A program made the translations under genes and the position numbers. This document shows, in pieces, positions 1 to 64,000 of a DNA stretch of 64,000 nucleotides. The notes under the pieces were generated by a model. It saw only the letters and a list, made by a program, of their open reading frames with translations, did no database searches and was not told where the DNA came from. The DNA comes from Armatimonadetes bacterium DC. Lineage in GTDB: Bacteria; Armatimonadota; Fimbriimonadia; Fimbriimonadales; GBS-DC. The stretch is taken from positions 62,001-126,000 of the forward strand of contig LDYB01000023.1 in assembly GCA_001442985.1 (NCBI GenBank), given 5' to 3'. Positions within the stretch are counted from its first letter, which is position 1. Each line of letters begins with the position of its first letter.

Positions 1-927
1 AACGCCAGCGCCGGGACCTACTTTGTGGTGGTGCGCGGGTTTGGCACATGGGGTGGCTACTACCGCCTGCGCGTGCTGGCGGAGCTGCCCACCGAAGTGG
101 TCCTCATCGACGGGGAGACCACCTTCCGCCTGCGCGATCTGCAGGGTAGCCCATTCCGTTCCCTGCTGAACAACACCGACTGGCTCGTCGCCGGGCGCGA
201 TCATCTCTACCAGCTGGGCTGGTGGTTCCGCCGTGAGGGTACCGATACTCAGGAGCAAGCCCTGGCTTCGCTTTACTCCTTTGAGCAGGAAGCCGCCAAT
301 CGGGCGACCCTGATCTATAACGAGGGCGGTCTCATCATTGCGACCACCTATTCGCTGCGCGGTGAGGGTGCAGAGCGCGCCACTCTGCGTATCGACGCGC
401 TGGTACTGAACTTTAACTTCGAGCCGCAACGCGTGCATCTGTTTCACTACTTTGACCCCGACATCGGACAAAATCACACCAATACCGCCACTTCCGCAGG
501 CGAACGGCTCCGATTCGAAGCGCCTAACAACGATTTTTGCTACCTCACACCCCTAAATCCGCCCACTTTCTGGGAGGTTCAGGGGTGGTCCGCTACTTTA
601 GACCGCCTTCTGGACGGAGAACCCACCCAGCTGGTGAACGGTTCCCTGCCTTTCACGGGCGATGTGGCAGGCGCGTTCCAGTGGGTGCTTTTACTGGAAC
701 CCTTCACATGGCGTCGGATTACCCTTCATTATGCGGTCAACACGGAAACCCTCGCCCTTTTGGCGGATGTGAATCAGGACGGTTGCGTAGACGATGCGGA
801 CCTGCTGGAAGTGTTGTTCGCCTTCGGCAACGCCACCTTCGCCCCAGTGGATGTGAACGGCGACGGCATCGTGGATGATGCGGACCTGCTGGAGGTGCTG
901 TTCGCTTTCGGGAGAGGTTGCGGGTAA
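1..927 (+). CDS. Secreted protein with C-terminal dockerin-like repeats (5' end outside window)
   Basis: The reading frame is open from base 1 (NASAGTYFVVVRG...), so the GTG at 25 in the ORF track is not the real start. The first visible segment (GTYFVVVRG...GYYRLRV) resembles the end of a bacterial pre-peptidase C-terminal (PPC) domain, which suggests a secreted enzyme or adhesin whose main domains lie upstream. About 200 residues of beta-rich sequence of unknown function follow. The protein ends with two tandem calcium-binding-like repeats, DVNQDGCVDDADLLEVLFAFG and DVNGDGIVDDADLLEVLFAFG, then GCG. The repeats match the D-x-N-x-D-G-x-V-D loop of type I dockerins, but the helix after it is VLFAFG-like. 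The same tail occurs in five more proteins of this window. A cell-surface location is inferred. Confidence 0.75.
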   Translation, partial: NASAGTYFVVVRGFGTWGGYYRLRVLAELPTEVVLIDGETTFRLRDLQGSPFRSLLNNTDWLVAGRDHLYQLGWWFRREGTDTQEQALASLYSFEQEAANRATLIYNEGGLIIATTYSLRGEGAERATLRIDALVLNFNFEPQRVHLFHYFDPDIGQNHTNTATSAGERLRFEAPNNDFCYLTPLNPPTFWEVQGWSATLDRLLDGEPTQLVNGSLPFTGDVAGAFQWVLLLEPFTWRRITLHYAVNTETLALLADVNQDGCVDDADLLEVLFAFGNATFAPVDVNGDGIVDDADLLEVLFAFGRGCG

Positions 928-929
928 TC

Positions 930-938
930 GGGTATCCT
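930..938 (+). promoter_or_regulatory. -10 box of citrate synthase gene
   Basis: GGGTATCCT lies 16 nt before the ATG at 955. The short leader contains GGAGGT 4 nt before the ATG, so this gene has a Shine-Dalgarno despite the very short 5' UTR. Confidence 0.45.
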
Positions 939-954
939 AATAGCGGAGGTAACG

Positions 955-2094
955 ATGGCAGAGAAAGACATTATTCCGTATCGTCCTGGGCTCGAAGGCG
1001 TGACCGCAGGAATCAGCAAAATCTCGGATGTGATTGCCGCCGAGAACCGCCTGATTTATCGTGGGTATGACGTCCGTGACCTCGCGGCGAACTGCTCGTT
1101 CGAAGAGGTCGCCTATCTGATTCTGCTGGGCAAGCTGCCCAATCGGCGCGAGCTTTCCGAGTTTGAATCCCAGCTTAAGGCGCACCGCGAGTTGCCTGCG
1201 GAGGTCTACGCCACCCTGAAGGCGCTTCCCAAAGGCGGGAACCTGATGGCGGCGCTGCAGGTTGGGGTCGCCACGCTGGGTATGCTGGACCCGAAAGCCG
1301 ACGATAACTCCCACGACGCGAACCTGAATAAGGCGATACGGCTCACCGCCTGTATGCCAACGCTGGTGGCAAACGCCTATCGCATCCTGCAGGGGCAGGA
1401 ACCCGTGGCTCCGCGCAACGAGCTGGGGCATGCCGAGAACTTCCTGTATGTGCTGTTTGGGCGCGAGCCAGAACCGCTCCACGCCCGTGTGATGAACTTG
1501 ACCTTCATCCTTTACGCCGAACATGGCTACAACGCCTCTACCTTCACCGCCCATGTGATTGCTTCTACGCTGGCGGATATGTACTCCGCTGTCGTAGGGG
1601 CGATCGGGGCACTGCGCGGACCGTTGCACGGCGGCGCGAACGAAGCGGCGATGGAAGCCATCCTTGAGATTGGCTCGCCCGAACGCGCCGAAAGCTGGGT
1701 CATGGAAAAACTCGCCCAGAAAGCACGCATCATGGGCTTCGGGCATCGCGAATACAAAACGGGCGACATCCGCGCCGTGATTCTCAAAGATTGGGTCCGC
1801 CAGCTGGCGGAGCAAACAGGACGCACCGACCTCTACGAAATCCAGAACATCATGGAGCGCGTGATGTTGCGCGAGAAGAACCTCCACCCGAATGTGGACT
1901 TCCCCGCCGCAACCGTCTACTACATGATGGGGATTCCCATTCCGCTCTACACGCCGATCTTCGCCGCGGCACGCATTGTGGGCTGGACAGCGCATGTGAT
2001 CGAACAGCACGACGATAACCGCCTCATCCGCCCGCGAAGCGACTATGCAGGTCCGCGCGACCTGGTCTTCAAGCCGATAGACGAGCGCGAATAA
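955..2094 (+). CDS. gltA: Citrate synthase (citrate/2-methylcitrate synthase family)
   Basis: Cytosolic enzyme condensing acetyl-CoA with oxaloacetate at entry to the TCA cycle. The 379-aa length fits the short bacterial type II-like/2-methylcitrate synthase class. The expected catalytic triad is visible: His-225 in GPLHGGANEAA, His-264 in MGFGHREYKTGD and Asp-315 in NVDFPAA. EHGYNASTFTAHV around residue 189 is the substrate-binding His motif. The ATG at 955 follows GGAGGT by 4 nt. The gene stands alone, converges on the glycosyltransferase gene and is separated from it by a hairpin. Citrate and 2-methylcitrate synthase cannot be separated by eye, and no prpB/prpD neighbour supports the latter. 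Confidence 0.93.
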   Translation: MAEKDIIPYRPGLEGVTAGISKISDVIAAENRLIYRGYDVRDLAANCSFEEVAYLILLGKLPNRRELSEFESQLKAHRELPAEVYATLKALPKGGNLMAALQVGVATLGMLDPKADDNSHDANLNKAIRLTACMPTLVANAYRILQGQEPVAPRNELGHAENFLYVLFGREPEPLHARVMNLTFILYAEHGYNASTFTAHVIASTLADMYSAVVGAIGALRGPLHGGANEAAMEAILEIGSPERAESWVMEKLAQKARIMGFGHREYKTGDIRAVILKDWVRQLAEQTGRTDLYEIQNIMERVMLREKNLHPNVDFPAATVYYMMGIPIPLYTPIFAAARIVGWTAHVIEQHDDNRLIRPRSDYAGPRDLVFKPIDERE

Positions 2095-2101
2095 ATGCTT
2101 T

Positions 2102-2131
2102 GTAGCAGGCAGGAACTTCCCTGCCTACTAC
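2102..2131. terminator. Hairpin between convergent genes
   Basis: GTAGcAGGCAGG-aacttc-CCTGCCTaCTAC forms a stem with one mismatch. It sits between the citrate synthase stop and the convergent glycosyltransferase stop. A T-rich tail is weak, so this is a probable rather than certain terminator. Confidence 0.45.
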
Positions 2132-2892
2132 TCCTTCGTTTTCTGGACGGGCGCCATTTGCGGGAGCTGCCCCTGCCGCATCGCATGCAGGCGGAGCCAT
2201 ACGAGGTCACGGAGCATCCGCAAGCCATCCCGTAGAAGGCGTACCTTGGAACCCTCCTGATGCATCCAGCGCACGGGCACTTCGGCAATCGGGTAACCCA
2301 TCCGCTGGGCATAGTAGAGCGCCTCAAAATCGAAGCTGAAGCCGTCCAGCTGGCAGCGTGGGAAGATGGCTTGCACCGCTTCGCGGGTGAAAAGTTTGAA
2401 ACCGCACTGGGTGTCATGAATGCCGCGCACCGCCAGCAGTTGCACGACCTTATTGAAGGCGCGTCCCGCCCATTCGCGATAGAACGGCTGGCGCACAATC
2501 AGCTGCGACTCGCGCAGGGGACGCGAGCCAATCGCGATGGCGTAGCCCGATTCCAGCGCACGCGCCAGTTTCTCCAGCTCTTCAATCGGGGTGGCTAAAT
2601 CGGCATCACTGAAAAGCACCCACTCCCCCTGTGCCCGCAGCATCCCGTAGCGCACGGCGTACCCTTTGCCGCGATTGGGCTGGTAGGCGAGCAGTTTCAC
2701 CTGCGGATGGCGCGCGGCAAACGCCTGCACAATCGCCTCCGTGCGGTCGGTGCTGCCGTCGCTGACCACCAGAATCTCGTAGGGTTGCCAGCCTTCGTTC
2801 AGGTAGGCAATTACCCGCTCCAGCGTGCTTTCGAGGCGCGCCTCCTCGTTATAAGCGGGGATGACCACCGAGAGGCGCAGGTCAGGCTTCAC
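2128..2892 (-). CDS. Family 2 glycosyltransferase, dolichyl-phosphate glucosyltransferase-like
   Basis: The GT-A fold is recognisable: LSVVIPAYNEE at the N-terminus, the SDGSTDRT nucleotide-binding segment, the DADLATP DxD-type metal site and a C-terminal DTQCGFKLF motif. These resemble ALG5/DPM1-type enzymes that transfer a sugar from a nucleotide sugar to polyprenyl phosphate at the inner membrane. I take the GTG at 2892 (VKPDLRLSVV) as start because the track's longer N-terminus (MRWRRCASACS...) is the out-of-frame shadow of the macrodomain gene. The start overlaps the upstream macrodomain stop by 11 nt, which indicates translational coupling. No C-terminal membrane segments are evident. 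The acceptor is unknown. Confidence 0.85.
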   Translation of the reverse strand: MKPDLRLSVVIPAYNEEARLESTLERVIAYLNEGWQPYEILVVSDGSTDRTEAIVQAFAARHPQVKLLAYQPNRGKGYAVRYGMLRAQGEWVLFSDADLATPIEELEKLARALESGYAIAIGSRPLRESQLIVRQPFYREWAGRAFNKVVQLLAVRGIHDTQCGFKLFTREAVQAIFPRCQLDGFSFDFEALYYAQRMGYPIAEVPVRWMHQEGSKVRLLRDGLRMLRDLVWLRLHAMRQGQLPQMAPVQKTKE

Positions 2893-3418
2893 CGAACACC
2901 TCCTGCAGAGCATGGGCGAACGCCTGGTACGCTTCCTGACCGAACAGGCAGAAGCGCACCGTCGCCAGCGCACTGCCCCCGTCCAGATGGGTTTTGAGCG
3001 TTTCCATCATCAGTTTTGCGCCCTCATGAAGCGGGAAGCCGCCAATCCCCATGCCGATTGCAGGGAAGGCGATGGAGCGCACGCCGTGTTCTTCGGCGAG
3101 GCGCAGGGTGTGCGCCACACTGGAGCGGATGCTCTCGGCGGTGGCGCGTCCTCCCAGCGCCATGCTGGCGGCGTGAATCACATATTTCGCAGGGAGATTG
3201 CCTGCGCCCGTGATCGCTGCCTCCCCGACTTTGATGGGTCCGTGCCGCAGGCACTCTTCTTGAATGCTCTCACCGCCCTTGCGCCGAATCGCCCCTGCCA
3301 CGCCCGAACCCAGAATCAGTTCGTTATTGGCGGCGTTCACAATCGCGTCCACCGCCTGCTCGGTGATGTCCGCTTCCTGCACCTCTATCTGCACGCCCCG
3401 ATAGGTAACGGCTTTCAT
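2882..3418 (-). CDS. Macrodomain protein (ADP-ribose / O-acetyl-ADP-ribose hydrolase-like)
   Basis: A single macrodomain of 178 aa. DAIVNAANNELILGSGVAGAI is the ADP-ribose-binding signature, and IAFPAIGMGIGGFP is the second conserved loop. YmdB/TTHA0132-type proteins of this size deacetylate O-acetyl-ADP-ribose or remove ADP-ribose from proteins. The start is moved from the track's 3694 to the ATG at 3418, because the upstream 92 residues are antisense to lnt and contain no domain. A TACAAT box ends 10 nt before this ATG and no Shine-Dalgarno is seen, which suggests a leaderless mRNA. It is co-transcribed with the downstream glycosyltransferase. Confidence 0.88.
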   Translation of the reverse strand: MKAVTYRGVQIEVQEADITEQAVDAIVNAANNELILGSGVAGAIRRKGGESIQEECLRHGPIKVGEAAITGAGNLPAKYVIHAASMALGGRATAESIRSSVAHTLRLAEEHGVRSIAFPAIGMGIGGFPLHEGAKLMMETLKTHLDGGSALATVRFCLFGQEAYQAFAHALQEVFGEA

Positions 3419-3428
3419 CGCTTCCAAG

Positions 3429-3452
3429 ATTGTACCCGAACGGGGGTACACT
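3429..3452. promoter_or_regulatory. Divergent promoter pair for macrodomain gene and lnt
   Basis: On the minus strand GGGTACAAT (TACAAT at 3429-3434) ends 10 nt before ATG 3418. On the plus strand GGGTACACT (TACACT at 3447-3452) ends 7 nt before ATG 3460. The two boxes lie inside an inverted repeat GTACCC-gaacgg-GGGTAC (3432-3449). Both genes would be leaderless. Confidence 0.5.
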
Positions 3453-3459
3453 ACCCACC

Positions 3460-4962
3460 ATGCGCACAGCAGGGCTGGTGCTGGTTTCGGCGGTGCTGGC
3501 GGGGCTTGCCCATCCGCCGCTGGGCTTGTGGTGGACTTTGCTTTTCGCGCCTGCGGTTTTATTCGGCGTCCTGCATGGTAAACCCATGCGTGCGGGCTTT
3601 GGCTGGGCGTGGCTCTGGTGGACAGTCTATGCGCTGACGCTGGGCTACAGTCTGGGCTATCTGATTCACCTGCGCACAGGGAGTGTCGTCGCAAGCGTGG
3701 TGGGGCTTGTGCTGGTGGCGGCGCTCAGCGCGTGTTTCGCAGGGTTGGCGGGGGCACTGATAGGGCGCATGCCGCTGAACCTGTGGGGCGTATTAGGGGC
3801 GTCGGGGGTCTGGGTCTTTTTTCAATGGTTGCGAGGGCTGGGCGCGTTCGCGTTTGTGTGGGGTCAGATGGCGCCTGCGCTCTATCGGGTTCCCGTGCTG
3901 CTTCAGATAGCGGACACCATCGGCGCGTGGGGGCTGGAGTGGCTGATTCTGTTCTGGAACGCATTGCTGGCGTATGCGTGGTGCGCCCGACAGTGGCGGC
4001 TCGCGCTTGGCGTGGGTGCGGCTTTCTGGGCGGGCTGGCTGGGGTACGGGGTGGTCGCACTGCGCCAGAGCGAGCGCGAGCCACTCCCAGCGCGTGTGGC
4101 GATTGTGCAGCCGAATGTGAACCTCGCCCGTCCCTACACCCCTGCCGAATGGGAGCCGATTCGTGAGCAGATTGAAGCGCTGGTGCGTCAGGCAGGGCAG
4201 GCGCGCCCCGACCTGATCACCCTGCCCGAAGTGCTGGAGCCGTATCCGATGCCCGAAAGCCGCGCAGCGTTCGAACGCTGGCAACAACTGGCTCGGGAAA
4301 CAGGCGCCGCGATTCTCGTGGGCGGTTATCGGCTGGTCAACCCTGTCGCCGATCAGTGGGCGAACACAGCGCATCTCTTTCTGCCTGACGGGGCATGGCG
4401 CTATCACGACAAAGTGCAGTTAGTGCCTCTGGGCGAGACCGTGCCCTTTCGGGAATACCTGCCGTTTCTGGCGTGGTTTGGGGTGGTGGAAGAAGACCTG
4501 CAGGCAGGGGCGCGGTTAGAACCGCTCGCCGCGGGCGAATTGCGGATTGGCGCGGTCATCTGTATGGAGTCCACCTACCCGTGGATTGCGCGGGGGCTGG
4601 CAGCGCGGGGGGCGAACCTGCTGTGGGTCGGTTCCAACGAGTCGTGGTTTGGGCGCACGCCCGCGCTGGAACAGCATCTGGCGTTTAGTGTGTTGCGTGC
4701 GGTGGAAACCCGTCGCTGGGTGGTGCGGTGCGCCCCCGAAGGCTACAGCGCGTTTATCGCGCCCACAGGCGAAATGGTTCGGGTGGAGCCGTTCACCCCG
4801 AAGGCGCAGGTGCAAACAGTGTCGCTGTCGTCTCGCGCCACGCTTTACGAGCGCTATGGCGACTGGATCGTCGTTTTCGGGGCGTGCTGGTCGCTGCTGG
4901 GGCTTATGAGCGCGCGGCGGCGCGTCTCTGGGGGCGTTTCCGCCCGCCCAAAAGCCACTTGA
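3460..4962 (+). CDS. lnt: Apolipoprotein N-acyltransferase
   Basis: Inner-membrane enzyme that adds the third acyl chain to the N-terminal cysteine of lipoproteins. The N-terminal ~200 residues are hydrophobic transmembrane helices, followed by a nitrilase-like periplasmic domain. The expected catalytic triad is present: Glu in TLPEVLEP, Lys in YHDKVQLVPLGE and Cys in GAVICMEST. The 500-aa length is normal. I choose ATG 3460 rather than 3430, because the TACACT box at 3447-3452 lies downstream of 3430 and leaves 7 nt to the ATG. The gene overlaps the convergent SDR gene by 59 nt at the 3' end. Its presence supports a diderm envelope with triacylated lipoproteins. Confidence 0.92.
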   Translation: MRTAGLVLVSAVLAGLAHPPLGLWWTLLFAPAVLFGVLHGKPMRAGFGWAWLWWTVYALTLGYSLGYLIHLRTGSVVASVVGLVLVAALSACFAGLAGALIGRMPLNLWGVLGASGVWVFFQWLRGLGAFAFVWGQMAPALYRVPVLLQIADTIGAWGLEWLILFWNALLAYAWCARQWRLALGVGAAFWAGWLGYGVVALRQSEREPLPARVAIVQPNVNLARPYTPAEWEPIREQIEALVRQAGQARPDLITLPEVLEPYPMPESRAAFERWQQLARETGAAILVGGYRLVNPVADQWANTAHLFLPDGAWRYHDKVQLVPLGETVPFREYLPFLAWFGVVEEDLQAGARLEPLAAGELRIGAVICMESTYPWIARGLAARGANLLWVGSNESWFGRTPALEQHLAFSVLRAVETRRWVVRCAPEGYSAFIAPTGEMVRVEPFTPKAQVQTVSLSSRATLYERYGDWIVVFGACWSLLGLMSARRRVSGGVSARPKAT

Positions 4963-5992
4963 ACACCTTCAACGCGCCCTGCTCCCACGCCACGCGGTGC
5001 GTCACACCCGTGCCCACCTCCAGTCCCGAAGCATGCTCCAGGTACCATTCGTAGGAGCGGATGAGCGCCTCGGCGTTGCTATAGCGCGGCTGCCAGCCCA
5101 GCTTCGCCTTCGCCCGCTCGATGGAGACAAACGAATCTTTATCAGCAGTCTCGTATACCCATTTGTAGAGGGGCGAAAGCTTGAGCGCCTCCAGAATGCG
5201 CAGGATGAACTTCACCAGCCCTGCGGGGGTCGCCATCGGGCGTGCGCCGCTGCCTGCAAAGTCGCAGAGCGCCTGAAGGTCTTCCCGCACCGTTTGGAAC
5301 CGCTCCGCGCCGATGTTAAAAGTATCGTTTGCCATGCTGGGGTCTACCGTGCAGACTTTGTAGTAGGCTTCCGCGAGGTCGGTAACCTCCAGCAGCTGGT
5401 AGCGGTTGCGTCCGCTGCCAATCATTGGGATGCGGGCGCCCGACTCCACCCAGTCGTAGAGAATCTGGAACACGCCCAGTCGCGCCTGCCCGATGAATGT
5501 CTTCGGGCGAATAATCGGCACGATGTGCCCCTTCTCGCGGAACTCAAGGCAGACCTGCTCTGCCTGAATTTTGCTCTTACCATAAGGTCCCACGCCTACC
5601 AGGGGATCGGTCTCCTCGATGGGGTGCTTGAGGGGCACGCCGTACACAGCGGTTGAGGAGACATGCGCCACGCGCTCAACGCCCGCGCGGAACGACTCTT
5701 CCAGCACAATTCGCGTGCCTTCTACATTGGTGCTGAAGATGTCCTGCGGCTTCCACAGGGGGAGCGCCGCCGCGCCGTGAATCACCCAGCGCGGGCGTGC
5801 CTGCTCCAGCGCCGCGCGCACCTGCTCGCGATTGCGCACATCGCCATGATAAAACTCCGTGCCAGCGGGGTATTCCGATTCTTCGTAGGGCGCAATATCC
5901 AGCAGCGCCACAGCAACCCCTTTTTGCGCGAAATGGTGCGCCAGATGATAACCCAGAAATCCCGCTCCGCCGGTAATCAGCACCTTGACCAT
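4904..5992 (-). CDS. NAD-dependent epimerase/dehydratase (extended SDR)
   Basis: Rossmann-fold NAD(P)-binding protein of 362 aa. TGGAGFLGYHLA is the glycine-rich nucleotide site, SSTAVYG carries the catalytic Ser, and YGKSK is the catalytic Tyr-x-x-x-Lys. Extended SDRs of this type act on nucleotide sugars or, in 3-beta-HSD-like members, on sterol or terpenoid substrates. The C-terminal region (LQALCDFAGSG...LVKFILRILEALKLSPL) resembles the latter group, so the substrate is left open. ATG 5992 is preceded by TACAAT with an 8-nt gap and no Shine-Dalgarno. The track's 13-residue extension would put the promoter inside the gene. It overlaps lnt tail to tail. Confidence 0.85.
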   Translation of the reverse strand: MVKVLITGGAGFLGYHLAHHFAQKGVAVALLDIAPYEESEYPAGTEFYHGDVRNREQVRAALEQARPRWVIHGAAALPLWKPQDIFSTNVEGTRIVLEESFRAGVERVAHVSSTAVYGVPLKHPIEETDPLVGVGPYGKSKIQAEQVCLEFREKGHIVPIIRPKTFIGQARLGVFQILYDWVESGARIPMIGSGRNRYQLLEVTDLAEAYYKVCTVDPSMANDTFNIGAERFQTVREDLQALCDFAGSGARPMATPAGLVKFILRILEALKLSPLYKWVYETADKDSFVSIERAKAKLGWQPRYSNAEALIRSYEWYLEHASGLEVGTGVTHRVAWEQGALKVFKWLLGGRKRPQRRAAARS

Positions 5993-6000
5993 ACGCAAGG

Positions 6001-6041
6001 ATTGTACCTTACGGATTCGAAATTCGAACATCGGGTAAACT
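6001..6041. promoter_or_regulatory. Divergent -10 boxes for SDR and thiolase genes
   Basis: Minus strand: AGGTACAAT (TACAAT 6001-6006), 8 nt before ATG 5992. Plus strand: GGGTAAACT (TAAACT 6036-6041), 10 nt before GTG 6052. No TTGACA-like -35 is obvious for either. Confidence 0.45.
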
Positions 6042-6051
6042 ATGCGCAGAG

Positions 6052-7239
6052 GTGAACCCTATGCAAGAGGCATATATCGTATCGGCAGTTCGCACGCCGA
6101 TTGGCAAGGCGCCGCGCGGAAGCCTGCGCAACACACGCCCCGATGACCTCGCGGCGTTCGCGATCAAAGCCGCCATCGAGCGCGTGCCCGGCTTAGACCC
6201 CAGCCAGATTGAAGATGTCGTGCTGGGCTGTGCCGTGCCCGAAGCAGAGCAGGGCATGAATGTCGCCCGAATCGCGGTGCTACGCGCGGGGCTTCCCGTA
6301 ACCGTGCCCGCCGCGACGGTCAACCGCATGTGCGCTTCAGGGCTGGAAGCGATTGCCATTATCGCCCAGCGCATCCAGACAGGTCAGATTGATGTCGGAA
6401 TCGCGGGCGGTACGGAAAGCATGTCGATGGTGCCGATGGAGGGGCATGTGTTCCGCCCCAACCCCTACCTGACGAAGCACTACCCCGACGCCTATCTGGG
6501 CATGGGCATGACCACCGAGAACCTGGTCGCCGAGTTCGGCATCACGCGCGAGGAGGCAGACCAGTTCGCCTACGAAAGCCACCAGAAGGCGCTGCGGGCG
6601 CAAGCCGAAGGCGCTTTTGAGGGCGAGATTGTGCCCGTAGAGGTGCATGAGCGCATCGTCAAAGACGGCACGGTGCATGAGAACCGTTTCGTGTTCGAGC
6701 GCGACGAGGGACCCCGCGCGGACACCAGCCTGGAAGCGCTGGCGAAGCTGAAACCCGTTTTCAAGGTAGATGGCACGGTAACAGCAGGCAACGCCTCCCA
6801 GCGGAGCGACGGCGCGGCGGCGGTCGTGCTGATGAGCGAGCGCAAGGTGAAAGAGCTGGGCATCCAGCCCATCGGGCGCTTTGTGAACTATGCGCTGGCA
6901 GGCGTGCCCCCCGAAACGATGGGCATCGGTCCCGCCTACGCCATCCCGAAACTGCTCCAGAAAACAGGTAAATCCCTACACGAGATTGACCTGTTTGAGA
7001 TCAACGAGGCGTTTGCGGCACAGGTGCTGGCGGTGTTGCGCCAGCTGCCCGATTTGCCGCGCGAACGGCTGAATGTGAACGGCGGCGCGGTGGCGCTGGG
7101 GCATCCGCTGGGCGCAACAGGCGCCCGCATGACCGCGACGCTTTTGAACGCGCTTGGCAAACGCGGTGGGCGCTGGGGCATCGTGAGCATGTGCGTCGGC
7201 GGCGGCATGGGCGCCGCAGGGCTGTTTGAACGGTTCTGA
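6052..7239 (+). CDS. Thiolase (acetyl-CoA C-acyltransferase/acetyltransferase)
   Basis: Thiolase-fold enzyme that cleaves 3-ketoacyl-CoA or condenses acetyl-CoA. All active-site motifs are present: nucleophilic Cys in [10 protein letters not shown], the EINEAFAAQ motif, His in [10 protein letters not shown], and the second Cys in [10 protein letters not shown]. The 395-aa length is typical. Two starts are plausible: GTG 6052, which fits the leaderless spacing of 10 nt from TAAACT, and ATG 6061, which has GAGGTG 6 nt upstream. Together with the acyl-CoA dehydrogenase at 12.6-14.3 kb it suggests beta-oxidation, but the two are not in one operon. Confidence 0.93.
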
Positions 7240-7264
7240 AAGGCGCCCCGACGCTCTCGCTTTC

Positions 7265-7295
7265 AGGGTTCCTCCTGCTCAAAAGGGGGAACCCT
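7265..7295. terminator. Hairpin between thiolase and convergent secreted-protein gene
   Basis: AGGGTTCCTCC (7265-7275) pairs with GGGGGAACCCT (7285-7295), 11 bp including one G-T pair, around a 9-nt loop. There is no clear T-tract. It sits between two convergent stops. Confidence 0.4.
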
Positions 7296-7308
7296 CCTCT
7301 GCTCTGGG

Positions 7309-8220
7309 CTACCCCTGGCACCCACTCCCGAAAGCAAACAACACCGCCAATAAATCCGAATCGTCCACCACGCGGTCGGCGTTGGTGTCCGCCTCCAGAG
7401 CGCAGCCCGATTGCCCGAATGCGAACAGCACCGCGAGCAGGTCGGCGTCGTCCACGCAGCCGTCGGCATTTACATCCTGAGGCAGGGGTGTCTGCTCAAT
7501 CTCCAGATAGTCAAACCGCGCTACAGGCGGGTTAACCCCGCTCCAGCCCGCTGTGTCGGTATATAACCCCACGAAACCGCCCTGCGTCAGGAACGCCTCT
7601 AAGGCAGGCACGGCGGAGGGGGCAATCGGCGAACCTGACGCCTCGCGCCAGCCCAGCCCATCTTCGAGGTCGTAGTAGAAATGGATTGCGCCCCCTGGCA
7701 CGCGCTGGCGAATCAGCAGGCGCACGGTATCGCTCTGGCTGGGCGCCCACGAAGCCGACGCCACGCCCGGCGGCTGATACTGCCCTGCCCACTCCGCGCC
7801 CGTGCTGACAAACAGGCGGTTCGTGCCCGGCTCCAGCACCAGATGATAGTTCAGGTAGTGGTCGGCATCCCGAAACAACACCACGCCCGCCTGCACATAG
7901 GCGTTGCTGGCGCCGTTGCGAAGCAGTTGCACCCGCGTTTCAATGCGCCAGTCAGCACGCAGCGGCACCACAGGCAGATTGGGCACATTCCGAATCGAGT
8001 TGTAGCCCTGATAGAGCGTGCCAGAGCGCATCGTTATCACCAGCCGCTCGCCATCATACTGCACAAAAGCCGAATCGTAGGTGTTATGGGGTGTGTTGCC
8101 CGACACCTGCCACCCCCAGGGGAGCTGGGAGCTTAGCCCACCCAGAAAGTCGTCCCAGACTCTCTGGGCAGGCGTTGTTGCGATGAGGCACGCACCCAAC
8201 AGGACCAGAATCGCACGCAT
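7309..8220 (-). CDS. Secreted DUF1349/lectin-like protein with dockerin-like tail (operon gene 5)
   Basis: Signal peptide MRAILVLLGACLIATTPAQR, then a concanavalin A-like beta-sandwich of about 220 residues. The sandwich has VWDDF...WGWQVSG, VQAGVVLF and YYDLEDGLGW patterns of the DUF1349/laminarinase-like fold. The protein ends with two dockerin-like repeats, [21 protein letters not shown] and [21 protein letters not shown]. The start is trimmed from 8307 to ATG 8220 because the extra 29 residues lie inside the upstream gene and precede the signal peptide. It begins 5 nt after the stop of the GH16-like gene and is the last gene of the LacI operon. It resembles the operon's gene 2, so the two may be paralogues binding the same glycan. 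That is inferred. Confidence 0.8.
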   Translation of the reverse strand: MRAILVLLGACLIATTPAQRVWDDFLGGLSSQLPWGWQVSGNTPHNTYDSAFVQYDGERLVITMRSGTLYQGYNSIRNVPNLPVVPLRADWRIETRVQLLRNGASNAYVQAGVVLFRDADHYLNYHLVLEPGTNRLFVSTGAEWAGQYQPPGVASASWAPSQSDTVRLLIRQRVPGGAIHFYYDLEDGLGWREASGSPIAPSAVPALEAFLTQGGFVGLYTDTAGWSGVNPPVARFDYLEIEQTPLPQDVNADGCVDDADLLAVLFAFGQSGCALEADTNADRVVDDSDLLAVLFAFGSGCQG

Positions 8221-8225
8221 CGTCT

Positions 8226-8912
8226 TCACAAAGGCAGGTATTCGAAGCGGGCGATCACCACTTCCACCTCGCGCCCGTTGGTGGGTGGCTCCCCGTTCAG
8301 CAGCCACAGGTTCATGCGGGGGTTTTCACCGCCGGGTACCGGGCGGTTCGGACCTGAATAGACCCATTCGCGATAGAGATATTTCGGGTCTGGCGGCGGC
8401 ACGCGATGCCCCCGAATGCTCTGGAACAAAATGCGGCTCGGCTCCCAGCGGAACAGGTGAACCGAACGGGGAATGTGCGCCAGCCACTCAAAGGCATGCT
8501 GGCGCTGGGGGTCATACCCCAGATGGGGCACCAGCGTGTAGTAGGCGTTGGGTCCCGTGGGTCCCTGAAAACGCGCGAACTCGATATCGATTTCGCGGTG
8601 TCCGTAGGCGGGATCATCGCTCCATGTAAAAAGCCCCAGCACCACCTTCGGGTCCAGGTCATGCACTTCGCTCTCCAGGTAGAAGCGGTAGGTTCCGTAG
8701 CCCAGCGAGCGGGTGCAGATGACCTCGGCGCATTCCCAGCGATTGCCCACGCGTGTGATTTTCAGGTGCAGCCGCCCGCGCGAGTCCACCCACACATTGC
8801 AGTCCGAGTCCGAGAAGTAGTTCGGACCCGGACCGACAGGACTCGTATGACGCTTCACGCGCCATGTGTAGCCTGAAAACTGGAGGGTACGGGAGTATTG
8901 CATCGCCCTCAC
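8226..8912 (-). CDS. Glycoside hydrolase family 16-like protein (operon gene 4)
   Basis: 228-aa protein with a GH16/laminarinase-like jelly-roll. [10 protein letters not shown] and [11 protein letters not shown] precede [10 protein letters not shown], which matches the E-[ILV]-D-[IVAF]-E catalytic motif of GH16 enzymes. That family cleaves beta-1,3/1,4-glucans and galactans. No N-terminal signal peptide is visible in the frame, so it is either cytoplasmic, exported another way, or non-catalytic. The GTG start at 8912 overlaps the upstream pseudopilin stop (GTGA), with an ATG at 8903 as alternative. Position inside the operon and the LacI regulator support a glycan-related role. Confidence 0.72.
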
Positions 8913-9730
8913 CGAATGTTGGGATTGTTCTCGTCGGGATTATCGCCTCCCAGCTGCCAGTTCCATGGGATTTTGATCGCGCCACGGCGGAGCGGTTTCA
9001 CATGCCCATCTGCCCACACCAGCACGGCGACCTTGCCCCCGTGGCGGTAGCGCACCTGAAAGGCGGCGTTCAGGTTCGCGCCCAGCCCGTTGAAGTCGCG
9101 GTCAATGGTGTCCCATTCGGCTTCTGTGCGTGCAGGCTGACCGCCCCAGCCGTTGAGCAGTCCCGGTGTCCACCAGTAGAGCGCGCCGCAGTTGCCCGCC
9201 CACTGCTGGTTCTGCGTGCCGTCGCCGTAGGCAATCGTTTCCGCAGGATGCGTGAGGGTTGCCAGCGACGCGGGCAGACAGGGGTTCAGGTTATTCGAGC
9301 AGCGCCATGTGTCGTTTGCGCCCTGCGCGAAGCCGTTGCCCCCAATGCGCTCGTTCATAGAATAAGCCAACGCGCTCCGATAGGTCGCCGAGGGGCAGCT
9401 GCGCACCGCTGGCGCGGGTCGGGTCGGGTTCGCGCCGTCGCTATAGGTCTCGAAGCGTCCCTCCCCCATATAGGGCGAGATTAAAAAGTGCCAGATAATC
9501 TCGCGCCCAATTCGGGAGCGGGCGTCAAAATAGCCGATCGGGTAGACCTCGTTGTAGTCCTGCAGATACATCTGCGTGCCCAGCCCGACCTGACGGGCGT
9601 TGGAGGCACACTGGGTCTTACGGGCGCTCTCACGCGCCTGCGCGAACACAGGGAACAGAATCGCCGCCAGAATGGCAATAATGGCAATCACCACCAGCAG
9701 TTCAATCAGGGTAAAGCCGTTGCGCTTCAT
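8909..9730 (-). CDS. DUF1559-type pseudopilin (operon gene 3)
   Basis: Prepilin-like protein of 273 aa. A short basic leader MKRNG is followed by [21 protein letters not shown], with the class III prepilin peptidase site (G before F, E at +5), then a soluble domain ending in the H-x9-DG type signature ([18 protein letters not shown]). The domain has several Cys (CSNNLNPC). DUF1559 proteins are abundant in Planctomycetes and Armatimonadota and are presumed type II-like pseudopilins; their role is unknown. The start is ATG 9730, after GGAGGTG with a 5-nt spacer. Unlike the three pseudopilins near 57-62 kb, it is followed by a GH16-like gene, not by a microprotein. Confidence 0.88.
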
Positions 9731-9792
9731 TGTCAGCACCTCCATCGGTTTCAGGGGCTGGCGCGGCAAGATTGCCGCGCCAGCATGGTTGC

Positions 9793-10719
9793 TTAGCCGC
9801 CCGAACCGAAGTTGAACAGCACGGCAAGCAGGTCGGCATCGTCCACCGTGCCGTCGCCGTTCACATCTTCGTCGAGGCAGTCGCCGCTGCTGCCGAAGGC
9901 GAACAGCACCGCCAGCAAGTCGGCGTCATCAACAAGGTTGTCGCTGTTCACATCGTCCACGGGCAGAACCGGCAGGTTGGTCTCGAAGTAATCAAACTCG
10001 AAGGGTTGCGCCAGCCCACACCCGCAGGCGTTATCGGTGTAGACCCCAATTCGGGCGCCCTGCGAGAGCATGTTCATAATATGCTGGTAAAACCCACTGT
10101 CGGGGTAGTAGCGCCCGCCGTTGAAGCCATCGTATTCCACCCAGCCGCCCGTGGCGGAGTTGCGGAACTTGACCACGATATGGGGGTCTTCACCACCCAC
10201 GCGCTCGATGCGCACGCCCACCCAGTCGGTATCGGGCGTCCACGGGTTGGTAACGCGCTCGCCCCAGGCAAAGCCGTCTTCGATTTCCGAGTTCGTGGAA
10301 CCGTTAATCGTGTCGGTCTGATCCGTCGCGTTGCGGGTAATCAGCACCTGGAAGTAGTTGCGGGCGCCCGTCGTAATCACAATTCCCGCCTGCGTGTAGT
10401 AATAGAAGGGCACGGTACTCCAGTCGGTGCGGAACACGGTCTCGATGTACCACTCTTCGGGCAGGTTCGGACCGACGCGCAGGGTGGGCACATTCTTGTG
10501 GGAGTTGAATGCCTGAAACATCGCGCCGTCGCGTGTCTGGATAATCATCGAGTTGCTCGTAAACGATACGGCGTTATCGAACAGGGTGCAGAACGGGTCG
10601 TTCTGCGGCAGTGTCCAGCGCCACTGCTGGCTGAAGCCGCCGTTGAAGTCATCACGCACCTGCACATACGCTGTGCTGATCAGCGACAGAGTTGTGAGCA
10701 AAGCCAGGATTCGCATCAT
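9793..10719 (-). CDS. Secreted DUF1349/lectin-like protein with dockerin-like tail (operon gene 2)
   Basis: Signal peptide [20 protein letters not shown], then a beta-sandwich domain ([33 protein letters not shown]). It ends with paired dockerin-like repeats [21 protein letters not shown] and [21 protein letters not shown]. Architecture and length match the operon's last gene, suggesting duplication. ATG 10719 overlaps the lacI stop (ATGATG, stop TGA inside), and AAGGAGG precedes it, so translation is coupled to lacI. The likely location is the cell surface. A ligand cannot be read from sequence. Confidence 0.8.
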
Positions 10720-11795
10720 CGTTGAACCTCCTTCGATGGAATTTGGGGAGCAACAAGCGCCTGCCCTGCGCTGGGGGGCGCCACCGTTTTGCGGATGACA
10801 AGTGTGGCGGGAAGAGCGATGGAATCGTCGCGAAGTGTGCCGGTCTCAATCTGCTCGTAGAGCAGCTGCGCCGCGAGGTAGCCGACGCGGTGTTTATCGT
10901 GGCGCACGGTGGTCAGGTTCGGACAGAGCGGATGCACGAGCGGTTCGTCGTCGAAGCCCGCCACCGAGAGGTCTTCGGGGATGCGCAGCCCGTGTGCCAG
11001 ACACTCCTGAATGAATCCCGCAGCGGAGCCATCATCGGCGCAGATAACAGCAGTGGGGCGCTCACGCAGAGCGAGCAGCTCACGGGCGCACTGGCGCCCC
11101 GACTCAATCGTGTAGCGCCCCTGAAAAATCCACTCTTCGCGCGTGGGCAGCCCATAGTCCGCCATCGTCTTGCGGAACGCCCGCTCGCGCTGGAGCGCGC
11201 TCCAGTGCAACGGATGCCCCTTCACAAAGCCGATATGGCGATGCCCCTGCTGGATGACCCACTCGGTCAGCATGCGCATGCCGCCCTCGTTGTCCACATC
11301 CACACAGGGAATGCCCAGATTGGGCGGCAGCAGGCTCCCCACTGAGACCACAGGCAATCGCGAATGGCGACGCCACTCCAGCAGCGGTGAGTCGATTACG
11401 GGCGCCAGCAGCAGATGCCCATCCACCGTGCCGTTCTCCAGCCGACGCCAGATGGAGTCGGGGCGCCCTGCAGGCAAAGTGATGAGCTTCACATCATACT
11501 CCAGAGGGAGCAGGAACTCGATAACGCCGTCCAGCACATGCTGGGCGTAGTCGTTCTGGGTCAGCACGGCATGGGCGCGTTCGAAGACCAGCCCAATCGT
11601 GAAGGTGCGCTGTTTGGCTAACCCCCGCGCGAGCATATTGGGACGATAACCGAGACTCCGCGCTGCCGCGAGGACCCGCTCCACCGTTTCGGCACGGTAC
11701 AGCTCGTGCCGCCCCTGCAGGATGTTCGAGGTCGTGGTGAGCGAACATCCCGCCGCCTGAGCCACTTCGCGCAGTGTCGGTTTGCGTGTCGCCAT
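10716..11795 (-). CDS. LacI-family transcriptional regulator (operon gene 1)
   Basis: 359 aa. The N-terminal helix-turn-helix reads TLREVAQAAGCSLTTTSNIL, followed by the hinge helix region (YRPNMLARGL) and a periplasmic-binding-like effector domain (GIPCVDVDNEGG, RHIGFVKGHP, GFDDEPL). Such proteins usually sense a sugar and repress nearby catabolic or surface genes. Two LacI-type operators, TGGAAACGCTTC-like, lie in its own promoter and leader, so it probably represses itself and the four downstream genes. The start ATG 11795 follows GAGGAG. The hinge and operator fit the canonical CG-centred LacI/GalR operator. Confidence 0.93.
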   Translation of the reverse strand: MATRKPTLREVAQAAGCSLTTTSNILQGRHELYRAETVERVLAAARSLGYRPNMLARGLAKQRTFTIGLVFERAHAVLTQNDYAQHVLDGVIEFLLPLEYDVKLITLPAGRPDSIWRRLENGTVDGHLLLAPVIDSPLLEWRRHSRLPVVSVGSLLPPNLGIPCVDVDNEGGMRMLTEWVIQQGHRHIGFVKGHPLHWSALQRERAFRKTMADYGLPTREEWIFQGRYTIESGRQCARELLALRERPTAVICADDGSAAGFIQECLAHGLRIPEDLSVAGFDDEPLVHPLCPNLTTVRHDKHRVGYLAAQLLYEQIETGTLRDDSIALPATLVIRKTVAPPSAGQALVAPQIPSKEVQR

Positions 11796-11808
11796 CGTTC
11801 TCCTCTCG

Positions 11809-11822
11809 TGGAAACGCTTCTA
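11809..11822 (-). promoter_or_regulatory. LacI-type operator O1 in the leader
   Basis: TGGAAACGCTTCTA sits between the transcription start region and the ribosome site of lacI, 13 nt upstream of the ATG. It shares the 12-base core TGGAAACGCTTC with the operator 36 bp further upstream. Confidence 0.7.
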
Positions 11823-11844
11823 TTGCGTGGGCTACTGCGCCCTT

Positions 11845-11860
11845 ATGGAAACGCTTCCAT
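11845..11860 (-). promoter_or_regulatory. LacI-type operator O2 overlapping the transcription start
   Basis: ATGGAAACGCTTCCAT is a near-perfect palindrome (6-bp arms ATGGAA/TTCCAT around ACGC), matching the LacI/GalR consensus. It begins 5 nt after the -10 box, so a bound repressor would block initiation. The centres of the two operators are about 37 bp apart, which allows cooperative binding. Confidence 0.85.
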
Positions 11861-11865
11861 AGCAT

Positions 11866-11894
11866 ATTATAGCACATTTTTCGCCGTTTGTCAA
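11866..11894 (-). promoter_or_regulatory. Sigma-70 promoter of the lacI operon
   Basis: On the minus strand TTGACA (11889-11894), a 17-nt spacer and TATAAT (11866-11871): a perfect consensus promoter. The -35 is embedded in CTTGACAAAC, also found at three other promoters of the window. It lies 15 bp beyond the stop of rsmI (11909), so readthrough from rsmI is possible. Confidence 0.85.
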
Positions 11895-11908
11895 GTCCCA
11901 CTATCTCT

Positions 11909-12598
11909 CTATCCCTCCGCCGCCCCAATCGCAATCACAAACTCGCCTTTGGGGGGCTTGTGTTGCCAGTGGGTGAGCGCCTCGCTGAGCGTGCCGCGAA
12001 AAATCTCCTCGTATTGCTTGGTCAGCTCGCGGCCCACCACTACTGTGCGGTCGCCCAGCACCTCGTAGGCGGTCTGGAGCGTTTTGAGCAGGCGGTGCGG
12101 GGATTCATAAAAGACCACCGTCATGTCGGCATCGCGAAGCGATTCGAAAAACTGGCGTCGGGCGCCCTCCTTGCGCGGGATGAACCCCTCAAAACGGAAC
12201 CGATGGGCGGGCAAGCCCGAAACGGAGAGCAGGGCGGTCAGCGCGCTGGGACCAGGCACGGGCACGACAGGCACGCCCGCTTCGTGCGCCTCAGCGACCA
12301 GCACGCCGCCGGGGTCTGAGATGCCCGGCGTGCCCGCGTCGGTCACCAGCGCAATCGAATCGCCCTGCAACAGGCGCTCAATGAGCGCACGCCGCTTGCC
12401 CTCGCCTGTGTGCTGGTGGAACGAGGTCAGCGGCGTGTCAATCCCGTAGCGTTCCAGCAGTTTGCGCGTGTGGCGGGTATCCTCGGCGGCAATCAGCGCG
12501 ACCTCTTTGAGAACCCGCAACGCGCGCAGTGTGATGTCTTCCAGATTCCCAATCGGCGTGGCGACCACATAGAGCGTGCCGACAGCTTTAGACGCCAT
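11909..12598 (-). CDS. rsmI: 16S rRNA (cytidine1402-2'-O)-methyltransferase
   Basis: SAM-dependent methyltransferase that 2'-O-methylates C1402 in the decoding centre. TLYVVATPIGNLEDITLRAL is the family N-terminus, TDAGTPGISDPG the SAM loop, and VPGPSAL and YESPHR further signatures. The 229-aa length is normal but lacks the longer C-terminal tail of E. coli RsmI. The start overlaps the end of the acyl-CoA dehydrogenase gene by 11 nt, so it is the second gene of that operon. Confidence 0.94.
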   Translation of the reverse strand: MASKAVGTLYVVATPIGNLEDITLRALRVLKEVALIAAEDTRHTRKLLERYGIDTPLTSFHQHTGEGKRRALIERLLQGDSIALVTDAGTPGISDPGGVLVAEAHEAGVPVVPVPGPSALTALLSVSGLPAHRFRFEGFIPRKEGARRQFFESLRDADMTVVFYESPHRLLKTLQTAYEVLGDRTVVVGRELTKQYEEIFRGTLSEALTHWQHKPPKGEFVIAIGAAEG

Positions 12599-14330
12599 AG
12601 GGGTATCCGTCTCGCATCAGCACGAACTGCGCCAGCTGATTGCGCGCCTCCACGGCGTTGAAGCGCGGCAGCGGCAGCATGCGCTCCATCAGGCGGTGGG
12701 ATTCGGCAGGCGCGTTCAGCGCGTTCAGCACGAGGTCGGCGCGGTCGCGCATCACCTGGGTGGCGTAGCGGGCGAACAGCAGCCCTGCCAGCAACCCTGC
12801 GTCGCTCGCGGTGCCCTGCAGCTTGGGCAGTCGCGCCACGATGCTATCCAGCCCGTAGAGCATGGTGGTCATGTCGGCAATCGCGGCGGCGATCTCCTGA
12901 CGCTGTTCACGCAAATGATCCCCATACGCCTCCCACGCCAGTCGGAACGCATAGAGCGTCGCCTGACGGAAACCCTCCACCAGCGTGACGAGCATCTCAA
13001 GGGGCTTATCGGGCAGGGTGTCAATTGGGCGCGGTTCGCGGGCACGCGACTCTTCAATCAGCGGCAAGCCCGCCCGTTGCATCTGCCGAATCAGATGCTG
13101 GGTCAGGTTCAGGCGGTTAATCTCGTTCGTGCCCTCATAAATGCGTGGCACGCGCGACTCGCGGAAAATCTTGGCAATCGGGAAGTCCTCGGTGTAGCCG
13201 TAGCCGCCGTGAATCTGCACGCCCTCGTCAGCGCAGAAATACTGCACCTCCGTGCCGAAGAACTTGAGCATGGCGCACTCGCCCGCATATTCGGAGGCTG
13301 CCTCGCGGTAGCGCAGGTGCAGCTCAGGATGGTCGGGCGGCAGGGCGTGAATAGGTTCAAACCACTCCTGCATCAGCGCGCCCGTGCGGTAGAGCATGCT
13401 CTCCAGCGCAAAGAGTTGCGTGGTCATCTCGGCGAGCTTCTGGCGAATCAACCCGAAGTTGGCAATCGGCTGCCCGAACTGATGGCGGTCTTTGGCGTAG
13501 CGCGTAGCGACCTCCAGCGCGTATTTGCCTGTGCCGAGCGCGCTGGCTGCCATCTTGTAGCGCCCCAGATTCAGCGTGTTGAGCGCGATATAGTGCGCTT
13601 TGCCCACCTCGCCCAGCAGGTTCTCCTTCGGCACGAACACATTCTCGAACACGACGCGGCGCGTGCTGGAACCGTGTAGCCCGATTTTGCGCTCCTCACG
13701 CCCCAGACTGACCCCAGGGAAGGTACGCTCCACCAGAAAAGCGGTGAACTGTTCCCCGTTCAGCTTGGCGAACACGGTGAACAAATCCGCGAAGCCTGCG
13801 TTCGTGACCCACATCTTCTCGCCGGTGAGGCGGTAGCCGTCGCCGTCAGGCACCGCGCGGGTCTTCATGGCGAGCGCGTCGGAGCCGCTGCCCGTCTCGC
13901 TCAGGCAGAACGAGCCGCACCACTCGCCCGACGCCAGTTTTGGCAGGTAGCGCGCCTTCTGCTCTGGCGTGCCCTCCAGCACCAGCGGCAGAATCGCCAG
14001 TCCCGCATGCGCCTGAAGCGTGAGGCATGTGGCAGGTTCGGGTCCCAGCTTCTCCACGATTAAAGCGACGGTGGTCTTGGGCAGGTCTAAGCCGCCATAA
14101 TGAGTGGGCACTTCGGCGGCGGTGAAGCCGAGTTCGCCCATCTTGCGGTCTAACTCGCGCATCAAGCCCTCTTTGGCTTGCTCAATCTCTTCCAGGCGGG
14201 GCAATACCTCGTGGCGCACGAAATCTTCGGCGCTCTTGCCAATCATGCGGGTTTCGGCATCGAAATCCTCAGGGGTGAAGGTACTGCCCGCTGGCGTGCT
14301 TTGAACCAGAAACTGTCCGCTCCGTTGCAT
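12588..14330 (-). CDS. Acyl-CoA dehydrogenase
   Basis: FAD-dependent enzyme for the first oxidation of beta-oxidation; electrons go to ETF. At 580 aa it is the long form with an extra C-terminal four-helix region. Seen: SLGREERKIGLHGSST, YGYTEDFPIAKIFRES and YEGTNEINRL, which holds the catalytic Glu; LCLSETGSGSDA-like FLSET region (FCLSETGSGSDA) binds FAD. The ATG at 14330 has TATAAT ending 6 nt upstream and no Shine-Dalgarno, a clear leaderless arrangement. It is followed by rsmI. The chain-length specificity is not readable. Confidence 0.93.
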   Translation of the reverse strand: MQRSGQFLVQSTPAGSTFTPEDFDAETRMIGKSAEDFVRHEVLPRLEEIEQAKEGLMRELDRKMGELGFTAAEVPTHYGGLDLPKTTVALIVEKLGPEPATCLTLQAHAGLAILPLVLEGTPEQKARYLPKLASGEWCGSFCLSETGSGSDALAMKTRAVPDGDGYRLTGEKMWVTNAGFADLFTVFAKLNGEQFTAFLVERTFPGVSLGREERKIGLHGSSTRRVVFENVFVPKENLLGEVGKAHYIALNTLNLGRYKMAASALGTGKYALEVATRYAKDRHQFGQPIANFGLIRQKLAEMTTQLFALESMLYRTGALMQEWFEPIHALPPDHPELHLRYREAASEYAGECAMLKFFGTEVQYFCADEGVQIHGGYGYTEDFPIAKIFRESRVPRIYEGTNEINRLNLTQHLIRQMQRAGLPLIEESRAREPRPIDTLPDKPLEMLVTLVEGFRQATLYAFRLAWEAYGDHLREQRQEIAAAIADMTTMLYGLDSIVARLPKLQGTASDAGLLAGLLFARYATQVMRDRADLVLNALNAPAESHRLMERMLPLPRFNAVEARNQLAQFVLMRDGYPYGV

Positions 14331-14336
14331 AGCCGT

Positions 14337-14374
14337 ATTATACCTTCGGCGGAATAGGCGAAATATGCTATAAT
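14337..14374. promoter_or_regulatory. Divergent leaderless promoters (acyl-CoA dehydrogenase / cytochrome fusion)
   Basis: Minus: AGGTATAAT (14337-14342), 6 nt before ATG 14330. Plus: TGCTATAAT (14369-14374), 6 nt before ATG 14381. Both -10 boxes are perfect, and both leave no room for a Shine-Dalgarno. Confidence 0.65.
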
Positions 14375-14380
14375 CTCTCT

Positions 14381-15709
14381 ATGCGACGGCTTCTCTGGTG
14401 GGGTCTGCCTCTGGCGATGCTACTGATGATGGGGTTCTACCGTCCCGAAGGAGCCTCCAGCGCGCTGCCGCTGGCGATTGCCTTCACCTCCGAGACGAAC
14501 GGCTACATTACGCCCTGCGGCTGTAGCAAGCCGATGGTGGGCGGCATCCCCCGACGCGCGACCTATCTCAAACAGCTTGCGAAAGAGTATCAGCTCATCA
14601 AGCTGGAAAACGGCGACCTCACCAAAGCGGGCGGGCGTCAGGACGAGCTGAAGGCGGAAACGCTGATTGACATGCTGAACGCGATGGGCTACGACGCCCT
14701 CAATCTCGGTTTGTACGACTTCAAACTCGGCATGGAGTACCTGCGCACGCTTCAGGTGCAGTTCAAAGGCGCAATGCTCTGCGGCAATGTGCTGGAGGGG
14801 GGCAACCCCGCGTTTGAGGCATACACCCTGCTGAAGCGTTCCCATCAGGGGCGCCCCCTTCAGGTGCTGGTGGTGGGCATGTTTTCTGAGCGGCACGCCG
14901 ACGCCTTGCGTCAGGTCAACCCTGCCCTTCAGGTGGTTCCCGTTACCCAGCAGCTGGAGACGCTCCGCTCGCAGATTGAAACCATGGGCGACCTGCGCGT
15001 GTTGCTGCTGTACGGGAATCAGAACGATGCGGAGCGCGTGGCACAGGCGCATCCCTACTTCCATCTGATTGTGTACGCCAACAGTGGGGATGGTCCCACG
15101 CCTCCGAAGCGCGTCGGCAACACAACCCTTGTGTTCGCGGGCAACGATGCGAAGTATGTGGGCGTGGCGACCGTCGGCGGCGAACCCCCCGGCATCGAGC
15201 GCGCTTTCGCCACACGCCTCGTGGAAGAGTTCGCCGATGACCCCACCATCCTGCAAATCAAAATGGGCTACCTTGCGCGGGTAGAAGCTGAAAACCTGCT
15301 GGCGATGGTGCCCAAACGCCCCACGCCCAACGGCAGCGCGTTCGCAGGCAGCCGCGCCTGCATGCCCTGCCACGCAGAAGATTACAGAATCTGGGAGAAA
15401 ACCGCCCACGCCAAAGCCATGCAGACCCTTGTGGAGGTGCATCACCACAACGACCCCGAATGCGTCGGCTGCCATGTGGTGGGGCTGGAATACGAAGGCG
15501 GCTTCGTGAGCCTTGAGAAGACCCCTACCCTCAAAGATGTCGGCTGCGAAAGCTGCCACGGACCAGGACGCAAGCACATTGAAGACCCCGAAAACAACAA
15601 AATGGGCAAGCTGGGCGAAGCCATCTGCATGAATTGCCATGTGCCCGCCCATAGCCCCAACTTCAACTTTGAGACCTACTGGAAAAAGATTGAACACGGC
15701 AAGAGGTGA
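14381..15709 (+). CDS. Metallophosphatase-like protein fused to tetraheme cytochrome c554-like domain
   Basis: An N-terminal signal/anchor helix (LLWWGLPLAMLLMMGF) is followed by a 5'-nucleotidase/calcineurin-like domain (TSETNGYITPCGC...GGIPRRATYL, about residues 30-300). The C-terminal ~120-residue cytochrome domain has four CxxCH haem sites: CMPCH, CVGCH, CESCH and CMNCH. Exported, probably periplasmic. Proteins with this CGC...GG..R signature and a cytochrome c554 tail are known from environmental bacteria, but their electron donor and substrate are unsettled. The metallophosphatase metal ligands look incomplete, so the N-terminal half may be non-catalytic. Leaderless ATG. Confidence 0.75.
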   Translation: MRRLLWWGLPLAMLLMMGFYRPEGASSALPLAIAFTSETNGYITPCGCSKPMVGGIPRRATYLKQLAKEYQLIKLENGDLTKAGGRQDELKAETLIDMLNAMGYDALNLGLYDFKLGMEYLRTLQVQFKGAMLCGNVLEGGNPAFEAYTLLKRSHQGRPLQVLVVGMFSERHADALRQVNPALQVVPVTQQLETLRSQIETMGDLRVLLLYGNQNDAERVAQAHPYFHLIVYANSGDGPTPPKRVGNTTLVFAGNDAKYVGVATVGGEPPGIERAFATRLVEEFADDPTILQIKMGYLARVEAENLLAMVPKRPTPNGSAFAGSRACMPCHAEDYRIWEKTAHAKAMQTLVEVHHHNDPECVGCHVVGLEYEGGFVSLEKTPTLKDVGCESCHGPGRKHIEDPENNKMGKLGEAICMNCHVPAHSPNFNFETYWKKIEHGKR

Positions 15710-15712
15710 GCC

Positions 15713-16150
15713 ATTCTGCTCTGGGTTGTCGTGCAGGCGGTGTTGTTTGTCGTGTATGGCGCGGCGCTGTATGGGTCGCCTTCGGGAGAGTGGGGTTTCT
15801 GGCGCTGGCTGGGCGTGTCGATGTTAGCAGGGGCGGTAATTCTGCTTGCGCCCTCCGTGTGGGCGCACGGGCGGAAACTGACCCCCTTGCCCGAACCGAA
15901 CCCACGGCTGGGGCTACTCCAGACGGGGGTCTATGCTTCCATCCGCCACCCGATGTATCTGGGGCTGATGTTGCTGACGCTGGGGCTGGCGATTTTCACC
16001 ATGAAAAGCGGGGCACTGGGAGCCGCGCTGGCGCTGGTGGTCTTCTTTAACCTCAAAGCGCGTGAAGAGGAGCGACGCCTGCTCCGATGCTATCCCGAAT
16101 ATGCCGACTACATGCGCCGTACAGGGCGCTTCCTGCCCAGATGGCGTTGA
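15713..16150 (+). CDS. Isoprenylcysteine carboxyl methyltransferase-family membrane protein
   Basis: Small integral membrane methyltransferase of the ICMT/phospholipid N-methyltransferase superfamily. The signature GVYASIRHPMYLGLMLL (SAM/His-Pro motif) and the C-terminal REEERRLLRCYPEYADYMRR are both present. Substrate unknown. The start is uncertain: the track uses GTG 15731, but a first membrane helix (ILLWVVVQAVLFVV) begins earlier and AAGAGGTGA sits just before ATT 15713 and CTG 15716, so a rare start codon is possible. The frame is the same as the upstream cytochrome gene, whose TGA stops it 3 nt earlier. It overlaps rhaB tail to tail by 43 nt. Confidence 0.75.
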   Translation: MLLWVVVQAVLFVVYGAALYGSPSGEWGFWRWLGVSMLAGAVILLAPSVWAHGRKLTPLPEPNPRLGLLQTGVYASIRHPMYLGLMLLTLGLAIFTMKSGALGAALALVVFFNLKAREEERRLLRCYPEYADYMRRTGRFLPRWR

Positions 16151-17577
16151 AAGTCAGCATAGGCTGTCTCCCATTTTTCTGTTTCCTGCGGCGTATAGAC
16201 CACCGGTGGGAACGAAAGCGCCACGCGCTCGCGGATCGCTTCCAGCGACTCGATGTGCCCCAGTCCGAGCGCCTGCATCATCAGGTTCCCTATCGCGGTG
16301 GCTTCTATTGGACCTGCCAGCACGGGGCGGGCGGTGGCGTCAGCAGTCATCTGGCAAAGGAGCGCGTTCTGGGCGCCGCCTCCGACAATATGAATCGTCT
16401 CGATGCGCCAGCCTGTGAGGGTCTCTATCTGCTCCAGCACCATGCGATACTTGAGCGCGAGGCTCTCCAGAATGGTGCGCACGATTCGCGCGGGCGTGTC
16501 GGGCACGCGCTGTCCCTGTTCGGCGCAGTATGCCTGAATGCGTTGGGGCATGTCGCCCGGCGCGAGGAACCGCCAGTCATCGGGGTCAATCAGCGATTCA
16601 AACGCGGGCGCCGTCTGCGCCATTGCGGTCAGTTCGGCGTAATCCCAGTTGCCGACGCCCTGCGCCTGCCATGTGCGCCGACACTCCTGCAGGAGCCATA
16701 GCCCCATCACATTTTTGAGCAGGCGAAACCGCCCCCCGGCGCCGCCTTCGTTGGTGAAGTTGAAGGCGAGGCTCTGCGCCGAAATCTGGGGTGCGTCCAC
16801 CTCCACCCCCACCAGCGACCATGTGCCCGAACTGATGTAGGCAGCATGCCGACTCTGCAACGGCGTGCCCACCACCGCCGAAGCGGTATCATGGCTGGCT
16901 GGCAGCACCACCTGAATCGCGCTTCCCTGCACCGTGCCCAGCCGCGTACCCGGCATCTGCACGGGTTGGAACAGGCGCGTGGGGATGCCTAATTCCTCCA
17001 GAATGGGGTACGCCCAGTCGCTCGCGCGCGGGTCATAACACTGGCTGGTGGTGGCAATTGTGAACTCATTAACAGGCACGCCCGTCAGCCAGTAGTGGAA
17101 CAGGTCGGGCATCATCAGCAGGCGAGCGGCATAGTCCAGCAGCGGGTCGTTCTGCACCACCATCGAGTAGAGCTGGTAGAGCGTGTTGATGGGCATGAAC
17201 TGAATCCCTGTGCGCTCGTATAGGGTTTCGCGCGGGATTTGTGCCAGCACGCGCTCCATCATGCCCTCGGTGCGTCGGTCGCGGTAATGCACGGGCGCGC
17301 TGAGCAGGCGTCCCTGCGAATCGAGCAGGGCGAAATCCACGCCCCATGTGTCCACACCGACCGACTCCACTGGTTCGGGAGATTCCGCCTGCGCTTTCTG
17401 GAGGCTCTGCTGTATCTCGGCGAACAAGAAAAACACATCCCAGTAGAGCGTGCCACCGATTGAGACCGGGCGATTGGGGAAGCGGTGAATTTCGCGCAAT
17501 TGCAAGCATGCGCCGTCCCACCAGCCCAGCACCGCACGCCCGCTTTCTGCGCCCAGGTCTATCGCCAGATACGCCAT
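16108..17577 (-). CDS. rhaB: Rhamnulokinase (FGGY carbohydrate kinase)
   Basis: 489-aa FGGY kinase that phosphorylates L-rhamnulose. MAYLAIDLGAESGRAVLG is the N-terminal phosphate-binding motif with the rhamnulokinase-type AESGR, followed by SVGVDTWGVDFALLD, SHDTASAVVGTP and IHIVGGGAQNALLCQMTAD for ATP and sugar binding. No rhamnose isomerase or aldolase gene is adjacent. The ATG at 17577 has TACACT ending 6 nt upstream. Other FGGY members are less likely because of the AESGR and SHDTASAV motifs. Confidence 0.87.
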   Translation of the reverse strand: MAYLAIDLGAESGRAVLGWWDGACLQLREIHRFPNRPVSIGGTLYWDVFFLFAEIQQSLQKAQAESPEPVESVGVDTWGVDFALLDSQGRLLSAPVHYRDRRTEGMMERVLAQIPRETLYERTGIQFMPINTLYQLYSMVVQNDPLLDYAARLLMMPDLFHYWLTGVPVNEFTIATTSQCYDPRASDWAYPILEELGIPTRLFQPVQMPGTRLGTVQGSAIQVVLPASHDTASAVVGTPLQSRHAAYISSGTWSLVGVEVDAPQISAQSLAFNFTNEGGAGGRFRLLKNVMGLWLLQECRRTWQAQGVGNWDYAELTAMAQTAPAFESLIDPDDWRFLAPGDMPQRIQAYCAEQGQRVPDTPARIVRTILESLALKYRMVLEQIETLTGWRIETIHIVGGGAQNALLCQMTADATARPVLAGPIEATAIGNLMMQALGLGHIESLEAIRERVALSFPPVVYTPQETEKWETAYADFQRHLGRKRPVRRM

Positions 17578-17583
17578 GCTTCG

Positions 17584-17589
17584 AGTGTA
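17584..17589 (-). promoter_or_regulatory. -10 box of rhaB
   Basis: GGGGTACACT on the minus strand, 6 nt before ATG 17577; a leaderless transcript is predicted. Confidence 0.5.
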
Positions 17590-17592
17590 CCC

Positions 17593-18144
17593 CTAAAGCG
17601 GCTCGAGCAAAGCCTGCCAGAGCTGTTCAAACAATCGGGAGCGCACAAAAATTAGCAGCGCATTCCCGCTGCCCAGTATCGCCAGCGGGAACGCCAACCC
17701 CCGCACGCCCGCGTGCCATGCCGCCAGCACGCCCACTCCGAAGGCGAACCCCGCGTAGAGCAGATAAAACAGCGCCAGCGCCCTGCCGAAGACCCCCGTG
17801 AGCGCAATCAGTGCCATCAGCGGCAGGAGCGCGAGTAGCGTGCTCAGCCATGCAATCCCGAAACCGCCCAGCGCGAACGCCACCCCGTAGCGCAGGCGCG
17901 AACGGCGCAGCCATCCACACGCCGAAAGCCACTGCGGCAGCCACCAGCGCACCCCCGGCAGGGGACGCTCCGCAATTTCGGGGCGAATCCCGCGACGACG
18001 CAACTCCGCCAGCACGCACAAATAATGCTCCCGATAGCGCACGGGGTGAATGTGAAAGTAGACATCCACCAGCTCTTCATCGGAATAATGCTCCAGCCGC
18101 TTGCGATACTGGCGCAGGTCAAACCACCACCGCGGCGCAATCAT
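17593..18144 (-). CDS. Hypothetical membrane protein
   Basis: 183 aa, family not recognised. An N-terminal ~80-residue cytoplasmic part (MIAPRWWFDLRQYRKRLEHYSDEELVDVYFHIHP) is rich in Arg/Trp/Tyr. Three or four hydrophobic helices follow (YGVAFALGGFGIAWLSTLLALLPLMALIALTG, FGRALALFYLLYAGFAFGVGVLAAW, LAFPLAILGSGNALLIFV). The ATG at 18144 has TATAAT 9 nt upstream. Its stop lies just outside the rhaB promoter, so the gene stands in tandem with rhaB. Confidence 0.6.
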   Translation of the reverse strand: MIAPRWWFDLRQYRKRLEHYSDEELVDVYFHIHPVRYREHYLCVLAELRRRGIRPEIAERPLPGVRWWLPQWLSACGWLRRSRLRYGVAFALGGFGIAWLSTLLALLPLMALIALTGVFGRALALFYLLYAGFAFGVGVLAAWHAGVRGLAFPLAILGSGNALLIFVRSRLFEQLWQALLEPL

Positions 18145-18153
18145 CCCGTCAAA

Positions 18154-18176
18154 ATTATACGCGATGGAGGTAGAAT
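18154..18176. promoter_or_regulatory. Divergent leaderless -10 boxes
   Basis: Minus: TATAAT 18154-18159, 9 nt before ATG 18144. Plus: AGGTAGAAT (TAGAAT 18171-18176), 6 nt before ATG 18183. Confidence 0.5.
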
Positions 18177-18182
18177 TGCACT

Positions 18183-18605
18183 ATGCTTGCGCGCCTGCAA
18201 AAAATAAAGGAATGGCTCACAGCCCTGCCCTGTAAGGCAACCCTCGACAAGGAGCAGAAGGTGCTGGTGGTGAGCCTCCACGAGGCGATTCTGATGATCG
18301 AAGCGCGCCAGTATGCCGACGAGTGGCTCTACCTGTTCACGGCGCCTGTAAGCTTTTACACACGGCTCACGCCCGAACTGATGCGGCTGCTGTTAAGCAA
18401 CTCCCAGCATCTGCACATCGGCACGCCCCGCGTGGAAGAAGAGGGGCTTTACCTGCGCCATACGCTATTTGAGGACGAACTCAACGCACAGACCCTGCTC
18501 AAGGTCGTGGGCAACCTCGCGATTGCAAGCCAGAACCTGACCGCGCATATCATCAGCGCGTTTGGGGGCATCAGCCCGATAGAGTACTTCTCGCGCCAGC
18601 GTTGA
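18183..18605 (+). CDS. Hypothetical protein, possibly YbjN/CesT-fold
   Basis: 140-aa soluble protein. The pattern of an N-terminal helix (MLARLQKIKEWLTALP), beta strands (VLVVSLHEAILMIEARQYADEWLYLFTAPV), a Leu-rich helix (ELMRLLLSNSQ), more strands and a C-terminal helix (AQTLLKVVGNLAIASQNLTAHIISAFGG) resembles YbjN/type III secretion chaperone-like folds. This is a fold guess, not a motif match. Leaderless ATG behind TAGAAT. It converges on secG with 2 nt between the stops. Confidence 0.55.
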   Translation: MLARLQKIKEWLTALPCKATLDKEQKVLVVSLHEAILMIEARQYADEWLYLFTAPVSFYTRLTPELMRLLLSNSQHLHIGTPRVEEEGLYLRHTLFEDELNAQTLLKVVGNLAIASQNLTAHIISAFGGISPIEYFSRQR

Positions 18606-18607
18606 AC

Positions 18608-18838
18608 TCAGGGCATATAAGTTACGACCGCGGTCAGCACAAAGAAAGCGATTGCCAGAATCAGCGTCAATCGGGAAATCTGGTCTTCAAAGCCCGGTTT
18701 CGCGCGGGCGTACATGCTGTCGCCTCCGCCAGGGCTGAAAACGCCTTCCGAGCGCGAGGTCTGAATCGCGACCAGAAAGATAAACACAATCATTATGGCG
18801 ATGTCTATCCATGTCAGCACTTGTTTCAGGATTTCCAT
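18608..18838 (-). CDS. secG: Preprotein translocase subunit SecG
   Basis: 76-aa inner-membrane protein with two helices ([17 protein letters not shown] and [19 protein letters not shown]) separated by a Gly/Ser-rich cytosolic loop (FSPGGGDS), the SecG pattern. It assists SecYEG export. The start overlaps the end of tatA by 13 nt, forming a two-gene export operon. Confidence 0.85.
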
Positions 18839-19047
18839 GGCGGCTCCTCTTCGAACTGGTAGAGTTTTTCACGAACTTCCTCGACGGGTTCTTCCAGCGA
18901 GCGGGTGACTTCCTCGCCTGCCTTTTTGAATTCGCGCATGGCTTGCCCGATAGAGCGGGCAATCTCCGGGAGTTTGCGGGGCCCGAAGATAAGCAACGCC
19001 AGCACAAACAGCACCAGCAGCTCGCTGAAACCGATGCTTCCGAACAT
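18826..19047 (-). CDS. tatA: Twin-arginine translocase subunit TatA/TatE
   Basis: 73 aa. The short transmembrane helix [30 protein letters not shown] carries the FGPxKLPE hinge, followed by an amphipathic helix ([12 protein letters not shown]) and an acidic tail. It forms the Tat pore for folded proteins. No tatC is present in the window. Unlike its neighbours it has a ~35-nt leader. Confidence 0.92.
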
Positions 19048-19049
19048 AA

Positions 19050-19463
<414 letters not shown>

Positions 19464-19475
19464 GGGGTAGTAAGC

Positions 19476-20681
19476 ATGCCGACCTTCCGGTATGTGGCGC
19501 AGACTCAGGACGGGCGCGAGGTGCGTGGCACCGTACAGGCGAACTCGCGGCTGGAAGCCTCCGATACCCTGCGCAAGCAGGGCTACTGGCTGTTAGAACT
19601 TTACGCCGAACCTGAGCCAGCCACTCCCCTGAGCGCCGCGCATCAAAAAGCGTGGCAACCGCTGTTTGGGGGTATCCCCCTCAAGGCGCAGGCGGTGTTT
19701 TTCCGCCAGCTCGCGACGATGCTCTCTGCAGGCGTGCCCCTCTATCAGGCGCTGGACACCTTAGGCAATCAGCGCGTGCATCCTCGCCTGCGCCGTACCG
19801 TGCTGGAAATCAAAAACGCGGTGCTGGCAGGCGAACGCATCAGCGACGCCTTTGACCGCTACCCTGCGCTCTTTTCCCCAATTGTACGCGCGCTCATTCG
19901 GGTCGGCGAAACCGCAGGCGCGCTGGAGCGTACCCTCCGCCAGATCAGCGATTACCTCGAGAATGAGCTGGAACTCCGACGCCTGATTAGCCGAGTCACT
20001 TTCTACCCCAAGCTGGTGCTGTTTTTTGCTATCTTAATCCCCGGCATGGTGCCTGCGCTGATCACGATTCTGGGTGGGCAGGGCGGTCAGCCGGTGGGAC
20101 AGGTGATTGGTGACATCCTCATGCGCTATCTGAAGATTCTGGGGTTCGTGTTTGGGGTGTGGGCGGTCTATCGTCTGGCGATGCAGAGCCACAGCCTGCG
20201 GGTGGCGTGGGGCGCATTACTGGTCTCGCTCCCGTGGATTGGGTTCACCTATCGGCAGCTGGCGTTGGCGCGGTTCGCGCGCGCATTGAGTGCGCTCTAC
20301 GGGGCGGGCATTCCGCTTTCGCAGGCGATTCGCTACGCCGCCGATGCCTGCGGCAACGACTACCTCACCGAGCGCCTCAAACCCACTGCCTCTAAGCTGG
20401 AAGCAGGGCGCGGAATCGCGGAGAGCCTGCGCGAATCAGGCGTGCTACCCCAGATGGTGCTGGATATGGTCGCCACCGGCGAAAACACAGGCGAGATCGG
20501 CTTCATGATGGACAAAGTCGCGGAGTATTATGAAGAGGAAGGGAAACTGCGCTCCCATCAGGCGGGCTATGTGCTGGGAGTGGTCGTGTTTCTGGGCGTT
20601 GCGATTTATGTGGCGATTATTGTGATACAATTCTACGCGGGGTACTTCTCGGCTCTGCTGGGAGGGGCGAACGCGCCGTGA
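19476..20681 (+). CDS. Type II secretion / type IV pilus inner-membrane platform protein
   Basis: GspF/PilC family, 401 aa. The N-terminal domain MPTFRYVAQTQDGREVRGTV is typical. Two T2SSF repeats follow (VFFRQLATMLSAGVPLYQAL and LARFARALSALYGAGIPLSQAI), each with membrane helices. It recruits the assembly ATPase and is needed to polymerise pseudopilins. No gspE, gspD or prepilin peptidase is in the window, so the four pseudopilins encoded elsewhere here may rely on this platform. The GTG start of the next gene overlaps its stop. Confidence 0.93.
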   Translation: MPTFRYVAQTQDGREVRGTVQANSRLEASDTLRKQGYWLLELYAEPEPATPLSAAHQKAWQPLFGGIPLKAQAVFFRQLATMLSAGVPLYQALDTLGNQRVHPRLRRTVLEIKNAVLAGERISDAFDRYPALFSPIVRALIRVGETAGALERTLRQISDYLENELELRRLISRVTFYPKLVLFFAILIPGMVPALITILGGQGGQPVGQVIGDILMRYLKILGFVFGVWAVYRLAMQSHSLRVAWGALLVSLPWIGFTYRQLALARFARALSALYGAGIPLSQAIRYAADACGNDYLTERLKPTASKLEAGRGIAESLRESGVLPQMVLDMVATGENTGEIGFMMDKVAEYYEEEGKLRSHQAGYVLGVVVFLGVAIYVAIIVIQFYAGYFSALLGGANAP

Positions 20682-21805
20682 GAAATCACTACGAAACGCT
20701 GGGGTTGCCGTTTGGGGCGAGCGCAGAAGAGATTCGCAAGCGCTATCGCGAGCTGGTACGGCGCTATCACCCCGATGTGAACCCCTCGCCCGACGCGAAG
20801 GAACGGTTTCTGCGCATTCAGGAGGCGTATCAGGTGCTTTCGGACCCCGAGCGGCGTCGGCACTATGATGCACTCTTGCGGTTGCGCATGCAGGAGCAGG
20901 GGCGTGCGGGTTTCAGCGCCTCGCAGACCGCGCGCCCTGCCTCCGCTTCACCGCCCCCGTCCCGAAGCGCCTCGCAAACTGCGCTGGACGAGGCGCGCCG
21001 GGCGATTCTGCAAGCCGAACAAGCCTTCCTGCAGGGGCGCCTGCGCGACGCGCTCCACTGGGCGCGTCAGGCGACCAAACTCCAACCCCGCAACGCCAAA
21101 GGCTACGAGATTATGGGCGATGTCTACCGCGTGCAGGGACATTACGACGCCGCGCTGAACGCCTACACCTACGCGCTTCAGTTAGACCCGAACAACGCCA
21201 ACCTGCGCCAGAAGTTCGAGCGGATGGCTCAGCGCGCTCCGAACCGCTCGGCGCCCGCGCCCACTGCCCCCTCGCTGCCCGTTCTCAAGCTGCCGCCAGA
21301 GTGGCGCATTTATGCGGCGCAGTCGCTGGGATGGGGTACGGTACTTTTTCTGCTGGGGCTGGCTTGGGGCGCGCCCGGCACGCCGCTGGGCTGGTTTGGG
21401 AGTGCGCCTTTTGCTCGATGGAGCGCGAACCTGATTATTTATCTCCTGTTGGCAGGCTTCCTGATGGGCTTTCTGATGCGCCTCAGTGAGTGGACGGTCG
21501 CGTTGCGGGATGCGCTTCCCTGGCATCGTCAGGGAGGGCGGCTTTCCGCAGGCAGTGTGCTGGTGGGATTGGGGATTCTCTGCTTCCCGCTCACGCTGTT
21601 GCTCTATGCGCTGCTCGCGCTCACCCAGGGAGGGCTAAGTCCCTCCGCCACACGCGCCTTCGGTGCGGTCGGCGTAGCCACCCTGCTGTTTGCGCTTCTT
21701 TACCCCTACGATACGCTGGGCGTGCTGCTGTTTGGGGGCAACCTGACCTTTCTTGGCACCCTGATGGGCTGGCAACTGGGGGATCAGCTCAGCGCATCGC
21801 CCTGA
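20678..21805 (+). CDS. J-domain protein with TPR repeats and membrane helices
   Basis: 375 aa. The N-terminal J domain has HYETLGLPFGASAEEIRKRY and the HPD motif (YHPDVNP), and so should stimulate a DnaK partner. A Pro/Ser/Ala-rich linker is followed by TPR-like helices (ALHWARQATKLQPRNAKGYEIMG, AALNAYTYALQLDPNN). The C-terminal half has four or five hydrophobic helices. No Cys zinc-finger is present, so it is not DnaJ. The start overlaps gspF (GTGA). A role as an inner-membrane co-chaperone of the secretion platform is inferred from the operon. Confidence 0.82.
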   Translation: MRNHYETLGLPFGASAEEIRKRYRELVRRYHPDVNPSPDAKERFLRIQEAYQVLSDPERRRHYDALLRLRMQEQGRAGFSASQTARPASASPPPSRSASQTALDEARRAILQAEQAFLQGRLRDALHWARQATKLQPRNAKGYEIMGDVYRVQGHYDAALNAYTYALQLDPNNANLRQKFERMAQRAPNRSAPAPTAPSLPVLKLPPEWRIYAAQSLGWGTVLFLLGLAWGAPGTPLGWFGSAPFARWSANLIIYLLLAGFLMGFLMRLSEWTVALRDALPWHRQGGRLSAGSVLVGLGILCFPLTLLLYALLALTQGGLSPSATRAFGAVGVATLLFALLYPYDTLGVLLFGGNLTFLGTLMGWQLGDQLSASP

Positions 21806-21818
21806 ACCCCCTGAATAT

Positions 21819-21832
21819 GCTATCATGATAGC
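21819..21832. promoter_or_regulatory. 14-bp perfect palindrome over the lpxD -10 box
   Basis: GCTATCATGATAGC is self-complementary and contains TATCAT (21821-21826), which ends 9 nt before the lpxD ATG. It may be just a -10, or an operator overlapping it. Confidence 0.4.
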
Positions 21833-21835
21833 GTT

Positions 21836-22867
21836 ATGCCAGCCTATCGTTTAATTGAACTGGCGGAACGCATTCAGGGAGTCGTCAAGGGCGACGCCGA
21901 GCGCGAAATCCGTGCCGTTGGCGGGATAGACTCCGTTCCCCCTGGCGGCTTGACCTTCGCCGAGGATGAACGCCACCTGCGCCTGGCGCTGGAGTCGCCC
22001 GCGAGTGCGATTCTCACACGCCCGCAGTTCGCTCTGCCAGCCGAGAGCCAGAAAGCATTCCTGCTCCACCCCAACCCGCGCTGGGCGTGGGCACAAATCC
22101 TTGCGCTCTATGACCCCACGATCCATCCGCCCGTGGGGGTTCACCCAACGGTGGTGATGGGAGAGGGATGCGAGTGGGGCGACGAGGTGGCGATTGCCCC
22201 TTATGTGGTGCTGGGCAACCGTGTCAGGCTGGGGCATCGGGTCAAAATCTACCCCTTTTGCTATATTGGTGACGATGTGGAGATTGGCGACGACTGCATT
22301 CTATATCCCCATGTGTCGGTGATGGCGCGCTGTGTGCTGGGCTGTCGGGTCATTCTGCATCCGGGGGTGGTGATTGGGGCAGACGGCTACGGCTACTTTC
22401 AGCAGGAGGGCGCCCACCACAAGATTCCGCAGATTGGGCGTGTGGTGCTGGAAGACGATGTGGAGGTGGGCGCGAACACCACCATAGACCGCGCCACCAC
22501 CGGCGAAACCCGTATCGGCAAAGGCACCAAGATTGACAACCTGGTGCAGATTGGGCACAATGTGCAGGTCGGTGAACACTGTCTGCTGGTCTCGCAGGTG
22601 GGGATTGCGGGCAGTACCCGATTGGGCAACTATGTGGTGCTGGCAGGTCAGGTGGGCGTGAAAGACCATGTGGAGATTGGCGATAATGTGGTGGTGGGCG
22701 CTCAGGGTGGGGTTTCCAAGAGCTTGCCCGCAGGGGGCGTCTACTGGGGCACGCCTGCCATCCCCCATCGGGAATGGCTTCAAATACTGGCGCACCTTTA
22801 CCGCCTGCCCGAGCTGGTCAAGCGCGTGGAAGCGCTCGAACGCGCCACCAAAAAGCAGGAACGGTAA
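21836..22867 (+). CDS. lpxD: UDP-3-O-(3-hydroxyacyl)glucosamine N-acyltransferase
   Basis: 343-aa hexapeptide-repeat (left-handed beta-helix) acyltransferase of lipid A synthesis. The N-terminal uridine-binding domain reaches about residue 100. The hexapeptide rungs then contain [21 protein letters not shown], the LpxD signature with catalytic His, and [15 protein letters not shown]. The C-terminal helix is [16 protein letters not shown]. No other lpx genes are near. Together with lnt it supports an LPS-bearing outer membrane. Leaderless ATG. Confidence 0.93.
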
Positions 22868-22873
22868 AACCCC

Positions 22874-22900
22874 TTGACGAAACCTAACATAGGGTATAAT
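22874..22900 (+). promoter_or_regulatory. Promoter of barrel-like protein gene
   Basis: CCCTTGACG (-35 at 22874-22879), a 15-nt spacer, then GGGTATAAT (22895-22900). The spacer is short. The transcript has a ~28-nt leader with AAGGAGGG. Confidence 0.6.
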
Positions 22901-22933
22901 CCCCAGCACAACACTCACACAAGGAGGGTTTTG

Positions 22934-23482
22934 ATGATGCACAAGGGAATGCTGTGGATCAGCGCGCTGGCGCTGGCGGGAACCCTGGCAATCGCCGCGC
23001 CTGTGAACGCGCAAGACAACGGCACGCAAGGCTACACCTTCTCCGCCGGGATCTTCTACCCCAGCAAGTCGGCTGTGCGCGACGCCACCAGCGACACATG
23101 GTTCTCCGTGAGCCTCGGCTACACTTTCCAGACCAGCGAGCCGACCGACACGGGCTACTACTACGACCTGGGTGTCTCGGTCGGCTACTACGGCTCGGAT
23201 GACCTCTCTAATATCCCCGTCCAGCTGACCTACACGGGATACCTCAACGAGCAGTTCTTCTACCGCGCGGGCGTGGGAATCGGCTTCGCGAAGGAATTCC
23301 GCAACCTCGCCAATCCGGGCGCGGGAACCGAGAGCTCCACGGGGTTCGTGTATTCCATCGAGGTCGGCTACAACTTCAACGCGGGCACAACCCCCGTCGC
23401 GCTCACCGTCGGCTATGTCGGTCAGAGCGGCACGGGCGATCAGCACAACGGTTTCACCGCGATGCTGAGCTTCCGCTTCTGA
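22934..23482 (+). CDS. Predicted outer-membrane beta-barrel-like protein
   Basis: 182 aa. Signal peptide MMHKGMLWISALALAGTLAIAAPVNAQ is followed by about eight alternating aromatic strands (FSVSLGYTFQT, YYDLGVSVGYYG, FVYSIEVGYNFN, ALTVGYVGQ). The C-terminus, AMLSFRF, ends with Phe, as in outer-membrane barrels recognised by BamA. The track start is moved to ATG 22934, directly after AAGGAGGG. Its own promoter and terminator make it a single-gene, probably well-expressed unit. Size fits an OmpA/OmpW-type 8-strand barrel; function unknown. Confidence 0.72.
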   Translation: MMHKGMLWISALALAGTLAIAAPVNAQDNGTQGYTFSAGIFYPSKSAVRDATSDTWFSVSLGYTFQTSEPTDTGYYYDLGVSVGYYGSDDLSNIPVQLTYTGYLNEQFFYRAGVGIGFAKEFRNLANPGAGTESSTGFVYSIEVGYNFNAGTTPVALTVGYVGQSGTGDQHNGFTAMLSFRF

Positions 23483-23507
23483 ACCGACCCCAACAACCCC
23501 AATTAAA

Positions 23508-23537
23508 AAATCCCCCTGCACACTGGCAGGGGGATTT
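23508..23537. terminator. Rho-independent terminator
   Basis: AAATCCCCCTGC-acactg-GCAGGGGGATTT: a 12-bp perfect stem followed by TTCTTT and preceded by an A-run, so it can act in both directions. Confidence 0.9.
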
Positions 23538-23733
23538 TTCTTTGAAAGGAAGGAAGGTACTCTCCACCCCTATATGACTCAAAATGGGGCAAAAAGCGGA
23601 CAAACTTTGCCTGTCAGAAATACGGATATTCCCATGAAGCTGGCTCCGTGCTCCCCTCTCTCACCTGAAAGGGCGTTATACCAATCTGCGCTTCAAACTT
23701 CGGGAATCCCAGACGATGCTGCTTTGAGAACCC

Positions 23734-23830
23734 GACGGCTGAAGCCGTTCCCAGTAGACAAAGCCAGCCTGCGCTGGCTATTTTAGCCGACGAAGGTCGG
23801 CTTCGTTTTATAGGAACGGCTTCAGCCGTC
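23734..23830. repeat. 97-bp multi-hairpin palindromic element
   Basis: A perfect 18-bp outer inverted repeat, GACGGCTGAAGCCGTTCC / GGAACGGCTTCAGCCGTC, encloses two further hairpins: AGCCAGC-ctgc-GCTGGCT (23762-23779) and AGCCGAC-gaag-GTCGGCT (23785-23802). Folded as RNA or cruciform DNA, it gives a closed stem with two arms. It has no coding capacity. This looks like a REP/MITE-type dispersed repeat. Confidence 0.8.
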
Positions 23831-23973
23831 AGGGCGGAGGCGTTCCCTAACAGGCTTCAGGAGCGCATAAAACGGTACCCCTCAAAAAACCACCCTTTTG
23901 AGAACCTTGCGCAGGGGGGCAATTCACGAACTCTGACCGCCCAGTTGGTATTACGAAGGGGGCGTGGAACGGG

Positions 23974-23979
23974 TATACT
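23974..23979 (+). promoter_or_regulatory. -10 box of FAD oxidoreductase gene
   Basis: ACGGGTATACT, 7 nt before ATG 23987; leaderless. Confidence 0.5.
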
Positions 23980-23986
23980 CCGTCTT

Positions 23987-26341
23987 ATGGCGGGACTGCT
24001 TCACAAAATTGGGTTAATCGGGTTTTCCCTTATGCTTGCAATCCCCCTGTTTGCCCAGTCGCCGCCTCGTTCCGTGGAGGCGATTCCGCGCAGTGTAGAG
24101 CGCATCACACTCTACTGGCTGCCGCCGCGCACTGAGACTCCTTCGGGCTATGTCGTCTATCGGGATGGGGAGCGTGTTGCCGAGCTGCCTGCCGAGGCGC
24201 GTTTTTACGACTTCACGGGGCTAACGCCGGGGCGTCCCTACACGCTGGGTGTGGAGGCAGTTTACGCGGATGGGCGCGTCTCGGAGCGCGTGGAGCGTGT
24301 GGAGCGCCCCTATCGCCTGCTGCCCCCAGAAGCGCGCTATCCGATTCTGATTGTGGGCGCGACCGCTTCGGGCGTGGGCGCCGCGATAACTGCCGCGCGA
24401 ATGGGGGTCAAAGTCGCGCTGATGGAACCCACCAATCGCGTGGGCGGCATGATTACGAACGGCGTCGCCGTGACCGATGTGCGCCTGCCCAGCCGTATTA
24501 ATGGGCTGTATGAGGAGTTCCGCCAGCGTGTGGAAGCCTACTACAAAGCGCAGGGCGCCGACACCAGCAACTATGTCTACCGCAACGGGCTGAACTTCGA
24601 GCCGTGGGTCGCGAACATGCTCCTCAAGGAGATGATTTACGCCGAGCCGAATATTGACCTCTACTTCGGCGTGCGCCCCACGCGCGTGTTCAAAGAGGGC
24701 AACCGCATTCGTGGGGTGGAGTTTGTAACGCTGGACGGCACGCGCAGAGGGCGGTTTATCGCCGATATTGTAATTGACGCCACCGCCGAGGGCGATATTG
24801 CGGCGTGGGCGGGCGTCCCCTATCGGCTGGGGCGCGAACCGCGCACTCCTGAAGAACCCCACGCGGGCGTGATTTACTACGACCGCCTCAACGACCGCTT
24901 CCTGCCTGGTAGCACGGGCGAAGGCGACCGCCGCCTGCCCGGCTACGCCATCCTGATGATTGTGCAAAACTATCCCACCCCGCAAGTGAAAAACCCGCCG
25001 CCCGGCTACAATCGGCGCGAGTATTTACTCTCACCGCCGTGGGAGCGCTCGTGGGCATACCTCTACGGGCGAATCCCGAACAACAAGTTTGAGGTGAACC
25101 AGCACCCACACGGCACGACCCTGCAGGAAGTGAACTACCGCTACCCGACCGCCAGCTGGGAGGAGCGCCAGCGCATCTATCAGATTTACAAAAACCATGT
25201 GCTGGGCTATCTCTATTACATTCAAACTGAGCTGGGGCAGCCCAATCTGGGTCTGGCAGAAGATGAATTTCGGGATACCGACAACCTGCCGCCGATTCTG
25301 TATGTGCGCAAGGCACGCCGAATCGTGGGCGAAGTAACGCTCAAGGAGATGGATATCATTCTGGCACGCGAGCGCATCCGCCCCGACGCAATTGCGATTG
25401 GCGACTACCCAATGGACTCGCACGCCGTGCGCAAGGTGGTCGTGCCTGAAGGGCAGGAGACGATGGAACTGCCCCACATGGGCGAGGGCGAGTTCTGGCT
25501 GTTCCAGTATACGCCCTGGTATCAGGTTCCTTACGGCGTGATGGTGCCGACGGGCGTGGAGGGGCTGCTGGTCTCGACCGCGGTCTCTTCAACGCATGTG
25601 ACTCTGGGCACGCTACGGATGGAACCTGTGCGCATGAATATGGGTCAGGCGGCGGGTGCGGCGGCGGTGCTGAGTCTGCAGACGGGCATCCCGCTCCGCC
25701 AGCTCGATGTGGCGCAGATTCAGCGTGCCCTGCTCCGCTTCGGGGTCTACCTCTACTGGTTCCCCGATGTAACGCCCGCTACGGAACATTTCGAGGCGGT
25801 TCAGTTCATAGCGGCGCGTGGCTATTTCCCCGACGAGCGTTTCGAACCGCAGGCGCCCCTCACACGGGGCGAGGCGGTGCGCGTGCTGTGGAAACTGCTC
25901 CGCGAGTTCCGTCCCGACCTGCCCGAAGAGCGGTTTCAGGGGCTGGCGTTCACCGATGTGCTGTTCGGGCATAAATATGCCATCCCGATGCAGAATCTGT
26001 TCCTGCAGGGGGTGGTGGAACGCACGGAGAACCGCCGTTTTGAGCCAGAGCAGCCGATTCGGCGGCGCGACTGGGCGCGGTGGCTTGTGCGCACCCTGTC
26101 GCTGATAGACCCCCAGTCCTGGGCGCCCCTTCAGGACGCCCCATCGCCCTACGCCGATGTCGCCGCGAACGACCCCGACCTGCCTTATATCGCGCGGCTG
26201 GCGCAACGGCGGGTCAATGCGCTCTTGTGGGACGGGCTGGACGCCGCCACGCCCGACGGCATCCGCTTCCGCCCCGACGACCCCATCAGCCGCGCCGACG
26301 CCGCGCTCACCCTCTACCTCGTCTGGTGGAATGTGCGATGA
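23987..26341 (+). CDS. Secreted FAD-dependent oxidoreductase with Fn3-like and S-layer homology domains
   Basis: 784 aa. Signal peptide MAGLLHKIGLIGFSLMLAIPLFAQ, then a fibronectin type III-like domain (about residues 30-105: SVERITLYWLPP...SGYVVYRDGERV). Next is an FAD_oxidored-type domain: YPILIVGATASGVGAAITAA is the dinucleotide site and NRVGGMITNG the FAD loop. About 180 C-terminal residues form S-layer homology-like repeats (FEAVQFIAARGYFPDERFEPQAPLTRGEAVRVLW; FADV-like YADVAAND...PISRADAA). It is probably exported and held at the cell wall or outer surface. FAD-binding extracellular proteins of this type occur beside polysaccharide genes; the substrate is unknown. ATG 23987 is chosen over the track's 23945 because the promoter lies between them. 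Confidence 0.82.
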   Translation: MAGLLHKIGLIGFSLMLAIPLFAQSPPRSVEAIPRSVERITLYWLPPRTETPSGYVVYRDGERVAELPAEARFYDFTGLTPGRPYTLGVEAVYADGRVSERVERVERPYRLLPPEARYPILIVGATASGVGAAITAARMGVKVALMEPTNRVGGMITNGVAVTDVRLPSRINGLYEEFRQRVEAYYKAQGADTSNYVYRNGLNFEPWVANMLLKEMIYAEPNIDLYFGVRPTRVFKEGNRIRGVEFVTLDGTRRGRFIADIVIDATAEGDIAAWAGVPYRLGREPRTPEEPHAGVIYYDRLNDRFLPGSTGEGDRRLPGYAILMIVQNYPTPQVKNPPPGYNRREYLLSPPWERSWAYLYGRIPNNKFEVNQHPHGTTLQEVNYRYPTASWEERQRIYQIYKNHVLGYLYYIQTELGQPNLGLAEDEFRDTDNLPPILYVRKARRIVGEVTLKEMDIILARERIRPDAIAIGDYPMDSHAVRKVVVPEGQETMELPHMGEGEFWLFQYTPWYQVPYGVMVPTGVEGLLVSTAVSSTHVTLGTLRMEPVRMNMGQAAGAAAVLSLQTGIPLRQLDVAQIQRALLRFGVYLYWFPDVTPATEHFEAVQFIAARGYFPDERFEPQAPLTRGEAVRVLWKLLREFRPDLPEERFQGLAFTDVLFGHKYAIPMQNLFLQGVVERTENRRFEPEQPIRRRDWARWLVRTLSLIDPQSWAPLQDAPSPYADVAANDPDLPYIARLAQRRVNALLWDGLDAATPDGIRFRPDDPISRADAALTLYLVWWNVR

Positions 26342-26360
26342 ATACTTTATAAAAGTGGGG

Positions 26361-26386
26361 TATAATGGGTGCAGGGCAAACGCCCT
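26361..26386 (+). promoter_or_regulatory. Promoter and leader hairpin
   Basis: GGGGTATAAT (-10 at 26361-26366). The leader carries AGGGC-aaac-GCCCT (26373-26386) just before AAAGGAGG, the ribosome site of the gene at 26403. Confidence 0.55.
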
Positions 26387-26402
26387 GAAAGGAGGCACAA
26401 CG

Positions 26403-27287
26403 ATGAGACGCTCTTTAATCGCACTATCGGCAGTGTGGCTTACGGTGAGCGCAATGGCGCAGTGCTTGATCACCGACTTCGAGGGGTACACGCTTGGACT
26501 GAACGGCGCAGTGCTGTTCCGTCAGCCCAGCTTCTCCGGGTCTACCTCCGGGTTTCTGGCATTCACGGGACTCTGCGACATTCCGAACGGGGTTTATAAC
26601 TGCTCCGTCATCAGCGACGAGCAGGCGCACGGCGGAACCCAGTCGCTCAAAGTGGCGTGGCAGTGGAACGGCAATCCGAACGCCTGGCTCCGCCTGACCA
26701 CCTTCAACGCGGCTTTCGTGCCCAACCCTGAGATTAACTTCTCCCACAAACTGGCGGTGTGGGTTTATGTGCCCTCTGGCACGCCCGACTTCTACCTGGC
26801 GCTCGGCGTCCGCGAAACGGGAAGCACTGCAGGCTGTGCAGGCAACGGGGGCGCTCCAGCAGTTGGTATCGAGTGGGTTGGCGCAACGAACCCCTCTGGT
26901 CCGCCAGGCGGCAAGCGGATTGACCAGAAAGACCAGTGGGTGCGCGTGGTGTTTGATATTCCCAACGAGCCGCTGCGTGGTTTCGCGGGCAGCAGCGCCA
27001 ACGGCATGCTGGATACCACCACCGGCACGCTGGAGCATCTGGCGTTCACCCCGGTAGACCCCAATCAGGTGGGTCCTTATATTGTCTATCTGGACGATAT
27101 TGAGACCTTTGTGGGCATACCGGGCGATGTGAACGGCGACGGCTGTGTGGACGACGCCGACCTGCTTGCCGTGTTGTTCGCCTTCGGGCAGACAGGCTCT
27201 GGCTTGCCTGAAGATGTGAACGGCGACGGCGTGGTAGACGACGCCGACCTGCTGACGGTGTTGTTCAACTTCGGGCAGGGGTGTTAG
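26403..27287 (+). CDS. Secreted beta-sandwich protein with dockerin-like tail
   Basis: 294 aa. Signal peptide MRRSLIALSAVWLTVSAMAQ, then about 210 residues of galactose-binding-like/CBM-like beta-sandwich (ITDFEGYTLG..., HKLAVWVYVPSGTPDFYLALGV, YIVYLDDIETF). It ends with [42 protein letters not shown] and GQGC. ATG 26403 follows AAAGGAGG, so the 82 N-terminal residues in the track are a shadow. It is followed by a strong terminator. The location is inferred as cell surface. Confidence 0.8.
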   Translation: MRRSLIALSAVWLTVSAMAQCLITDFEGYTLGLNGAVLFRQPSFSGSTSGFLAFTGLCDIPNGVYNCSVISDEQAHGGTQSLKVAWQWNGNPNAWLRLTTFNAAFVPNPEINFSHKLAVWVYVPSGTPDFYLALGVRETGSTAGCAGNGGAPAVGIEWVGATNPSGPPGGKRIDQKDQWVRVVFDIPNEPLRGFAGSSANGMLDTTTGTLEHLAFTPVDPNQVGPYIVYLDDIETFVGIPGDVNGDGCVDDADLLAVLFAFGQTGSGLPEDVNGDGVVDDADLLTVLFNFGQGC

Positions 27288-27312
27288 ACAGCCCTCCTTT
27301 GAAGGTTTTCTG

Positions 27313-27346
27313 CCCCTCCTCGCCCAAAGGCGGGGAGGGGTTTTCA
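27313..27346. terminator. Rho-independent terminator
   Basis: CCCCTCCTCGCC-caaa-GGCGGGGAGGGG with one G-T pair, then TTTTCATTT. Confidence 0.88.
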
Positions 27347-27347
27347 T

Positions 27348-27464
27348 TTACCGATAATCTCCAATCAACACAAACGCCGACCAGTAATACGGGTCGCTAT
27401 ACTGCTTGCTCCGCAACAGTTGCACCTGTACCCGACGCACGATCGCTTCATAATAGGCTCTTGC
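27348..27464 (-). pseudogene. C-terminal fragment of a CHAT-domain protein
   Basis: The minus strand reads ARAYYEAIVRRVQVQLLRSK, then QYSDPYYWSAFVLIGDYR and a TAA stop. This is the characteristic end of CHAT (caspase-like peptidase) domains, where H/D-PYYW..F.LIGD precedes the terminus. No Met start, no upstream CHAT core and no ribosome site are found: beyond 27464 the frame enters unrelated sequence. It appears to be a relic left after deletion. Recognition is by eye and rests on 38 residues. Confidence 0.6.
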
Positions 27465-27556
27465 CAGTACACTCGTGACAGAAATTCGTTCCGAATTGCT
27501 CAAAACCCCCGAAACCCAAACCTCTTTCTCCGTGTAGACTGTAATGGAGGTGTGCG

Positions 27557-28621
27557 ATGAGACGGCGCTGGAGTGTGGTATGGCTCATCGGGGCGCTTGC
27601 TGGGCTCAACATGAGTGCGCAGGAGACGCCGCGCTCGGTGATAGACTTTGAGAAGGCAGACCACGGCTGGATGGTCTTCCCCGGCTTTGACGGCAGAATC
27701 GAACTGACCCGCAACCCGCTGGATGTGAAAGAGGGCACGCAGGCGCTCCAGTATACCTATGTCGCGCTGCAGGGCAAACTGAACGGCATCATTCGGCTGG
27801 AACCCGAAGACTGGGCGCAAGCGTTCCGCTTCTGGGTCAAGACCGACCGCCCAACCCTGCTCGCAATGGTGATTCAGGAAGAAGGCGGCGAGCGCTGGAA
27901 CGCGCCGTTCTGGGTCAACGGCAACCGCTGGCAACAGGTAACCCTGACTCTCTCGGACTTCACCCTTGCCGAGGATGTGAAGCCCGAAAACAACCGACTC
28001 GACATGGACAAAGCGCAGGCGATTGGGCTGCTGGATGTCGGCGCGCTCTTTTTCACCGCGCCGGAAGCCAAAATCCTGTTCGGCGACTATTCGGGCACGC
28101 GCGTGTTCTGGATGGACCAGTTTGAGTTCCTCGCTCAAGCACCCCTTGTCAAGCGCAGTCCCAGCGCCATCGACGAGTTCGGGCGCGATTTCGTCGCATG
28201 GATTGCCACGCAGGGGGTCACCATCCAGCCCGAAGCGGGCGGGATGAGCGTCCAGTATGAGAGTTTGATTCCCATTTTTGGTGTCCTGCGCCCGCTGGAA
28301 AAAGGCGCGCTGAACGCGACACAGGGACTGGAAATCGTGATTCAGGTCAAAGCGCCCACCACGCTCGGCGTCTTTGTGGAAGAAGAGGGCGGCGAGCGCT
28401 GGCAAGCCACCCTGAGCGTCGGGGGCGAGAAGGCGCCAGAAGCAAAGCGCGTGCTGTGGAGCGCCTTCACCGTGACCGACGACACCAAAGAGAAAGGCAA
28501 CGGCACGCTGGAGCCGAATCGAATCAAGATGATTGGACTGGCAGACCTCGGCGCGCTGATGGGCGAAGCCCCGCAGGCGAACCGATGGCTGATTCAAGCC
28601 GTGAGGAAGATCCCGAAATGA
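27557..28621 (+). CDS. Secreted two-domain CBM-like protein upstream of ECF sigma factor
   Basis: 354 aa, family not firmly recognised. Signal peptide MRRRWSVVWLIGALAGLNMSAQ, then two repeated beta-sandwich domains of about 160 residues. Each carries a VIDFEKADHGW / IDEFGRDFV-like start, FRFWVKTDRPTLLAMVIQEEGGERWNAPF versus LEIVIQVKAPTTLGVFVEEEGGERWQATL, and a terminal NRIKMIGL-type strand, as in CBM11-like carbohydrate-binding folds. ATG 27557 follows GGAGGT; TAGACT (27535-27540) is a candidate -10. The stop overlaps the sigma factor start (ATGA), so a surface ligand-binding protein and a sigma factor are co-translated. Confidence 0.7.
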   Translation: MRRRWSVVWLIGALAGLNMSAQETPRSVIDFEKADHGWMVFPGFDGRIELTRNPLDVKEGTQALQYTYVALQGKLNGIIRLEPEDWAQAFRFWVKTDRPTLLAMVIQEEGGERWNAPFWVNGNRWQQVTLTLSDFTLAEDVKPENNRLDMDKAQAIGLLDVGALFFTAPEAKILFGDYSGTRVFWMDQFEFLAQAPLVKRSPSAIDEFGRDFVAWIATQGVTIQPEAGGMSVQYESLIPIFGVLRPLEKGALNATQGLEIVIQVKAPTTLGVFVEEEGGERWQATLSVGGEKAPEAKRVLWSAFTVTDDTKEKGNGTLEPNRIKMIGLADLGALMGEAPQANRWLIQAVRKIPK

Positions 28622-29154
28622 GCGACGCGCAGCTGGTGCAACGGTGTCTGCAGGGCGACACCACCGCCTTCGATACGCTGGTGGAGCGTTATCGGGATCG
28701 GGTCTTCTCGCTGGCGTTCCGAATTCTGGGCGATCCCACATGGGCGGAAGACCTGACTCAGGAGGCGTTCCTGCGTGCCTATACGCGCCTTGCCCTGTAC
28801 GACGCCACAAAGCCGTTTTCCACATGGCTGCTGTGCCTTGCGGCGCGGCTCTGCCTGAACGCGCGACGCGACCGCCAGCAGGAGCAGGCGCAACTGGAAC
28901 GCGCCTCCAAAGCGATGCCCAGCCCGCCCACTGTAGAGGAATACCTCTACGAGCGGGAGCGCCAGCGCACGCTCCAGCGCCTGCTGATGCGCCTGCCCAG
29001 AACCCAGCGCGTCGCGCTCCTGCTCTACTACTACGAGCAGATGCCCCTCAGCGCGATCGCCGAGGCGCTCCATGTGCCCGAAGGCACGGTCAAAACATGG
29101 CTCTATCGCGGGCGCGAAAGCCTGCGCCGCTGGATCGAGGAGGAACTGGGATGA
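28618..29154 (+). CDS. ECF-type RNA polymerase sigma factor
   Basis: 178 aa. Region 2 is MSDAQLVQRCLQGDTTAFDTLVERYRDRVFSLAFRILGDPTWAEDLTQEAFLRAY; region 4 is LPRTQRVALLLYYYEQMPLSAIAEALHVPEGTVKTWLYRGRESLRRWI, and the sigma-3 region is absent, so it is group IV. The start is set at ATG 28618, which overlaps the upstream stop (ATGA) and has GAGGA upstream; the track's longer N-terminus is a shadow. The anti-sigma gene follows with another ATGA overlap. Confidence 0.92.
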   Translation: MSDAQLVQRCLQGDTTAFDTLVERYRDRVFSLAFRILGDPTWAEDLTQEAFLRAYTRLALYDATKPFSTWLLCLAARLCLNARRDRQQEQAQLERASKAMPSPPTVEEYLYERERQRTLQRLLMRLPRTQRVALLLYYYEQMPLSAIAEALHVPEGTVKTWLYRGRESLRRWIEEELG

Positions 29155-29567
29155 ACACCTGCCCCCATGAAGAGGTCTTGCACGCTTACACCGAGGGCTG
29201 GCTGGACGCGGAGAGCCAGCAGGCAATAGAAGCGCATCTGACAGTGTGTCATGAGTGCCAGCGCAGAGTTGCAGGCTGGCAGGCGGTGTCGGAAGCGATT
29301 CGTGGGCTGCCCCGCATCCCTGCCCCTGGGGGCACGCTCCAGCCGATGCCGACGCCCCATCACGAGTGGCGCTTGGTGCTGGCACTTTCGGCGTGCCTTG
29401 CAGGTATCGCCGCGTGGCTCTGGCTTGCGGGGGTTTCTCCGCCTGAACTCAATCACTTCGTGGGATGGACGCCCTACTCGACCCTCTCCGAGAGCGCCCA
29501 GCAAGCCGCAGAAAAGCTCCAGCCATTCTGGCACACGCTTCGGGAGGTGTTGAAATGGAAGGCTTAG
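29151..29567 (+). CDS. Zinc-finger anti-sigma factor, membrane-bound
   Basis: 138 aa. The N-terminal zf-HC2/ZAS motif has Cys-4 and H-x3-C-x2-C (HLTVCHEC). A single transmembrane helix follows (LVLALSACLAGIAAWLWLAG), then a ~45-residue periplasmic tail. Architecture and position directly after the ECF sigma gene (ATGA overlap) make it the cognate anti-sigma factor. The track start at 28644 lies in the shadow of the sigma gene. Confidence 0.87.
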   Translation: MNTCPHEEVLHAYTEGWLDAESQQAIEAHLTVCHECQRRVAGWQAVSEAIRGLPRIPAPGGTLQPMPTPHHEWRLVLALSACLAGIAAWLWLAGVSPPELNHFVGWTPYSTLSESAQQAAEKLQPFWHTLREVLKWKA

Positions 29568-30052
29568 CGGGAATTTTGCTCCTGTATCTGGCTCTGGTTG
29601 GCGTGGGCGTGCTGAGCGTGACGCTCTGGGGTGAGCTCACGCGAGGCTATGTGCAGAATCTGCGTCAGCGGGGCGCCAGCGTCTTCTGGCGGGGAATTAT
29701 CGCCACGGCGCTGCTAACGCTGTTGATTGCCGTGCTGATTCAGGTCGTGAAACAGGTGGCGAACAAGCAGCCGATAGAGTTGCTGATGGGGCTACTATTG
29801 CTGGCATATGCGCTAACCGCGCTGGTGGGATTCGGGGCGACGCTGTGGCATCTGGGCGAGCGCACCGCGCTGGCGTTCGGCAAGGCGGAACTGGCGCCCG
29901 GCTGGGCAATAATGCTGGGCGTCGCGTTGGTGCTGTCGGTCGTATGGATTCCTGTGTTCGGCTGGGCGCTGGGCGTCTACTGGCTGGCGCAATCGGTGGG
30001 GAATGTGGTGGCAGGCGTCGGCTTGCCCGCGACTTCTGGCGAGGAGGGTTAA
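29555..30052 (+). CDS. Hypothetical four-helix membrane protein in the sigma/anti-sigma operon
   Basis: 165 aa with four or five hydrophobic helices (GLAGILLLYLALVGVGVLSVTLWG, GIIATALLTLLIAVLIQVV, LLMGLLLLAYALTALVGFGATLW, PGWAIMLGVALVLSVVWIPVFGWALGV). No known family recognised. ATG 29555 with GGGAGGTG upstream overlaps the anti-sigma stop by 13 nt. It may be a target or a partner of the sigma system, by position only. Confidence 0.7.
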   Translation: MEGLAGILLLYLALVGVGVLSVTLWGELTRGYVQNLRQRGASVFWRGIIATALLTLLIAVLIQVVKQVANKQPIELLMGLLLLAYALTALVGFGATLWHLGERTALAFGKAELAPGWAIMLGVALVLSVVWIPVFGWALGVYWLAQSVGNVVAGVGLPATSGEEG

Positions 30053-30057
30053 AGAGG

Positions 30058-30063
30058 TATACT
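30058..30063 (+). promoter_or_regulatory. -10 box of helicase gene
   Basis: AGAGGTATACT, 11 nt before ATG 30075; no Shine-Dalgarno in between. Confidence 0.5.
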
Positions 30064-30074
30064 AAAAGCATCTG

Positions 30075-32153
30075 ATGTCAGCAACGAGTTTGAGCTTGGG
30101 GGAAGCCTTTCGGCGTTTGGAGGCGCAGGCAGGCTACGAGCCGCGCCCTGTGCAACGCCAGATGGCGCAGTTCGTCGCCGAGTGCATCGAGGCGGGAACA
30201 CCGGGTGTGGTGGAAGCGCCGACAGGAGTGGGCAAAAGCCTGGCGGTGCTGCTGCCCGCCATTCTCGCCTGCGCCCGAAGCGACAAACGCATCGTTATCA
30301 GCACCCACACAAATGTGCTGGCGGAGCAATACTGGCTCAAAGACCTGCCGTTCGCCCTGAGCCTGTTTCCGGAGGTGCAGCTTTCCACCACGCTGGCGAT
30401 GGGGCGCTCCCGGTATGCGTGCCTTTCGCGCATTCACGGACACGAGCTGGGCAGAACCACTCCCGAATTGCAGAGATTCTTGCTAGAGTGGGCATCCGTC
30501 GCGCAGGTGGGCACCGAAAGCGAGCTGAACGCCTTCCTGACCCGCAAGGCAATCCCCCAGCAAATGATGCGCGATCTGTTCGCTAACCTAACGGTACCCC
30601 CCTACTGCCGCGCCCGCGCCTGCACACACTATGACCAGTGCTTTTACTACAAGAGCCGCAACCGAGCCACAAAGGCGCAAATTGTGATTACCAACCACGC
30701 CGTGGTGCTGACCGATGCCCTGCTGAAAGAGGTTTCCGATGGCAAAGCCTCGCTGCTGGGCGAGTACGATTTTCTGGTGATAGACGAGGCGCACGACCTG
30801 ATAGACGCCGCCCAGAACGCGCTGGCGAGCGAGCTCTGCCTTAAGACCGCGCAGGAGATTATCCGCACAGTGAGCATCGTGAGCAACGAGTTCACCTCCG
30901 CCCTGGAGAGCGCGAACCCACCCCAGGGCTTCCTGAATCAGGTACAGCTCGCGGTTCAGGACTTCTCCCGACTGGTGCAGGCGCCTATGAAGCGGGCGGA
31001 CTTCGGCACGATCCCGCCGAATGGGGCGATTATTGCCGTCGCACCCCCTGAGATGGAACAGACCCACGCCATCAGCGTCAGCAGGGAATATTACCAGCAA
31101 GCCGAGTCGCTGGTGATGGCGATCCAGACGCTGCTGCTTCAGCTGCAACGCGATCTGCGACAGGCGTGGGAAGACCACAAATCGCAGTTCACCGAGCCAC
31201 AGAAAGCGGCGGTGCAGGAAGTGCTGTTGCAGTTCAACCTCTGGGCAAAAAGCTTGTTTGGGCAGTTGAATCGGCTCATCCACCCACCCGAGGGGGTCAG
31301 CTGGGTGGAGCCTGCACCAGAGGGCTGGCGTCTTTGCTACCAGCCGCTGGAGGTGAGCGCGTGGCTCCGTGAGCGCCTGTTCAGCAATCAGCCGACCCTG
31401 CTTATGAGCGCCACGCTCACGATTGATAACGCTTTTGACTTCTATCTGCAACAGGTCGGGCTGGACAATCCGCGCACGCTCCAGCTACCCCCTGTGTTTG
31501 ACTATCCGCGCCAGTGCGCGATTTACTTACCGCCGCTGGGCACGATTCCAACGCCGCCTGCCAACACGCGACAGGGCATCCAAACAGGCTACTACGACTG
31601 TGTGGCGCAGGAACTAACGCGCCTGCTCCACGCCTCGCGGGGGCGTGCGCTGGTGCTGTTCGCCTCCCGCGCAGAGATGATGGAAGTGTATCGGCGCATG
31701 CCCCGTCTGGACGGCATTCCCATCTATGTGCAGGGCGACGGCTCCAACGCGCACCTCTCGCAACAGTTTCGGGAGAACACCCACTCGGTGCTGTTCGGCT
31801 TGCGCTCCTTCTGGACGGGGTTTGACGCCCCTGGCGAAACGCTCACCAATCTGATCATCGTGCGCCTGCCGTTTGAAGTGCCGACTACCCCCTCCCAACA
31901 GGCGCGACAGGCGCTGCTGGAACTGCAGGGCAAAGACGGTTTCCGCGACTGGAGCCTGCCGATGGTCAAACAGCAGATGCGTCAGGGCTTCGGGCGACTG
32001 ATACGCAAGTCTACCGATAAGGGTGTCGTGTGCATTCTGGACCCCCGAATCCAGAACCGCAGCTACGGGCGCGAGATTCTTGCCAATCTGCCCCGCGGTA
32101 TCCCCATCTTCAACCGTATTGAGGACGCGCTCCGCCACATCGGGCAGGTATAA
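30075..32153 (+). CDS. dinG: DinG/XPD-type ATP-dependent DNA helicase
   Basis: 692-aa superfamily 2 helicase. [19 protein letters not shown] is Walker [13 protein letters not shown] the DEAH box, and LLMSATL motif [19 protein letters not shown] is motif VI. The cysteines in [10 protein letters not shown] and [16 protein letters not shown] have the spacing of an XPD-family Fe-S cluster. It should unwind 5'-3' duplexes or R-loops in repair. The ferredoxin gene follows within 25 nt but has its own promoter. No nuclease domain is fused at the N-terminus. Confidence 0.9.
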
Positions 32154-32154
32154 T
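32149..32154 (+). promoter_or_regulatory. -10 box of ferredoxin gene
   Basis: CAGGTATAAT overlaps the helicase stop. The leader contains ACAGGAGG, 9 nt before ATG 32177. Confidence 0.55.
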
Positions 32155-32176
32155 TCCCCTACAGGAGGCTCTACCC

Positions 32177-32419
32177 ATGCCCTATGTCATCACGGAACCA
32201 TGCATCGGTGTGAAGGACAAGTCGTGCGTCGCAGTCTGCCCCGTGGACTGCATCTATGAAGGCGAAGACCAGTTCTATATCAACCCGGATGAGTGTATCG
32301 ATTGCGGGCTATGCGAACCGGAGTGCCCTGTGAACGCCATCTATCCCGACACTGAAGTGCCCCCCGAATGGCGCCATTACATTGAGAAAAACGCGAACTT
32401 CTTCAAGCAGCAGAAGTAG
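32177..32419 (+). CDS. fdxA: Ferredoxin (3Fe-4S/4Fe-4S, 7Fe-type)
   Basis: 80-aa electron carrier. The N-terminal half has [19 protein letters not shown] (C-x7-C-x3-C-P spacing, as in 7Fe ferredoxins) and the second half [13 protein letters not shown] (4Fe-4S motif). The C-terminal extension [15 protein letters not shown] is typical of FdxA-like proteins. The usual partner oxidoreductase is not identified here. Confidence 0.92.
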
Positions 32420-32423
32420 CGTT

Positions 32424-33737
32424 GTGTGGTGGGGTGTATCGGCGGTGTTGCTGATACACCTCTGGGCGCTGCCCCGCGTGTTTAATGCGCCGCCGTTGCG
32501 TCTTGACAGCGACACCGCCGCGATGCTGGACGCGATTCAGGCATCGGGCGGCTTGGCTGGGGTGGGGCGCTGGTTTCGGGGCGACTGGCTGCTGGAAAAC
32601 GGCTTTTACCGCCCCATCAGCTCGGCTTCGCTGACGCTGGATTACGCGCTTTATGGCGAGGCGGCGTGGGGGTTCTGCTTCACAAACTGGCTGCTGCTGT
32701 TGACGATTGCGCTGGGCGTGGCGGTGCTGACCCCGCGCCTGCTAAATGTCGCGCCTGCGTGGGGCTGGGGCGTGGCGGTGGTTCTCAGCGCCCAGTATAC
32801 GGGGCTGACCCGCCTGCTGACGCCCTACTCCACATGGGGGTGGGTGCTGATTGTACTGGTAGGGATATCGCTCTGGGCGTGGCGTTCCGGCGTGAGGCTG
32901 GACCCTGACCTCTGGGAGCAATTCGACACGCGGTGGCTCTGGATAGCGCTTGCTGTAGGCGCGCTTTTCTGGGGGTTTGACCGCCTGCTTGACGCCGATT
33001 ATGTGCGCCTGATTGAGTGGGTTCCCTCGCGCACGGCGCTGCTGGGCGCGGCGTTCGGTGTCTGGGCAGCAGTCTGCTTTTTGCGAGCGGGCGAAGAAGG
33101 CTCATGGCGCTGGCTGGGGCTGGGCGGGCTGCTCTACCTGCTGGCGCTCGGCTCCTACGAGCAGCCAATCATGCTGGCGCCGTTTATAACAGCAACCGCC
33201 ATCGCACGACGCACTCTGTGGAAAGAGAACGCATTCACAGTCGCAGGGACGGCGCTGGCGTGCGCCCTGTTGATTGTAATGTTGCGCTTGAGCTTCGTTA
33301 CCACAGAGCCTACACGCTATCAGCAGCAGCAACTGCGCAGCAGCCTCTCAGGTCCCATGTTGACCTATTTTTCCGACCTCTTTCCCCCCGTGAGCCAGTG
33401 GGGCTACTGGCGCACTGTAGGGCTGGAGCCGACCGTCTGGCTTCTCAAAGACCCGTGGGACAGGCTGGTAGGGCTGTTGCTGTATGCAGGGGTTTTGGTA
33501 GCATTCTATCGCTGGCGCGGGAGATTCGGCTATGCGCTGGGCTGGCACGCGCTCACACTGCTGCCGATGGCGTTCCTGCACCCGTTTGAGCATTACTGGG
33601 TTCTCCCGCAGGTGGGCAAGACGCTCACCGACTGCCTGCTGATAGGCTGGGGCATCCATGCTTTTGTCGCCTGCTTGCAGGCTGAGTGGGGTAAGATTCT
33701 TCACGATGGCACTCGAGCTGACCCCGCAGGAGTTTGA
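32424..33737 (+). CDS. Polytopic membrane protein, glycosyltransferase-39/PMT-like topology
   Basis: 437 aa with about ten transmembrane helices. The first loop (RLDSDTAAMLDAI...YRPISSASLTLDYALYG) has an acidic pair and YRP motif similar to GT39/GT83-like membrane glycosyltransferases, but the similarity is loose. I place the start at GTG 32424, 5 nt after the ferredoxin stop; the track's 32382 would overlap ferredoxin by 38 nt. The downstream metallopeptidase gene overlaps its last 32 nt. Function is unproven. Confidence 0.65.
   Translation: MWWGVSAVLLIHLWALPRVFNAPPLRLDSDTAAMLDAIQASGGLAGVGRWFRGDWLLENGFYRPISSASLTLDYALYGEAAWGFCFTNWLLLLTIALGVAVLTPRLLNVAPAWGWGVAVVLSAQYTGLTRLLTPYSTWGWVLIVLVGISLWAWRSGVRLDPDLWEQFDTRWLWIALAVGALFWGFDRLLDADYVRLIEWVPSRTALLGAAFGVWAAVCFLRAGEEGSWRWLGLGGLLYLLALGSYEQPIMLAPFITATAIARRTLWKENAFTVAGTALACALLIVMLRLSFVTTEPTRYQQQQLRSSLSGPMLTYFSDLFPPVSQWGYWRTVGLEPTVWLLKDPWDRLVGLLLYAGVLVAFYRWRGRFGYALGWHALTLLPMAFLHPFEHYWVLPQVGKTLTDCLLIGWGIHAFVACLQAEWGKILHDGTRADPAGV
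33692..33697 (+). promoter_or_regulatory. -10 box of zincin gene
   Basis: GGGGTAAGAT, 8 nt before ATG 33706, inside the 3' end of the membrane-protein gene. Confidence 0.4.
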
Positions 33738-34086
33738 AGCGCTGGTGGCGGAGGCGCTGGATAGCCTCCCCGACGAGATCGCCCAGTATATGGACAATGT
33801 GGAGGTGGTGGTCGCGTGGCGCCCTACAGGCACGCAGCTCCGTCGGGCAGGCGTGCGTGCGGGACATCTGCTATTAGGGCTTTATGAAGGCGTGCCGCTC
33901 ACCCAGCGGAGCGCCTCTTATGGGTTCGTGCCGCCCGATAAGATTACCATCTTTCAGGAGCCGCTCCAACGCATCGCACGGAGCAAAGCAGACCTGAAAG
34001 AGCGCGTGCGACGCACGGTGATTCACGAGATTGCCCACCACTTCGGCATCAGCGACGAACGCTTGCGCGAGCTGGGCGCCTATTGA
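33706..34086 (+). CDS. Zincin-like metallopeptidase (DUF1025/Zincin_1 family)
   Basis: 126 aa. VIHEIAHHFGISDERLRELG carries HExxHxxGxxD, the zinc-binding motif of this family; VVVAWRPT and GLYEGVPLTQRS are also family-like. Cytosolic, substrate unknown. The start is moved from 33658 to ATG 33706, because only that start follows the -10 box and fits the ~120-130-aa family length. Confidence 0.87.
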   Translation: MALELTPQEFEALVAEALDSLPDEIAQYMDNVEVVVAWRPTGTQLRRAGVRAGHLLLGLYEGVPLTQRSASYGFVPPDKITIFQEPLQRIARSKADLKERVRRTVIHEIAHHFGISDERLRELGAY

Positions 34087-34117
34087 AGCAGGGCGGGGTG
34101 GAATGCCCCGTCCTGCT
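34087..34117. terminator. Bidirectional hairpin between convergent genes
   Basis: AGCAGGGCGGGG-tggaatg-CCCCGTCCTGCT: a 12-bp stem with one G-T pair, right after the zincin stop and before the cytochrome stop. No long T-tract. Confidence 0.5.
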
Positions 34118-34123
34118 GAATGC

Positions 34124-34657
34124 CTACTTCGCTTCTTTGGTATAGACAGGCTGCTGGTCCTTGAGCGACTTGATGTAGGCAATCAGCTGATTGATCTGCT
34201 CTTCCTTGAGATAGCTGTACGACGCCATACTCGGAGTGTAGCCCGCCACAACCTTCTTATTGGGGTCTACGATGGACTCCTTGAGGTACGCTTCGTCGGC
34301 AACCACCTCAGAGCCATCGGCTAACTTCACTTTGGAGCCATACAAACCGCGCAGGTCGGGATAGTCCTTCCCGCTGGCAGGGTTCATGTGGCATGCGTTG
34401 CAACCCTGCTGGACGAACAGAATCATGCCCTTTTTGGCTTCGGGGTCATCGTTACCAGGAGCTGGCACGCCGCCCGAAGAGGGAGCGCTCGAAGTGCTGG
34501 AAGTGCTACTGGACGCCGTGCTGCTCTCGGTGGATTTGGTTTCCCCCGAACCCGTTGAGGTGGACTGATTCTGGGGAGGCGGCGCACAGGACGCCAGGAG
34601 CGCCGTGAGGCTCACAATACCTAACGCAAGACCCAATTGACGCAGTGTGTTGTTCAT
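34124..34657 (-). CDS. Lipoprotein cytochrome c (monohaem)
   Basis: 177 aa. Lipoprotein signal peptide with lipobox LASC (residues 21-24). A Ser/Thr-rich linker follows (about residues 25-70), then a class I cytochrome c domain with CNACH haem site and a distal-Met candidate in PSMASYSYLKEEQ. The domain resembles the cytochrome tail of cytochrome oxidase subunit II, but no CuA domain is present. Periplasmic, membrane-anchored electron carrier. Strong promoter and GGTGAG-type ribosome site. Confidence 0.88.
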   Translation of the reverse strand: MNNTLRQLGLALGIVSLTALLASCAPPPQNQSTSTGSGETKSTESSTASSSTSSTSSAPSSGGVPAPGNDDPEAKKGMILFVQQGCNACHMNPASGKDYPDLRGLYGSKVKLADGSEVVADEAYLKESIVDPNKKVVAGYTPSMASYSYLKEEQINQLIAYIKSLKDQQPVYTKEAK

Positions 34658-34712
34658 CGTCTCTCACCTACCTTGTTTTTGAGTCATTCACCTGACTTAG
34701 TAGAGTGGAGCA

Positions 34713-34742
34713 ATTATACCCCAAATCAGAGGCGTTTGTCAA
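34713..34742 (-). promoter_or_regulatory. Sigma-70 promoter of the cytochrome c gene
   Basis: Minus strand: TTGACA (34737-34742), 18-nt spacer, GGGGTATAAT (-10 at 34713-34718). The -35 sits in CCCCTTGACAAACGCC. The MITE-like element begins only 10 bp upstream. Confidence 0.82.
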
Positions 34743-34993
34743 GGGGTAAGGGAGGGTGTTCGAAAAATCGCTGCCGAATAAGATGGGTGAACCTGCTCTT
34801 GTCGCAAAGAACACGGGTTTTGGGAAACAGGACGCGGGAACCGCGTCCCTACCGACAAGCGTAGGGGCGCGGTCGCCGCGCCCTGCGTGGCGAAACCCCC
34901 AGCGCCAGGAAAGCGATATGAGCATCCTTGCAACAGAGCAGCTTTAGCCGTCCGGTACAAAAGCGGATTTTTCGAACACCCTCAGGGATAAGG
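34742..34993. mobile_element. MITE-like non-coding element with terminal inverted repeats
   Basis: Terminal repeats GAGGGTGTTCGAAAAATC (34752-34769) and GATTTTTCGAACACCCTC (34966-34983) are perfect over 18 bp. They continue with a 1-nt bulge for about 3 more bp. They are flanked by near-identical 10-bp direct repeats, AGGGGTAAGG and AGGGATAAGG, which look like a target-site duplication. The 232-bp interior has no gene, only GC-rich hairpins (GGACGCGG-gaa-CCGCGTCC, CCCTAC...GTAGGG, GGGCGCGG-tcg-CCGCGCCC). A transposase in trans would be needed. Autonomous partner not seen in the window. Confidence 0.75.
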
Positions 34994-35017
34994 TAGGCAG
35001 GTTGGGTAGGGGATGCC

Positions 35018-36406
35018 TCATCTGTCTTGTTCAGGTGGTGCGGAGTCGCCGACATCTCCTCCCAGTCTCGCTTCAGCAAAGTTGAGATAAGCGTTCGCGA
35101 TGAAGTTTGGGATGCGCATGCGTTCAATCTCCTGTAGCGCTCGCATCGCTAAATCCCAGCGCTGGTGGTGGGCGCAGGCGTGTGCGTAGCCCAGCAGCCC
35201 CGCGCCGCGCCAGAACGCGTGAGGGAGAAAGCGTATGATGTCCCATGCCTGCCGAAACTGCCCTGCCCACGCCAGCTGGCGTCCTATCTTGGCGAGCGCT
35301 TCCGCCCGTCCTGAGGCGCTGCCAATTCGTTTCGCCGAGCGCAACGCCTCAGCGTACATTTCCGCATCGTAAGCAGGCGCGAGGCAGAAAAGCACATCGA
35401 TGAGGTTGAAGGTGCGATAAACAGGGTTCTGGGTTCTGAGGCATGCCTGATAGGATATCTGCAGCAGGCGCGCTTCCAGGGCGTATTCGGCAATCCTGTC
35501 CAGTGCCATGTCCTGTGCTTCGGAATCGGGTTCTGTCTCGCAGATGGCGAGCGCATCGCGAAAGAGCGTCTCTGCCTGTTCGGTCGCCCCAGCCAGCGCG
35601 TACTCGCGCGCCACCTGCGCCAGCGTCTGGGCGCGGAGCCATACGCTTTCTACCTCCAGCGCATGGGTTTGGGCGTTTGCCAGCGCCTGCTGGGCGCCTT
35701 CCGAGTTCCCTTGCTGGTGATACGCCTGCGCCAGCGCACACCATGCTTCGGCACAATGGTCAGGCTCCTCAATCAAGCCAGCCCAGAGAGCCGCTTGCTC
35801 CCAGCGTCCTCCTTTTGCCCAGGCTCGTGCGAGCGCGACTCGAATCTTGTCGTCGTGCCAAGGGGAAACGCCCAGATACCTGACCGCCTCCTGAAGAAGG
35901 GCTTCCGCCTGCTCGGCTTCCCCGTGCTGGAAATGCGCTTCCGCGACGGCACAAAACAGTTCCGCCCTATCCTTCGCCCATTCCTCCGAAAGCATTCGAG
36001 CGGCGCGGAGTGCCTCCCCCAGCAAATTCCACTCCAGAAACGATGTCGTGCAGAGTTTGATAGTAAGATAGTCTTCTGGGTCAGCCTCTATCGTCTCAAA
36101 AGCGAGCGCAAGAATTTGTTCACAACGCGATGCCTCTTCGAAAGACTTCGCGCTCTCGGCTATTCGAAAGACCTGACGCACCTCACGCTCGGAAGGGGGT
36201 TCGCTCAGGTATGATTCAAGAGCCTGCTGCAGGTGGGCGCGGGCGTTCTGCAAATTCTGCAGGCGCGCCCAGAGTTCCGCGAGGCGCGTATGCGTGCTGA
36301 CGCGCCAGTAGACCGACGGGATCCGGGCAGCCGCCTTTTCCGCTCGGCTGAGGCACTCCTCTACAGTCGGCGGGTTCTGGCTGGGAACGCGCCGTTTCCA
36401 CAACAC
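35018..36406 (-). CDS. Tetratricopeptide-repeat protein
   Basis: 462 aa of degenerate TPR/SEL1-like helical repeats (for example RAELFCAVAEAHFQHGEAEQAEALLQEA, AEAWCALAQAYHQQGNSEGAQQAL, RAQTLAQVAREYALAGATEQAETLFRDAL). No signal peptide, and no catalytic domain. The start is uncertain: GTG 36406 lies 5 bp from the upstream stop. It is the second gene after a secreted dockerin-like protein. Probable scaffold function. Confidence 0.7.
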   Translation of the reverse strand: MLWKRRVPSQNPPTVEECLSRAEKAAARIPSVYWRVSTHTRLAELWARLQNLQNARAHLQQALESYLSEPPSEREVRQVFRIAESAKSFEEASRCEQILALAFETIEADPEDYLTIKLCTTSFLEWNLLGEALRAARMLSEEWAKDRAELFCAVAEAHFQHGEAEQAEALLQEAVRYLGVSPWHDDKIRVALARAWAKGGRWEQAALWAGLIEEPDHCAEAWCALAQAYHQQGNSEGAQQALANAQTHALEVESVWLRAQTLAQVAREYALAGATEQAETLFRDALAICETEPDSEAQDMALDRIAEYALEARLLQISYQACLRTQNPVYRTFNLIDVLFCLAPAYDAEMYAEALRSAKRIGSASGRAEALAKIGRQLAWAGQFRQAWDIIRFLPHAFWRGAGLLGYAHACAHHQRWDLAMRALQEIERMRIPNFIANAYLNFAEARLGGDVGDSAPPEQDR

Positions 36407-36410
36407 CTGC

Positions 36411-37259
36411 CTAACACCCCTGTCCGAAGCTGAACAGCACCTCCAGCAGGTCGGCGTCGTCCACAACCCCGTCGCCGTTTACATCGGCAATCGGGTCGGT
36501 AGAGCCGAAGGCGAACAGCACAATCAGCAGGTCGGCATCGTCCACACAGCCGTCGCCGTTGAGGTCAGCGCCGGGCAGGGGCGCGCTGGAAGCCACCACG
36601 CGGAAGTTATCATAGTGTCCGAAGTCGTTGGCATTACCTGTGATATTGTTTACCCAGATGTCGGCGTCCGCAAAGATGGTGTCTGCCGCCGAATTGAGGT
36701 TCGCGCTCCCCAGCTCCCGATTGTTCATAATGAGCCGAAACCGCCCCGTGTTGTAGTTCAGCTCCAGCTTAAAACGCGCCCATGTGTTGCGCGGGTAAAT
36801 CGTCCCTGTGTCGATGATGGTGGTGGTGAAGCCATTATCCTGCACCAGCTGCACACGGTTCAGGTTGTTCACGCGCATCGCCGCGATACGGAAGCCGTCG
36901 GGGTCGTAGCAGTCTATGCCATAGGCTGCCTGAATTGTGCCCGCGCCGAGATACATATCCCAGATGACCGTGATGTAGCCACTGCCGCCTGTGTTATAGC
37001 CAATCGGTTTCCACCACCAGCTGCTGGACGCGCCCGATACGGGAACCACGCGCACCGATTGCGCACCCGAAAAGGCAAGGGCGTCAGAAACAAGGGCGGT
37101 GTTGGGCGTAGAAAAGTGAAACGCCTGCCAGCCGCTTTGACCCGTCAGGTTCCCCAGCGAAAATTCGGGGGGTTCAAAGCCCGTTTCCAGAAGCGTCTGG
37201 GGAAACACAAGGCTCATACTGCAAGCCAGTCCGAGACTCCAGAACAGCGTTCGCATCAT
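36411..37259 (-). CDS. Secreted beta-sandwich protein with dockerin-like tail
   Basis: 282 aa. Signal peptide MMRTLFWSLGLACSMSLVFPQ, then a lectin/galactose-binding-like domain (LLETGFEPPEFSLGNLTGQSGW..., ITVIWDMYLGAG, NTWARFKLELNYNTGRFRLIMN). Ends in DLNGDGCVDDADLLIVLFAFG, DVNGDGVVDDADLLEVLFSFG and GQGC. Two ATGs at 37259/37256 follow GGAGGG. The track's 60-residue extension is a shadow of the divergent promoter region. Surface location inferred. Confidence 0.8.
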   Translation of the reverse strand: MMRTLFWSLGLACSMSLVFPQTLLETGFEPPEFSLGNLTGQSGWQAFHFSTPNTALVSDALAFSGAQSVRVVPVSGASSSWWWKPIGYNTGGSGYITVIWDMYLGAGTIQAAYGIDCYDPDGFRIAAMRVNNLNRVQLVQDNGFTTTIIDTGTIYPRNTWARFKLELNYNTGRFRLIMNNRELGSANLNSAADTIFADADIWVNNITGNANDFGHYDNFRVVASSAPLPGADLNGDGCVDDADLLIVLFAFGSTDPIADVNGDGVVDDADLLEVLFSFGQGC

Positions 37260-37286
37260 TTTTCCCTCCGTTTCGGCAACAGCCTT

Positions 37287-37325
37287 ATTATACACCGATT
37301 CGGGGCGTGTAGCGTGCAGTATAAT
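37287..37325. promoter_or_regulatory. Divergent promoters, dockerin-like gene and trpB2
   Basis: Minus: TGTATAAT (-10 at 37287-37292). Plus: AGTATAAT (-10 at 37320-37325), with leader TTGGAGGTCAGCG before trpB2. The -35 regions overlap, so the two promoters may compete. Confidence 0.5.
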
Positions 37326-37345
37326 TTGGGGGTTGGAGGTCAGCG

Positions 37346-38653
37346 ATGACGGAACGATGGGTCTATCATCTGACACAAGAGGAGATCCCGACGCACTGGT
37401 ACAATCTGGTTGCCGATCTGCCCACCCCACCCCCACCACCGTTGAACCCTGCGACAGGTCAGCCGTTTGACGACCCGACGCCCCTGATGCGCATTTTTCC
37501 TGAAGCGCTGGTGATGCAAGAGGTCAGCACCGAACGCTGGATAGAGATTCCCGAACCTGTGCGCCAGATTTACGCGCTCTGGCGCCCCACGCCACTGTTT
37601 CGGGCGCGACGGCTGGAGCAGGCGCTGGATACCCCTGCCCACATCTATTTCAAGTTTGAGGGGGTCAGCCCTGCAGGGAGCCACAAACCCAACACCGCTG
37701 TGCCGCAGGCATATTACAACAAGCAACAGGGGATTCGGCGGCTGGCAACGGAGACAGGCGCAGGACAATGGGGCAGCGCGCTGGCGATGGCGTGCCAGCT
37801 GTTCGGGCTGGAGTGTACCGTCTATATGGTGCGGGTCAGCTATGAGCAGAAGCCTTTCCGCAAAATCCTGATGAACACATGGGGCGCAACCGTCTATCCC
37901 AGCCCCAGCGAGCAAACCGAATACGGACGCCAGATTCTGGCGCAGGACCCCGACTGCCCCGGCAGCCTGGGGATTGCCATCAGCGAGGCGCTGGAAGACA
38001 CGCTCACCCACGAAGACACCCGCTACGCGCTGGGTAGCGTGCTGAACCATGTGCTGCTCCATCAGACGGTGATTGGACAGGAAGCCATCAAGCAAATGGA
38101 GATGGCAGGCGAGGAACCCGACATCCTGGTCGGTTGCACGGGCGGCGGCAGCAACTTCGCGGGGCTGGTGTTCCCGTTTCTGCGCAAAAAGATTACTGAA
38201 GGGAAGCCTTACCGCATTATTGCGGTGGAGCCAGCGTCGTGCCCTTCCCTGACCAAAGGCGAGTACCGTTATGATTTTGGCGACACGGCGGGCAAGACTC
38301 CTCTGCTGAAGATGCACACGCTGGGGCATGAGTTTATGCCGCCGCGCATTCATGCAGGAGGCTTGCGCTATCACGGGATGGCGCCGCTGGTCTCCCACGC
38401 GCTGGAGCTGGGGCTAATTGAGGCACGCGCCTACCACCAGACGCAGGTCTTCGAGGCAGGAGTGCTGTTCGCCCGCACGATGGGGATTGTGCCCGCTCCA
38501 GAGCCAACGCACGCCATCAAGGCGGTGATTGACCTCGCGCTGGAATGCAGGGAGCGCGGTGAGAAAAAGGTCATTCTGTTCAACCTCTGCGGGCACGGCT
38601 TGCTGGACCTGACCGCCTACGACCAGTATCTGTCGGGCGCGCTTCAGGATTAG
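37346..38653 (+). CDS. trpB2: Tryptophan synthase beta-like (TrpB2)
   Basis: 435-aa PLP-dependent enzyme of the TrpB2 clade (longer than the usual ~400-aa TrpB1). The PLP lysine lies in [22 protein letters not shown] is the catalytic loop, [12 protein letters not shown] the phosphate-binding loop and [10 protein letters not shown] the PLP-ring Ser/Gly region. TrpB2 proteins make tryptophan from indole and serine and may act without TrpA. No other trp gene is in the window, which fits a stand-alone salvage role. ATG 37346 follows GGAGGT. Confidence 0.9.
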
Positions 38654-38660
38654 GCGGGGC

Positions 38661-38954
38661 TTACTCGTTCAGGTGAATCTGCAGGGGTTTCTCACCGGGC
38701 ATGAGCCAGCCGCGCTCGCGAGCCAGCGCCTCTTTGCCCAGCGGGGTGGAGAGGCGCTGGAGTTGCGCCCGCAGTGTCTGCTGCTCCTGCCGGAGCGCCG
38801 CCCGCTCCGCTTCCAACCAGCGCACCTCTTCGCGCGTCTGCGCCCACAAACTGTAGATATGCACACTCTGGGGCAGCAGCTTCCAGCCCAGAAGCAACAC
38901 GCCCCCCCACAGGCAGAGGCGAGACGCCATTAAACCCAATCGCTTGTGTGTCAT
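38661..38954 (-). CDS. FtsB/DivIC-like septum formation protein
   Basis: 97 aa. A single N-terminal helix (LCLWGGVLLLGWKLLPQSV), then a coiled coil (REEVRWLEAERAALRQEQQTLRAQLQRL) and the RERGWLMPGEKPL end typical of septum-formation initiators. I use ATG 38954, not the overlapping GTG at 39026, because a TATCCT box (38977-38982) and AAGGGAG lie between them. It ends 8 bp from trpB2, convergent. Confidence 0.78.
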   Translation of the reverse strand: MTHKRLGLMASRLCLWGGVLLLGWKLLPQSVHIYSLWAQTREEVRWLEAERAALRQEQQTLRAQLQRLSTPLGKEALARERGWLMPGEKPLQIHLNE

Positions 38955-38976
38955 TGGTTGCGTTCTCCCTTGAAAG

Positions 38977-38982
38977 AGGATA
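38977..38982 (-). promoter_or_regulatory. -10 box upstream of ftsB-like gene
   Basis: GTGGTATCCT between the dnaX stop and the ftsB-like ATG (22 nt away). Confidence 0.4.
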
Positions 38983-39022
38983 CCACACACTGTGGGGAAT
39001 TCCTGCAATTTTGCGGAGAATT

Positions 39023-40636
39023 TCACTCGTCGTCCACAGGGTAGGCACCGAGGGTGGACTTGAGCGCTTCCACAAGCTCTTCCCCTACCAGATCAGGGGG
39101 GGCAGCCGTCGGGGGAGGCTCTACCGCTGGAGCGGGGGCGGCAGACTCATCCAGTTCAATCTCCACATGGGCGTTAAGACCCACGGCATCCTGCACTCTA
39201 CGGATAATCGCCTGATGATTTTTGGGGTTTTTCGTGAAGAAGTTGTAGCCCAATCGGGTGCGCAGGGTGAGGTAAATCACTCCATTTTCCACCCGCACGG
39301 TGGAGCCAGCGAGGTAGCGCTCCAGGTTGGGGCTATTCTGGGTGATTGCCGCTTTGGCGTGCTGCCAGCGCGTGTTGGGGTCGTCGCCTGGGGCAGGCGT
39401 GGCAACTGCGGGGGCGGGCGCTGGCGTGCTGGGCGGCTGACCGGAGGGCGCCTCCAACGGCGCGGGAGTAGCGGGGCGAGGTGTGGAAGATGTCTCCGGG
39501 CGCGGCTCTGAGACCTGAAGAGGCGTGGCGCTCGAGGCGGGCGCCTGAGTGGGGATGGCGAACATCAAGAGGGTCAGCTCCAGAATAGCGCGGGGAGAGC
39601 CTGAGGTGCGCATCTCGGTGAGGGCGCCTGCCATCTTCTCCCACCAGCCGAGCAGTCGGGGAATCCCCGCGCGACGCGCCTGCTCAATCATTGCGCTCCA
39701 CAGGGTGGGATCATAATAGCCCGCCTGATCCTGCCCGTGAACGCCCGCCTGAATGAGCGCACGCCAGTGCTGAATCAGCGATTCGGCGAACACGCGCGGC
39801 TCACGCCCCAGCAACAGCTGCGCGTCCAACAGCTCCAGCACCTTCGCGGCGTCGCCTTCAATCAGCGCGTCGGTCAGCTGGAACAGGGTTTCGTCTTCCA
39901 GCACCCCCAGCGCGTGGTAGACCGTCTCCACCTGAATCTTGCCCTCTTCACTGAAGGCAATCACCTGCTCCAGCGCGGTGAGCGCGTCGCGCCACGAGCC
40001 ATCGGCAAAGCGCGCTATCAAATTCAGCGCGGCAGGCTCCGCTTCCAGCCCCTCCGCACGCACCACCTGCTCCAGACGGCGGGCAATATCGGCAATCGAA
40101 CCACGATGGAAATCGAACCGCTGGCATCGTGAGCGAATCGTGGGCGGCACGCGATGGAACTCGGTGGTCGCCAGCACGAACACCACATGGGGCGGCGGCT
40201 CTTCAATCGTCTTGAGTAACGCATCAAACGCTTTCGCCGAGAGGTCATGCACCTCGTCAATAATATAGATTTTATAGCGCGCCTCCATCGGGGGGTATTT
40301 TGCGTTTTCAATAATCGAGGTGCGCACATCCTCAATACTGGTCTCGGAAGCGGCGTCCATCTCCACCACATCCACCAGCGTGCCTGCCTGAATGGCGGTG
40401 CAAAATCGGCACTGATTACATGGGTTCGGGGTAGGACCCCGTTCGCAGTTGAGCGCTTTGGCGAGCAGGCGCGCCGTGGAGGTCTTGCCCGTCCCGCGCG
40501 GACCGCAGAAAAGGTAGGCATGCGACCACTTGCCCTGCGCAATCGCGTTCCGCAGGGTCACGGTCACATGCTCCTGACCCAGCAGCTCGTCAAAATCCTG
40601 GGCGCGGTACTTGCGGTACAGGCTGATGTAGCTCAT
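39023..40636 (-). CDS. dnaX: DNA polymerase III subunits gamma and tau
   Basis: 537-aa clamp-loader ATPase. Walker A (CGPRGTGKTSTARLLAKAL), Walker B/DEAH-like (IIDEVHDLSAKAF), sensor 1 (ATTEFHRVPPTIRSRCQRFDF) and the zinc knuckle Cys residues (CERGPTPNPCNQCRFC) are all present. A long Pro/Ala-rich linker and a tau-like C-terminal domain follow. Near the middle there is no obvious slippery heptamer, so no gamma frameshift is claimed. Leaderless ATG (TACAAT, 10-nt gap). Confidence 0.94.
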   Translation of the reverse strand: MSYISLYRKYRAQDFDELLGQEHVTVTLRNAIAQGKWSHAYLFCGPRGTGKTSTARLLAKALNCERGPTPNPCNQCRFCTAIQAGTLVDVVEMDAASETSIEDVRTSIIENAKYPPMEARYKIYIIDEVHDLSAKAFDALLKTIEEPPPHVVFVLATTEFHRVPPTIRSRCQRFDFHRGSIADIARRLEQVVRAEGLEAEPAALNLIARFADGSWRDALTALEQVIAFSEEGKIQVETVYHALGVLEDETLFQLTDALIEGDAAKVLELLDAQLLLGREPRVFAESLIQHWRALIQAGVHGQDQAGYYDPTLWSAMIEQARRAGIPRLLGWWEKMAGALTEMRTSGSPRAILELTLLMFAIPTQAPASSATPLQVSEPRPETSSTPRPATPAPLEAPSGQPPSTPAPAPAVATPAPGDDPNTRWQHAKAAITQNSPNLERYLAGSTVRVENGVIYLTLRTRLGYNFFTKNPKNHQAIIRRVQDAVGLNAHVEIELDESAAPAPAVEPPPTAAPPDLVGEELVEALKSTLGAYPVDDE

Positions 40637-40646
40637 GGGTGATGGA

Positions 40647-40652
40647 ATTGTA
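40647..40652 (-). promoter_or_regulatory. -10 box of dnaX
   Basis: CAGGTACAAT on the minus strand, 10 nt before ATG 40636, with no ribosome site. Confidence 0.5.
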
Positions 40653-40663
40653 CCTGACGGGGT

Positions 40664-41932
40664 TTAATCAGGGATATACTCCAGTTCAATCTCGCCGATG
40701 CGCACGGTGTCGCCTTCCTGAGCGCCCAGCTCTTTGAGTTTGCGAAACACGCCCAGTCCCTGAAGGCGGCGCTGCATGCGCTGGAGCGCCTCCTCGTTGT
40801 TCAAATCCGTCGTCAGCACAATTTCGCGCACCAGCGAGCCTTCCACCACATAGTGGTCGTCTTGCTTGTAGACGCGCACGGGTTCGTAGCGGCGTGGTGC
40901 GACTTCGGGTATCTCCTCACGCAGTGGCTCCGGCGGGGGCAGGTCCGCCACTTTTTGCGCCATCCGCGCCACCAACGCCTCAAGACCTTCGCCCGTATAG
41001 GCAGAAATCAGGAACACCTCGTAGCCCTGCGCCTCGAGCGCTTCCCGAAGGGGCGTTAGCGCTTCCCGATCCTGGAGGGTGTCTATCTTGTTCAGAGCGA
41101 CGAGCGCAGGCTTTTCGAGCAGTTCTGGCTTGTAAAGCCGCAACTCGTTTTGCAGGATTTCGAAGGCGTGGAGGGGTTCATGCTCCGCGAACGGCGAGGC
41201 GTCCAGCAGGTAAAGCAGCAAGCGGGCGCGCTCCACATGGCGCAAAAACTGATGCCCCAGCCCTGCCCCAGCGTGCGCGCCTTCAATCAAGCCCGGAATG
41301 TCGGCAACCACGAAACTGAAGTCCTGATAGCGCACGACCCCCAGATTCGGCACGAGTGTCGTGAAGGGATAATCGGCGATTTTGGGGCGTGCGGCGGAGA
41401 TACGACTGATGAGCGTGCTTTTGCCCGCGTTGGGCATGCCCACGATTCCGACATCAGCGAGCAGCTTGAGTTCCAGCCGGATGCGTCGCTTTTCGCCGGG
41501 CAGTCCCTTTTCGGCGAATCGGGGGGTCTGGCGCACGGCGTTGGCGAAGTGGGCGTTCCCGCGCCCGCCGCGCCCCCCGCGCGCCACCACGAATCGCTGA
41601 TTGGGGCGTGCTAAATCCGCGAGCAGTTCCCCTGTGTCGGCGTCGTACACGAGGGTTCCGACGGGCACACGGAGCGTAATGGACTTCCCGTTGCGCCCCT
41701 TGCGATTGCTCCCCGACCCTGCACCGCCTCGCTCGGCTTTATAGCGGGTTTTGTAGTGATAATCCAGCAGCGTGTTCAGGTGGGGGTCGGCAACCAGAAT
41801 CACATCGCCGCCTTTGCCCCCATCGCCGCCGTCGGGTCCGCCACGGGGCACATGCTTCTCGCGCCGAAAGGAAACGCACCCATCCCCACCTGCCCCCGCC
41901 TCGACCTCGATAACCGCCTCATCAATGAACAT
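40664..41932 (-). CDS. obg: GTPase Obg/CgtA
   Basis: 422 aa with three domains. The N-terminal Gly-rich OBG fold ([21 protein letters not shown]) spans about residues 1-158. The G domain has GMPNAGKST (G1, residues 165-173), [10 protein letters not shown] (G3) and NKID (G4). A C-terminal OCT domain ends the protein. It functions in 50S assembly and the stringent response. The ATG at 41932 has TATAAT 8 nt upstream; it is downstream of no obvious rpmA/rplU partner. Confidence 0.95.
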
Positions 41933-41940
41933 CGGTGGGG

Positions 41941-41946
41941 ATTATA
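41941..41946 (-). promoter_or_regulatory. -10 box of obg
   Basis: CGGGTATAAT, 8 nt before ATG 41932; leaderless. Confidence 0.55.
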
Positions 41947-41994
41947 CCCGTTCCTGAAGGTTCCCCATTGGCATCAATTTAAGCCCTTTTAGGC

Positions 41995-42000
41995 TACAAT
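41995..42000 (+). promoter_or_regulatory. -10 box of the transposase relic
   Basis: AGGCTACAAT, 6 nt before ATG 42007: it follows the same spacing as host genes. Whether it belongs to the element or the chromosome is unknown. Confidence 0.35.
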
Positions 42001-42006
42001 CTTAGC

Positions 42007-43030
42007 ATGAGACCACAAGGACTTTCGCTCACGGAACAGATGGAGAATACCCTGCGCCAACTCTTGGACACCGAAGCCGATACACTCGCGCAACAAATAG
42101 GCTTCACCAAACGCCGACGCAAACTCACAGGGAGTGCGTTTGCCAAAAGCCTCCTCACCGCAGTCATAGACACTCCCCTCCCCACCTACGCCAATTGGCT
42201 CCCAAGCGCGGCACAACACGGTGTCTTCGTCTGCCCGCAAGCCCTCGCCCAACGCTGCACCCCCCAAGCCGCCCAACGGATGGAAGCCCTCCTCCAACGG
42301 GGCGTCGCCCAGAGCCTCGCCTGCAGTATGCCCGACAGGGCGCCCTTGTTAGAACGCTTTGAGGGGGTCTCCATCAAAGATAGCACGGTGATCACGCTCC
42401 CCGAAGCGTTAGCGTCGGTGTGGCAGGGACTGGGCGTCCCCGCGGGCAGCGCCGCCGCGCTCAAGGTGCAAGTCCGTTGGCACTCCAGCACAGGACAGTG
42501 AGACGAACCGACCCTCCAGCACGGGCGTCCGCACGACCGCCACACGCCCTATGGGATAGACGACCTGCCGGCAGGTAGCTTGGAGTTGGCGGACTTGGGG
42601 TATTTTTGCTTGGAGGAGTTGGCAGCCAAGCAGGCGCGGGGGCAATATTTTGTGCGTCGGCTCAAGGGCGGGGGCAGGGGTTCACGCCCGAAGGTGAGCC
42701 GCTGGACTTGGAGGCGTGGCTGTCTCAGGTGGGGGCGTGGGGCGAACGCGCGGTGTTGCGGGGGCACGCGGTGCGGGTGCCTGTGCGGGTGAGAGTGTTT
42801 CGGATTTCGGAGGCGTGTGCGGCGCGTCAGCGTCAACGGTTGTATCGGTATGCGCGCAAGCAAGGGGGGACGCCTTCGCGTCGGGCGTTCGCGTTAGCGG
42901 ACTGGGTGTTGTGGGTAGCGAACAGCAGCGTTTCTGGAGCGCGATAGACCAGTCCTACTTGCCCCCGGTGATGCGCCAGTTAGAAGCGATTCTGGAGCGG
43001 TATCCCGTGCGAGGCAAACAACCGCGCTGA
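42007..43030 (+). pseudogene. IS4-family transposase, disrupted
   Basis: The first 164 codons contain FEGVSIKDSTVITLPEALASVW, with the first Asp of the DDE triad. A TGA at 42499 then interrupts the frame. It reopens in the same frame as ELADLGYFCLEELAAKQARGQYFVRRLK, the second Asp region. A shift near 42680 moves the rest (GEPLDLEAWLSQVG...LADWVLWVANSSV) to another frame, and a last piece (DQSYLPPVMRQLEAILERYPVRGKQ) lies in the third. The YR.RWQIELLFK block with the catalytic Glu is missing, so it is inactive. Clear terminal repeats were not found. Confidence 0.85.
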
Positions 43031-43091
43031 GAGCGGCTAATCCCACCTCGCGTTTGGTACGCAGTTGCCCCTCTGAAGCGAGCACCATGCT

Positions 43092-44399
43092 CTACAAGTT
43101 CCAGTAAAGCACAGGCGGTGGGGGCTGGAGGTTGCGGAAGGCGTCCAGATAGACGCCTTTCACATCGACAAACACGCCCTGCCCGCTGGGACGCAAGAGT
43201 CGCAAGTAATCCTCCAGGGGGCGCTCCCGAAAAACCCTGTGGGGCACTGTTAGCACGACCGCCTCATAGATCCCGTCGCGCGTCTCAAAGGGGTTCTCCA
43301 CAAAGCGTGCCTTGAAACGGGCGCGGTCGCTGACCAGCACCAGCGGGTCGTGGGCTTCCACATCACACCCGAAACTTTGCAGCTCCTCAATCAACTCTTT
43401 GACGCGCGTATCCCGCACATCGGGCACATTCTCTTTGAACGCCACTCCCAGCACCAGCACCTTTGCGCCCTGCACACTACGCCCCGCGTGGATCAGCAAC
43501 TTCACCGTTTCCGAAGCGACATAGATGCCCATCTGGTCGTTCACACGGCGTCCTGCCAGAATCACTTCAGGATGGAACCCAATCTCCTGCGCCTTGTGGG
43601 TGAGATAGTAGGGGTCTACGGGAATACAGTGCCCGCCCACCAGCCCCGGCTCAAAGGGCAGGAAGTTCCACTTGGTCCGCGCGGCGGAGAGCACATCGCG
43701 TGTGTTCAGCCCCAGCCGATGGAACAACAGCGCCAGCTCGTTCATCAGGGCAATATTCAGGTCGCGCTGGGTGTTCTCAATCACTTTGGCGGCTTCCGCA
43801 GTGCGGATATTCGGCGCTTTGTGAATCCCCGCCTTCACCACCAACCCATAAAGGTTCGCCAGCAGCTCCGTGGTGGCTTCATCCTGCCCGGCGACGACTT
43901 TGACAATCGTCTCCAGCGTGTGTTCGGAGTCGCCGGGATTAATGCGCTCAGGCGAATAGCCCACCTTGAAGTCCACGCCGCATTTCATGCCCGACACTTC
44001 TTCCAGCACGGGCACGCAGTCCTCTTCGGTGCAGCCGGGGTAGACGGTGGATTCGTACACCACGATGGCGCCTCGCTTCATGTGTTGCCCCACGGTGCGG
44101 CTGGCGCTCAGCAGAGGGCGCAAATCGGGGCGTTTGGCTTTGTCTACCGGGGTGGGCACGGTGATGATAATCACATCCGCCTCACGGAGCAGGCTGGGGT
44201 CGCTGGTGAAAATCAGGTTCGGCTGGCGCAGCTCATGTTCGGGGGTTTCGCCGTTGCGGTCGTACCCCTGCTGCAACTCCGCGACACGCTCGTGGCTCAC
44301 ATCGTAGCCAATCGTGCGCAGATGTTTCGCGAAACCGACTGCCAGCGGCAGCCCCACATAGCCCAGTCCCACAATCGCAACGGTTTCAGGCGCTTTCAT
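43092..44399 (-). CDS. Nucleotide-sugar dehydrogenase (UDP-glucose/UDP-ManNAc dehydrogenase family)
   Basis: 435-aa NAD-dependent four-electron oxidase. The N-terminal Rossmann motif VAIVGLGYVGLPLAVGF, the ESTVYPGCTE loop, the catalytic region GLVGGHCIPVDPYYLTHKAQ (Cys nucleophile) and the C-terminal LVLGVAFKENVPDVRDT fit the WbpA/TviB/WecC group. It makes a UDP-uronic acid for surface glycans. The ATG at 44399 overlaps the epimerase stop (ATGA) and the track's extra 72 N-terminal residues are a shadow. The two are an operon for UDP-hexuronic acid formation. Confidence 0.92.
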   Translation of the reverse strand: MKAPETVAIVGLGYVGLPLAVGFAKHLRTIGYDVSHERVAELQQGYDRNGETPEHELRQPNLIFTSDPSLLREADVIIITVPTPVDKAKRPDLRPLLSASRTVGQHMKRGAIVVYESTVYPGCTEEDCVPVLEEVSGMKCGVDFKVGYSPERINPGDSEHTLETIVKVVAGQDEATTELLANLYGLVVKAGIHKAPNIRTAEAAKVIENTQRDLNIALMNELALLFHRLGLNTRDVLSAARTKWNFLPFEPGLVGGHCIPVDPYYLTHKAQEIGFHPEVILAGRRVNDQMGIYVASETVKLLIHAGRSVQGAKVLVLGVAFKENVPDVRDTRVKELIEELQSFGCDVEAHDPLVLVSDRARFKARFVENPFETRDGIYEAVVLTVPHRVFRERPLEDYLRLLRPSGQGVFVDVKGVYLDAFRNLQPPPPVLYWNL

Positions 44400-45367
44400 G
44401 GCAGCACAATCTCCTTCGCCCAGCTGCGGTTTTCCAGATACCATTCTACAGAGCGTTTGAGACCTTCTTCCACGCTGATCTGGGGCTCCCAGCCGAGTAG
44501 CGTGCGGGCTTTGGTGATGTCTGCCCATGTGGCTTTGACATCGGCAGGGTGCATCGGTTGCTGGTTCCAGCGTGCGGGTTTGCCGAGATACTCCTCGAGT
44601 TTCTGGATAATCCACTGCAACGATACGGGGCGGTCGCCCCCCAGATTGATAATCTCATATCCCAGCGGTTTGAGCGCGGCAACGGTGCCCCGTGCGATAT
44701 CGTCCACATAGGTAAAATCGCGCTCCTGCAAGCCATCGCCGAAGAGCTGAATCGGTTCTTCTTCCGCAATCCAGCGAATGAAGCGGAAAATGCTCATATC
44801 GGGTCTGCCTGCAGGACCGTACACCGTGAAGTAGCGTAGCACGGTAATATCCAGCCCGTAGAGGTGGTGGTAAGTGTAGCACAGCGCCTCCGCACCCTTT
44901 TTGGAAGCAGCATAGGGCGAGAGGGGGCGGTCGGTGGGCTGGTCCTCGCGGAAGGGGCGCTCGTTGTTGCCATAGAGGCTGGAAGTGGACGCCAGCACAT
45001 ATTTTTGTACGCCATGCTGACGGCACAGTTCCAGCAGGTTTAACGCGCCAGTGGTGTTGGTGGCGACATAGACCCACGGGTTCTCCACGCTCTGGCGCAC
45101 GCCCGCCCGCGCCGCAAGGTTGATCACTGCATCGTAAGGCATATGGGCTGTAAACACCGCGCGGGTTGGCTCCCACTCGCTGATATCCAGCGGTTCAAAG
45201 TGGAAGTTCGGATAGGGAAGCAATTGCTGAAGACGCCACCGTTTCAGGGTTGGGTCATAGGCGTCGTTGAGGTTGTCCACCCCAATCACTTCATGCCCCT
45301 CTTTGAGTAACAACTCGGCGGTCTTCGCGCCGATAAACCCTGCACAGCCTGTGAGAAAGATTCGCAT
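44396..45367 (-). CDS. NAD-dependent UDP-sugar epimerase (UDP-glucuronate/UDP-glucose 4-epimerase-like)
   Basis: 323-aa extended SDR. MRIFLTGCAGFIGAKTAELLL has the GxxGxxG site, STSSLYG and YAASKKGAE the catalytic Ser/Tyr/Lys, and AARAGVRQSVENP is typical of UDP-glucuronate 4-epimerases. Upstream leader with GAGGGT and TATAAT (45389-45394), so it is leadered. It is the first gene of the two-gene operon with the nucleotide-sugar dehydrogenase. The epimerised sugar is inferred from the dehydrogenase. Confidence 0.88.
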   Translation of the reverse strand: MRIFLTGCAGFIGAKTAELLLKEGHEVIGVDNLNDAYDPTLKRWRLQQLLPYPNFHFEPLDISEWEPTRAVFTAHMPYDAVINLAARAGVRQSVENPWVYVATNTTGALNLLELCRQHGVQKYVLASTSSLYGNNERPFREDQPTDRPLSPYAASKKGAEALCYTYHHLYGLDITVLRYFTVYGPAGRPDMSIFRFIRWIAEEEPIQLFGDGLQERDFTYVDDIARGTVAALKPLGYEIINLGGDRPVSLQWIIQKLEEYLGKPARWNQQPMHPADVKATWADITKARTLLGWEPQISVEEGLKRSVEWYLENRSWAKEIVLP

Positions 45368-45388
45368 CGCAACCCTCGTTCATAGGGG

Positions 45389-45427
45389 ATTATACCATAC
45401 AGCGGGGGGACATATGCGAGGTATAAT
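45389..45427. promoter_or_regulatory. Divergent promoters for epimerase and glycosyltransferase
   Basis: Minus: GGTATAAT (45389-45394), 21 nt before ATG 45367. Plus: AGGTATAAT (45422-45427), 8 nt before ATG 45436. One gene is leadered and the other leaderless from the same 68-bp gap. Confidence 0.55.
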
Positions 45428-45435
45428 CTTCTACG

Positions 45436-46533
45436 ATGGCTGGTGGGGAGATAGTCTTTTTTCTAAACAGCCTTGTGGGGGGCGGGGCAGAGCGCATAAT
45501 GGTCACACTCGCGAATCACCTCGTAAAACGGGGGTGTTCGGTTTCGATAGCCCTGATCTTCCCCGTCCATACCCTCCTCAAGGAGCTAAACCCTGAGGTG
45601 CAGGTGGTTGACCTGCACGCCAGCCGCGTTTTAGTGGGAGGCATGCGCTTTGCCCAGTATCTGCGCCGAAGGAAGCCGGACGCCGTTCTCTCAACCGTCA
45701 CCCGAATTAATGGCTGGGCAGTGATGGCACATCGGCTGGCGCGCAGTCGCGCCCGCCTGGTGCTACGCGAAGCGACCACGCCCACGGTGGTTCTCAAGCA
45801 GTTAGCGACCCGCAAAGAGAGACTGGACTACGAGATTATTCGCTATCTCTATCCGCTCGCGGATGCCATCGTGGTTCCCTCCCGCGGCGTTCGGCACGAT
45901 GTGCTCCAGATAGCGCCCCACCTGCATTCTCAAGTAAAGGTGATTTACAATCCTGTGATTGATACCCAGCTCCCCCTCAAGAGCCTTGAGCCTGTAGACC
46001 ATCCGTGGTTTGCTGGGGCGAGATTGCCTATCGTACTGGCAGTGGGGCGGTTGATAAAAGATAAGGGCTTTGATGTTTTAATCCGGGCGTTTGCCCGGGT
46101 ACGGGAGGCTACGGAGGCATATCTGGTCATTTTGGGGGAAGGCGAAGAGCGTCCCATTCTGGAACACTTGATCGACCAGCTTGGCTTGCGCGAATGGGTC
46201 TGGATGCCCGGCTTTGAGCCGAACCCCTTCAAGTATATGCGTCGTGCCAGTGTGTTTGTGCTTTCTTCGCGTCGCGAGGGGTTACCAAATGCACTGATTG
46301 AAGCGATGGCATGCGGTTGCCCCGTGGTGAGTACGAACTGCCCCAGCGGACCCGAAGAGATTCTGGACGGTGGCAAGTATGGCGAGCTGGTTCCCGTAGA
46401 TGATGTGGACGCCCTGGCTCAGGCGATTCTCAGGGTGCTTCGCGACGGGGGCAAGAAGGCATCCGATGAATGGCTCCAGCAGTTCACCGTCGATTGCGCA
46501 GGGGATCAGTATGCGAAGCTGCTTCTGGGTTGA
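45436..46533 (+). CDS. Family 4 glycosyltransferase
   Basis: 365-aa GT-B enzyme. SLVGGGAERIMVTLANHL is the N-terminal acceptor-side motif, VLAVGRLIKDKGFDVLIRAF the donor-binding segment, and EGLPNALIEAMACGCPVVST the E-x7-E signature. It transfers a sugar to a growing glycan, probably O-antigen or capsule. Leaderless. Next to a flippase and the UDP-uronate genes. Confidence 0.93.
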   Translation: MAGGEIVFFLNSLVGGGAERIMVTLANHLVKRGCSVSIALIFPVHTLLKELNPEVQVVDLHASRVLVGGMRFAQYLRRRKPDAVLSTVTRINGWAVMAHRLARSRARLVLREATTPTVVLKQLATRKERLDYEIIRYLYPLADAIVVPSRGVRHDVLQIAPHLHSQVKVIYNPVIDTQLPLKSLEPVDHPWFAGARLPIVLAVGRLIKDKGFDVLIRAFARVREATEAYLVILGEGEERPILEHLIDQLGLREWVWMPGFEPNPFKYMRRASVFVLSSRREGLPNALIEAMACGCPVVSTNCPSGPEEILDGGKYGELVPVDDVDALAQAILRVLRDGGKKASDEWLQQFTVDCAGDQYAKLLLG

Positions 46534-46577
46534 CTGGATGCGTTCGGGAGATACAGTGCCACACTTTTCATGCCGAG

Positions 46578-46583
46578 TATAAT
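46578..46583 (+). promoter_or_regulatory. -10 box of flippase gene
   Basis: CGAGTATAAT, 8 nt before GTG 46592. This case shows a leaderless GTG start. Confidence 0.45.
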
Positions 46584-46591
46584 TCACCGTT

Positions 46592-48055
46592 GTGGAAACC
46601 CAGCGGGAGTCTTCCCTGAAGAAACAGGTTTCCCGGAGTGTGGTGTACCTCTCGCTCCGCCGTATTGTCTCCACGGTGCTGGCAACAGTCGGCACCCTGT
46701 TTATCGCGCGTATTCTGGGACCGGAAGTTCAGGGGCTGTTTGCTACCGCTTTGGGCATTCAGACCTACGCGATGATGGTCGGGCTGATAGGGGTGCGTCC
46801 GTACCTGATCCAGAGTCAATCCACCAGTCAGCCTTCTCAGCTCCATCTGGCGTTTTGTTTTGAGTTACTTTATAGCCTTGTGCTTGTGGGGGTTCTCGGG
46901 GTGGCTGGGGGTATATGGTATCTCGTGAGCCGCCACGAAGTGCCCCTGATGCTGCTTACTCTGGCACTGACGCTACCCGCTTCCATGACCCGCGAGGTGC
47001 CCCTTGCCGTTTTAGAGAATCGGTTCGAATATCAGAAAAGCGCCCTGATTGAGACGGTATCTCAGGGAGCCTACTATGCACTTGCGATTGCGCTGGTCTT
47101 GCTCGGTTGGGGGGCGTGGGCGCTGGTAATTGGTTATGTGGTCAGTGAGTACCTGACGGCGTTGGGTTTCTTCTGGGCGGCGCGGTATCGCCCGCGCTGG
47201 TACTGGGATCGCGTCGCGTTGCGCCCCATGCTTGCCTATGGAGTCACATTTGCGCTTTCTGATTGGGCGAAGGCGCTTCAAAAGCTGGTACCGCCCCTGA
47301 TTGTATTTCCCACGCTGGGGGCAGCCGCAGTAGGATACATCGGGATGGCGGAAAAACTGGTGGCATCTTTATATTTTGTCGTTGGGGCGGTGGGGCGCGC
47401 CGTATTTCCCGCCTTCTCCCGCATCCAGAACGATAAGGCACGGCTGGTACGAGCAGTAGAACAGGGGGTTCCGTTGCAGATGCTCGGGTTGGGCGCGCTC
47501 TACGGGACTGCGGCGTTCCTGCTGCCGTATGTAGCCCCTGCCCTGCTGGGGGCGAAATGGGATGCGACCCTCATTAGTGGCTTATTTGCCTTTTTGAGTG
47601 TGAGCTCGTTCGTATCGGCACTCACCGCCCTTGAGGGCGCCGTCCTGTTCGCCACCGGGAAGAACATGCTCGTATTTTACTACTCTCTGGCAGGAAGCCT
47701 GATGTTCGGCTTGACGGCGTTCCTGCTGCTGAATTTTGCGCCCGAATTCTGGGGGGTCTATGCCTACGGAGTGGCGAGCGCTGCCTCAACAGCGACGATG
47801 GCTTTCTTCCGGCACTTCAATTTCCGGCGTTATGTGGGCAAGCCAGACTATACTCTTGCGCTCGTGTGGTTTGCGGCGGCTTGTAGCGTTGTTGCGGCGC
47901 CGGTGGTTAGCGAATGGCTATACGGGGTCAGTCTGATCCTGCTCCTGGCATTCCCGCAAAGCCGTCGCGCGCTCCGGGAAAATGCCCAAAAAGCGCGGGC
48001 TTTGTTGAAGCGCAAAGGGTCCTCCAGGGCGTCTACCCCCGAAACCGATACTTAA
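46592..48055 (+). CDS. Polysaccharide flippase, Wzx/MATE-like
   Basis: 487 aa, about 12-14 transmembrane helices. The N-terminus (KKQVSRSVVYLSLRRIVSTVLATVGTLFIARILGPE) and SALIETVSQGAYYALAI match polysaccharide transport (PST/RfbX) proteins that flip lipid-linked oligosaccharide. It belongs to the cluster with the GT4 and UDP-sugar enzymes. The 3' end overlaps the convergent GT2 gene by 23 nt. Confidence 0.88.
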   Translation: METQRESSLKKQVSRSVVYLSLRRIVSTVLATVGTLFIARILGPEVQGLFATALGIQTYAMMVGLIGVRPYLIQSQSTSQPSQLHLAFCFELLYSLVLVGVLGVAGGIWYLVSRHEVPLMLLTLALTLPASMTREVPLAVLENRFEYQKSALIETVSQGAYYALAIALVLLGWGAWALVIGYVVSEYLTALGFFWAARYRPRWYWDRVALRPMLAYGVTFALSDWAKALQKLVPPLIVFPTLGAAAVGYIGMAEKLVASLYFVVGAVGRAVFPAFSRIQNDKARLVRAVEQGVPLQMLGLGALYGTAAFLLPYVAPALLGAKWDATLISGLFAFLSVSSFVSALTALEGAVLFATGKNMLVFYYSLAGSLMFGLTAFLLLNFAPEFWGVYAYGVASAASTATMAFFRHFNFRRYVGKPDYTLALVWFAAACSVVAAPVVSEWLYGVSLILLLAFPQSRRALRENAQKARALLKRKGSSRASTPETDT

Positions 48056-48722
48056 TCAGCGTCCAGAGGGCTTCCACGCCGTCGGTCCAGCGGATTTTTT
48101 TGCCCTCGCGCTTGAGGCGCGGGCGGTAACCCTCCAGCTCCACCTCCAGAATCGGCACGCCGCGCTTCAAGGTTTTGGCGGTTACTTCAGGGCAAAACTC
48201 AAACCGCTGGCACTGGAGCGGAATGGAGCGCAAAAAGTCGGTGCGGAACGCCTTATAGCAGGTCGCCTCATCGGTGAGCGGGTAGCGGTACAGCAGGCGC
48301 ACTGCCCATGCCAGGATAATATTCGCAATCTTGTTGGGCAGGGGCATGCCTCTGGGCATGCCGCGGCGAAAGCGCGTGCCATAGACCACCGTCGCCTCAC
48401 CACGCAGAATCGGCGCCACCACCTTCGGAATCTCGTTGGGGTCATACTCAAGGTCGGCGTCCTGAATAATGATGACCTCTCCCGTGGCGTACTGAATACC
48501 CGTGCGAATCGCGGCGCCTTTGCCCTGATTGCGCTCGTGTCGAATCGCGATAATGTCGGGTTGTTCTGCCAGAATGTCGGGTGTTTTGTCGGTGGAGGCG
48601 TCGTCCACCACGATAATCTCCTTGCGGAAGGGCGCTCGCCTCAGCCGCTCCAGCAGCTCGCGCAGGGTGGCTTCCTCGTTGTAGACTGGCACAATCACGC
48701 TCACCAAAGGCTGGTTTTCCAT
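48033..48722 (-). CDS. Family 2 glycosyltransferase, dolichol-phosphate mannosyltransferase-like
   Basis: 229 aa. VSVIVPVYNEEATLRELL, IIVVDDASTDKT, QDADLEYDP (DxD) and a C-terminal region TAKTLKRGVPILEVELEGYRPR fit the DPM1/GtrB group, which loads a sugar on polyprenyl phosphate. No extra membrane helices. The promoter TATACT (48740-48745) is 17 nt from the ATG, so it has a short leader rather than none. Confidence 0.88.
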   Translation of the reverse strand: MENQPLVSVIVPVYNEEATLRELLERLRRAPFRKEIIVVDDASTDKTPDILAEQPDIIAIRHERNQGKGAAIRTGIQYATGEVIIIQDADLEYDPNEIPKVVAPILRGEATVVYGTRFRRGMPRGMPLPNKIANIILAWAVRLLYRYPLTDEATCYKAFRTDFLRSIPLQCQRFEFCPEVTAKTLKRGVPILEVELEGYRPRLKREGKKIRWTDGVEALWTLIKYRFRG

Positions 48723-48739
48723 CGACGCTTATCACCAGA

Positions 48740-48766
48740 AGTATACCTTGCCCTATGGGGTATCCT
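48740..48766. promoter_or_regulatory. Divergent promoters for GT2 and hyuB
   Basis: Minus: AGGTATACT (48740-48745). Plus: GGGGTATCCT (TATCCT 48761-48766), 8 nt before ATG 48775. Confidence 0.45.
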
Positions 48767-48774
48767 GATAGCGC

Positions 48775-50376
<1,602 letters not shown>

Positions 50377-50380
50377 TTGC

Positions 50381-50454
50381 TGGCTGCCGGGGGTGGATTC
50401 GAACCACCACTACCAGATCCAAAGTCTGGCGTCCTGCCCTTAGACGACCCGGCA
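50381..50454 (-). tRNA. tRNA-Gln (anticodon TTG)
   Basis: Cloverleaf on the minus strand: acceptor stem TGCCGGG/CCCGGCA, anticodon loop CTTTGGA with TTG, TGGTTCGAATCCA T arm, discriminator G and encoded CCA. It lies 9 bp after tRNA-Lys. GatCA in the window suggests that this tRNA is charged through Glu-tRNA(Gln) transamidation. Confidence 0.93.
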
Positions 50455-50463
50455 AGGGCATCA

Positions 50464-50538
50464 TGGTGAGCCGGGTGGGAATCGAACCCACGACCAATGG
50501 CTTAAAAGGCCACTGCTCTACCGCTGAGCTACCGGCTC
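50464..50538 (-). tRNA. tRNA-Lys (anticodon TTT)
   Basis: Acceptor stem GAGCCGG/CCGGCTC, D arm GCTCAGCGGTAGAGC, anticodon loop CTTTTAA with TTT, T arm GTGGGTTCGATTCCCAC, discriminator A and encoded CCA. Confidence 0.94.
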
Positions 50539-50547
50539 ACGCCCCAA

Positions 50548-50577
50548 AGTATACCCGATAGGCAGGAGAGAATGCAA
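50548..50577 (-). promoter_or_regulatory. Promoter of the tRNA-Lys/tRNA-Gln operon
   Basis: Minus strand: TTGCAT (-35, 50572-50577), 18-nt spacer, GGGTATACT (-10, 50548-50553), 9 nt before the first tRNA base. Confidence 0.6.
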
Positions 50578-50587
50578 GGGGAAAAGG

Positions 50588-51322
50588 CTACTTCACCTGC
50601 ATCCAGTGTTCGAGCCGATCAATATCGGTGCCCACTTCGGCGTAGGGGGTGAGAATCGCTTTGACGGGCACGCTCAGAATGCGAGCGGCACGGCGTTCGA
50701 TCTCTTCAATCCCCAGCCAGCGGGGAGAGAGCTTTTGCGCCAGCACAAAGCGCACGAGTAGTCCCAGCCCCAGCTGCCATGCCAGTTTCAGGGGGTGCTT
50801 GCGTGCCCGATGGAGCGCCTCCAGTCGCGGCAACTCCCTGAGCGCAACGGAGCGCTGTGCCCAGAAGAGGTTGCCCCCTGTAACTTCGCCTTCGCGCAGG
50901 CGAACCGTTGTGCGCGGGAGGTGGGGAAACTTCTCGCGACACACGGCAGCGGGCACAACGGCGTAGGTCAACACTGCGCCGCTCTGAAGGCTTGCTTCCA
51001 GAAAAAAGCGCACGCTTTCGGGCGTCAAAAAGGGGGTGTCGGCGGTAGCGAACAGCACCGACTCGTGATGGCTCTCTTCCAACCCGCGCCGCACATTCGC
51101 CAGCAGGCTCTCCTGCGGCGCGACCACGCGGTAGCCCTCGCCTTCAGGCACCGCACCCACCACGATAATCTCGGCGATTTCGGGCACCTGCCGCAGGGCG
51201 TCCACCACACGCTGATACATTGGCACCCCTGCCACAGAGACCAGCGCCCGCTGGCTGACGCCCGCCCGCTCGCTCCATTCGGGGTCTACCTCGCCGCCTG
51301 CCAGAACAATCGCTGTGGTCAC
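50588..51322 (-). CDS. MobA-like nucleotidyltransferase
   Basis: 244 aa. MTTAIVLAGGEVDP is the NTP-binding start of the MobA-like NTP_transf_3 fold, VSVAGVPMYQRVVDAL and FATADTPFLTPESV are also typical, and the LAGG...K motif is altered here. It could make molybdopterin guanine dinucleotide or a nucleotide sugar. No moa/moe genes are present, so the substrate is open. GTG start at 51322; the promoter is unclear. Confidence 0.75.
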   Translation of the reverse strand: MTTAIVLAGGEVDPEWSERAGVSQRALVSVAGVPMYQRVVDALRQVPEIAEIIVVGAVPEGEGYRVVAPQESLLANVRRGLEESHHESVLFATADTPFLTPESVRFFLEASLQSGAVLTYAVVPAAVCREKFPHLPRTTVRLREGEVTGGNLFWAQRSVALRELPRLEALHRARKHPLKLAWQLGLGLLVRFVLAQKLSPRWLGIEEIERRAARILSVPVKAILTPYAEVGTDIDRLEHWMQVK

Positions 51323-51347
51323 CAGTATCTGATTCCACCCTGTCGGG

Positions 51348-51353
51348 TAGAAT
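51348..51353 (+). promoter_or_regulatory. -10 box of TolB-like gene
   Basis: TCGGGTAGAAT, 6 nt before ATG 51360. Confidence 0.45.
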
Positions 51354-51359
51354 CCTGTT

Positions 51360-52376
51360 ATGTGCTATCTGCCCCCCTATCAGGAGAGTGCGTTGAAACC
51401 GACAGAGTCGTTGCAAGACCCGCGCGAGCGCCATCTGCGCAACATCCGCCAGCTGACCTTCGGCGGCGAGAACGCGGAAGCCTACTTCTCGTTCGATGGC
51501 AAAAAGTTGATTTTTCAAAGCACACGCCCGCCCTACAAAGCCGACCAGATTTTTACGATGAACATCGACGGCTCCGATGTGCGCCTGGTCTCCACGGGCA
51601 AGGGGCGTTGTACCTGCGGATTCTGGTCGCCCGATGGCAAGCGCATCCTCTACAGCTCCACCGACTGGTACAGCGAGGAGCCGCCCCCGCCTCCTGACCG
51701 CTCGCAGGGCTATGTGTGGCCGCTCCTGCCCTATCGCCTCTATGTCGCCAACGCCGACGGCTCCCAGCGTGAAGCCATCACCGACGACGACGCCTATAAT
51801 GCCGAAGGCTCGTTCCACCCAAAGGGCGACCGAATCCTGTTCACCACCACGCGCTGGGGGAATATTGACCTGTGTGAGTATAACCTCCGCACGCGCAAGT
51901 TCACCCGTCTGACCGACGAGCTGGGCTATAACGGCGGACCGTTTTACTCATGGGATGGCAAGTATATCGTCTATCGCGCTTATCACCCGAAAACGCGCGA
52001 GGAGATTGAAGAGTTCCAGCGGCTGCTGAAGCTGCGCCTCGTGCGCCCCAGCAAACTGGAGCTGTGGGTGATGACCGCCGACGGCAAGCGACGCTGGCAG
52101 GTCAGCAAACTGGGCGGCGCAAACTTCGCTCCCTTCATGCGCCCCGGCAACCGACAGATTATCTTCTCTTCCAACCACCACGACCCACGCGGACGCGAGT
52201 TTGACCTGTTTCTGATCAACCTCGACGGCACCGGACTGGAGCGAGTAACCTACACCGGGGAGTTTGACGGCTTTCCCATGTTCTCACGCGATGGGAAAAA
52301 GCTGGTGTGGGCATCCAACCGCAACGCCAGAACGCGCGGCGAAACGAATATCTTTATTGCCGATTGGGTGGATTAA
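51360..52376 (+). CDS. TolB-like beta-propeller (PD40 repeat) protein
   Basis: 338 aa, six propeller blades marked by YFSFDGKKLIFQS, FWSPDGKRILYSS, FHPKGDRILFTT, YSWDGKYIVYRA, MRPGNRQIIFSS and MFSRDGKKLVWASN. No signal peptide is visible, so it may be cytosolic, unlike TolB. The unusual CTCG cluster lies in blade two. Leaderless; followed by a strong terminator. Function unknown beyond the fold. Confidence 0.82.
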   Translation: MCYLPPYQESALKPTESLQDPRERHLRNIRQLTFGGENAEAYFSFDGKKLIFQSTRPPYKADQIFTMNIDGSDVRLVSTGKGRCTCGFWSPDGKRILYSSTDWYSEEPPPPPDRSQGYVWPLLPYRLYVANADGSQREAITDDDAYNAEGSFHPKGDRILFTTTRWGNIDLCEYNLRTRKFTRLTDELGYNGGPFYSWDGKYIVYRAYHPKTREEIEEFQRLLKLRLVRPSKLELWVMTADGKRRWQVSKLGGANFAPFMRPGNRQIIFSSNHHDPRGREFDLFLINLDGTGLERVTYTGEFDGFPMFSRDGKKLVWASNRNARTRGETNIFIADWVD

Positions 52377-52381
52377 AAGCA

Positions 52382-52409
52382 AAACGGCTCTCCCGAAGGA
52401 GAGCCGTTT
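52382..52409. terminator. Rho-independent terminator between convergent genes
   Basis: AAACGGCTCTCC-cgaa-GGAGAGCCGTTT, a perfect 12-bp stem with a GAAA-like loop, ending in TTTCTGG and preceded by AAAA. Confidence 0.88.
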
Positions 52410-52422
52410 CTGGCATAAAAAA

Positions 52423-52665
52423 TCAGGAAGCGGCGCGTGCCTTCTTTCGGCGCTGACGCACATCCTTCAGACCGAAACGGTACTTCGCGAACGCTTCCTC
52501 GATTTTGCCCTCCATTACGAGCTTGGCGAACTCCTTCGCCCCTTCCACCTTAGCCTGATTCGGCTTGCGCTTCCGAATTGCTCTGATCGCTTCTGCCATA
52601 TCAATCTCACCTGCCTTAAACGCCTTAAGGATACCCTCAATATAGGCGCTTCGTTGATCGGTCAT
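52423..52665 (-). CDS. Small basic helical protein, conserved-looking
   Basis: 80 aa, unknown family. The N-terminal part (MTDQRSAYIEGILKAFKAGEIDMAEAIRAIRKRK) is amphipathic helix, followed by KFAKLVMEGKIEEAFAKYRFG and a very basic tail KDVRQRRKKARAAS. Basic and abundant-looking, so nucleic-acid binding is conceivable but not shown. The ATG at 52665 follows GGAGGTG and the gene has the strongest promoter type in the window, its own ~100-nt leader and a terminator. The track's longer start reads into the leader. Confidence 0.75.
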   Translation of the reverse strand: MTDQRSAYIEGILKAFKAGEIDMAEAIRAIRKRKPNQAKVEGAKEFAKLVMEGKIEEAFAKYRFGLKDVRQRRKKARAAS

Positions 52666-52766
52666 AGGTTTCACCTCCGTCGGGTCTTCACGCCCTGCAG
52701 GCAAGACCAGGCACAAAAGCCCTGCTCGCCCTCAGGTCGCCAACGACCCTTGTGTAGTGGTAGAGT
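52666..52766 (-). promoter_or_regulatory. Structured ~100-nt leader of the 80-aa protein
   Basis: From the promoter to the ATG the leader can form GGTCG-ttgg-CGACC and GCAGGGC-type/GCCTGG-GCCTGC pairings, with the GGGTC...GACCC ends close together and the ribosome site just after. A cis-regulatory role is possible. It does not match a riboswitch class I can name. Confidence 0.35.
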
Positions 52767-52772
52767 GGCATA

Positions 52773-52802
52773 ATTATACCTGATGGGAATTGAGTTTGTC
52801 AA
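52773..52802 (-). promoter_or_regulatory. Sigma-70 promoter of the 80-aa basic protein gene
   Basis: TTGACA (52797-52802) in CCCCTTGACAAAC, 18-nt spacer, CAGGTATAAT (-10, 52773-52778). Confidence 0.85.
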
Positions 52803-52859
52803 GGGGAAGCGGGCAATTTGGGAAAAGCCCGAAAGAATTGCTCGAAATAGGGAAGCCAG

Positions 52860-53558
52860 TTATGGCTTGGTGGGGGCAATGGGTTCCCTCGGCTCCATTT
52901 TCTGGGGTTCGAACTCCATCAGCAGGGTAAAGGCACCATCGGTACCCTCAATTTTGACCTGCGTGGTGACCTGGAAGACGCGCAGGCGGGCGGTGGCTTT
53001 GTCCAGCACGAGCCGCAGGTCATCGTCGCGGTTGCGCTCGTTGCGAATTTTGCCCGTAATCACAACCTGCTTCTCGTCTTCACTAACGATTTTGAGCTGG
53101 CTCACCTGCTTACGAAACTCCTCCTGCTTCGTTTTGCCCCCGAACACGAAGACCATATCGTAGGTGGGTACCACATCCTGCGCCACGAGCTGCTCCAGAA
53201 GCGCCAGCCCCGAATTGGCAATCAGCACTTCCTGCGGCTGACGGTTCGGCGCCTGCACGGTGAGGCGTTGCCCATCGGATTGCACGCGGGTTGTGGTGTT
53301 CATAAGTGTGTTCTGCACGGTCAGATTCAGCTTTGCGGGCGCTTCGAGGGTGTAGGTGTAGACAAAGCGCTGAATCACCTCGCCCTGCGGGTTGCGGGAG
53401 GTTGTCATCACCACCGAAACCGTGGCTTTTTGCTGGGCGGGTAGGGGTTGGCTGTAGGCATTAAACATCGCCGTGAGCCACTCATCCGCCGAGCGTGTTG
53501 TTTGCGCCCACAGCCCTGCTCCCAATGCGCAGGCGAGGAGTGTCAGCAAACGCCTCAT
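52860..53558 (-). CDS. Exported LolA/DUF2092-like protein
   Basis: 232 aa. Signal peptide MRRLLTLLACALGAGLWAQ. The rest has the half-barrel pattern of outer-membrane lipoprotein carriers and DUF2092: TATVSVVMTTSRNPQGE-like strands, FVYTYTLEAPAKLNLTVQ, DGQRLTVQAPN and a late VVITGKIRNERNRDDDLRLVLDKATARLRVFQVT. The family assignment is by pattern only. Leaderless (TACACT 6 nt upstream). Together with lnt it would support lipoprotein traffic, but the LolA function is unproven. Confidence 0.65.
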   Translation of the reverse strand: MRRLLTLLACALGAGLWAQTTRSADEWLTAMFNAYSQPLPAQQKATVSVVMTTSRNPQGEVIQRFVYTYTLEAPAKLNLTVQNTLMNTTTRVQSDGQRLTVQAPNRQPQEVLIANSGLALLEQLVAQDVVPTYDMVFVFGGKTKQEEFRKQVSQLKIVSEDEKQVVITGKIRNERNRDDDLRLVLDKATARLRVFQVTTQVKIEGTDGAFTLLMEFEPQKMEPREPIAPTKP

Positions 53559-53564
53559 ACCTTT

Positions 53565-53570
53565 AGTGTA
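53565..53570 (-). promoter_or_regulatory. -10 box of the LolA-like gene
   Basis: AGGGTACACT, 6 nt before ATG 53558. Confidence 0.45.
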
Positions 53571-53572
53571 CC

Positions 53573-54451
53573 CTATTTCCCGCGCTCTTTTGCCAGCTCA
53601 CGATAGGTGTAAAGCTCCACGCCGCTCTGTTGCAATACCTCTTTGAAAGCAGGCTCCATCAGGATTCGGAACTCATCCACGCGATATTGCCAGTGGGGCG
53701 TGGTGGCATGCCCTTCGGGGTCATCCTCGCCCAGATGCACAATCAGCTCATGCACCCCTGGCTTGAGCTGGCGGATATACTGATGCAGGCGGGCGCGGTG
53801 CTTCTCGTATGGCTCGCCAATCTCGTACTGGGGGTTCAGCGAATCGATCGTGGGCAATCCTGCCTGCTGGATGCGCTGGTACGCCTGCTTGTAGTCCAGC
53901 CCGCGCGCGGCTGCCATCAGCATAATCTCAGGCGTGGGGCTGAACACCATCGGTGGAATCTTGTAGTCCATCGCGACTTTGAGAAACACTTCAAAAAACT
54001 GGGGCGAGGCGTAGAGCGTGCCCATGTGCGAATCCAGATGAGTCGGTTTCAGCCCCAGTTTGAGCGCCATTTCAATCTGGGCGCGGAGTTCGGTCTCCAC
54101 CTCTTGCGGGCTGGCGTGGCGCACGACCTCTTCCACCGAGCGCCACATATAGCCGGTGGGGTCTATCAGCCCTTTGACTTTATCCACCGGCGCTACAGGA
54201 CGCCAGCGCAGGGTACTCCACTCGCTGGTGAGGGTCAGGTGAAGCCCCAGATCGGCGTTGGGGTGTCTTTTCGCCCACTCTACCACCTCCATCACCCAGC
54301 CGCAGGGCATCATAATGCTGGCGCTGCTGACGACGCCCGCCTCCATCGCTTTGAGCGTGGCGCGGTTTTTAGAGTGGCTCAGTCCCAGATCGTCCGCGTG
54401 CAGAATCAGCCGCTTGCGCTCCGCCGTCGGTTGCTGCTCTTGCCGTCGCAT
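53573..54451 (-). CDS. YdjC/ChbG-family carbohydrate deacetylase
   Basis: 292 aa. LILHADDLGLSHSKNRAT is the metal-binding start, DLGLHLTLTSEW (His) and THLDSHMGTLY further ligands, and HLGEDDPEGHATTPHW a late His region. The family removes acetyl groups from chitooligosaccharides or related glycans. Divergent from the GH127 gene, 57 bp away, so both may serve the same glycan. ATG 54451 has TACAAT only 3 nt upstream, tighter than other leaderless genes. Confidence 0.88.
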   Translation of the reverse strand: MRRQEQQPTAERKRLILHADDLGLSHSKNRATLKAMEAGVVSSASIMMPCGWVMEVVEWAKRHPNADLGLHLTLTSEWSTLRWRPVAPVDKVKGLIDPTGYMWRSVEEVVRHASPQEVETELRAQIEMALKLGLKPTHLDSHMGTLYASPQFFEVFLKVAMDYKIPPMVFSPTPEIMLMAAARGLDYKQAYQRIQQAGLPTIDSLNPQYEIGEPYEKHRARLHQYIRQLKPGVHELIVHLGEDDPEGHATTPHWQYRVDEFRILMEPAFKEVLQQSGVELYTYRELAKERGK

Positions 54452-54454
54452 AGG

Positions 54455-54501
54455 ATTGTAGTTCGCGCTGGTGCGTACAACTCCTACAAAAAAGGTACAA
54501 T
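54455..54501. promoter_or_regulatory. Divergent -10 boxes, YdjC and GH127
   Basis: Minus: TACAAT (54455-54460), 3 nt before ATG 54451. Plus: AGGTACAAT (54496-54501), 7 nt before ATG 54509. Confidence 0.45.
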
Positions 54502-54508
54502 ACCCCCT

Positions 54509-56350
54509 ATGCGAGCGGTGCCGATGAGTCAGGTGGAAATTCGCGACCAGTTCTGGGAGCCACGTCAGCAGACCAATCGGAGCATCACCGTGCCCCACCT
54601 GTTTTCGGAGCTGGAGCGGGCAGGCAACATTCCCAACCTGCGCCTTGCGGCAGAGCGCAAGCGCGAGGGCTATCAGGGACCTGTCTACATGGACTCCGAC
54701 CTCTACAAAGCGATGGAGGCGGCGGCGTATGTGCTACAACTCTACCCCGACGACCCCATTCGCGAGAAACTGGACGAGGTGATTGGGATTCTGGAGCGTG
54801 CGCAGACGCCCGAAGGCTACCTGAACAGCTATTTTCAGGTGGTGGCGCCCGAACGCCGCTGGACGAACCTCCGCGACGACCACGAACTTTACTGCGCCGG
54901 GCACCTGATAGAGGCTGCCGTCGCGCATTATGAAGCCACCGGCAGCGACCGCCTGCTCAAAGTCGCCACACGCTACGCCGATTACATCGATTCGGTCTTC
55001 GGCGACGCGCCCGGCAAGCGGCTGGGCTATTGCGGACACCCCGAAATCGAGCTGGCGCTGTTCCGACTCTATCGCGCCACCGGCGAGAAGCGCTATCGCG
55101 ACCTGGCGCGCTTTTTCCTGCTGAATCGGGGCAAAAAGATTTTCGCGCAGGAGCATAACATCCCGCTGGAGCAATACGACGGCACCATCTGGCAGGATAA
55201 TGTTCCACTGACCGAGCATCGGGAGATTGTGGGGCATGCGGTGCGCGCGGCGTATCTGTTCGCGGGGGCGACCGACCTCGTTGACGAAACAGGCGACGAG
55301 CGCGTGCTTCAAATGCTTTTGCGCGTGTGGGAGAACACGATTTCGCGGCGCACCTATATCACTGGCGGCATCGGCAACGAGGCGCGCCACGAGGGCTTTA
55401 CCAGAGATTACGAGCTGCCCAACCGCACTGCCTATCAGGAGACCTGTGCCTCAATCGCGCTGATTTTCTGGGCGCACCGGATGGGCTTGCTGCTGGAAGA
55501 AGCCCGCTTTTTCGACGCTCTGGAACGGGCGCTCTATAATGGCGCGCTCGCGGGAATCGCGCTGGACGGCAAAAACTTCTACTATGTGAACCCGCTGGAG
55601 AGCGACGGCACACACCACCGCCGACCCTGGTACGCCTGCGCCTGCTGTCCGCCGAATATCGCTCGCCTGATTGCCTCGCTGGGAGGCTATCTCTATGCCC
55701 AGACAGAAAGCGACCTGTGGGTGAACCTCTATGTGGAGAGCCGCGCGAAGCTCTCGCTCGCAGGGCGTGAGGCAGTGCTACAGGTACGCACGAACTACCC
55801 ATGGGACGGCACGATAGAGGTTCAGGTGGTGGAGGGCGCGCCTCTGGAGTTTGGATTGCATCTGCGTATCCCCGACTGGTGCGCCCAGCCACGCCTGACG
55901 CTGAACGGGAAGCCGCTCCCGCTGGAGATTCAGAAAGGCTACGCAGTGGTGCGCCGCCTGTGGCAACCAGAAGACCGCCTGGCGCTGGAGTTGCCCATGA
56001 CGCCTCTCTTCATGGAGGCGCACCCGCGTGTGGAGGCAGACCGCTGGCAGGTCGCGATTCAGCGCGGTCCGCTGGTCTACTGTCTGGAGGAGATAGACCA
56101 GTCCGCGCCGCTGGAACGGATGGCGGTGGACACCACCAGTCCGCTCCGCTATCGCTGGGAGCCAAATCTGTTGAACGGGATAGGCGTAATTGAAGGCGGA
56201 GCCGTGGTGTTAGACGACGACTCCGCCTGGGGCAATCGGCTCTATCGCCCTCTGGCGCGGCGCCAGCGGGCAACTTTCCGTGCTATCCCGTACTATGCAT
56301 GGCACAACCGCCAGCCGTGCCCGATGCGCGTGTGGATGCCTGTGGGATAA
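54509..56350 (+). CDS. Glycoside hydrolase family 127 (beta-L-arabinofuranosidase, DUF1680)
   Basis: 613 aa. ITGGIGNEARHEGFTRDYELPN, YQETCASIAL (with Glu and a Cys ligand) and YACACCPPNIARLIASLGGY contain the Glu and three Cys that form the family's zinc/catalytic site (Cys nucleophile in CACC). C-terminal beta-sandwich domains follow. No signal peptide, so probably cytosolic, working on imported arabino-oligosaccharides. The track's long N-terminus (53630) is the antisense of the YdjC gene; ATG 54509 follows TACAAT by 7 nt. Confidence 0.9.
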   Translation: MRAVPMSQVEIRDQFWEPRQQTNRSITVPHLFSELERAGNIPNLRLAAERKREGYQGPVYMDSDLYKAMEAAAYVLQLYPDDPIREKLDEVIGILERAQTPEGYLNSYFQVVAPERRWTNLRDDHELYCAGHLIEAAVAHYEATGSDRLLKVATRYADYIDSVFGDAPGKRLGYCGHPEIELALFRLYRATGEKRYRDLARFFLLNRGKKIFAQEHNIPLEQYDGTIWQDNVPLTEHREIVGHAVRAAYLFAGATDLVDETGDERVLQMLLRVWENTISRRTYITGGIGNEARHEGFTRDYELPNRTAYQETCASIALIFWAHRMGLLLEEARFFDALERALYNGALAGIALDGKNFYYVNPLESDGTHHRRPWYACACCPPNIARLIASLGGYLYAQTESDLWVNLYVESRAKLSLAGREAVLQVRTNYPWDGTIEVQVVEGAPLEFGLHLRIPDWCAQPRLTLNGKPLPLEIQKGYAVVRRLWQPEDRLALELPMTPLFMEAHPRVEADRWQVAIQRGPLVYCLEEIDQSAPLERMAVDTTSPLRYRWEPNLLNGIGVIEGGAVVLDDDSAWGNRLYRPLARRQRATFRAIPYYAWHNRQPCPMRVWMPVG

Positions 56351-56354
56351 GGGG

Positions 56355-56552
56355 CTATGGACCGCTGGCGCCCTGCCCTTGGGGACGCGCTGGCGCTCCC
56401 TGATTACCCCACGGATTCGACTCGTCGCCAAAGGTTTTAGGCACAACCACATCGTTGCTTTTGGAAGTGCCCTGCCAGAGCCATGCGGCTACCAGCGCTA
56501 CCACAACGATAATCGCAACCACCACAAGCCAGGTAGGAACCTCTTTCTTCAT
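56355..56552 (-). CDS. Single-pass membrane microprotein, cassette 1
   Basis: 65 aa. Short basic N-terminus MKKEVPTW, one helix LVVVAIIVVVALVAAWLW, then a polar tail rich in Gly, Pro and Gln (NPWGNQGAPARPQGQGASGP). ATG 56552 follows AGGAGG. It is 52 bp downstream of a pseudopilin on the same strand. The same order recurs in two more cassettes, so this is a real gene rather than noise. Family unknown to me. Confidence 0.75.
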   Translation of the reverse strand: MKKEVPTWLVVVAIIVVVALVAAWLWQGTSKSNDVVVPKTFGDESNPWGNQGAPARPQGQGASGP

Positions 56553-56604
56553 CTCAAGCCTCCTGAGGTGGGGGGGAGCCTTTCTGGCTCCCCTGGGTGA
56601 GGAA

Positions 56605-57549
56605 TCACATCGTCGAGCGGCACTGCTGGTCGATGGTCGGGTTGTCGCCGGGGTAGTAGACCATCGGGTTCCAGTGGACGCCTGCAGGATTGAAGTTCAC
56701 GCAGGTGAAGTTCTGCGCCCCCGTCTGAACCCGCTCCAGCACCATGCCGCGGTGTTGGGTAGCAGAAACGCGCACATTCGGATCGCCCGCTGCCTGTGCA
56801 ATCTGGGCATCCTGACGCACGGGGAACCACTTGCTGTGCCCATCAGCAAAGGTAACCACATGCCCTTCGTGGCGCCCCGAAATGCCGAAGAACCCGTTGA
56901 CAGGCGTGGAAACATTGATCCAGTAGCCGCCGCCACCGTTACAGCTGGTCACGCCGTCTGTCAACACTACCATGCTGGCAGCCTCGCGGATGCGGGCGTA
57001 TCGAATGTATTGCGCGGAACAGGTTCCATCACAATTGTTGGGGTTTGAAGCACATGGATCCCACACCGCTTGACAACCGGGATCAACTCCTTCCCGACAC
57101 TGCCAGTAGGGGGCGAAGAATTTGTTCATCCCGATGGACTGGAGTCGACGATCGGTATGCCAGTTGCCGCAAGGGGGCGGGTTCACCTCCTGCTCTTCGG
57201 GCACAGGTACACTGGCGTTAAACCGGAACCCCGCACGCGACTGAGCCGCTGAAGGACAGTTATAAACGCCCTTGTTCTTGACATAGGGGTAAATCTGGCG
57301 TGTCCACAAGGAGTTCGCAATCGAAGCGCGCCCCCAGCACCCGCCGCTTGCTAACTCGGGGAAGGTCTCATCGTAGTCGTTGGCATACATGGTGATGGCG
57401 GTGCCCAACTGCTTCAAGTTGCTGAGACACTGGGTCTTTCGTGCGCTCTCTCGCGCACGCGCGAACACAGGGAACAGAATCGCCGCCAGAATCGCGATAA
57501 TCGCAATCACGACCAGAAGCTCAATCAAAGTGAATCCACGCTGTCGCAT
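56605..57549 (-). CDS. DUF1559-type pseudopilin, cassette 1
   Basis: 314 aa. Leader MRQRG, then [21 protein letters not shown] with the prepilin peptidase site and Glu-5. The soluble domain is Cys-rich ([19 protein letters not shown]) and ends in [15 protein letters not shown], the H-x9-DG signature. Start ATG after GCAGGAGGT. Exported to the inner-membrane face and probably assembled by a type II/IV-like machine; the GspF at 19.5 kb is the only machine part seen. Confidence 0.88.
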
Positions 57550-57733
57550 TGCAGTACCTCCTGCAAAAGGGTAAGAATTATGTACCTTGTTGCCCGCAGA
57601 ATTCCTACTCGATAAGAGGGGTTCTGGGGTGTTTTTTCGCGCGAAAACGAGTAAGCCACGCTATCAGAGGGCGTTTGTGCCAGACAGCCAGAACGGCATC
57701 GGGGGCGCCATGGGCATAGCGCCCCCTGCTCCG

Positions 57734-57940
57734 CTACCGCGTCGGCGTCGGCGGCATCTCCTGACCACCGCCCTGCTGCTGGCGTTGCATCTCGCCCGCC
57801 TTACCACCCGGAATCATATCGATGGTCTGAATCACTTTGCCCTCTTCCTGACGAAAGCTGCGATACGCCGAATAGCCTGCAAGCAAAATGGCGACAATCG
57901 CGAAGATGATAATCAGTGTCTTCTTCGTCTGCTCGTTCAT
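57734..57940 (-). CDS. Single-pass membrane microprotein, cassette 2
   Basis: 68 aa. MNEQTKKT, helix LIIIFAIVAILLAGYSAY, then a polar tail with QRQQQGGGQEMPPTPTR. ATG 57940 follows GAGGAGG and is 11 bp after the pseudopilin stop. Same architecture as 56355 and 60627: basic end, helix ending with aromatic residues, Gly/Pro/Gln-rich tail. Confidence 0.78.
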   Translation of the reverse strand: MNEQTKKTLIIIFAIVAILLAGYSAYRSFRQEEGKVIQTIDMIPGGKAGEMQRQQQGGGQEMPPTPTR

Positions 57941-57951
57941 AGCGCGCCTCC

Positions 57952-58749
57952 TCAGTTCTTGAACTCCTCGCTCCAGTGAATCAGATTACGCCGCTTCTGC
58001 TGGACGGCGGTCTGATCCCACGGCCATGCCATGATGGACTTGCGATCCATCGGTTTGGCGTGTCCGTCGGCGAAGCCGAAGGTGGTGAGTTTGGAGTGAG
58101 CGCCAATCGTCATGCGCGCGTCGCCCTGACCGCACCAGTTGAATGCGAAGGTGTTCGGCGCGTCGGGCCAGCTGGGGTCGGCAATATTGCGGTTGTCCCA
58201 GCGCCAGTAGCTCATGTAGCGCCCGTAGCTCACGGTGGTCCAGAGTTCATACATCACGATGGTCTCGGCAGGGCGTCCAATCACCGCCATTGGGCGCGAA
58301 TCTGCCCAGGAGTAGTAGGCGCTGACCCCAAAAGTGGCGATGTTCTCCCAGGTGGGGTCGGGCTGATAGTGCGTCCACGAATAGCTGATGGGGAACCAGA
58401 TACCGTTGGGTCCCGTGCAGTCGTCGCGCCGTACATTATCGCTGGGGCAGCTGAAAATGCCGCGGTTTTTCACATAGGGCATCAGCGCATCCTCGGCGCC
58501 GAACGCCTGGTCGGGTCCGTTGGGGTCGTTGTTAAAGTTGCGGCTGCCTACCAGAAGACGGTGAAACTTCTCATCCCAGTCCTGCTGGTACATCAGAGCG
58601 GAGAGCAAGAGCTGTTTTGTATTGGAAACACAGGTGGTCTGGCGTGCCTTCTCCCGTGCCTGGGCGAACACAGGGAACAGAATCGCTGCCAGAATTGCGA
58701 TAATCGCAATCACCACCAGAAGCTCAATCAGGGTAAAGCCTCTTCGCAT
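57952..58749 (-). CDS. DUF1559-type pseudopilin, cassette 2
   Basis: 265 aa. MRRG plus the [21 protein letters not shown] helix, then [14 protein letters not shown] and a soluble domain with conserved WTHY, and the end [19 protein letters not shown] (H-x9-DG). Start at ATG 58749 after GGAGGTC; the track's five extra residues (MEVKL) are upstream of that. The microprotein follows within 11 bp. Confidence 0.9.
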
Positions 58750-58858
58750 GAGTTTGACCTCCATATTTTCTTAATACGCCGCCAGGGCATCGATTCCTGC
58801 CGTCTGCGACGCCGAAAACCCCTCTTTTTTGAGGTTTTCAGCGGCTCGCGCAAAGCGG

Positions 58859-58864
58859 TATAAT
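58859..58864 (+). promoter_or_regulatory. -10 box of gatC
   Basis: GCGGTATAAT, 10 nt before ATG 58875. Confidence 0.5.
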
Positions 58865-58874
58865 TTCGGGTGCT

Positions 58875-59165
58875 ATGGCGTTGACCCTGGAGCAGATGCG
58901 TCATCTTGCGAAGCTGGCGCGGCTGGAGCTGGATGATGCCCAGTTAGAAGCACTCATGGCACCGATTAATGCGCTGATGGCGCACTTTGAGAAACTGCAG
59001 GCGCTCCCGCTGGACGATGTGGAGCCGACCTCGCATTCCATCCCCGTGTATAACGCCTTTCGGGAGGATATTGTGGGCACGCCGTTGCCCCGCGAAGAGG
59101 CGCTGGCAAATGCGCCCGAAGCCCGCGACGGGCTGTTCATCGTACCCCGCATTGTGGAGGAATAG
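58875..59165 (+). CDS. gatC: Asp/Glu-tRNA amidotransferase subunit C
   Basis: 96 aa. MALTLEQMRHLAKLARLELDD and PLDDVEPTSHSIP are typical GatC motifs. GatC stabilises GatA-GatB in converting Glu-tRNA(Gln) (and Asp-tRNA(Asn)) to the amide. gatA follows with no gap; gatB is not in the window. Confidence 0.93.
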   Translation: MALTLEQMRHLAKLARLELDDAQLEALMAPINALMAHFEKLQALPLDDVEPTSHSIPVYNAFREDIVGTPLPREEALANAPEARDGLFIVPRIVEE

Positions 59166-60611
59166 ATGGCGCTACATACCCTGAGCCTGAGCGTTTTGAG
59201 CGAAAAACTTCGTCGGCGCGAAATCTCGGCGACGGAGCTGACCGAAGCGGTGGTGAGCCACATTGAGCGCACCGAACCCCAGATTGGCGCGTTTATCACG
59301 CTCACACCCGAACTGGCGCGCCAGATGGCGAAGGAAGCCGACGCCCGGCTGGCAGAAGGCGAATGGAACCCCCTGCTGGGCATCCCGATGGCGATTAAAG
59401 ACAACATCAGCACGCGCGGTGTGCGCACCACCTGCGCCTCGCGGATTCTGGAAAACTATGTGCCACCCTACGACGCCACGGTGGTCGCCCGCCTGAAGCA
59501 GGCAGGCGCGGTGATTGTGGGCAAGGCGAACATGGACGAGTTCGCCATGGGCGGTTCTACGGAGTATTCGGCATTTCATCCCACGCGCAACCCGCGCGAT
59601 CTGGAGCGCGTGCCAGGGGGGTCTTCGGGCGGTTCGGCGGCGGCGGTCGCCAGCGATATGGCGGTCGCGGCGCTGGGTTCCGATACGGGCGGCTCCATCC
59701 GCCAGCCAGCGGCGTACTGCGGCGTGGTGGGGCTGAAACCCACCTACGGGCGCGTCAGCCGCTACGGGCTGATCGCCTATGCCTCCTCGCTGGACCAGAT
59801 TGGACCCATCACGAAAACGGTGGAAGACTGTGCGCTGGTGCTTCAGGTGATTGCCGGCAAAGACCCCATGGACGCCACCAGCGTCGATGTGCCTGTACCC
59901 GACTATCGTGAGGCGTTGCGCCCCGATGTGAAGGGGCTGCGGCTGGGCGTGCCGAAAGAGTTTTTTGAGGGTGTTCATCCGGAGGTTGCCCAGCGCGTGC
60001 AAGAGGCAATCGCCGCCCTTGAGGAGGCAGGGGCGGAAGTGCGCGAGGTCTCCATTCCCATGGCGGAGCAAGGGCTGGCGATGTATTACATTCTCGCGCC
60101 AGCGGAGTGTTCTTCGAATCTGGCGCGCTATGACGGCGTGCGCTACGGGTTGCGTGTGGGCGCGGAGAAAGGGCATATCGGCATGATGGAAGCCACCCGC
60201 GCCCAGGGGTTCGGCAAGGAGGTCATCCAGCGGATTATCATCGGCACCTATGCGCTCTCTTCGGGCTACTACGACGCCTACTACCTCAAGGCGCAGAAAG
60301 GGCGCACGCTGCTGCGTCAGGAGTTTGAGCGCGTGTTTCAGGAAGTGGATGTGCTGGTGTGTCCCACCGCGCCGACGCCCCCCTTCAAACTCGGCGAGCT
60401 GGTGGATGACCCCGTGGCGATGAAACTGATGGATGTGCTGACCATCCCTGTGAATCTGGCAGGGTTGCCCGGCTTGTCGGTTCCGTGCGGTCTGGCGGAA
60501 GGGTTGCCGGTGGGGTTGCAGATTATCGGCAAGCCGTTTGACGAGCCGACCGTGTTGCGCGTGGGCTACACCTGGGAGCAGATTCGGGAAGCCCCCTCCC
60601 AGACTCCTTGA
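59166..60611 (+). CDS. gatA: Glu-tRNA(Gln) amidotransferase subunit A
   Basis: 481-aa amidase-signature enzyme that releases ammonia from glutamine. Catalytic triad: Lys-78 (PMAIKDN), Ser-153/154 ([12 protein letters not shown]) and Ser-177 ([16 protein letters not shown]). ATG 59166 abuts the gatC stop. Consistent with indirect charging of the tRNA-Gln at 50.4 kb. Confidence 0.96.
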
Positions 60612-60620
60612 GAGGGGGCT
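60590..60620. terminator. Hairpin at the end of gatA
   Basis: AGCCCCCTC (60590-60598) pairs with GAGGGGGCT (60612-60620) across a 13-nt loop holding the gatA stop; it faces the convergent microprotein gene. T-tract is weak. Confidence 0.5.
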
Positions 60621-60626
60621 AACAGA

Positions 60627-60860
60627 TTAGCGCTTGCCGCCTGTTTCCAGAGGCAAAGAGGAGGCAGGAGCCGCTCGATTGTCCGGGGGCTGAACCCCGA
60701 ACGCTTCCACGCCGGGCTGGTCGGTCTGGGCTTTCGGGTAGGCATGGGCGGCAGGCTCACTTGCGGCACCGCCTCCTGAAGAGAAGTACCATGCCACTGC
60801 GATGGCAATCACAGCGATGAGCGCAATCAGCGCAATCGCAACGGGTTTTGGAATTTGCAT
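60627..60860 (-). CDS. Single-pass membrane microprotein, cassette 3
   Basis: 77 aa. MQIPKP, helix VAIALIALIAVIAIAVAWYF, then a Gly/Pro/Ala tail (GGGAASEPAAHAYPKAQTDQ, PPDNRAAPASSLPLETGGK). I use ATG 60860 after GAGGTGAG; the GTG at 60869 in the track overlaps that ribosome site. It lies 14 bp after the pseudopilin stop. Confidence 0.77.
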   Translation of the reverse strand: MQIPKPVAIALIALIAVIAIAVAWYFSSGGGAASEPAAHAYPKAQTDQPGVEAFGVQPPDNRAAPASSLPLETGGKR

Positions 60861-60874
60861 CCTGCTCACCTCGC

Positions 60875-61831
60875 TTAGTAGTAGTCATCCAGATCCCACA
60901 GGTACTGCTGGGGATCCAGGATGAAGCCACCGCACTGGGGACGCGCGTCGCACCCCTGGGTGAGCTGAGCCGGTGTGTAGGGTTTGACATGCCCGTCGAC
61001 GAACGCGACCATCATGCGCTCGCGTCGGTGCCAGGGCCATGCACCACCAAATTCCATCCAGGTGTACCAGCCCGTTGCGGTCTGCAGACGCCAGCACGCG
61101 GGGCGCGCGCCCATGCCGCAGCTGAGACCAGCATAGTCATACCACCGACTGGCAGCCCCACTGTCGCACTGCTGACGGACGATCGTGAAGCTATCCACGA
61201 CCCCACCCGAAGCGTTGCGCCAGTAACGGCATGGCGGCATCACAATCCAGTTCCCGCCGCAGAGCGGCTGACGCGAGACAGGGTCGCGCCACCAGAGGCT
61301 ATCCACAAACAGCACTGTGGAAGCATGGTTGCGAATCCGGGCATCGGTGGCAGGAGCGTTATACCAGCGCCCTGTATTCGCTTGCTCCATGATGGGCGAG
61401 AGATACACATAGTTGTAGCCCAGGTCCGTTTTGAGTGCCCAACGGTACTCCCGAATGCACTGCTGGGTCGGCGGGGTCTCGCCGTCTGCCGCACAGGCAT
61501 CCAGCCCTGAATCGGTGGCATGCGGGTCGGAAGGACAACGGAACATGAGCCAGTTCTTCACATAGGGCCAGAGCAGCTGCGCCAGGATGCGATCGTTGCA
61601 GTTCTCCTGTCCCGCAAACGAGGCAAACCACTGGGTTAGAGGCTGGGTTGTGTCGTAATCGCTGGTATACATCGCGACTCCGCGTGCCACCTGGTGATAA
61701 CGACTGGCACAGGTAATCTGACGGGCACTTTCACGCGCCTGCGCAAACACGGGGAAAAGGATTGCCGCCAGAATGGCGATAATCGCAATCACGACCAGAA
61801 GCTCAATCAGCGTAAAGCCACGCTTACGCAT
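60875..61831 (-). CDS. DUF1559-type pseudopilin, cassette 3
   Basis: 318 aa. MRKRG and the same [21 protein letters not shown] segment, then [14 protein letters not shown], many Cys ([13 protein letters not shown]-like pairs) and [18 protein letters not shown] near the end (H-x9-DG type). ATG after AGGAGGTG. Third copy of the pseudopilin-microprotein unit. Confidence 0.88.
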
Positions 61832-61938
61832 CGGTTTAGCACCTCCTGAGGAGAATTACGCTATAAAACCCCCAAATTCCTGCAACTTCTTGTAAAAAGG
61901 AGCTGGGGCGCAACGCCGCCAGCTCCCTGAGAAAGGTG

Positions 61939-63327
61939 TTACTCTTCGTCGCCGTCTTCGCCCTGAACGCCGAAGTTGAAGAGCACAATCAGCAGGTCGG
62001 CGTCGTCCACTGTGCCATCGCCGTTCAGGTCGGCGGCGGTATCATTCGTGCCGAACGCGAACAGGACGGTCAGCAGATCAGCGTCATCCACACGCAGGTC
62101 GGCGTTCGTGTCGCCGTTCGGCAGAACGACCGTGCCCAGGTCCACCGTGCCCGACACATTCACATTCGGGATGCGCACGCCCAGCCAGTGGGTCTCCGTG
62201 CTGAAGCTCACGCCCGTAACGCAGAAGTTAGTCGGGCAGTTAAGCGTGAGGATGCTGGGCGAATAGATGGGACGCACCACGATGTCGTAAGTGCCTGCCT
62301 CCACTTCGGGCGTGTCGATGGGGAAGTCGGGCCCAGCCGCTGTGGGCATGCTGAAGCGCGCGACGCGCTGCTTCGTGCCCGGGCGGTAGAAAATCACCTC
62401 CACATTGGTGGGCGGTGTGGGAGAAGGCGCATCCGCGCACTGGGCTGTGCCGACCACCTTGCCCGAAGCCGCCGCTGAATTCCGGAAGCCCAGCACGCCA
62501 TTATAGAGGGCAGGGGCATGGTAGCGGTTCCAGTCGGGCTGCGTGTTCCAAGGAGGTGAGTTGGCAAAAGGATCGTCCGCGCGGAAAGGCAGGTCGGTGT
62601 TCAGGATGCGCTCGCAGGTGAAAGGCGCCACGGAAGTGTTGTAGCGGAAGCGCTGCCAACTGGCAGGCTGAATGGGGTTGCTCCCTGCGCTGCCCAGACC
62701 GCGCGGCGAGTAGTAGAGATTCGGACCGCCCGGGGCGCCCATCGCCAGCGCTACATAAGAGTCCAGCCCTGCTGTGCTGTAGTCCTCATCGCCCACGATA
62801 ATTGCAAAGTAGAGACCGGGTGGTAGCGTTACGCTCTGGTTCAGCGGGCTGGTGCGCAGGTAGAGAAAGGTGGTCGTGCCGCCATAATAGGTCAGAATGA
62901 GGGTGTCGGAGGGATCGTTCGGCGGGTCGCCCGGATAATACCCAAGACTTGTGTGGAACAGAACATTATTCAAGTCCGGAATAGGATATCCGGCAGAATC
63001 GGTGGTCGCGCCTGTAATCCAGACACGGATCTCAGGCAGTCCTGTGGACAGGCTGGGTGCGTAACTGATCGAGTCAAAGGTAATCGTATTGTGGATACGG
63101 AAGGGAAAGGCGGTCCAGCGCGCAGGCAGCCCTGCACTGGCAACATCACCCGAAATAAAATAGAGGTAGTCAGCAGTAAGGGTGGGGCTGGCGCATGTAC
63201 CGCCTACTGTATACCACGAGTTCGCGGGGTTCCCTGCAAAGTAAACGAAGGGACCCTGAGCAGAGAGCCTGCCCGTCATCAACAGCGCCGTAAGTGCCAA
63301 CCCAACTACTGTCGCATGTCGCATCAT
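61939..63327 (-). CDS. Large secreted protein with dockerin-like tail
   Basis: 462 aa. Signal peptide MMRHATVVGLALTALLMTGRLSAQ, then about 350 residues of beta-rich sequence with Tyr/Asn/Pro-rich patches and a few Cys (CASP, CERI, CPTNFCVTG). It ends with [42 protein letters not shown] and an acidic GVQGEDGDEE tail. The start at 63327 follows AAAGGAGGTG. Strong promoter. Ligand unknown. Confidence 0.8.
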   Translation of the reverse strand: MMRHATVVGLALTALLMTGRLSAQGPFVYFAGNPANSWYTVGGTCASPTLTADYLYFISGDVASAGLPARWTAFPFRIHNTITFDSISYAPSLSTGLPEIRVWITGATTDSAGYPIPDLNNVLFHTSLGYYPGDPPNDPSDTLILTYYGGTTTFLYLRTSPLNQSVTLPPGLYFAIIVGDEDYSTAGLDSYVALAMGAPGGPNLYYSPRGLGSAGSNPIQPASWQRFRYNTSVAPFTCERILNTDLPFRADDPFANSPPWNTQPDWNRYHAPALYNGVLGFRNSAAASGKVVGTAQCADAPSPTPPTNVEVIFYRPGTKQRVARFSMPTAAGPDFPIDTPEVEAGTYDIVVRPIYSPSILTLNCPTNFCVTGVSFSTETHWLGVRIPNVNVSGTVDLGTVVLPNGDTNADLRVDDADLLTVLFAFGTNDTAADLNGDGTVDDADLLIVLFNFGVQGEDGDEE

Positions 63328-63354
63328 ATCGCACCTCCTTTTCAGGGTATCGAT

Positions 63355-63383
63355 ATTATAGCAAATTTCGGGGCGTTTGTCAA
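63355..63383 (-). promoter_or_regulatory. Sigma-70 promoter of the large dockerin-like protein
   Basis: Minus: TTGACA (63378-63383) in CCCCCTTGACAAACGCC, 17-nt spacer, TATAAT (63355-63360). Confidence 0.85.
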
Positions 63384-63461
63384 GGGGGTGGTAGACAATT
63401 CAGGGCAATTTCAGGTGATTTTCCCTCTAAAATGCCCTCTCACGCTGCTTGCCCACACAGG

Positions 63462-63467
63462 TATAAT
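63462..63467 (+). promoter_or_regulatory. -10 box of Gfo/Idh/MocA gene
   Basis: CAGGTATAAT, 8 nt before ATG 63476. Confidence 0.5.
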
Positions 63468-63475
63468 CCTTGCCG

Positions 63476-64000
63476 ATGGAAGCAACACTTCGAGTGGGCT
63501 TGATCGGCGCAGGCGGGATAGGACGCTATCTCGCCTATCAGGCAAAAGGGGTTTCGGAAATTACGCTCACAGGCGTGTACGATGCAAACCCGGAGTTGAC
63601 CCAATCGGCGGCGCAGGAGCTGGAAATCCCCGCCTATCCGACGCTTTCCGCTCTTCTGGAAGATGAAGGCGTTCAGGCGGTCATCGTGGCGACTCCGCCC
63701 TACACGCATCGGGAGTTATGTGAGCAGGCGCTACAGGCGGGCAAGCATGTGTTTCTGGAGAAGCCGATGGCGCTCTCGGTTGCCGACTGCGACGCGATTC
63801 TGCAGGCGGCGGAGCGAACTCAGCGGCGCGTGATGGTCGGACATGTGCTACGCCTGTTCCCCCTGTTCTATCAGGCGAAGCAGTGGCTGGATGCGGGCGT
63901 AATTGGCAAGCCGCTGGCGGTCGCCATCCGGCGCACGGGCAACGAACGCGAACTGTTCGCCAAAGGCTGGCGCGCCGATGTGCGCCAGAGCGGCGGACTG
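63476..64000 (+). CDS. Gfo/Idh/MocA-family oxidoreductase (3' end outside window)
   Basis: Open frame running off the window end, absent from the ORF track. It begins MEATLRVGLIGAGGIGRYLAY, a Rossmann NAD(P) motif. VIVATPPYTHRELCEQALQA and GKHVFLEKPMALSVADC follow; the EKP motif is the family hallmark. 175 codons are visible. Such enzymes oxidise or reduce sugars and inositols. Leaderless ATG after TATAAT. Substrate unresolved. Confidence 0.88.
   Translation, partial: MEATLRVGLIGAGGIGRYLAYQAKGVSEITLTGVYDANPELTQSAAQELEIPAYPTLSALLEDEGVQAVIVATPPYTHRELCEQALQAGKHVFLEKPMALSVADCDAILQAAERTQRRVMVGHVLRLFPLFYQAKQWLDAGVIGKPLAVAIRRTGNERELFAKGWRADVRQSGGL

Follow-up and report, generated by a model that had tools for sequence, protein, structure and literature searches.

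In the Geobacter PilA-N/PilA-C (Spc) system, a pilin gene is paired with a second small gene that is needed for pilin stability. The cassettes described here share this combination of a pilin gene with a second small gene. In the Geobacter split pilin, however, the class III signal and the role of pilin belong to the short protein, whereas in our cassettes they belong to the large protein, and its small partner lacks this signal. Inner-membrane components of the PilP/GspC type resemble our small proteins in their short N-terminus, their single helix (or lipid anchor) and their Pro-rich linker. In contrast to PilP, the small proteins end after the linker, without a folded periplasmic domain or an RxDPF motif, and while PilP genes go with PilM-N-O, the genes studied here adjoin single pilins. 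Having neither the folded periplasmic domain nor a place after PilO, they do not qualify as members of PilP. A further similar arrangement is found on the planctomycete plasmid pPL62-1, where a small lipobox protein (WP_156513200.1) with a basic, Gly-rich end (...PPTGKTRGRGRR) is encoded directly after a DUF1559 gene; unlike the partners described here, it has a domain that is longer and looks folded. This plasmid provided one of only three readable planctomycete loci with DUF1559 in the plasmid collection, which are too few for a rate.

The large proteins resemble the DUF1559 or SBP_bac_10 (PF07596) prepilins, which are expanded in Planctomycetota and Armatimonadota, both in the combination of N_methyl with a DUF1559 match, which for two of the three lies just under the cut-off, and in forming a large paralogous set (38 in the genome analysed here). 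Dozens of such pilin-like genes occur in bacteria of both phyla: 79 PulG-type genes are given for Fimbriimonas ginsengisoli (PMC4072686) and 68 DUF1559 paralogues, two of them essential, for Planctopirus limnophila (PMC10632474), and large DUF1559/PulG gene sets are also described in PMC2754498. A small membrane partner is not mentioned in the accessible text of the open literature naming DUF1559, nor was such a pilin partner found described in the open papers searched, a scope that leaves novelty unproven.

Pilin and small-protein cassettes of the window

The window, that is the whole 64-kb stretch of DNA analysed, is part of a 2.85-Mb Fimbriimonadales genome belonging to the phylum Armatimonadota. 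A preliminary description made from the sequence had reported three pairs of a pilin gene and a small ORF on the minus strand, separated by 11-52 bp, with small proteins of 65-77 aa built on a common plan. The positions proved correct (Table 1), the gaps measured 52, 11 and 14 nt for cassettes 1, 2 and 3 (5 nt in cassette 3 if the GTG start is used), and the lengths of the small proteins lie within the range given. Each small ORF is accompanied by a Shine-Dalgarno-like sequence, namely AGGAGG for partner 1, GAGGAGG for partner 2 and GAGGTGAG for partner 3. The plan of a short N-terminus, one helix and a Pro/Gly/Gln-rich tail recurs in all three, and the fourth pilin of the window (8909-9730) is indeed flanked by no small partner. 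The consensus scan located no terminator and no promoter between the gene of a pilin and that of its partner, a weak hint at the common transcript on which both are most likely carried.

Table 1. Positions and characteristics of the three cassettes and their neighbouring genes in the window
Feature	Position	Strand	Description
Pilin 1	56605..57549	-	DUF1559-type prepilin, 314 aa; N_methyl 39.2 bits, PF07596 43.5 bits, both above cut-off
Partner 1 (group A)	56355..56552	-	65 aa; MKKEVPTW, helix, then tail VVVPKTFGDESNPWGNQ...GASGP
Pilin 2	57952..58764	-	DUF1559-type prepilin, 270 aa (265 aa if the second ATG is the start); N_methyl 35.8 bits
Partner 2 (group B)	57734..57940	-	68 aa; MNEQTKKT, helix, then tail RQEEGKVIQTIDMIPGGKAGEMQRQ
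Pilin 3	60875..61831	-	DUF1559-type prepilin, 318 aa; N_methyl 37.5 bits
Partner 3 (group C)	60627..60860	-	77 aa with the ATG start (80 aa if an upstream GTG is used); MQIPKPVA, helix, then tail AHAYP..PGVEAFGVQP...SLPLETGGKR
gatC-gatA (amidotransferase subunits)	58875..60611	+	ORFs 58875-59165 and 59166-60611; unrelated; named by eye from translation
Dockerin-tailed protein gene	61939..63327	-	next gene upstream of pilin 3; match to Dockerin_1 with E = 0.0028, not reaching the cut-off

The three cassettes had also been called a tandem array. This holds for cassettes 2 and 1, which are adjacent, but not for cassette 3: because the plus-strand gatC-gatA genes sit between cassettes 2 and 3, the array is not continuous. 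One conserved array of three cassettes was ruled out by these intervening genes and by the 2-1 tandem, which was found in just one further genus. Pilin and partner as a pair, rather than the three-cassette array, form the unit, and the window itself is not special, as pairs are found elsewhere in the genome too.

All three pilins scored above the cut-off of N_methyl (PF07963), which describes the class III signal GFxxxE and the hydrophobic N-terminal helix. With PF07596, whose gathering cut-off is 23.3 bits, pilin 1 was above the cut-off, while pilins 2 and 3 reached 22.7 and 22.9 bits; in the genome search pilin 2 exceeded the cut-off together with a neighbouring match (24.8). None of the pilins passed the cut-off of TIGR04294, the H-X9-DG-CTERM prepilin family, for which only pilin 3 gave a score (12.4 bits versus 19); each of the three shows a DGH motif. 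The N-terminus of the pilin is similar to chains of geopilin, PilA and GspG, geopilin being the closest of the solved structures to that of pilin 1. An AlphaFold model of pilin 1 based on 12 orthologues was poor (pLDDT 37.6). Pilin 1 has 11 orthologues with 73-81% identity, and orthologues of pilin 3 in other Fimbriimonadales share 80% and 74% identity.

For the small protein of cassette 1, AF2 gave a single helix from residue 7 to 32 followed by a low-confidence tail. The N-terminus of the partners often reads M-K-x-E-[IVL]-P-T-[PWG], and the proteins stop about 25-55 aa past the helix. In the tails of the membrane-anchored partners, Pro accounts for 19% of residues, Gly for 17% and Ala for 10%, and Cys is absent. 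Aromatic residues at the end of the helix, pointed out for the three proteins of the window, turned out to be universal in the family (93 out of 93), although an ordinary interfacial aromatic belt would give the same picture. A prepilin signal was found in the partners neither as a match to N_methyl nor as a GFxxxE class III motif. Searches of Pfam and NCBIfam with the partners of the window and 24 diverse members gave nothing near a curated cut-off, and no useful match in the PDB was obtained with a profile of the small protein. The partners constitute a family of very small membrane proteins that is absent from Pfam and NCBIfam.

Adjacency in the source genome and across Armatimonadota

The source genome encodes about 50 proteins with prepilin-type N-termini, of which 38 are of the DUF1559 type. 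A partner accompanies 11 of these 38 pilins, in nine cases as a single-helix protein directly downstream, in one case as such a protein directly upstream and in one case as a downstream lipoprotein. The other 27 pilins are without partner, and hence DUF1559 pilins in general do not need one. Among control ORFs taken from the same set of loci, 9 to 16 out of 281 (about 3-6%) had such a neighbour, the figure of 16 containing several pilins missed by the filter and the true rate being nearer 3%. Computed at the higher control rate, the chance of finding at least 11 partnered pilins among 38 is 6e-6. When 94 pilin loci were chosen by pilin similarity alone, a small membrane-anchored or lipoprotein ORF was located downstream in 27 of them.

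The expectation that homologues of the small ORFs would lie beside pilins was borne out by profile searches from the side of the small proteins. A first profile, built from nine small proteins of the source genome and run against 60 relatives with neighbours left unconditioned, yielded 91 places at which the flanks were read. A pilin adjoined in 83 of these. In 80 it immediately precedes the small gene on the same strand (a few of these pilins being seen only as the C-terminal part at a contig end or in a broken frame), and in 3 it lies directly downstream. The remaining places comprised 3 PilP-like proteins after PilO-like genes, which had matched by their N-termini, and 5 small proteins standing alone. 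A second profile from 24 diverse members matched in 144 of 201 genomes drawn from Armatimonadota, with a maximum of 24 matches per genome, and 46 of the 49 loci read had an adjacent pilin no more than about 300 nt away, before or after the small gene. The two sets of loci have some genomes in common and are not fully independent, and both profiles were built from pilin-adjacent cases, which possibly favoured such groups. The pairing of pilin and small protein is conserved across Armatimonadota, including hot-spring and soil bacteria. No natural fusion of pilin and partner was found.

The order of the genes is not fixed. A LacI regulator, the small protein and the pilin follow each other in this flipped order in three relatives, in two of which a glycoamylase-like gene comes next, and the source genome contains the same operon, also with a glycoamylase-like gene, at C4:79209-82718. 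At one Chthonomonas locus the same type of small protein is likewise encoded upstream of the pilin. Several lineages, among them Chthonomonas-type ones, encode a lipobox-bearing small lipoprotein beside the pilin instead, whose similarly Pro/Gly-rich tail would thereby lie outside; homology of these tails to the membrane-anchored ones is suggested. On a pilin tree, which was built quickly with automatic labels of which at least one is wrong (second L133 pair), the anchor type switched between helix and lipid at least 10 times. Together, order flips and anchor swaps speak for a functional link and against a fixed accident, and the swaps indicate that it is the anchored tail, positioned beyond the cytoplasmic membrane, which has been retained.

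Conservation and co-divergence of the small proteins

Strong sequence divergence had been noted among the small proteins of the window. This is so when paralogues are compared; orthologues, by contrast, have highly conserved tails. Group A, to which partner 1 belongs, has the invariant start M-K-x-E-x-P-x-W and the tail TFGDESNPFGNQ...GASGP; its 11 orthologues each follow the orthologous pilin and share 11 invariant positions, several of them in the tail. Group B (partner 2) is characterized by the tail PGGKxGE[IM]QRQ, and its orthologues follow the orthologous pilin in several genera. In group C (partner 3), with an AYP motif and a Gly-Arg/Lys end, all 12 orthologues are again located after the orthologous pilin. 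A fourth group, D, carries the tail GEGRPGEVQAAPPVPGGGAPP, and its form GxGRxGEVQAAPPVPGGGAPP is found in the source genome's family and, almost unchanged, in a distant one within the phylum (L280, L282, L284, L285, L289, L293).

For close pairs of groups A to D, dN/dS was mostly 0.05-0.5 for the small proteins and 0.02-0.2 for their pilins, values which are rough given the short proteins and a dS that approaches saturation in many of the pairs. The small ORFs thus proved to be under purifying selection, with dN/dS well below 1, and selection on a paired function, as proposed initially, is well supported by these values together with the adjacency to pilins. Considering good pilin matches only, the best matches of pilin and partner fell in the same cassette of the other genome in 417 out of 425 cases, an agreement to be expected for any co-inherited operon pair. 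More telling for co-divergence is the correlation within genomes. Between paralogous pairs of one genome, the similarity of the pilins correlated with that of their partners with r = 0.40, compared to a mean of 0.01 and a maximum of 0.37 in 1000 within-genome shuffles.

Putative role of the partner

The genes of pilin and small protein very probably form a functional pair. Each small protein may well be a dedicated accessory partner which holds or delivers its adjacent DUF1559 pilin. The short N-terminus is predicted to be cytoplasmic, the single helix would serve as inner-membrane anchor, and the presumably disordered Pro/Gly/Gln tail would be located outside. Tail and helix may bind the cognate prepilin in the membrane, guard it from aggregation or degradation and pass it to a shared assembly machine, with the partly shared N-terminus possibly contacting a common component and the variable tail the cognate pilin. 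Against about 50 prepilin-type genes, one prepilin peptidase was detectable in the genome, along with about five GspF/PilC proteins, and for some of the pilins a dedicated partner would be sensible as a holding and delivery factor. The lipoprotein forms, which lack the conserved N-terminus and might reach the outer membrane, fit holding at the inner membrane less well.

Holding or delivery is tentatively preferred, with far less confidence than the pairing itself, over a role as permanent anchor or regulator. The main rival, offered as an example in the preliminary description, is that the small protein is a permanent anchor or base by which a short pseudopilus, once assembled, is tethered to the inner membrane or the envelope, so that the fibre stays cell-bound. 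A membrane anchor with a predicted exported, flexible tail would suit this role, as would the retention of the tail when helix and lipid anchors replace each other, and some cassettes are preceded by a gene whose dockerin-tailed product is presumably secreted. Permanent anchoring appears rather unlikely all the same, since 27 of the 38 pilins have no partner and the conserved motif on the cytoplasmic side of the N-terminus is left unexplained. Less likely than such an anchor are a cap subunit and a regulator. The helix of the partner is about as long as a pilin helix, an acidic residue near the N-terminus is present in 99 of 128 partners, and the gene lies next to the pilin gene; the helix could thus enter the helical core of the fibre as a cap or terminator which prepilin peptidase cannot release. 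This is improbable, however, in view of the missing GFxxxE class III signal and of whole groups without acidic residues, e.g. the MNKTLIYV group.

Small single-pass proteins often are regulators of membrane partners, and some pairs are part of LacI-type operons. A partner that senses the pilin level, or controls pilin proteolysis or a membrane protease or kinase, is nevertheless just as improbable as a cap, because the long, pair-specific and presumably exported tails exceed the needs of a minimal regulator. The explanation that small membrane ORFs came to lie behind pilins by chance and were retained by descent is already largely refuted and now very improbable indeed. Other pilin neighbours are likewise conserved in close relatives, and co-inheritance alone would produce the cross-genome agreement, but neither accounts for genome-wide matches that are nearly all beside pilins, in both orders and across families, nor for the enrichment over control ORFs or the co-divergence within genomes.

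Extending the preferred reading of a holding or delivery factor, one could speculate on a phylum-wide system of pilin addressing in which many pilins of the expanded family possess a microprotein of their own, whose partly shared N-terminus docks on a common machine and whose variable tail recognises one pilin, such that up to about 20 different fibres or pseudopili are built separately by one machine; we consider this doubtful at present. A conserved, pair-specific partner offers a handle on how so many pilins stay apart and what they do.

With respect to neighbouring genes, about 75 dockerin tails were counted in the source genome. The dockerin-tailed protein is not claimed here as the pilin's cargo, its recurrence in group C being set against this genome-wide number of tails. 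In at least six relatives, group C pilins have a dockerin-tailed gene upstream.

Putative carbohydrate-related genes around DUF1559 pilins

The fourth DUF1559-type pilin of the window, which has no small membrane-anchored partner, lies in an operon-like run (8226-11795, minus strand). The run comprises a LacI-type regulator, a dockerin-tailed protein, the pilin and a glycanase-like protein, which suggests a link between DUF1559 pilins and the use of carbohydrates. At four loci (L091, L241, L251, L255) the gene order is LacI regulator, small protein, DUF1559 pilin, with the partner gene ahead of the pilin. A glycoamylase-like gene following the pilin was in view at the first three. The tail AGxGxPxxPGELPPG of these small proteins is partly present in Chthonomonas too (L206).

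In several genomes the gene located directly 5' of the group C pilin, the third pilin of the window and its orthologs, encodes a dockerin-like tail (DDADLLxVLFxFG). About 75 such tails were found in the source genome G000. Possibly the tailed protein is a secreted cargo of the pseudopilus, or the tail serves in surface sorting.

Coordinates of the features discussed
Feature	Location	Strand
LacI-type regulator	window 10716-11795	-
Dockerin-tailed protein	window 9793-10719	-
Fourth pilin	window 8909-9730	-
228-aa protein, laminarinase-type glycanase by appearance	window 8226-8912	-
Dockerin-like-tail gene upstream of group C pilin	window 61939-63327; loci L225, L234, L238, L244, L248, L249	
Partner-first locus L091	G000 C4:79209-82718	
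Repeated units, L076	G000 C15:10500-15500	
Small lipoprotein, L328	plasmid pPL62-1, 3861-4325	

Other profile matches and small-protein pairings

The partner profile also matched the N-termini of PilP-like proteins adjoining PilO-like genes (L257, L262, L265), where PilP is helix-anchored with a Pro/Gly-rich linker. L076 consists of repeated units in which a 235-aa pilin-like protein carrying MVSRGWSLKELLIAVAIM... is overlapped at its start by a short membrane or signal-peptide ORF; the copies of the pilin-like protein have identical beginnings and ends. This combination of a small protein with a pilin is local and of another kind. On a plasmid from a planctomycete, the gene directly behind a DUF1559 gene codes for a small lipoprotein whose end is basic and Gly-rich, a hint that Planctomycetota have the pairing as well.
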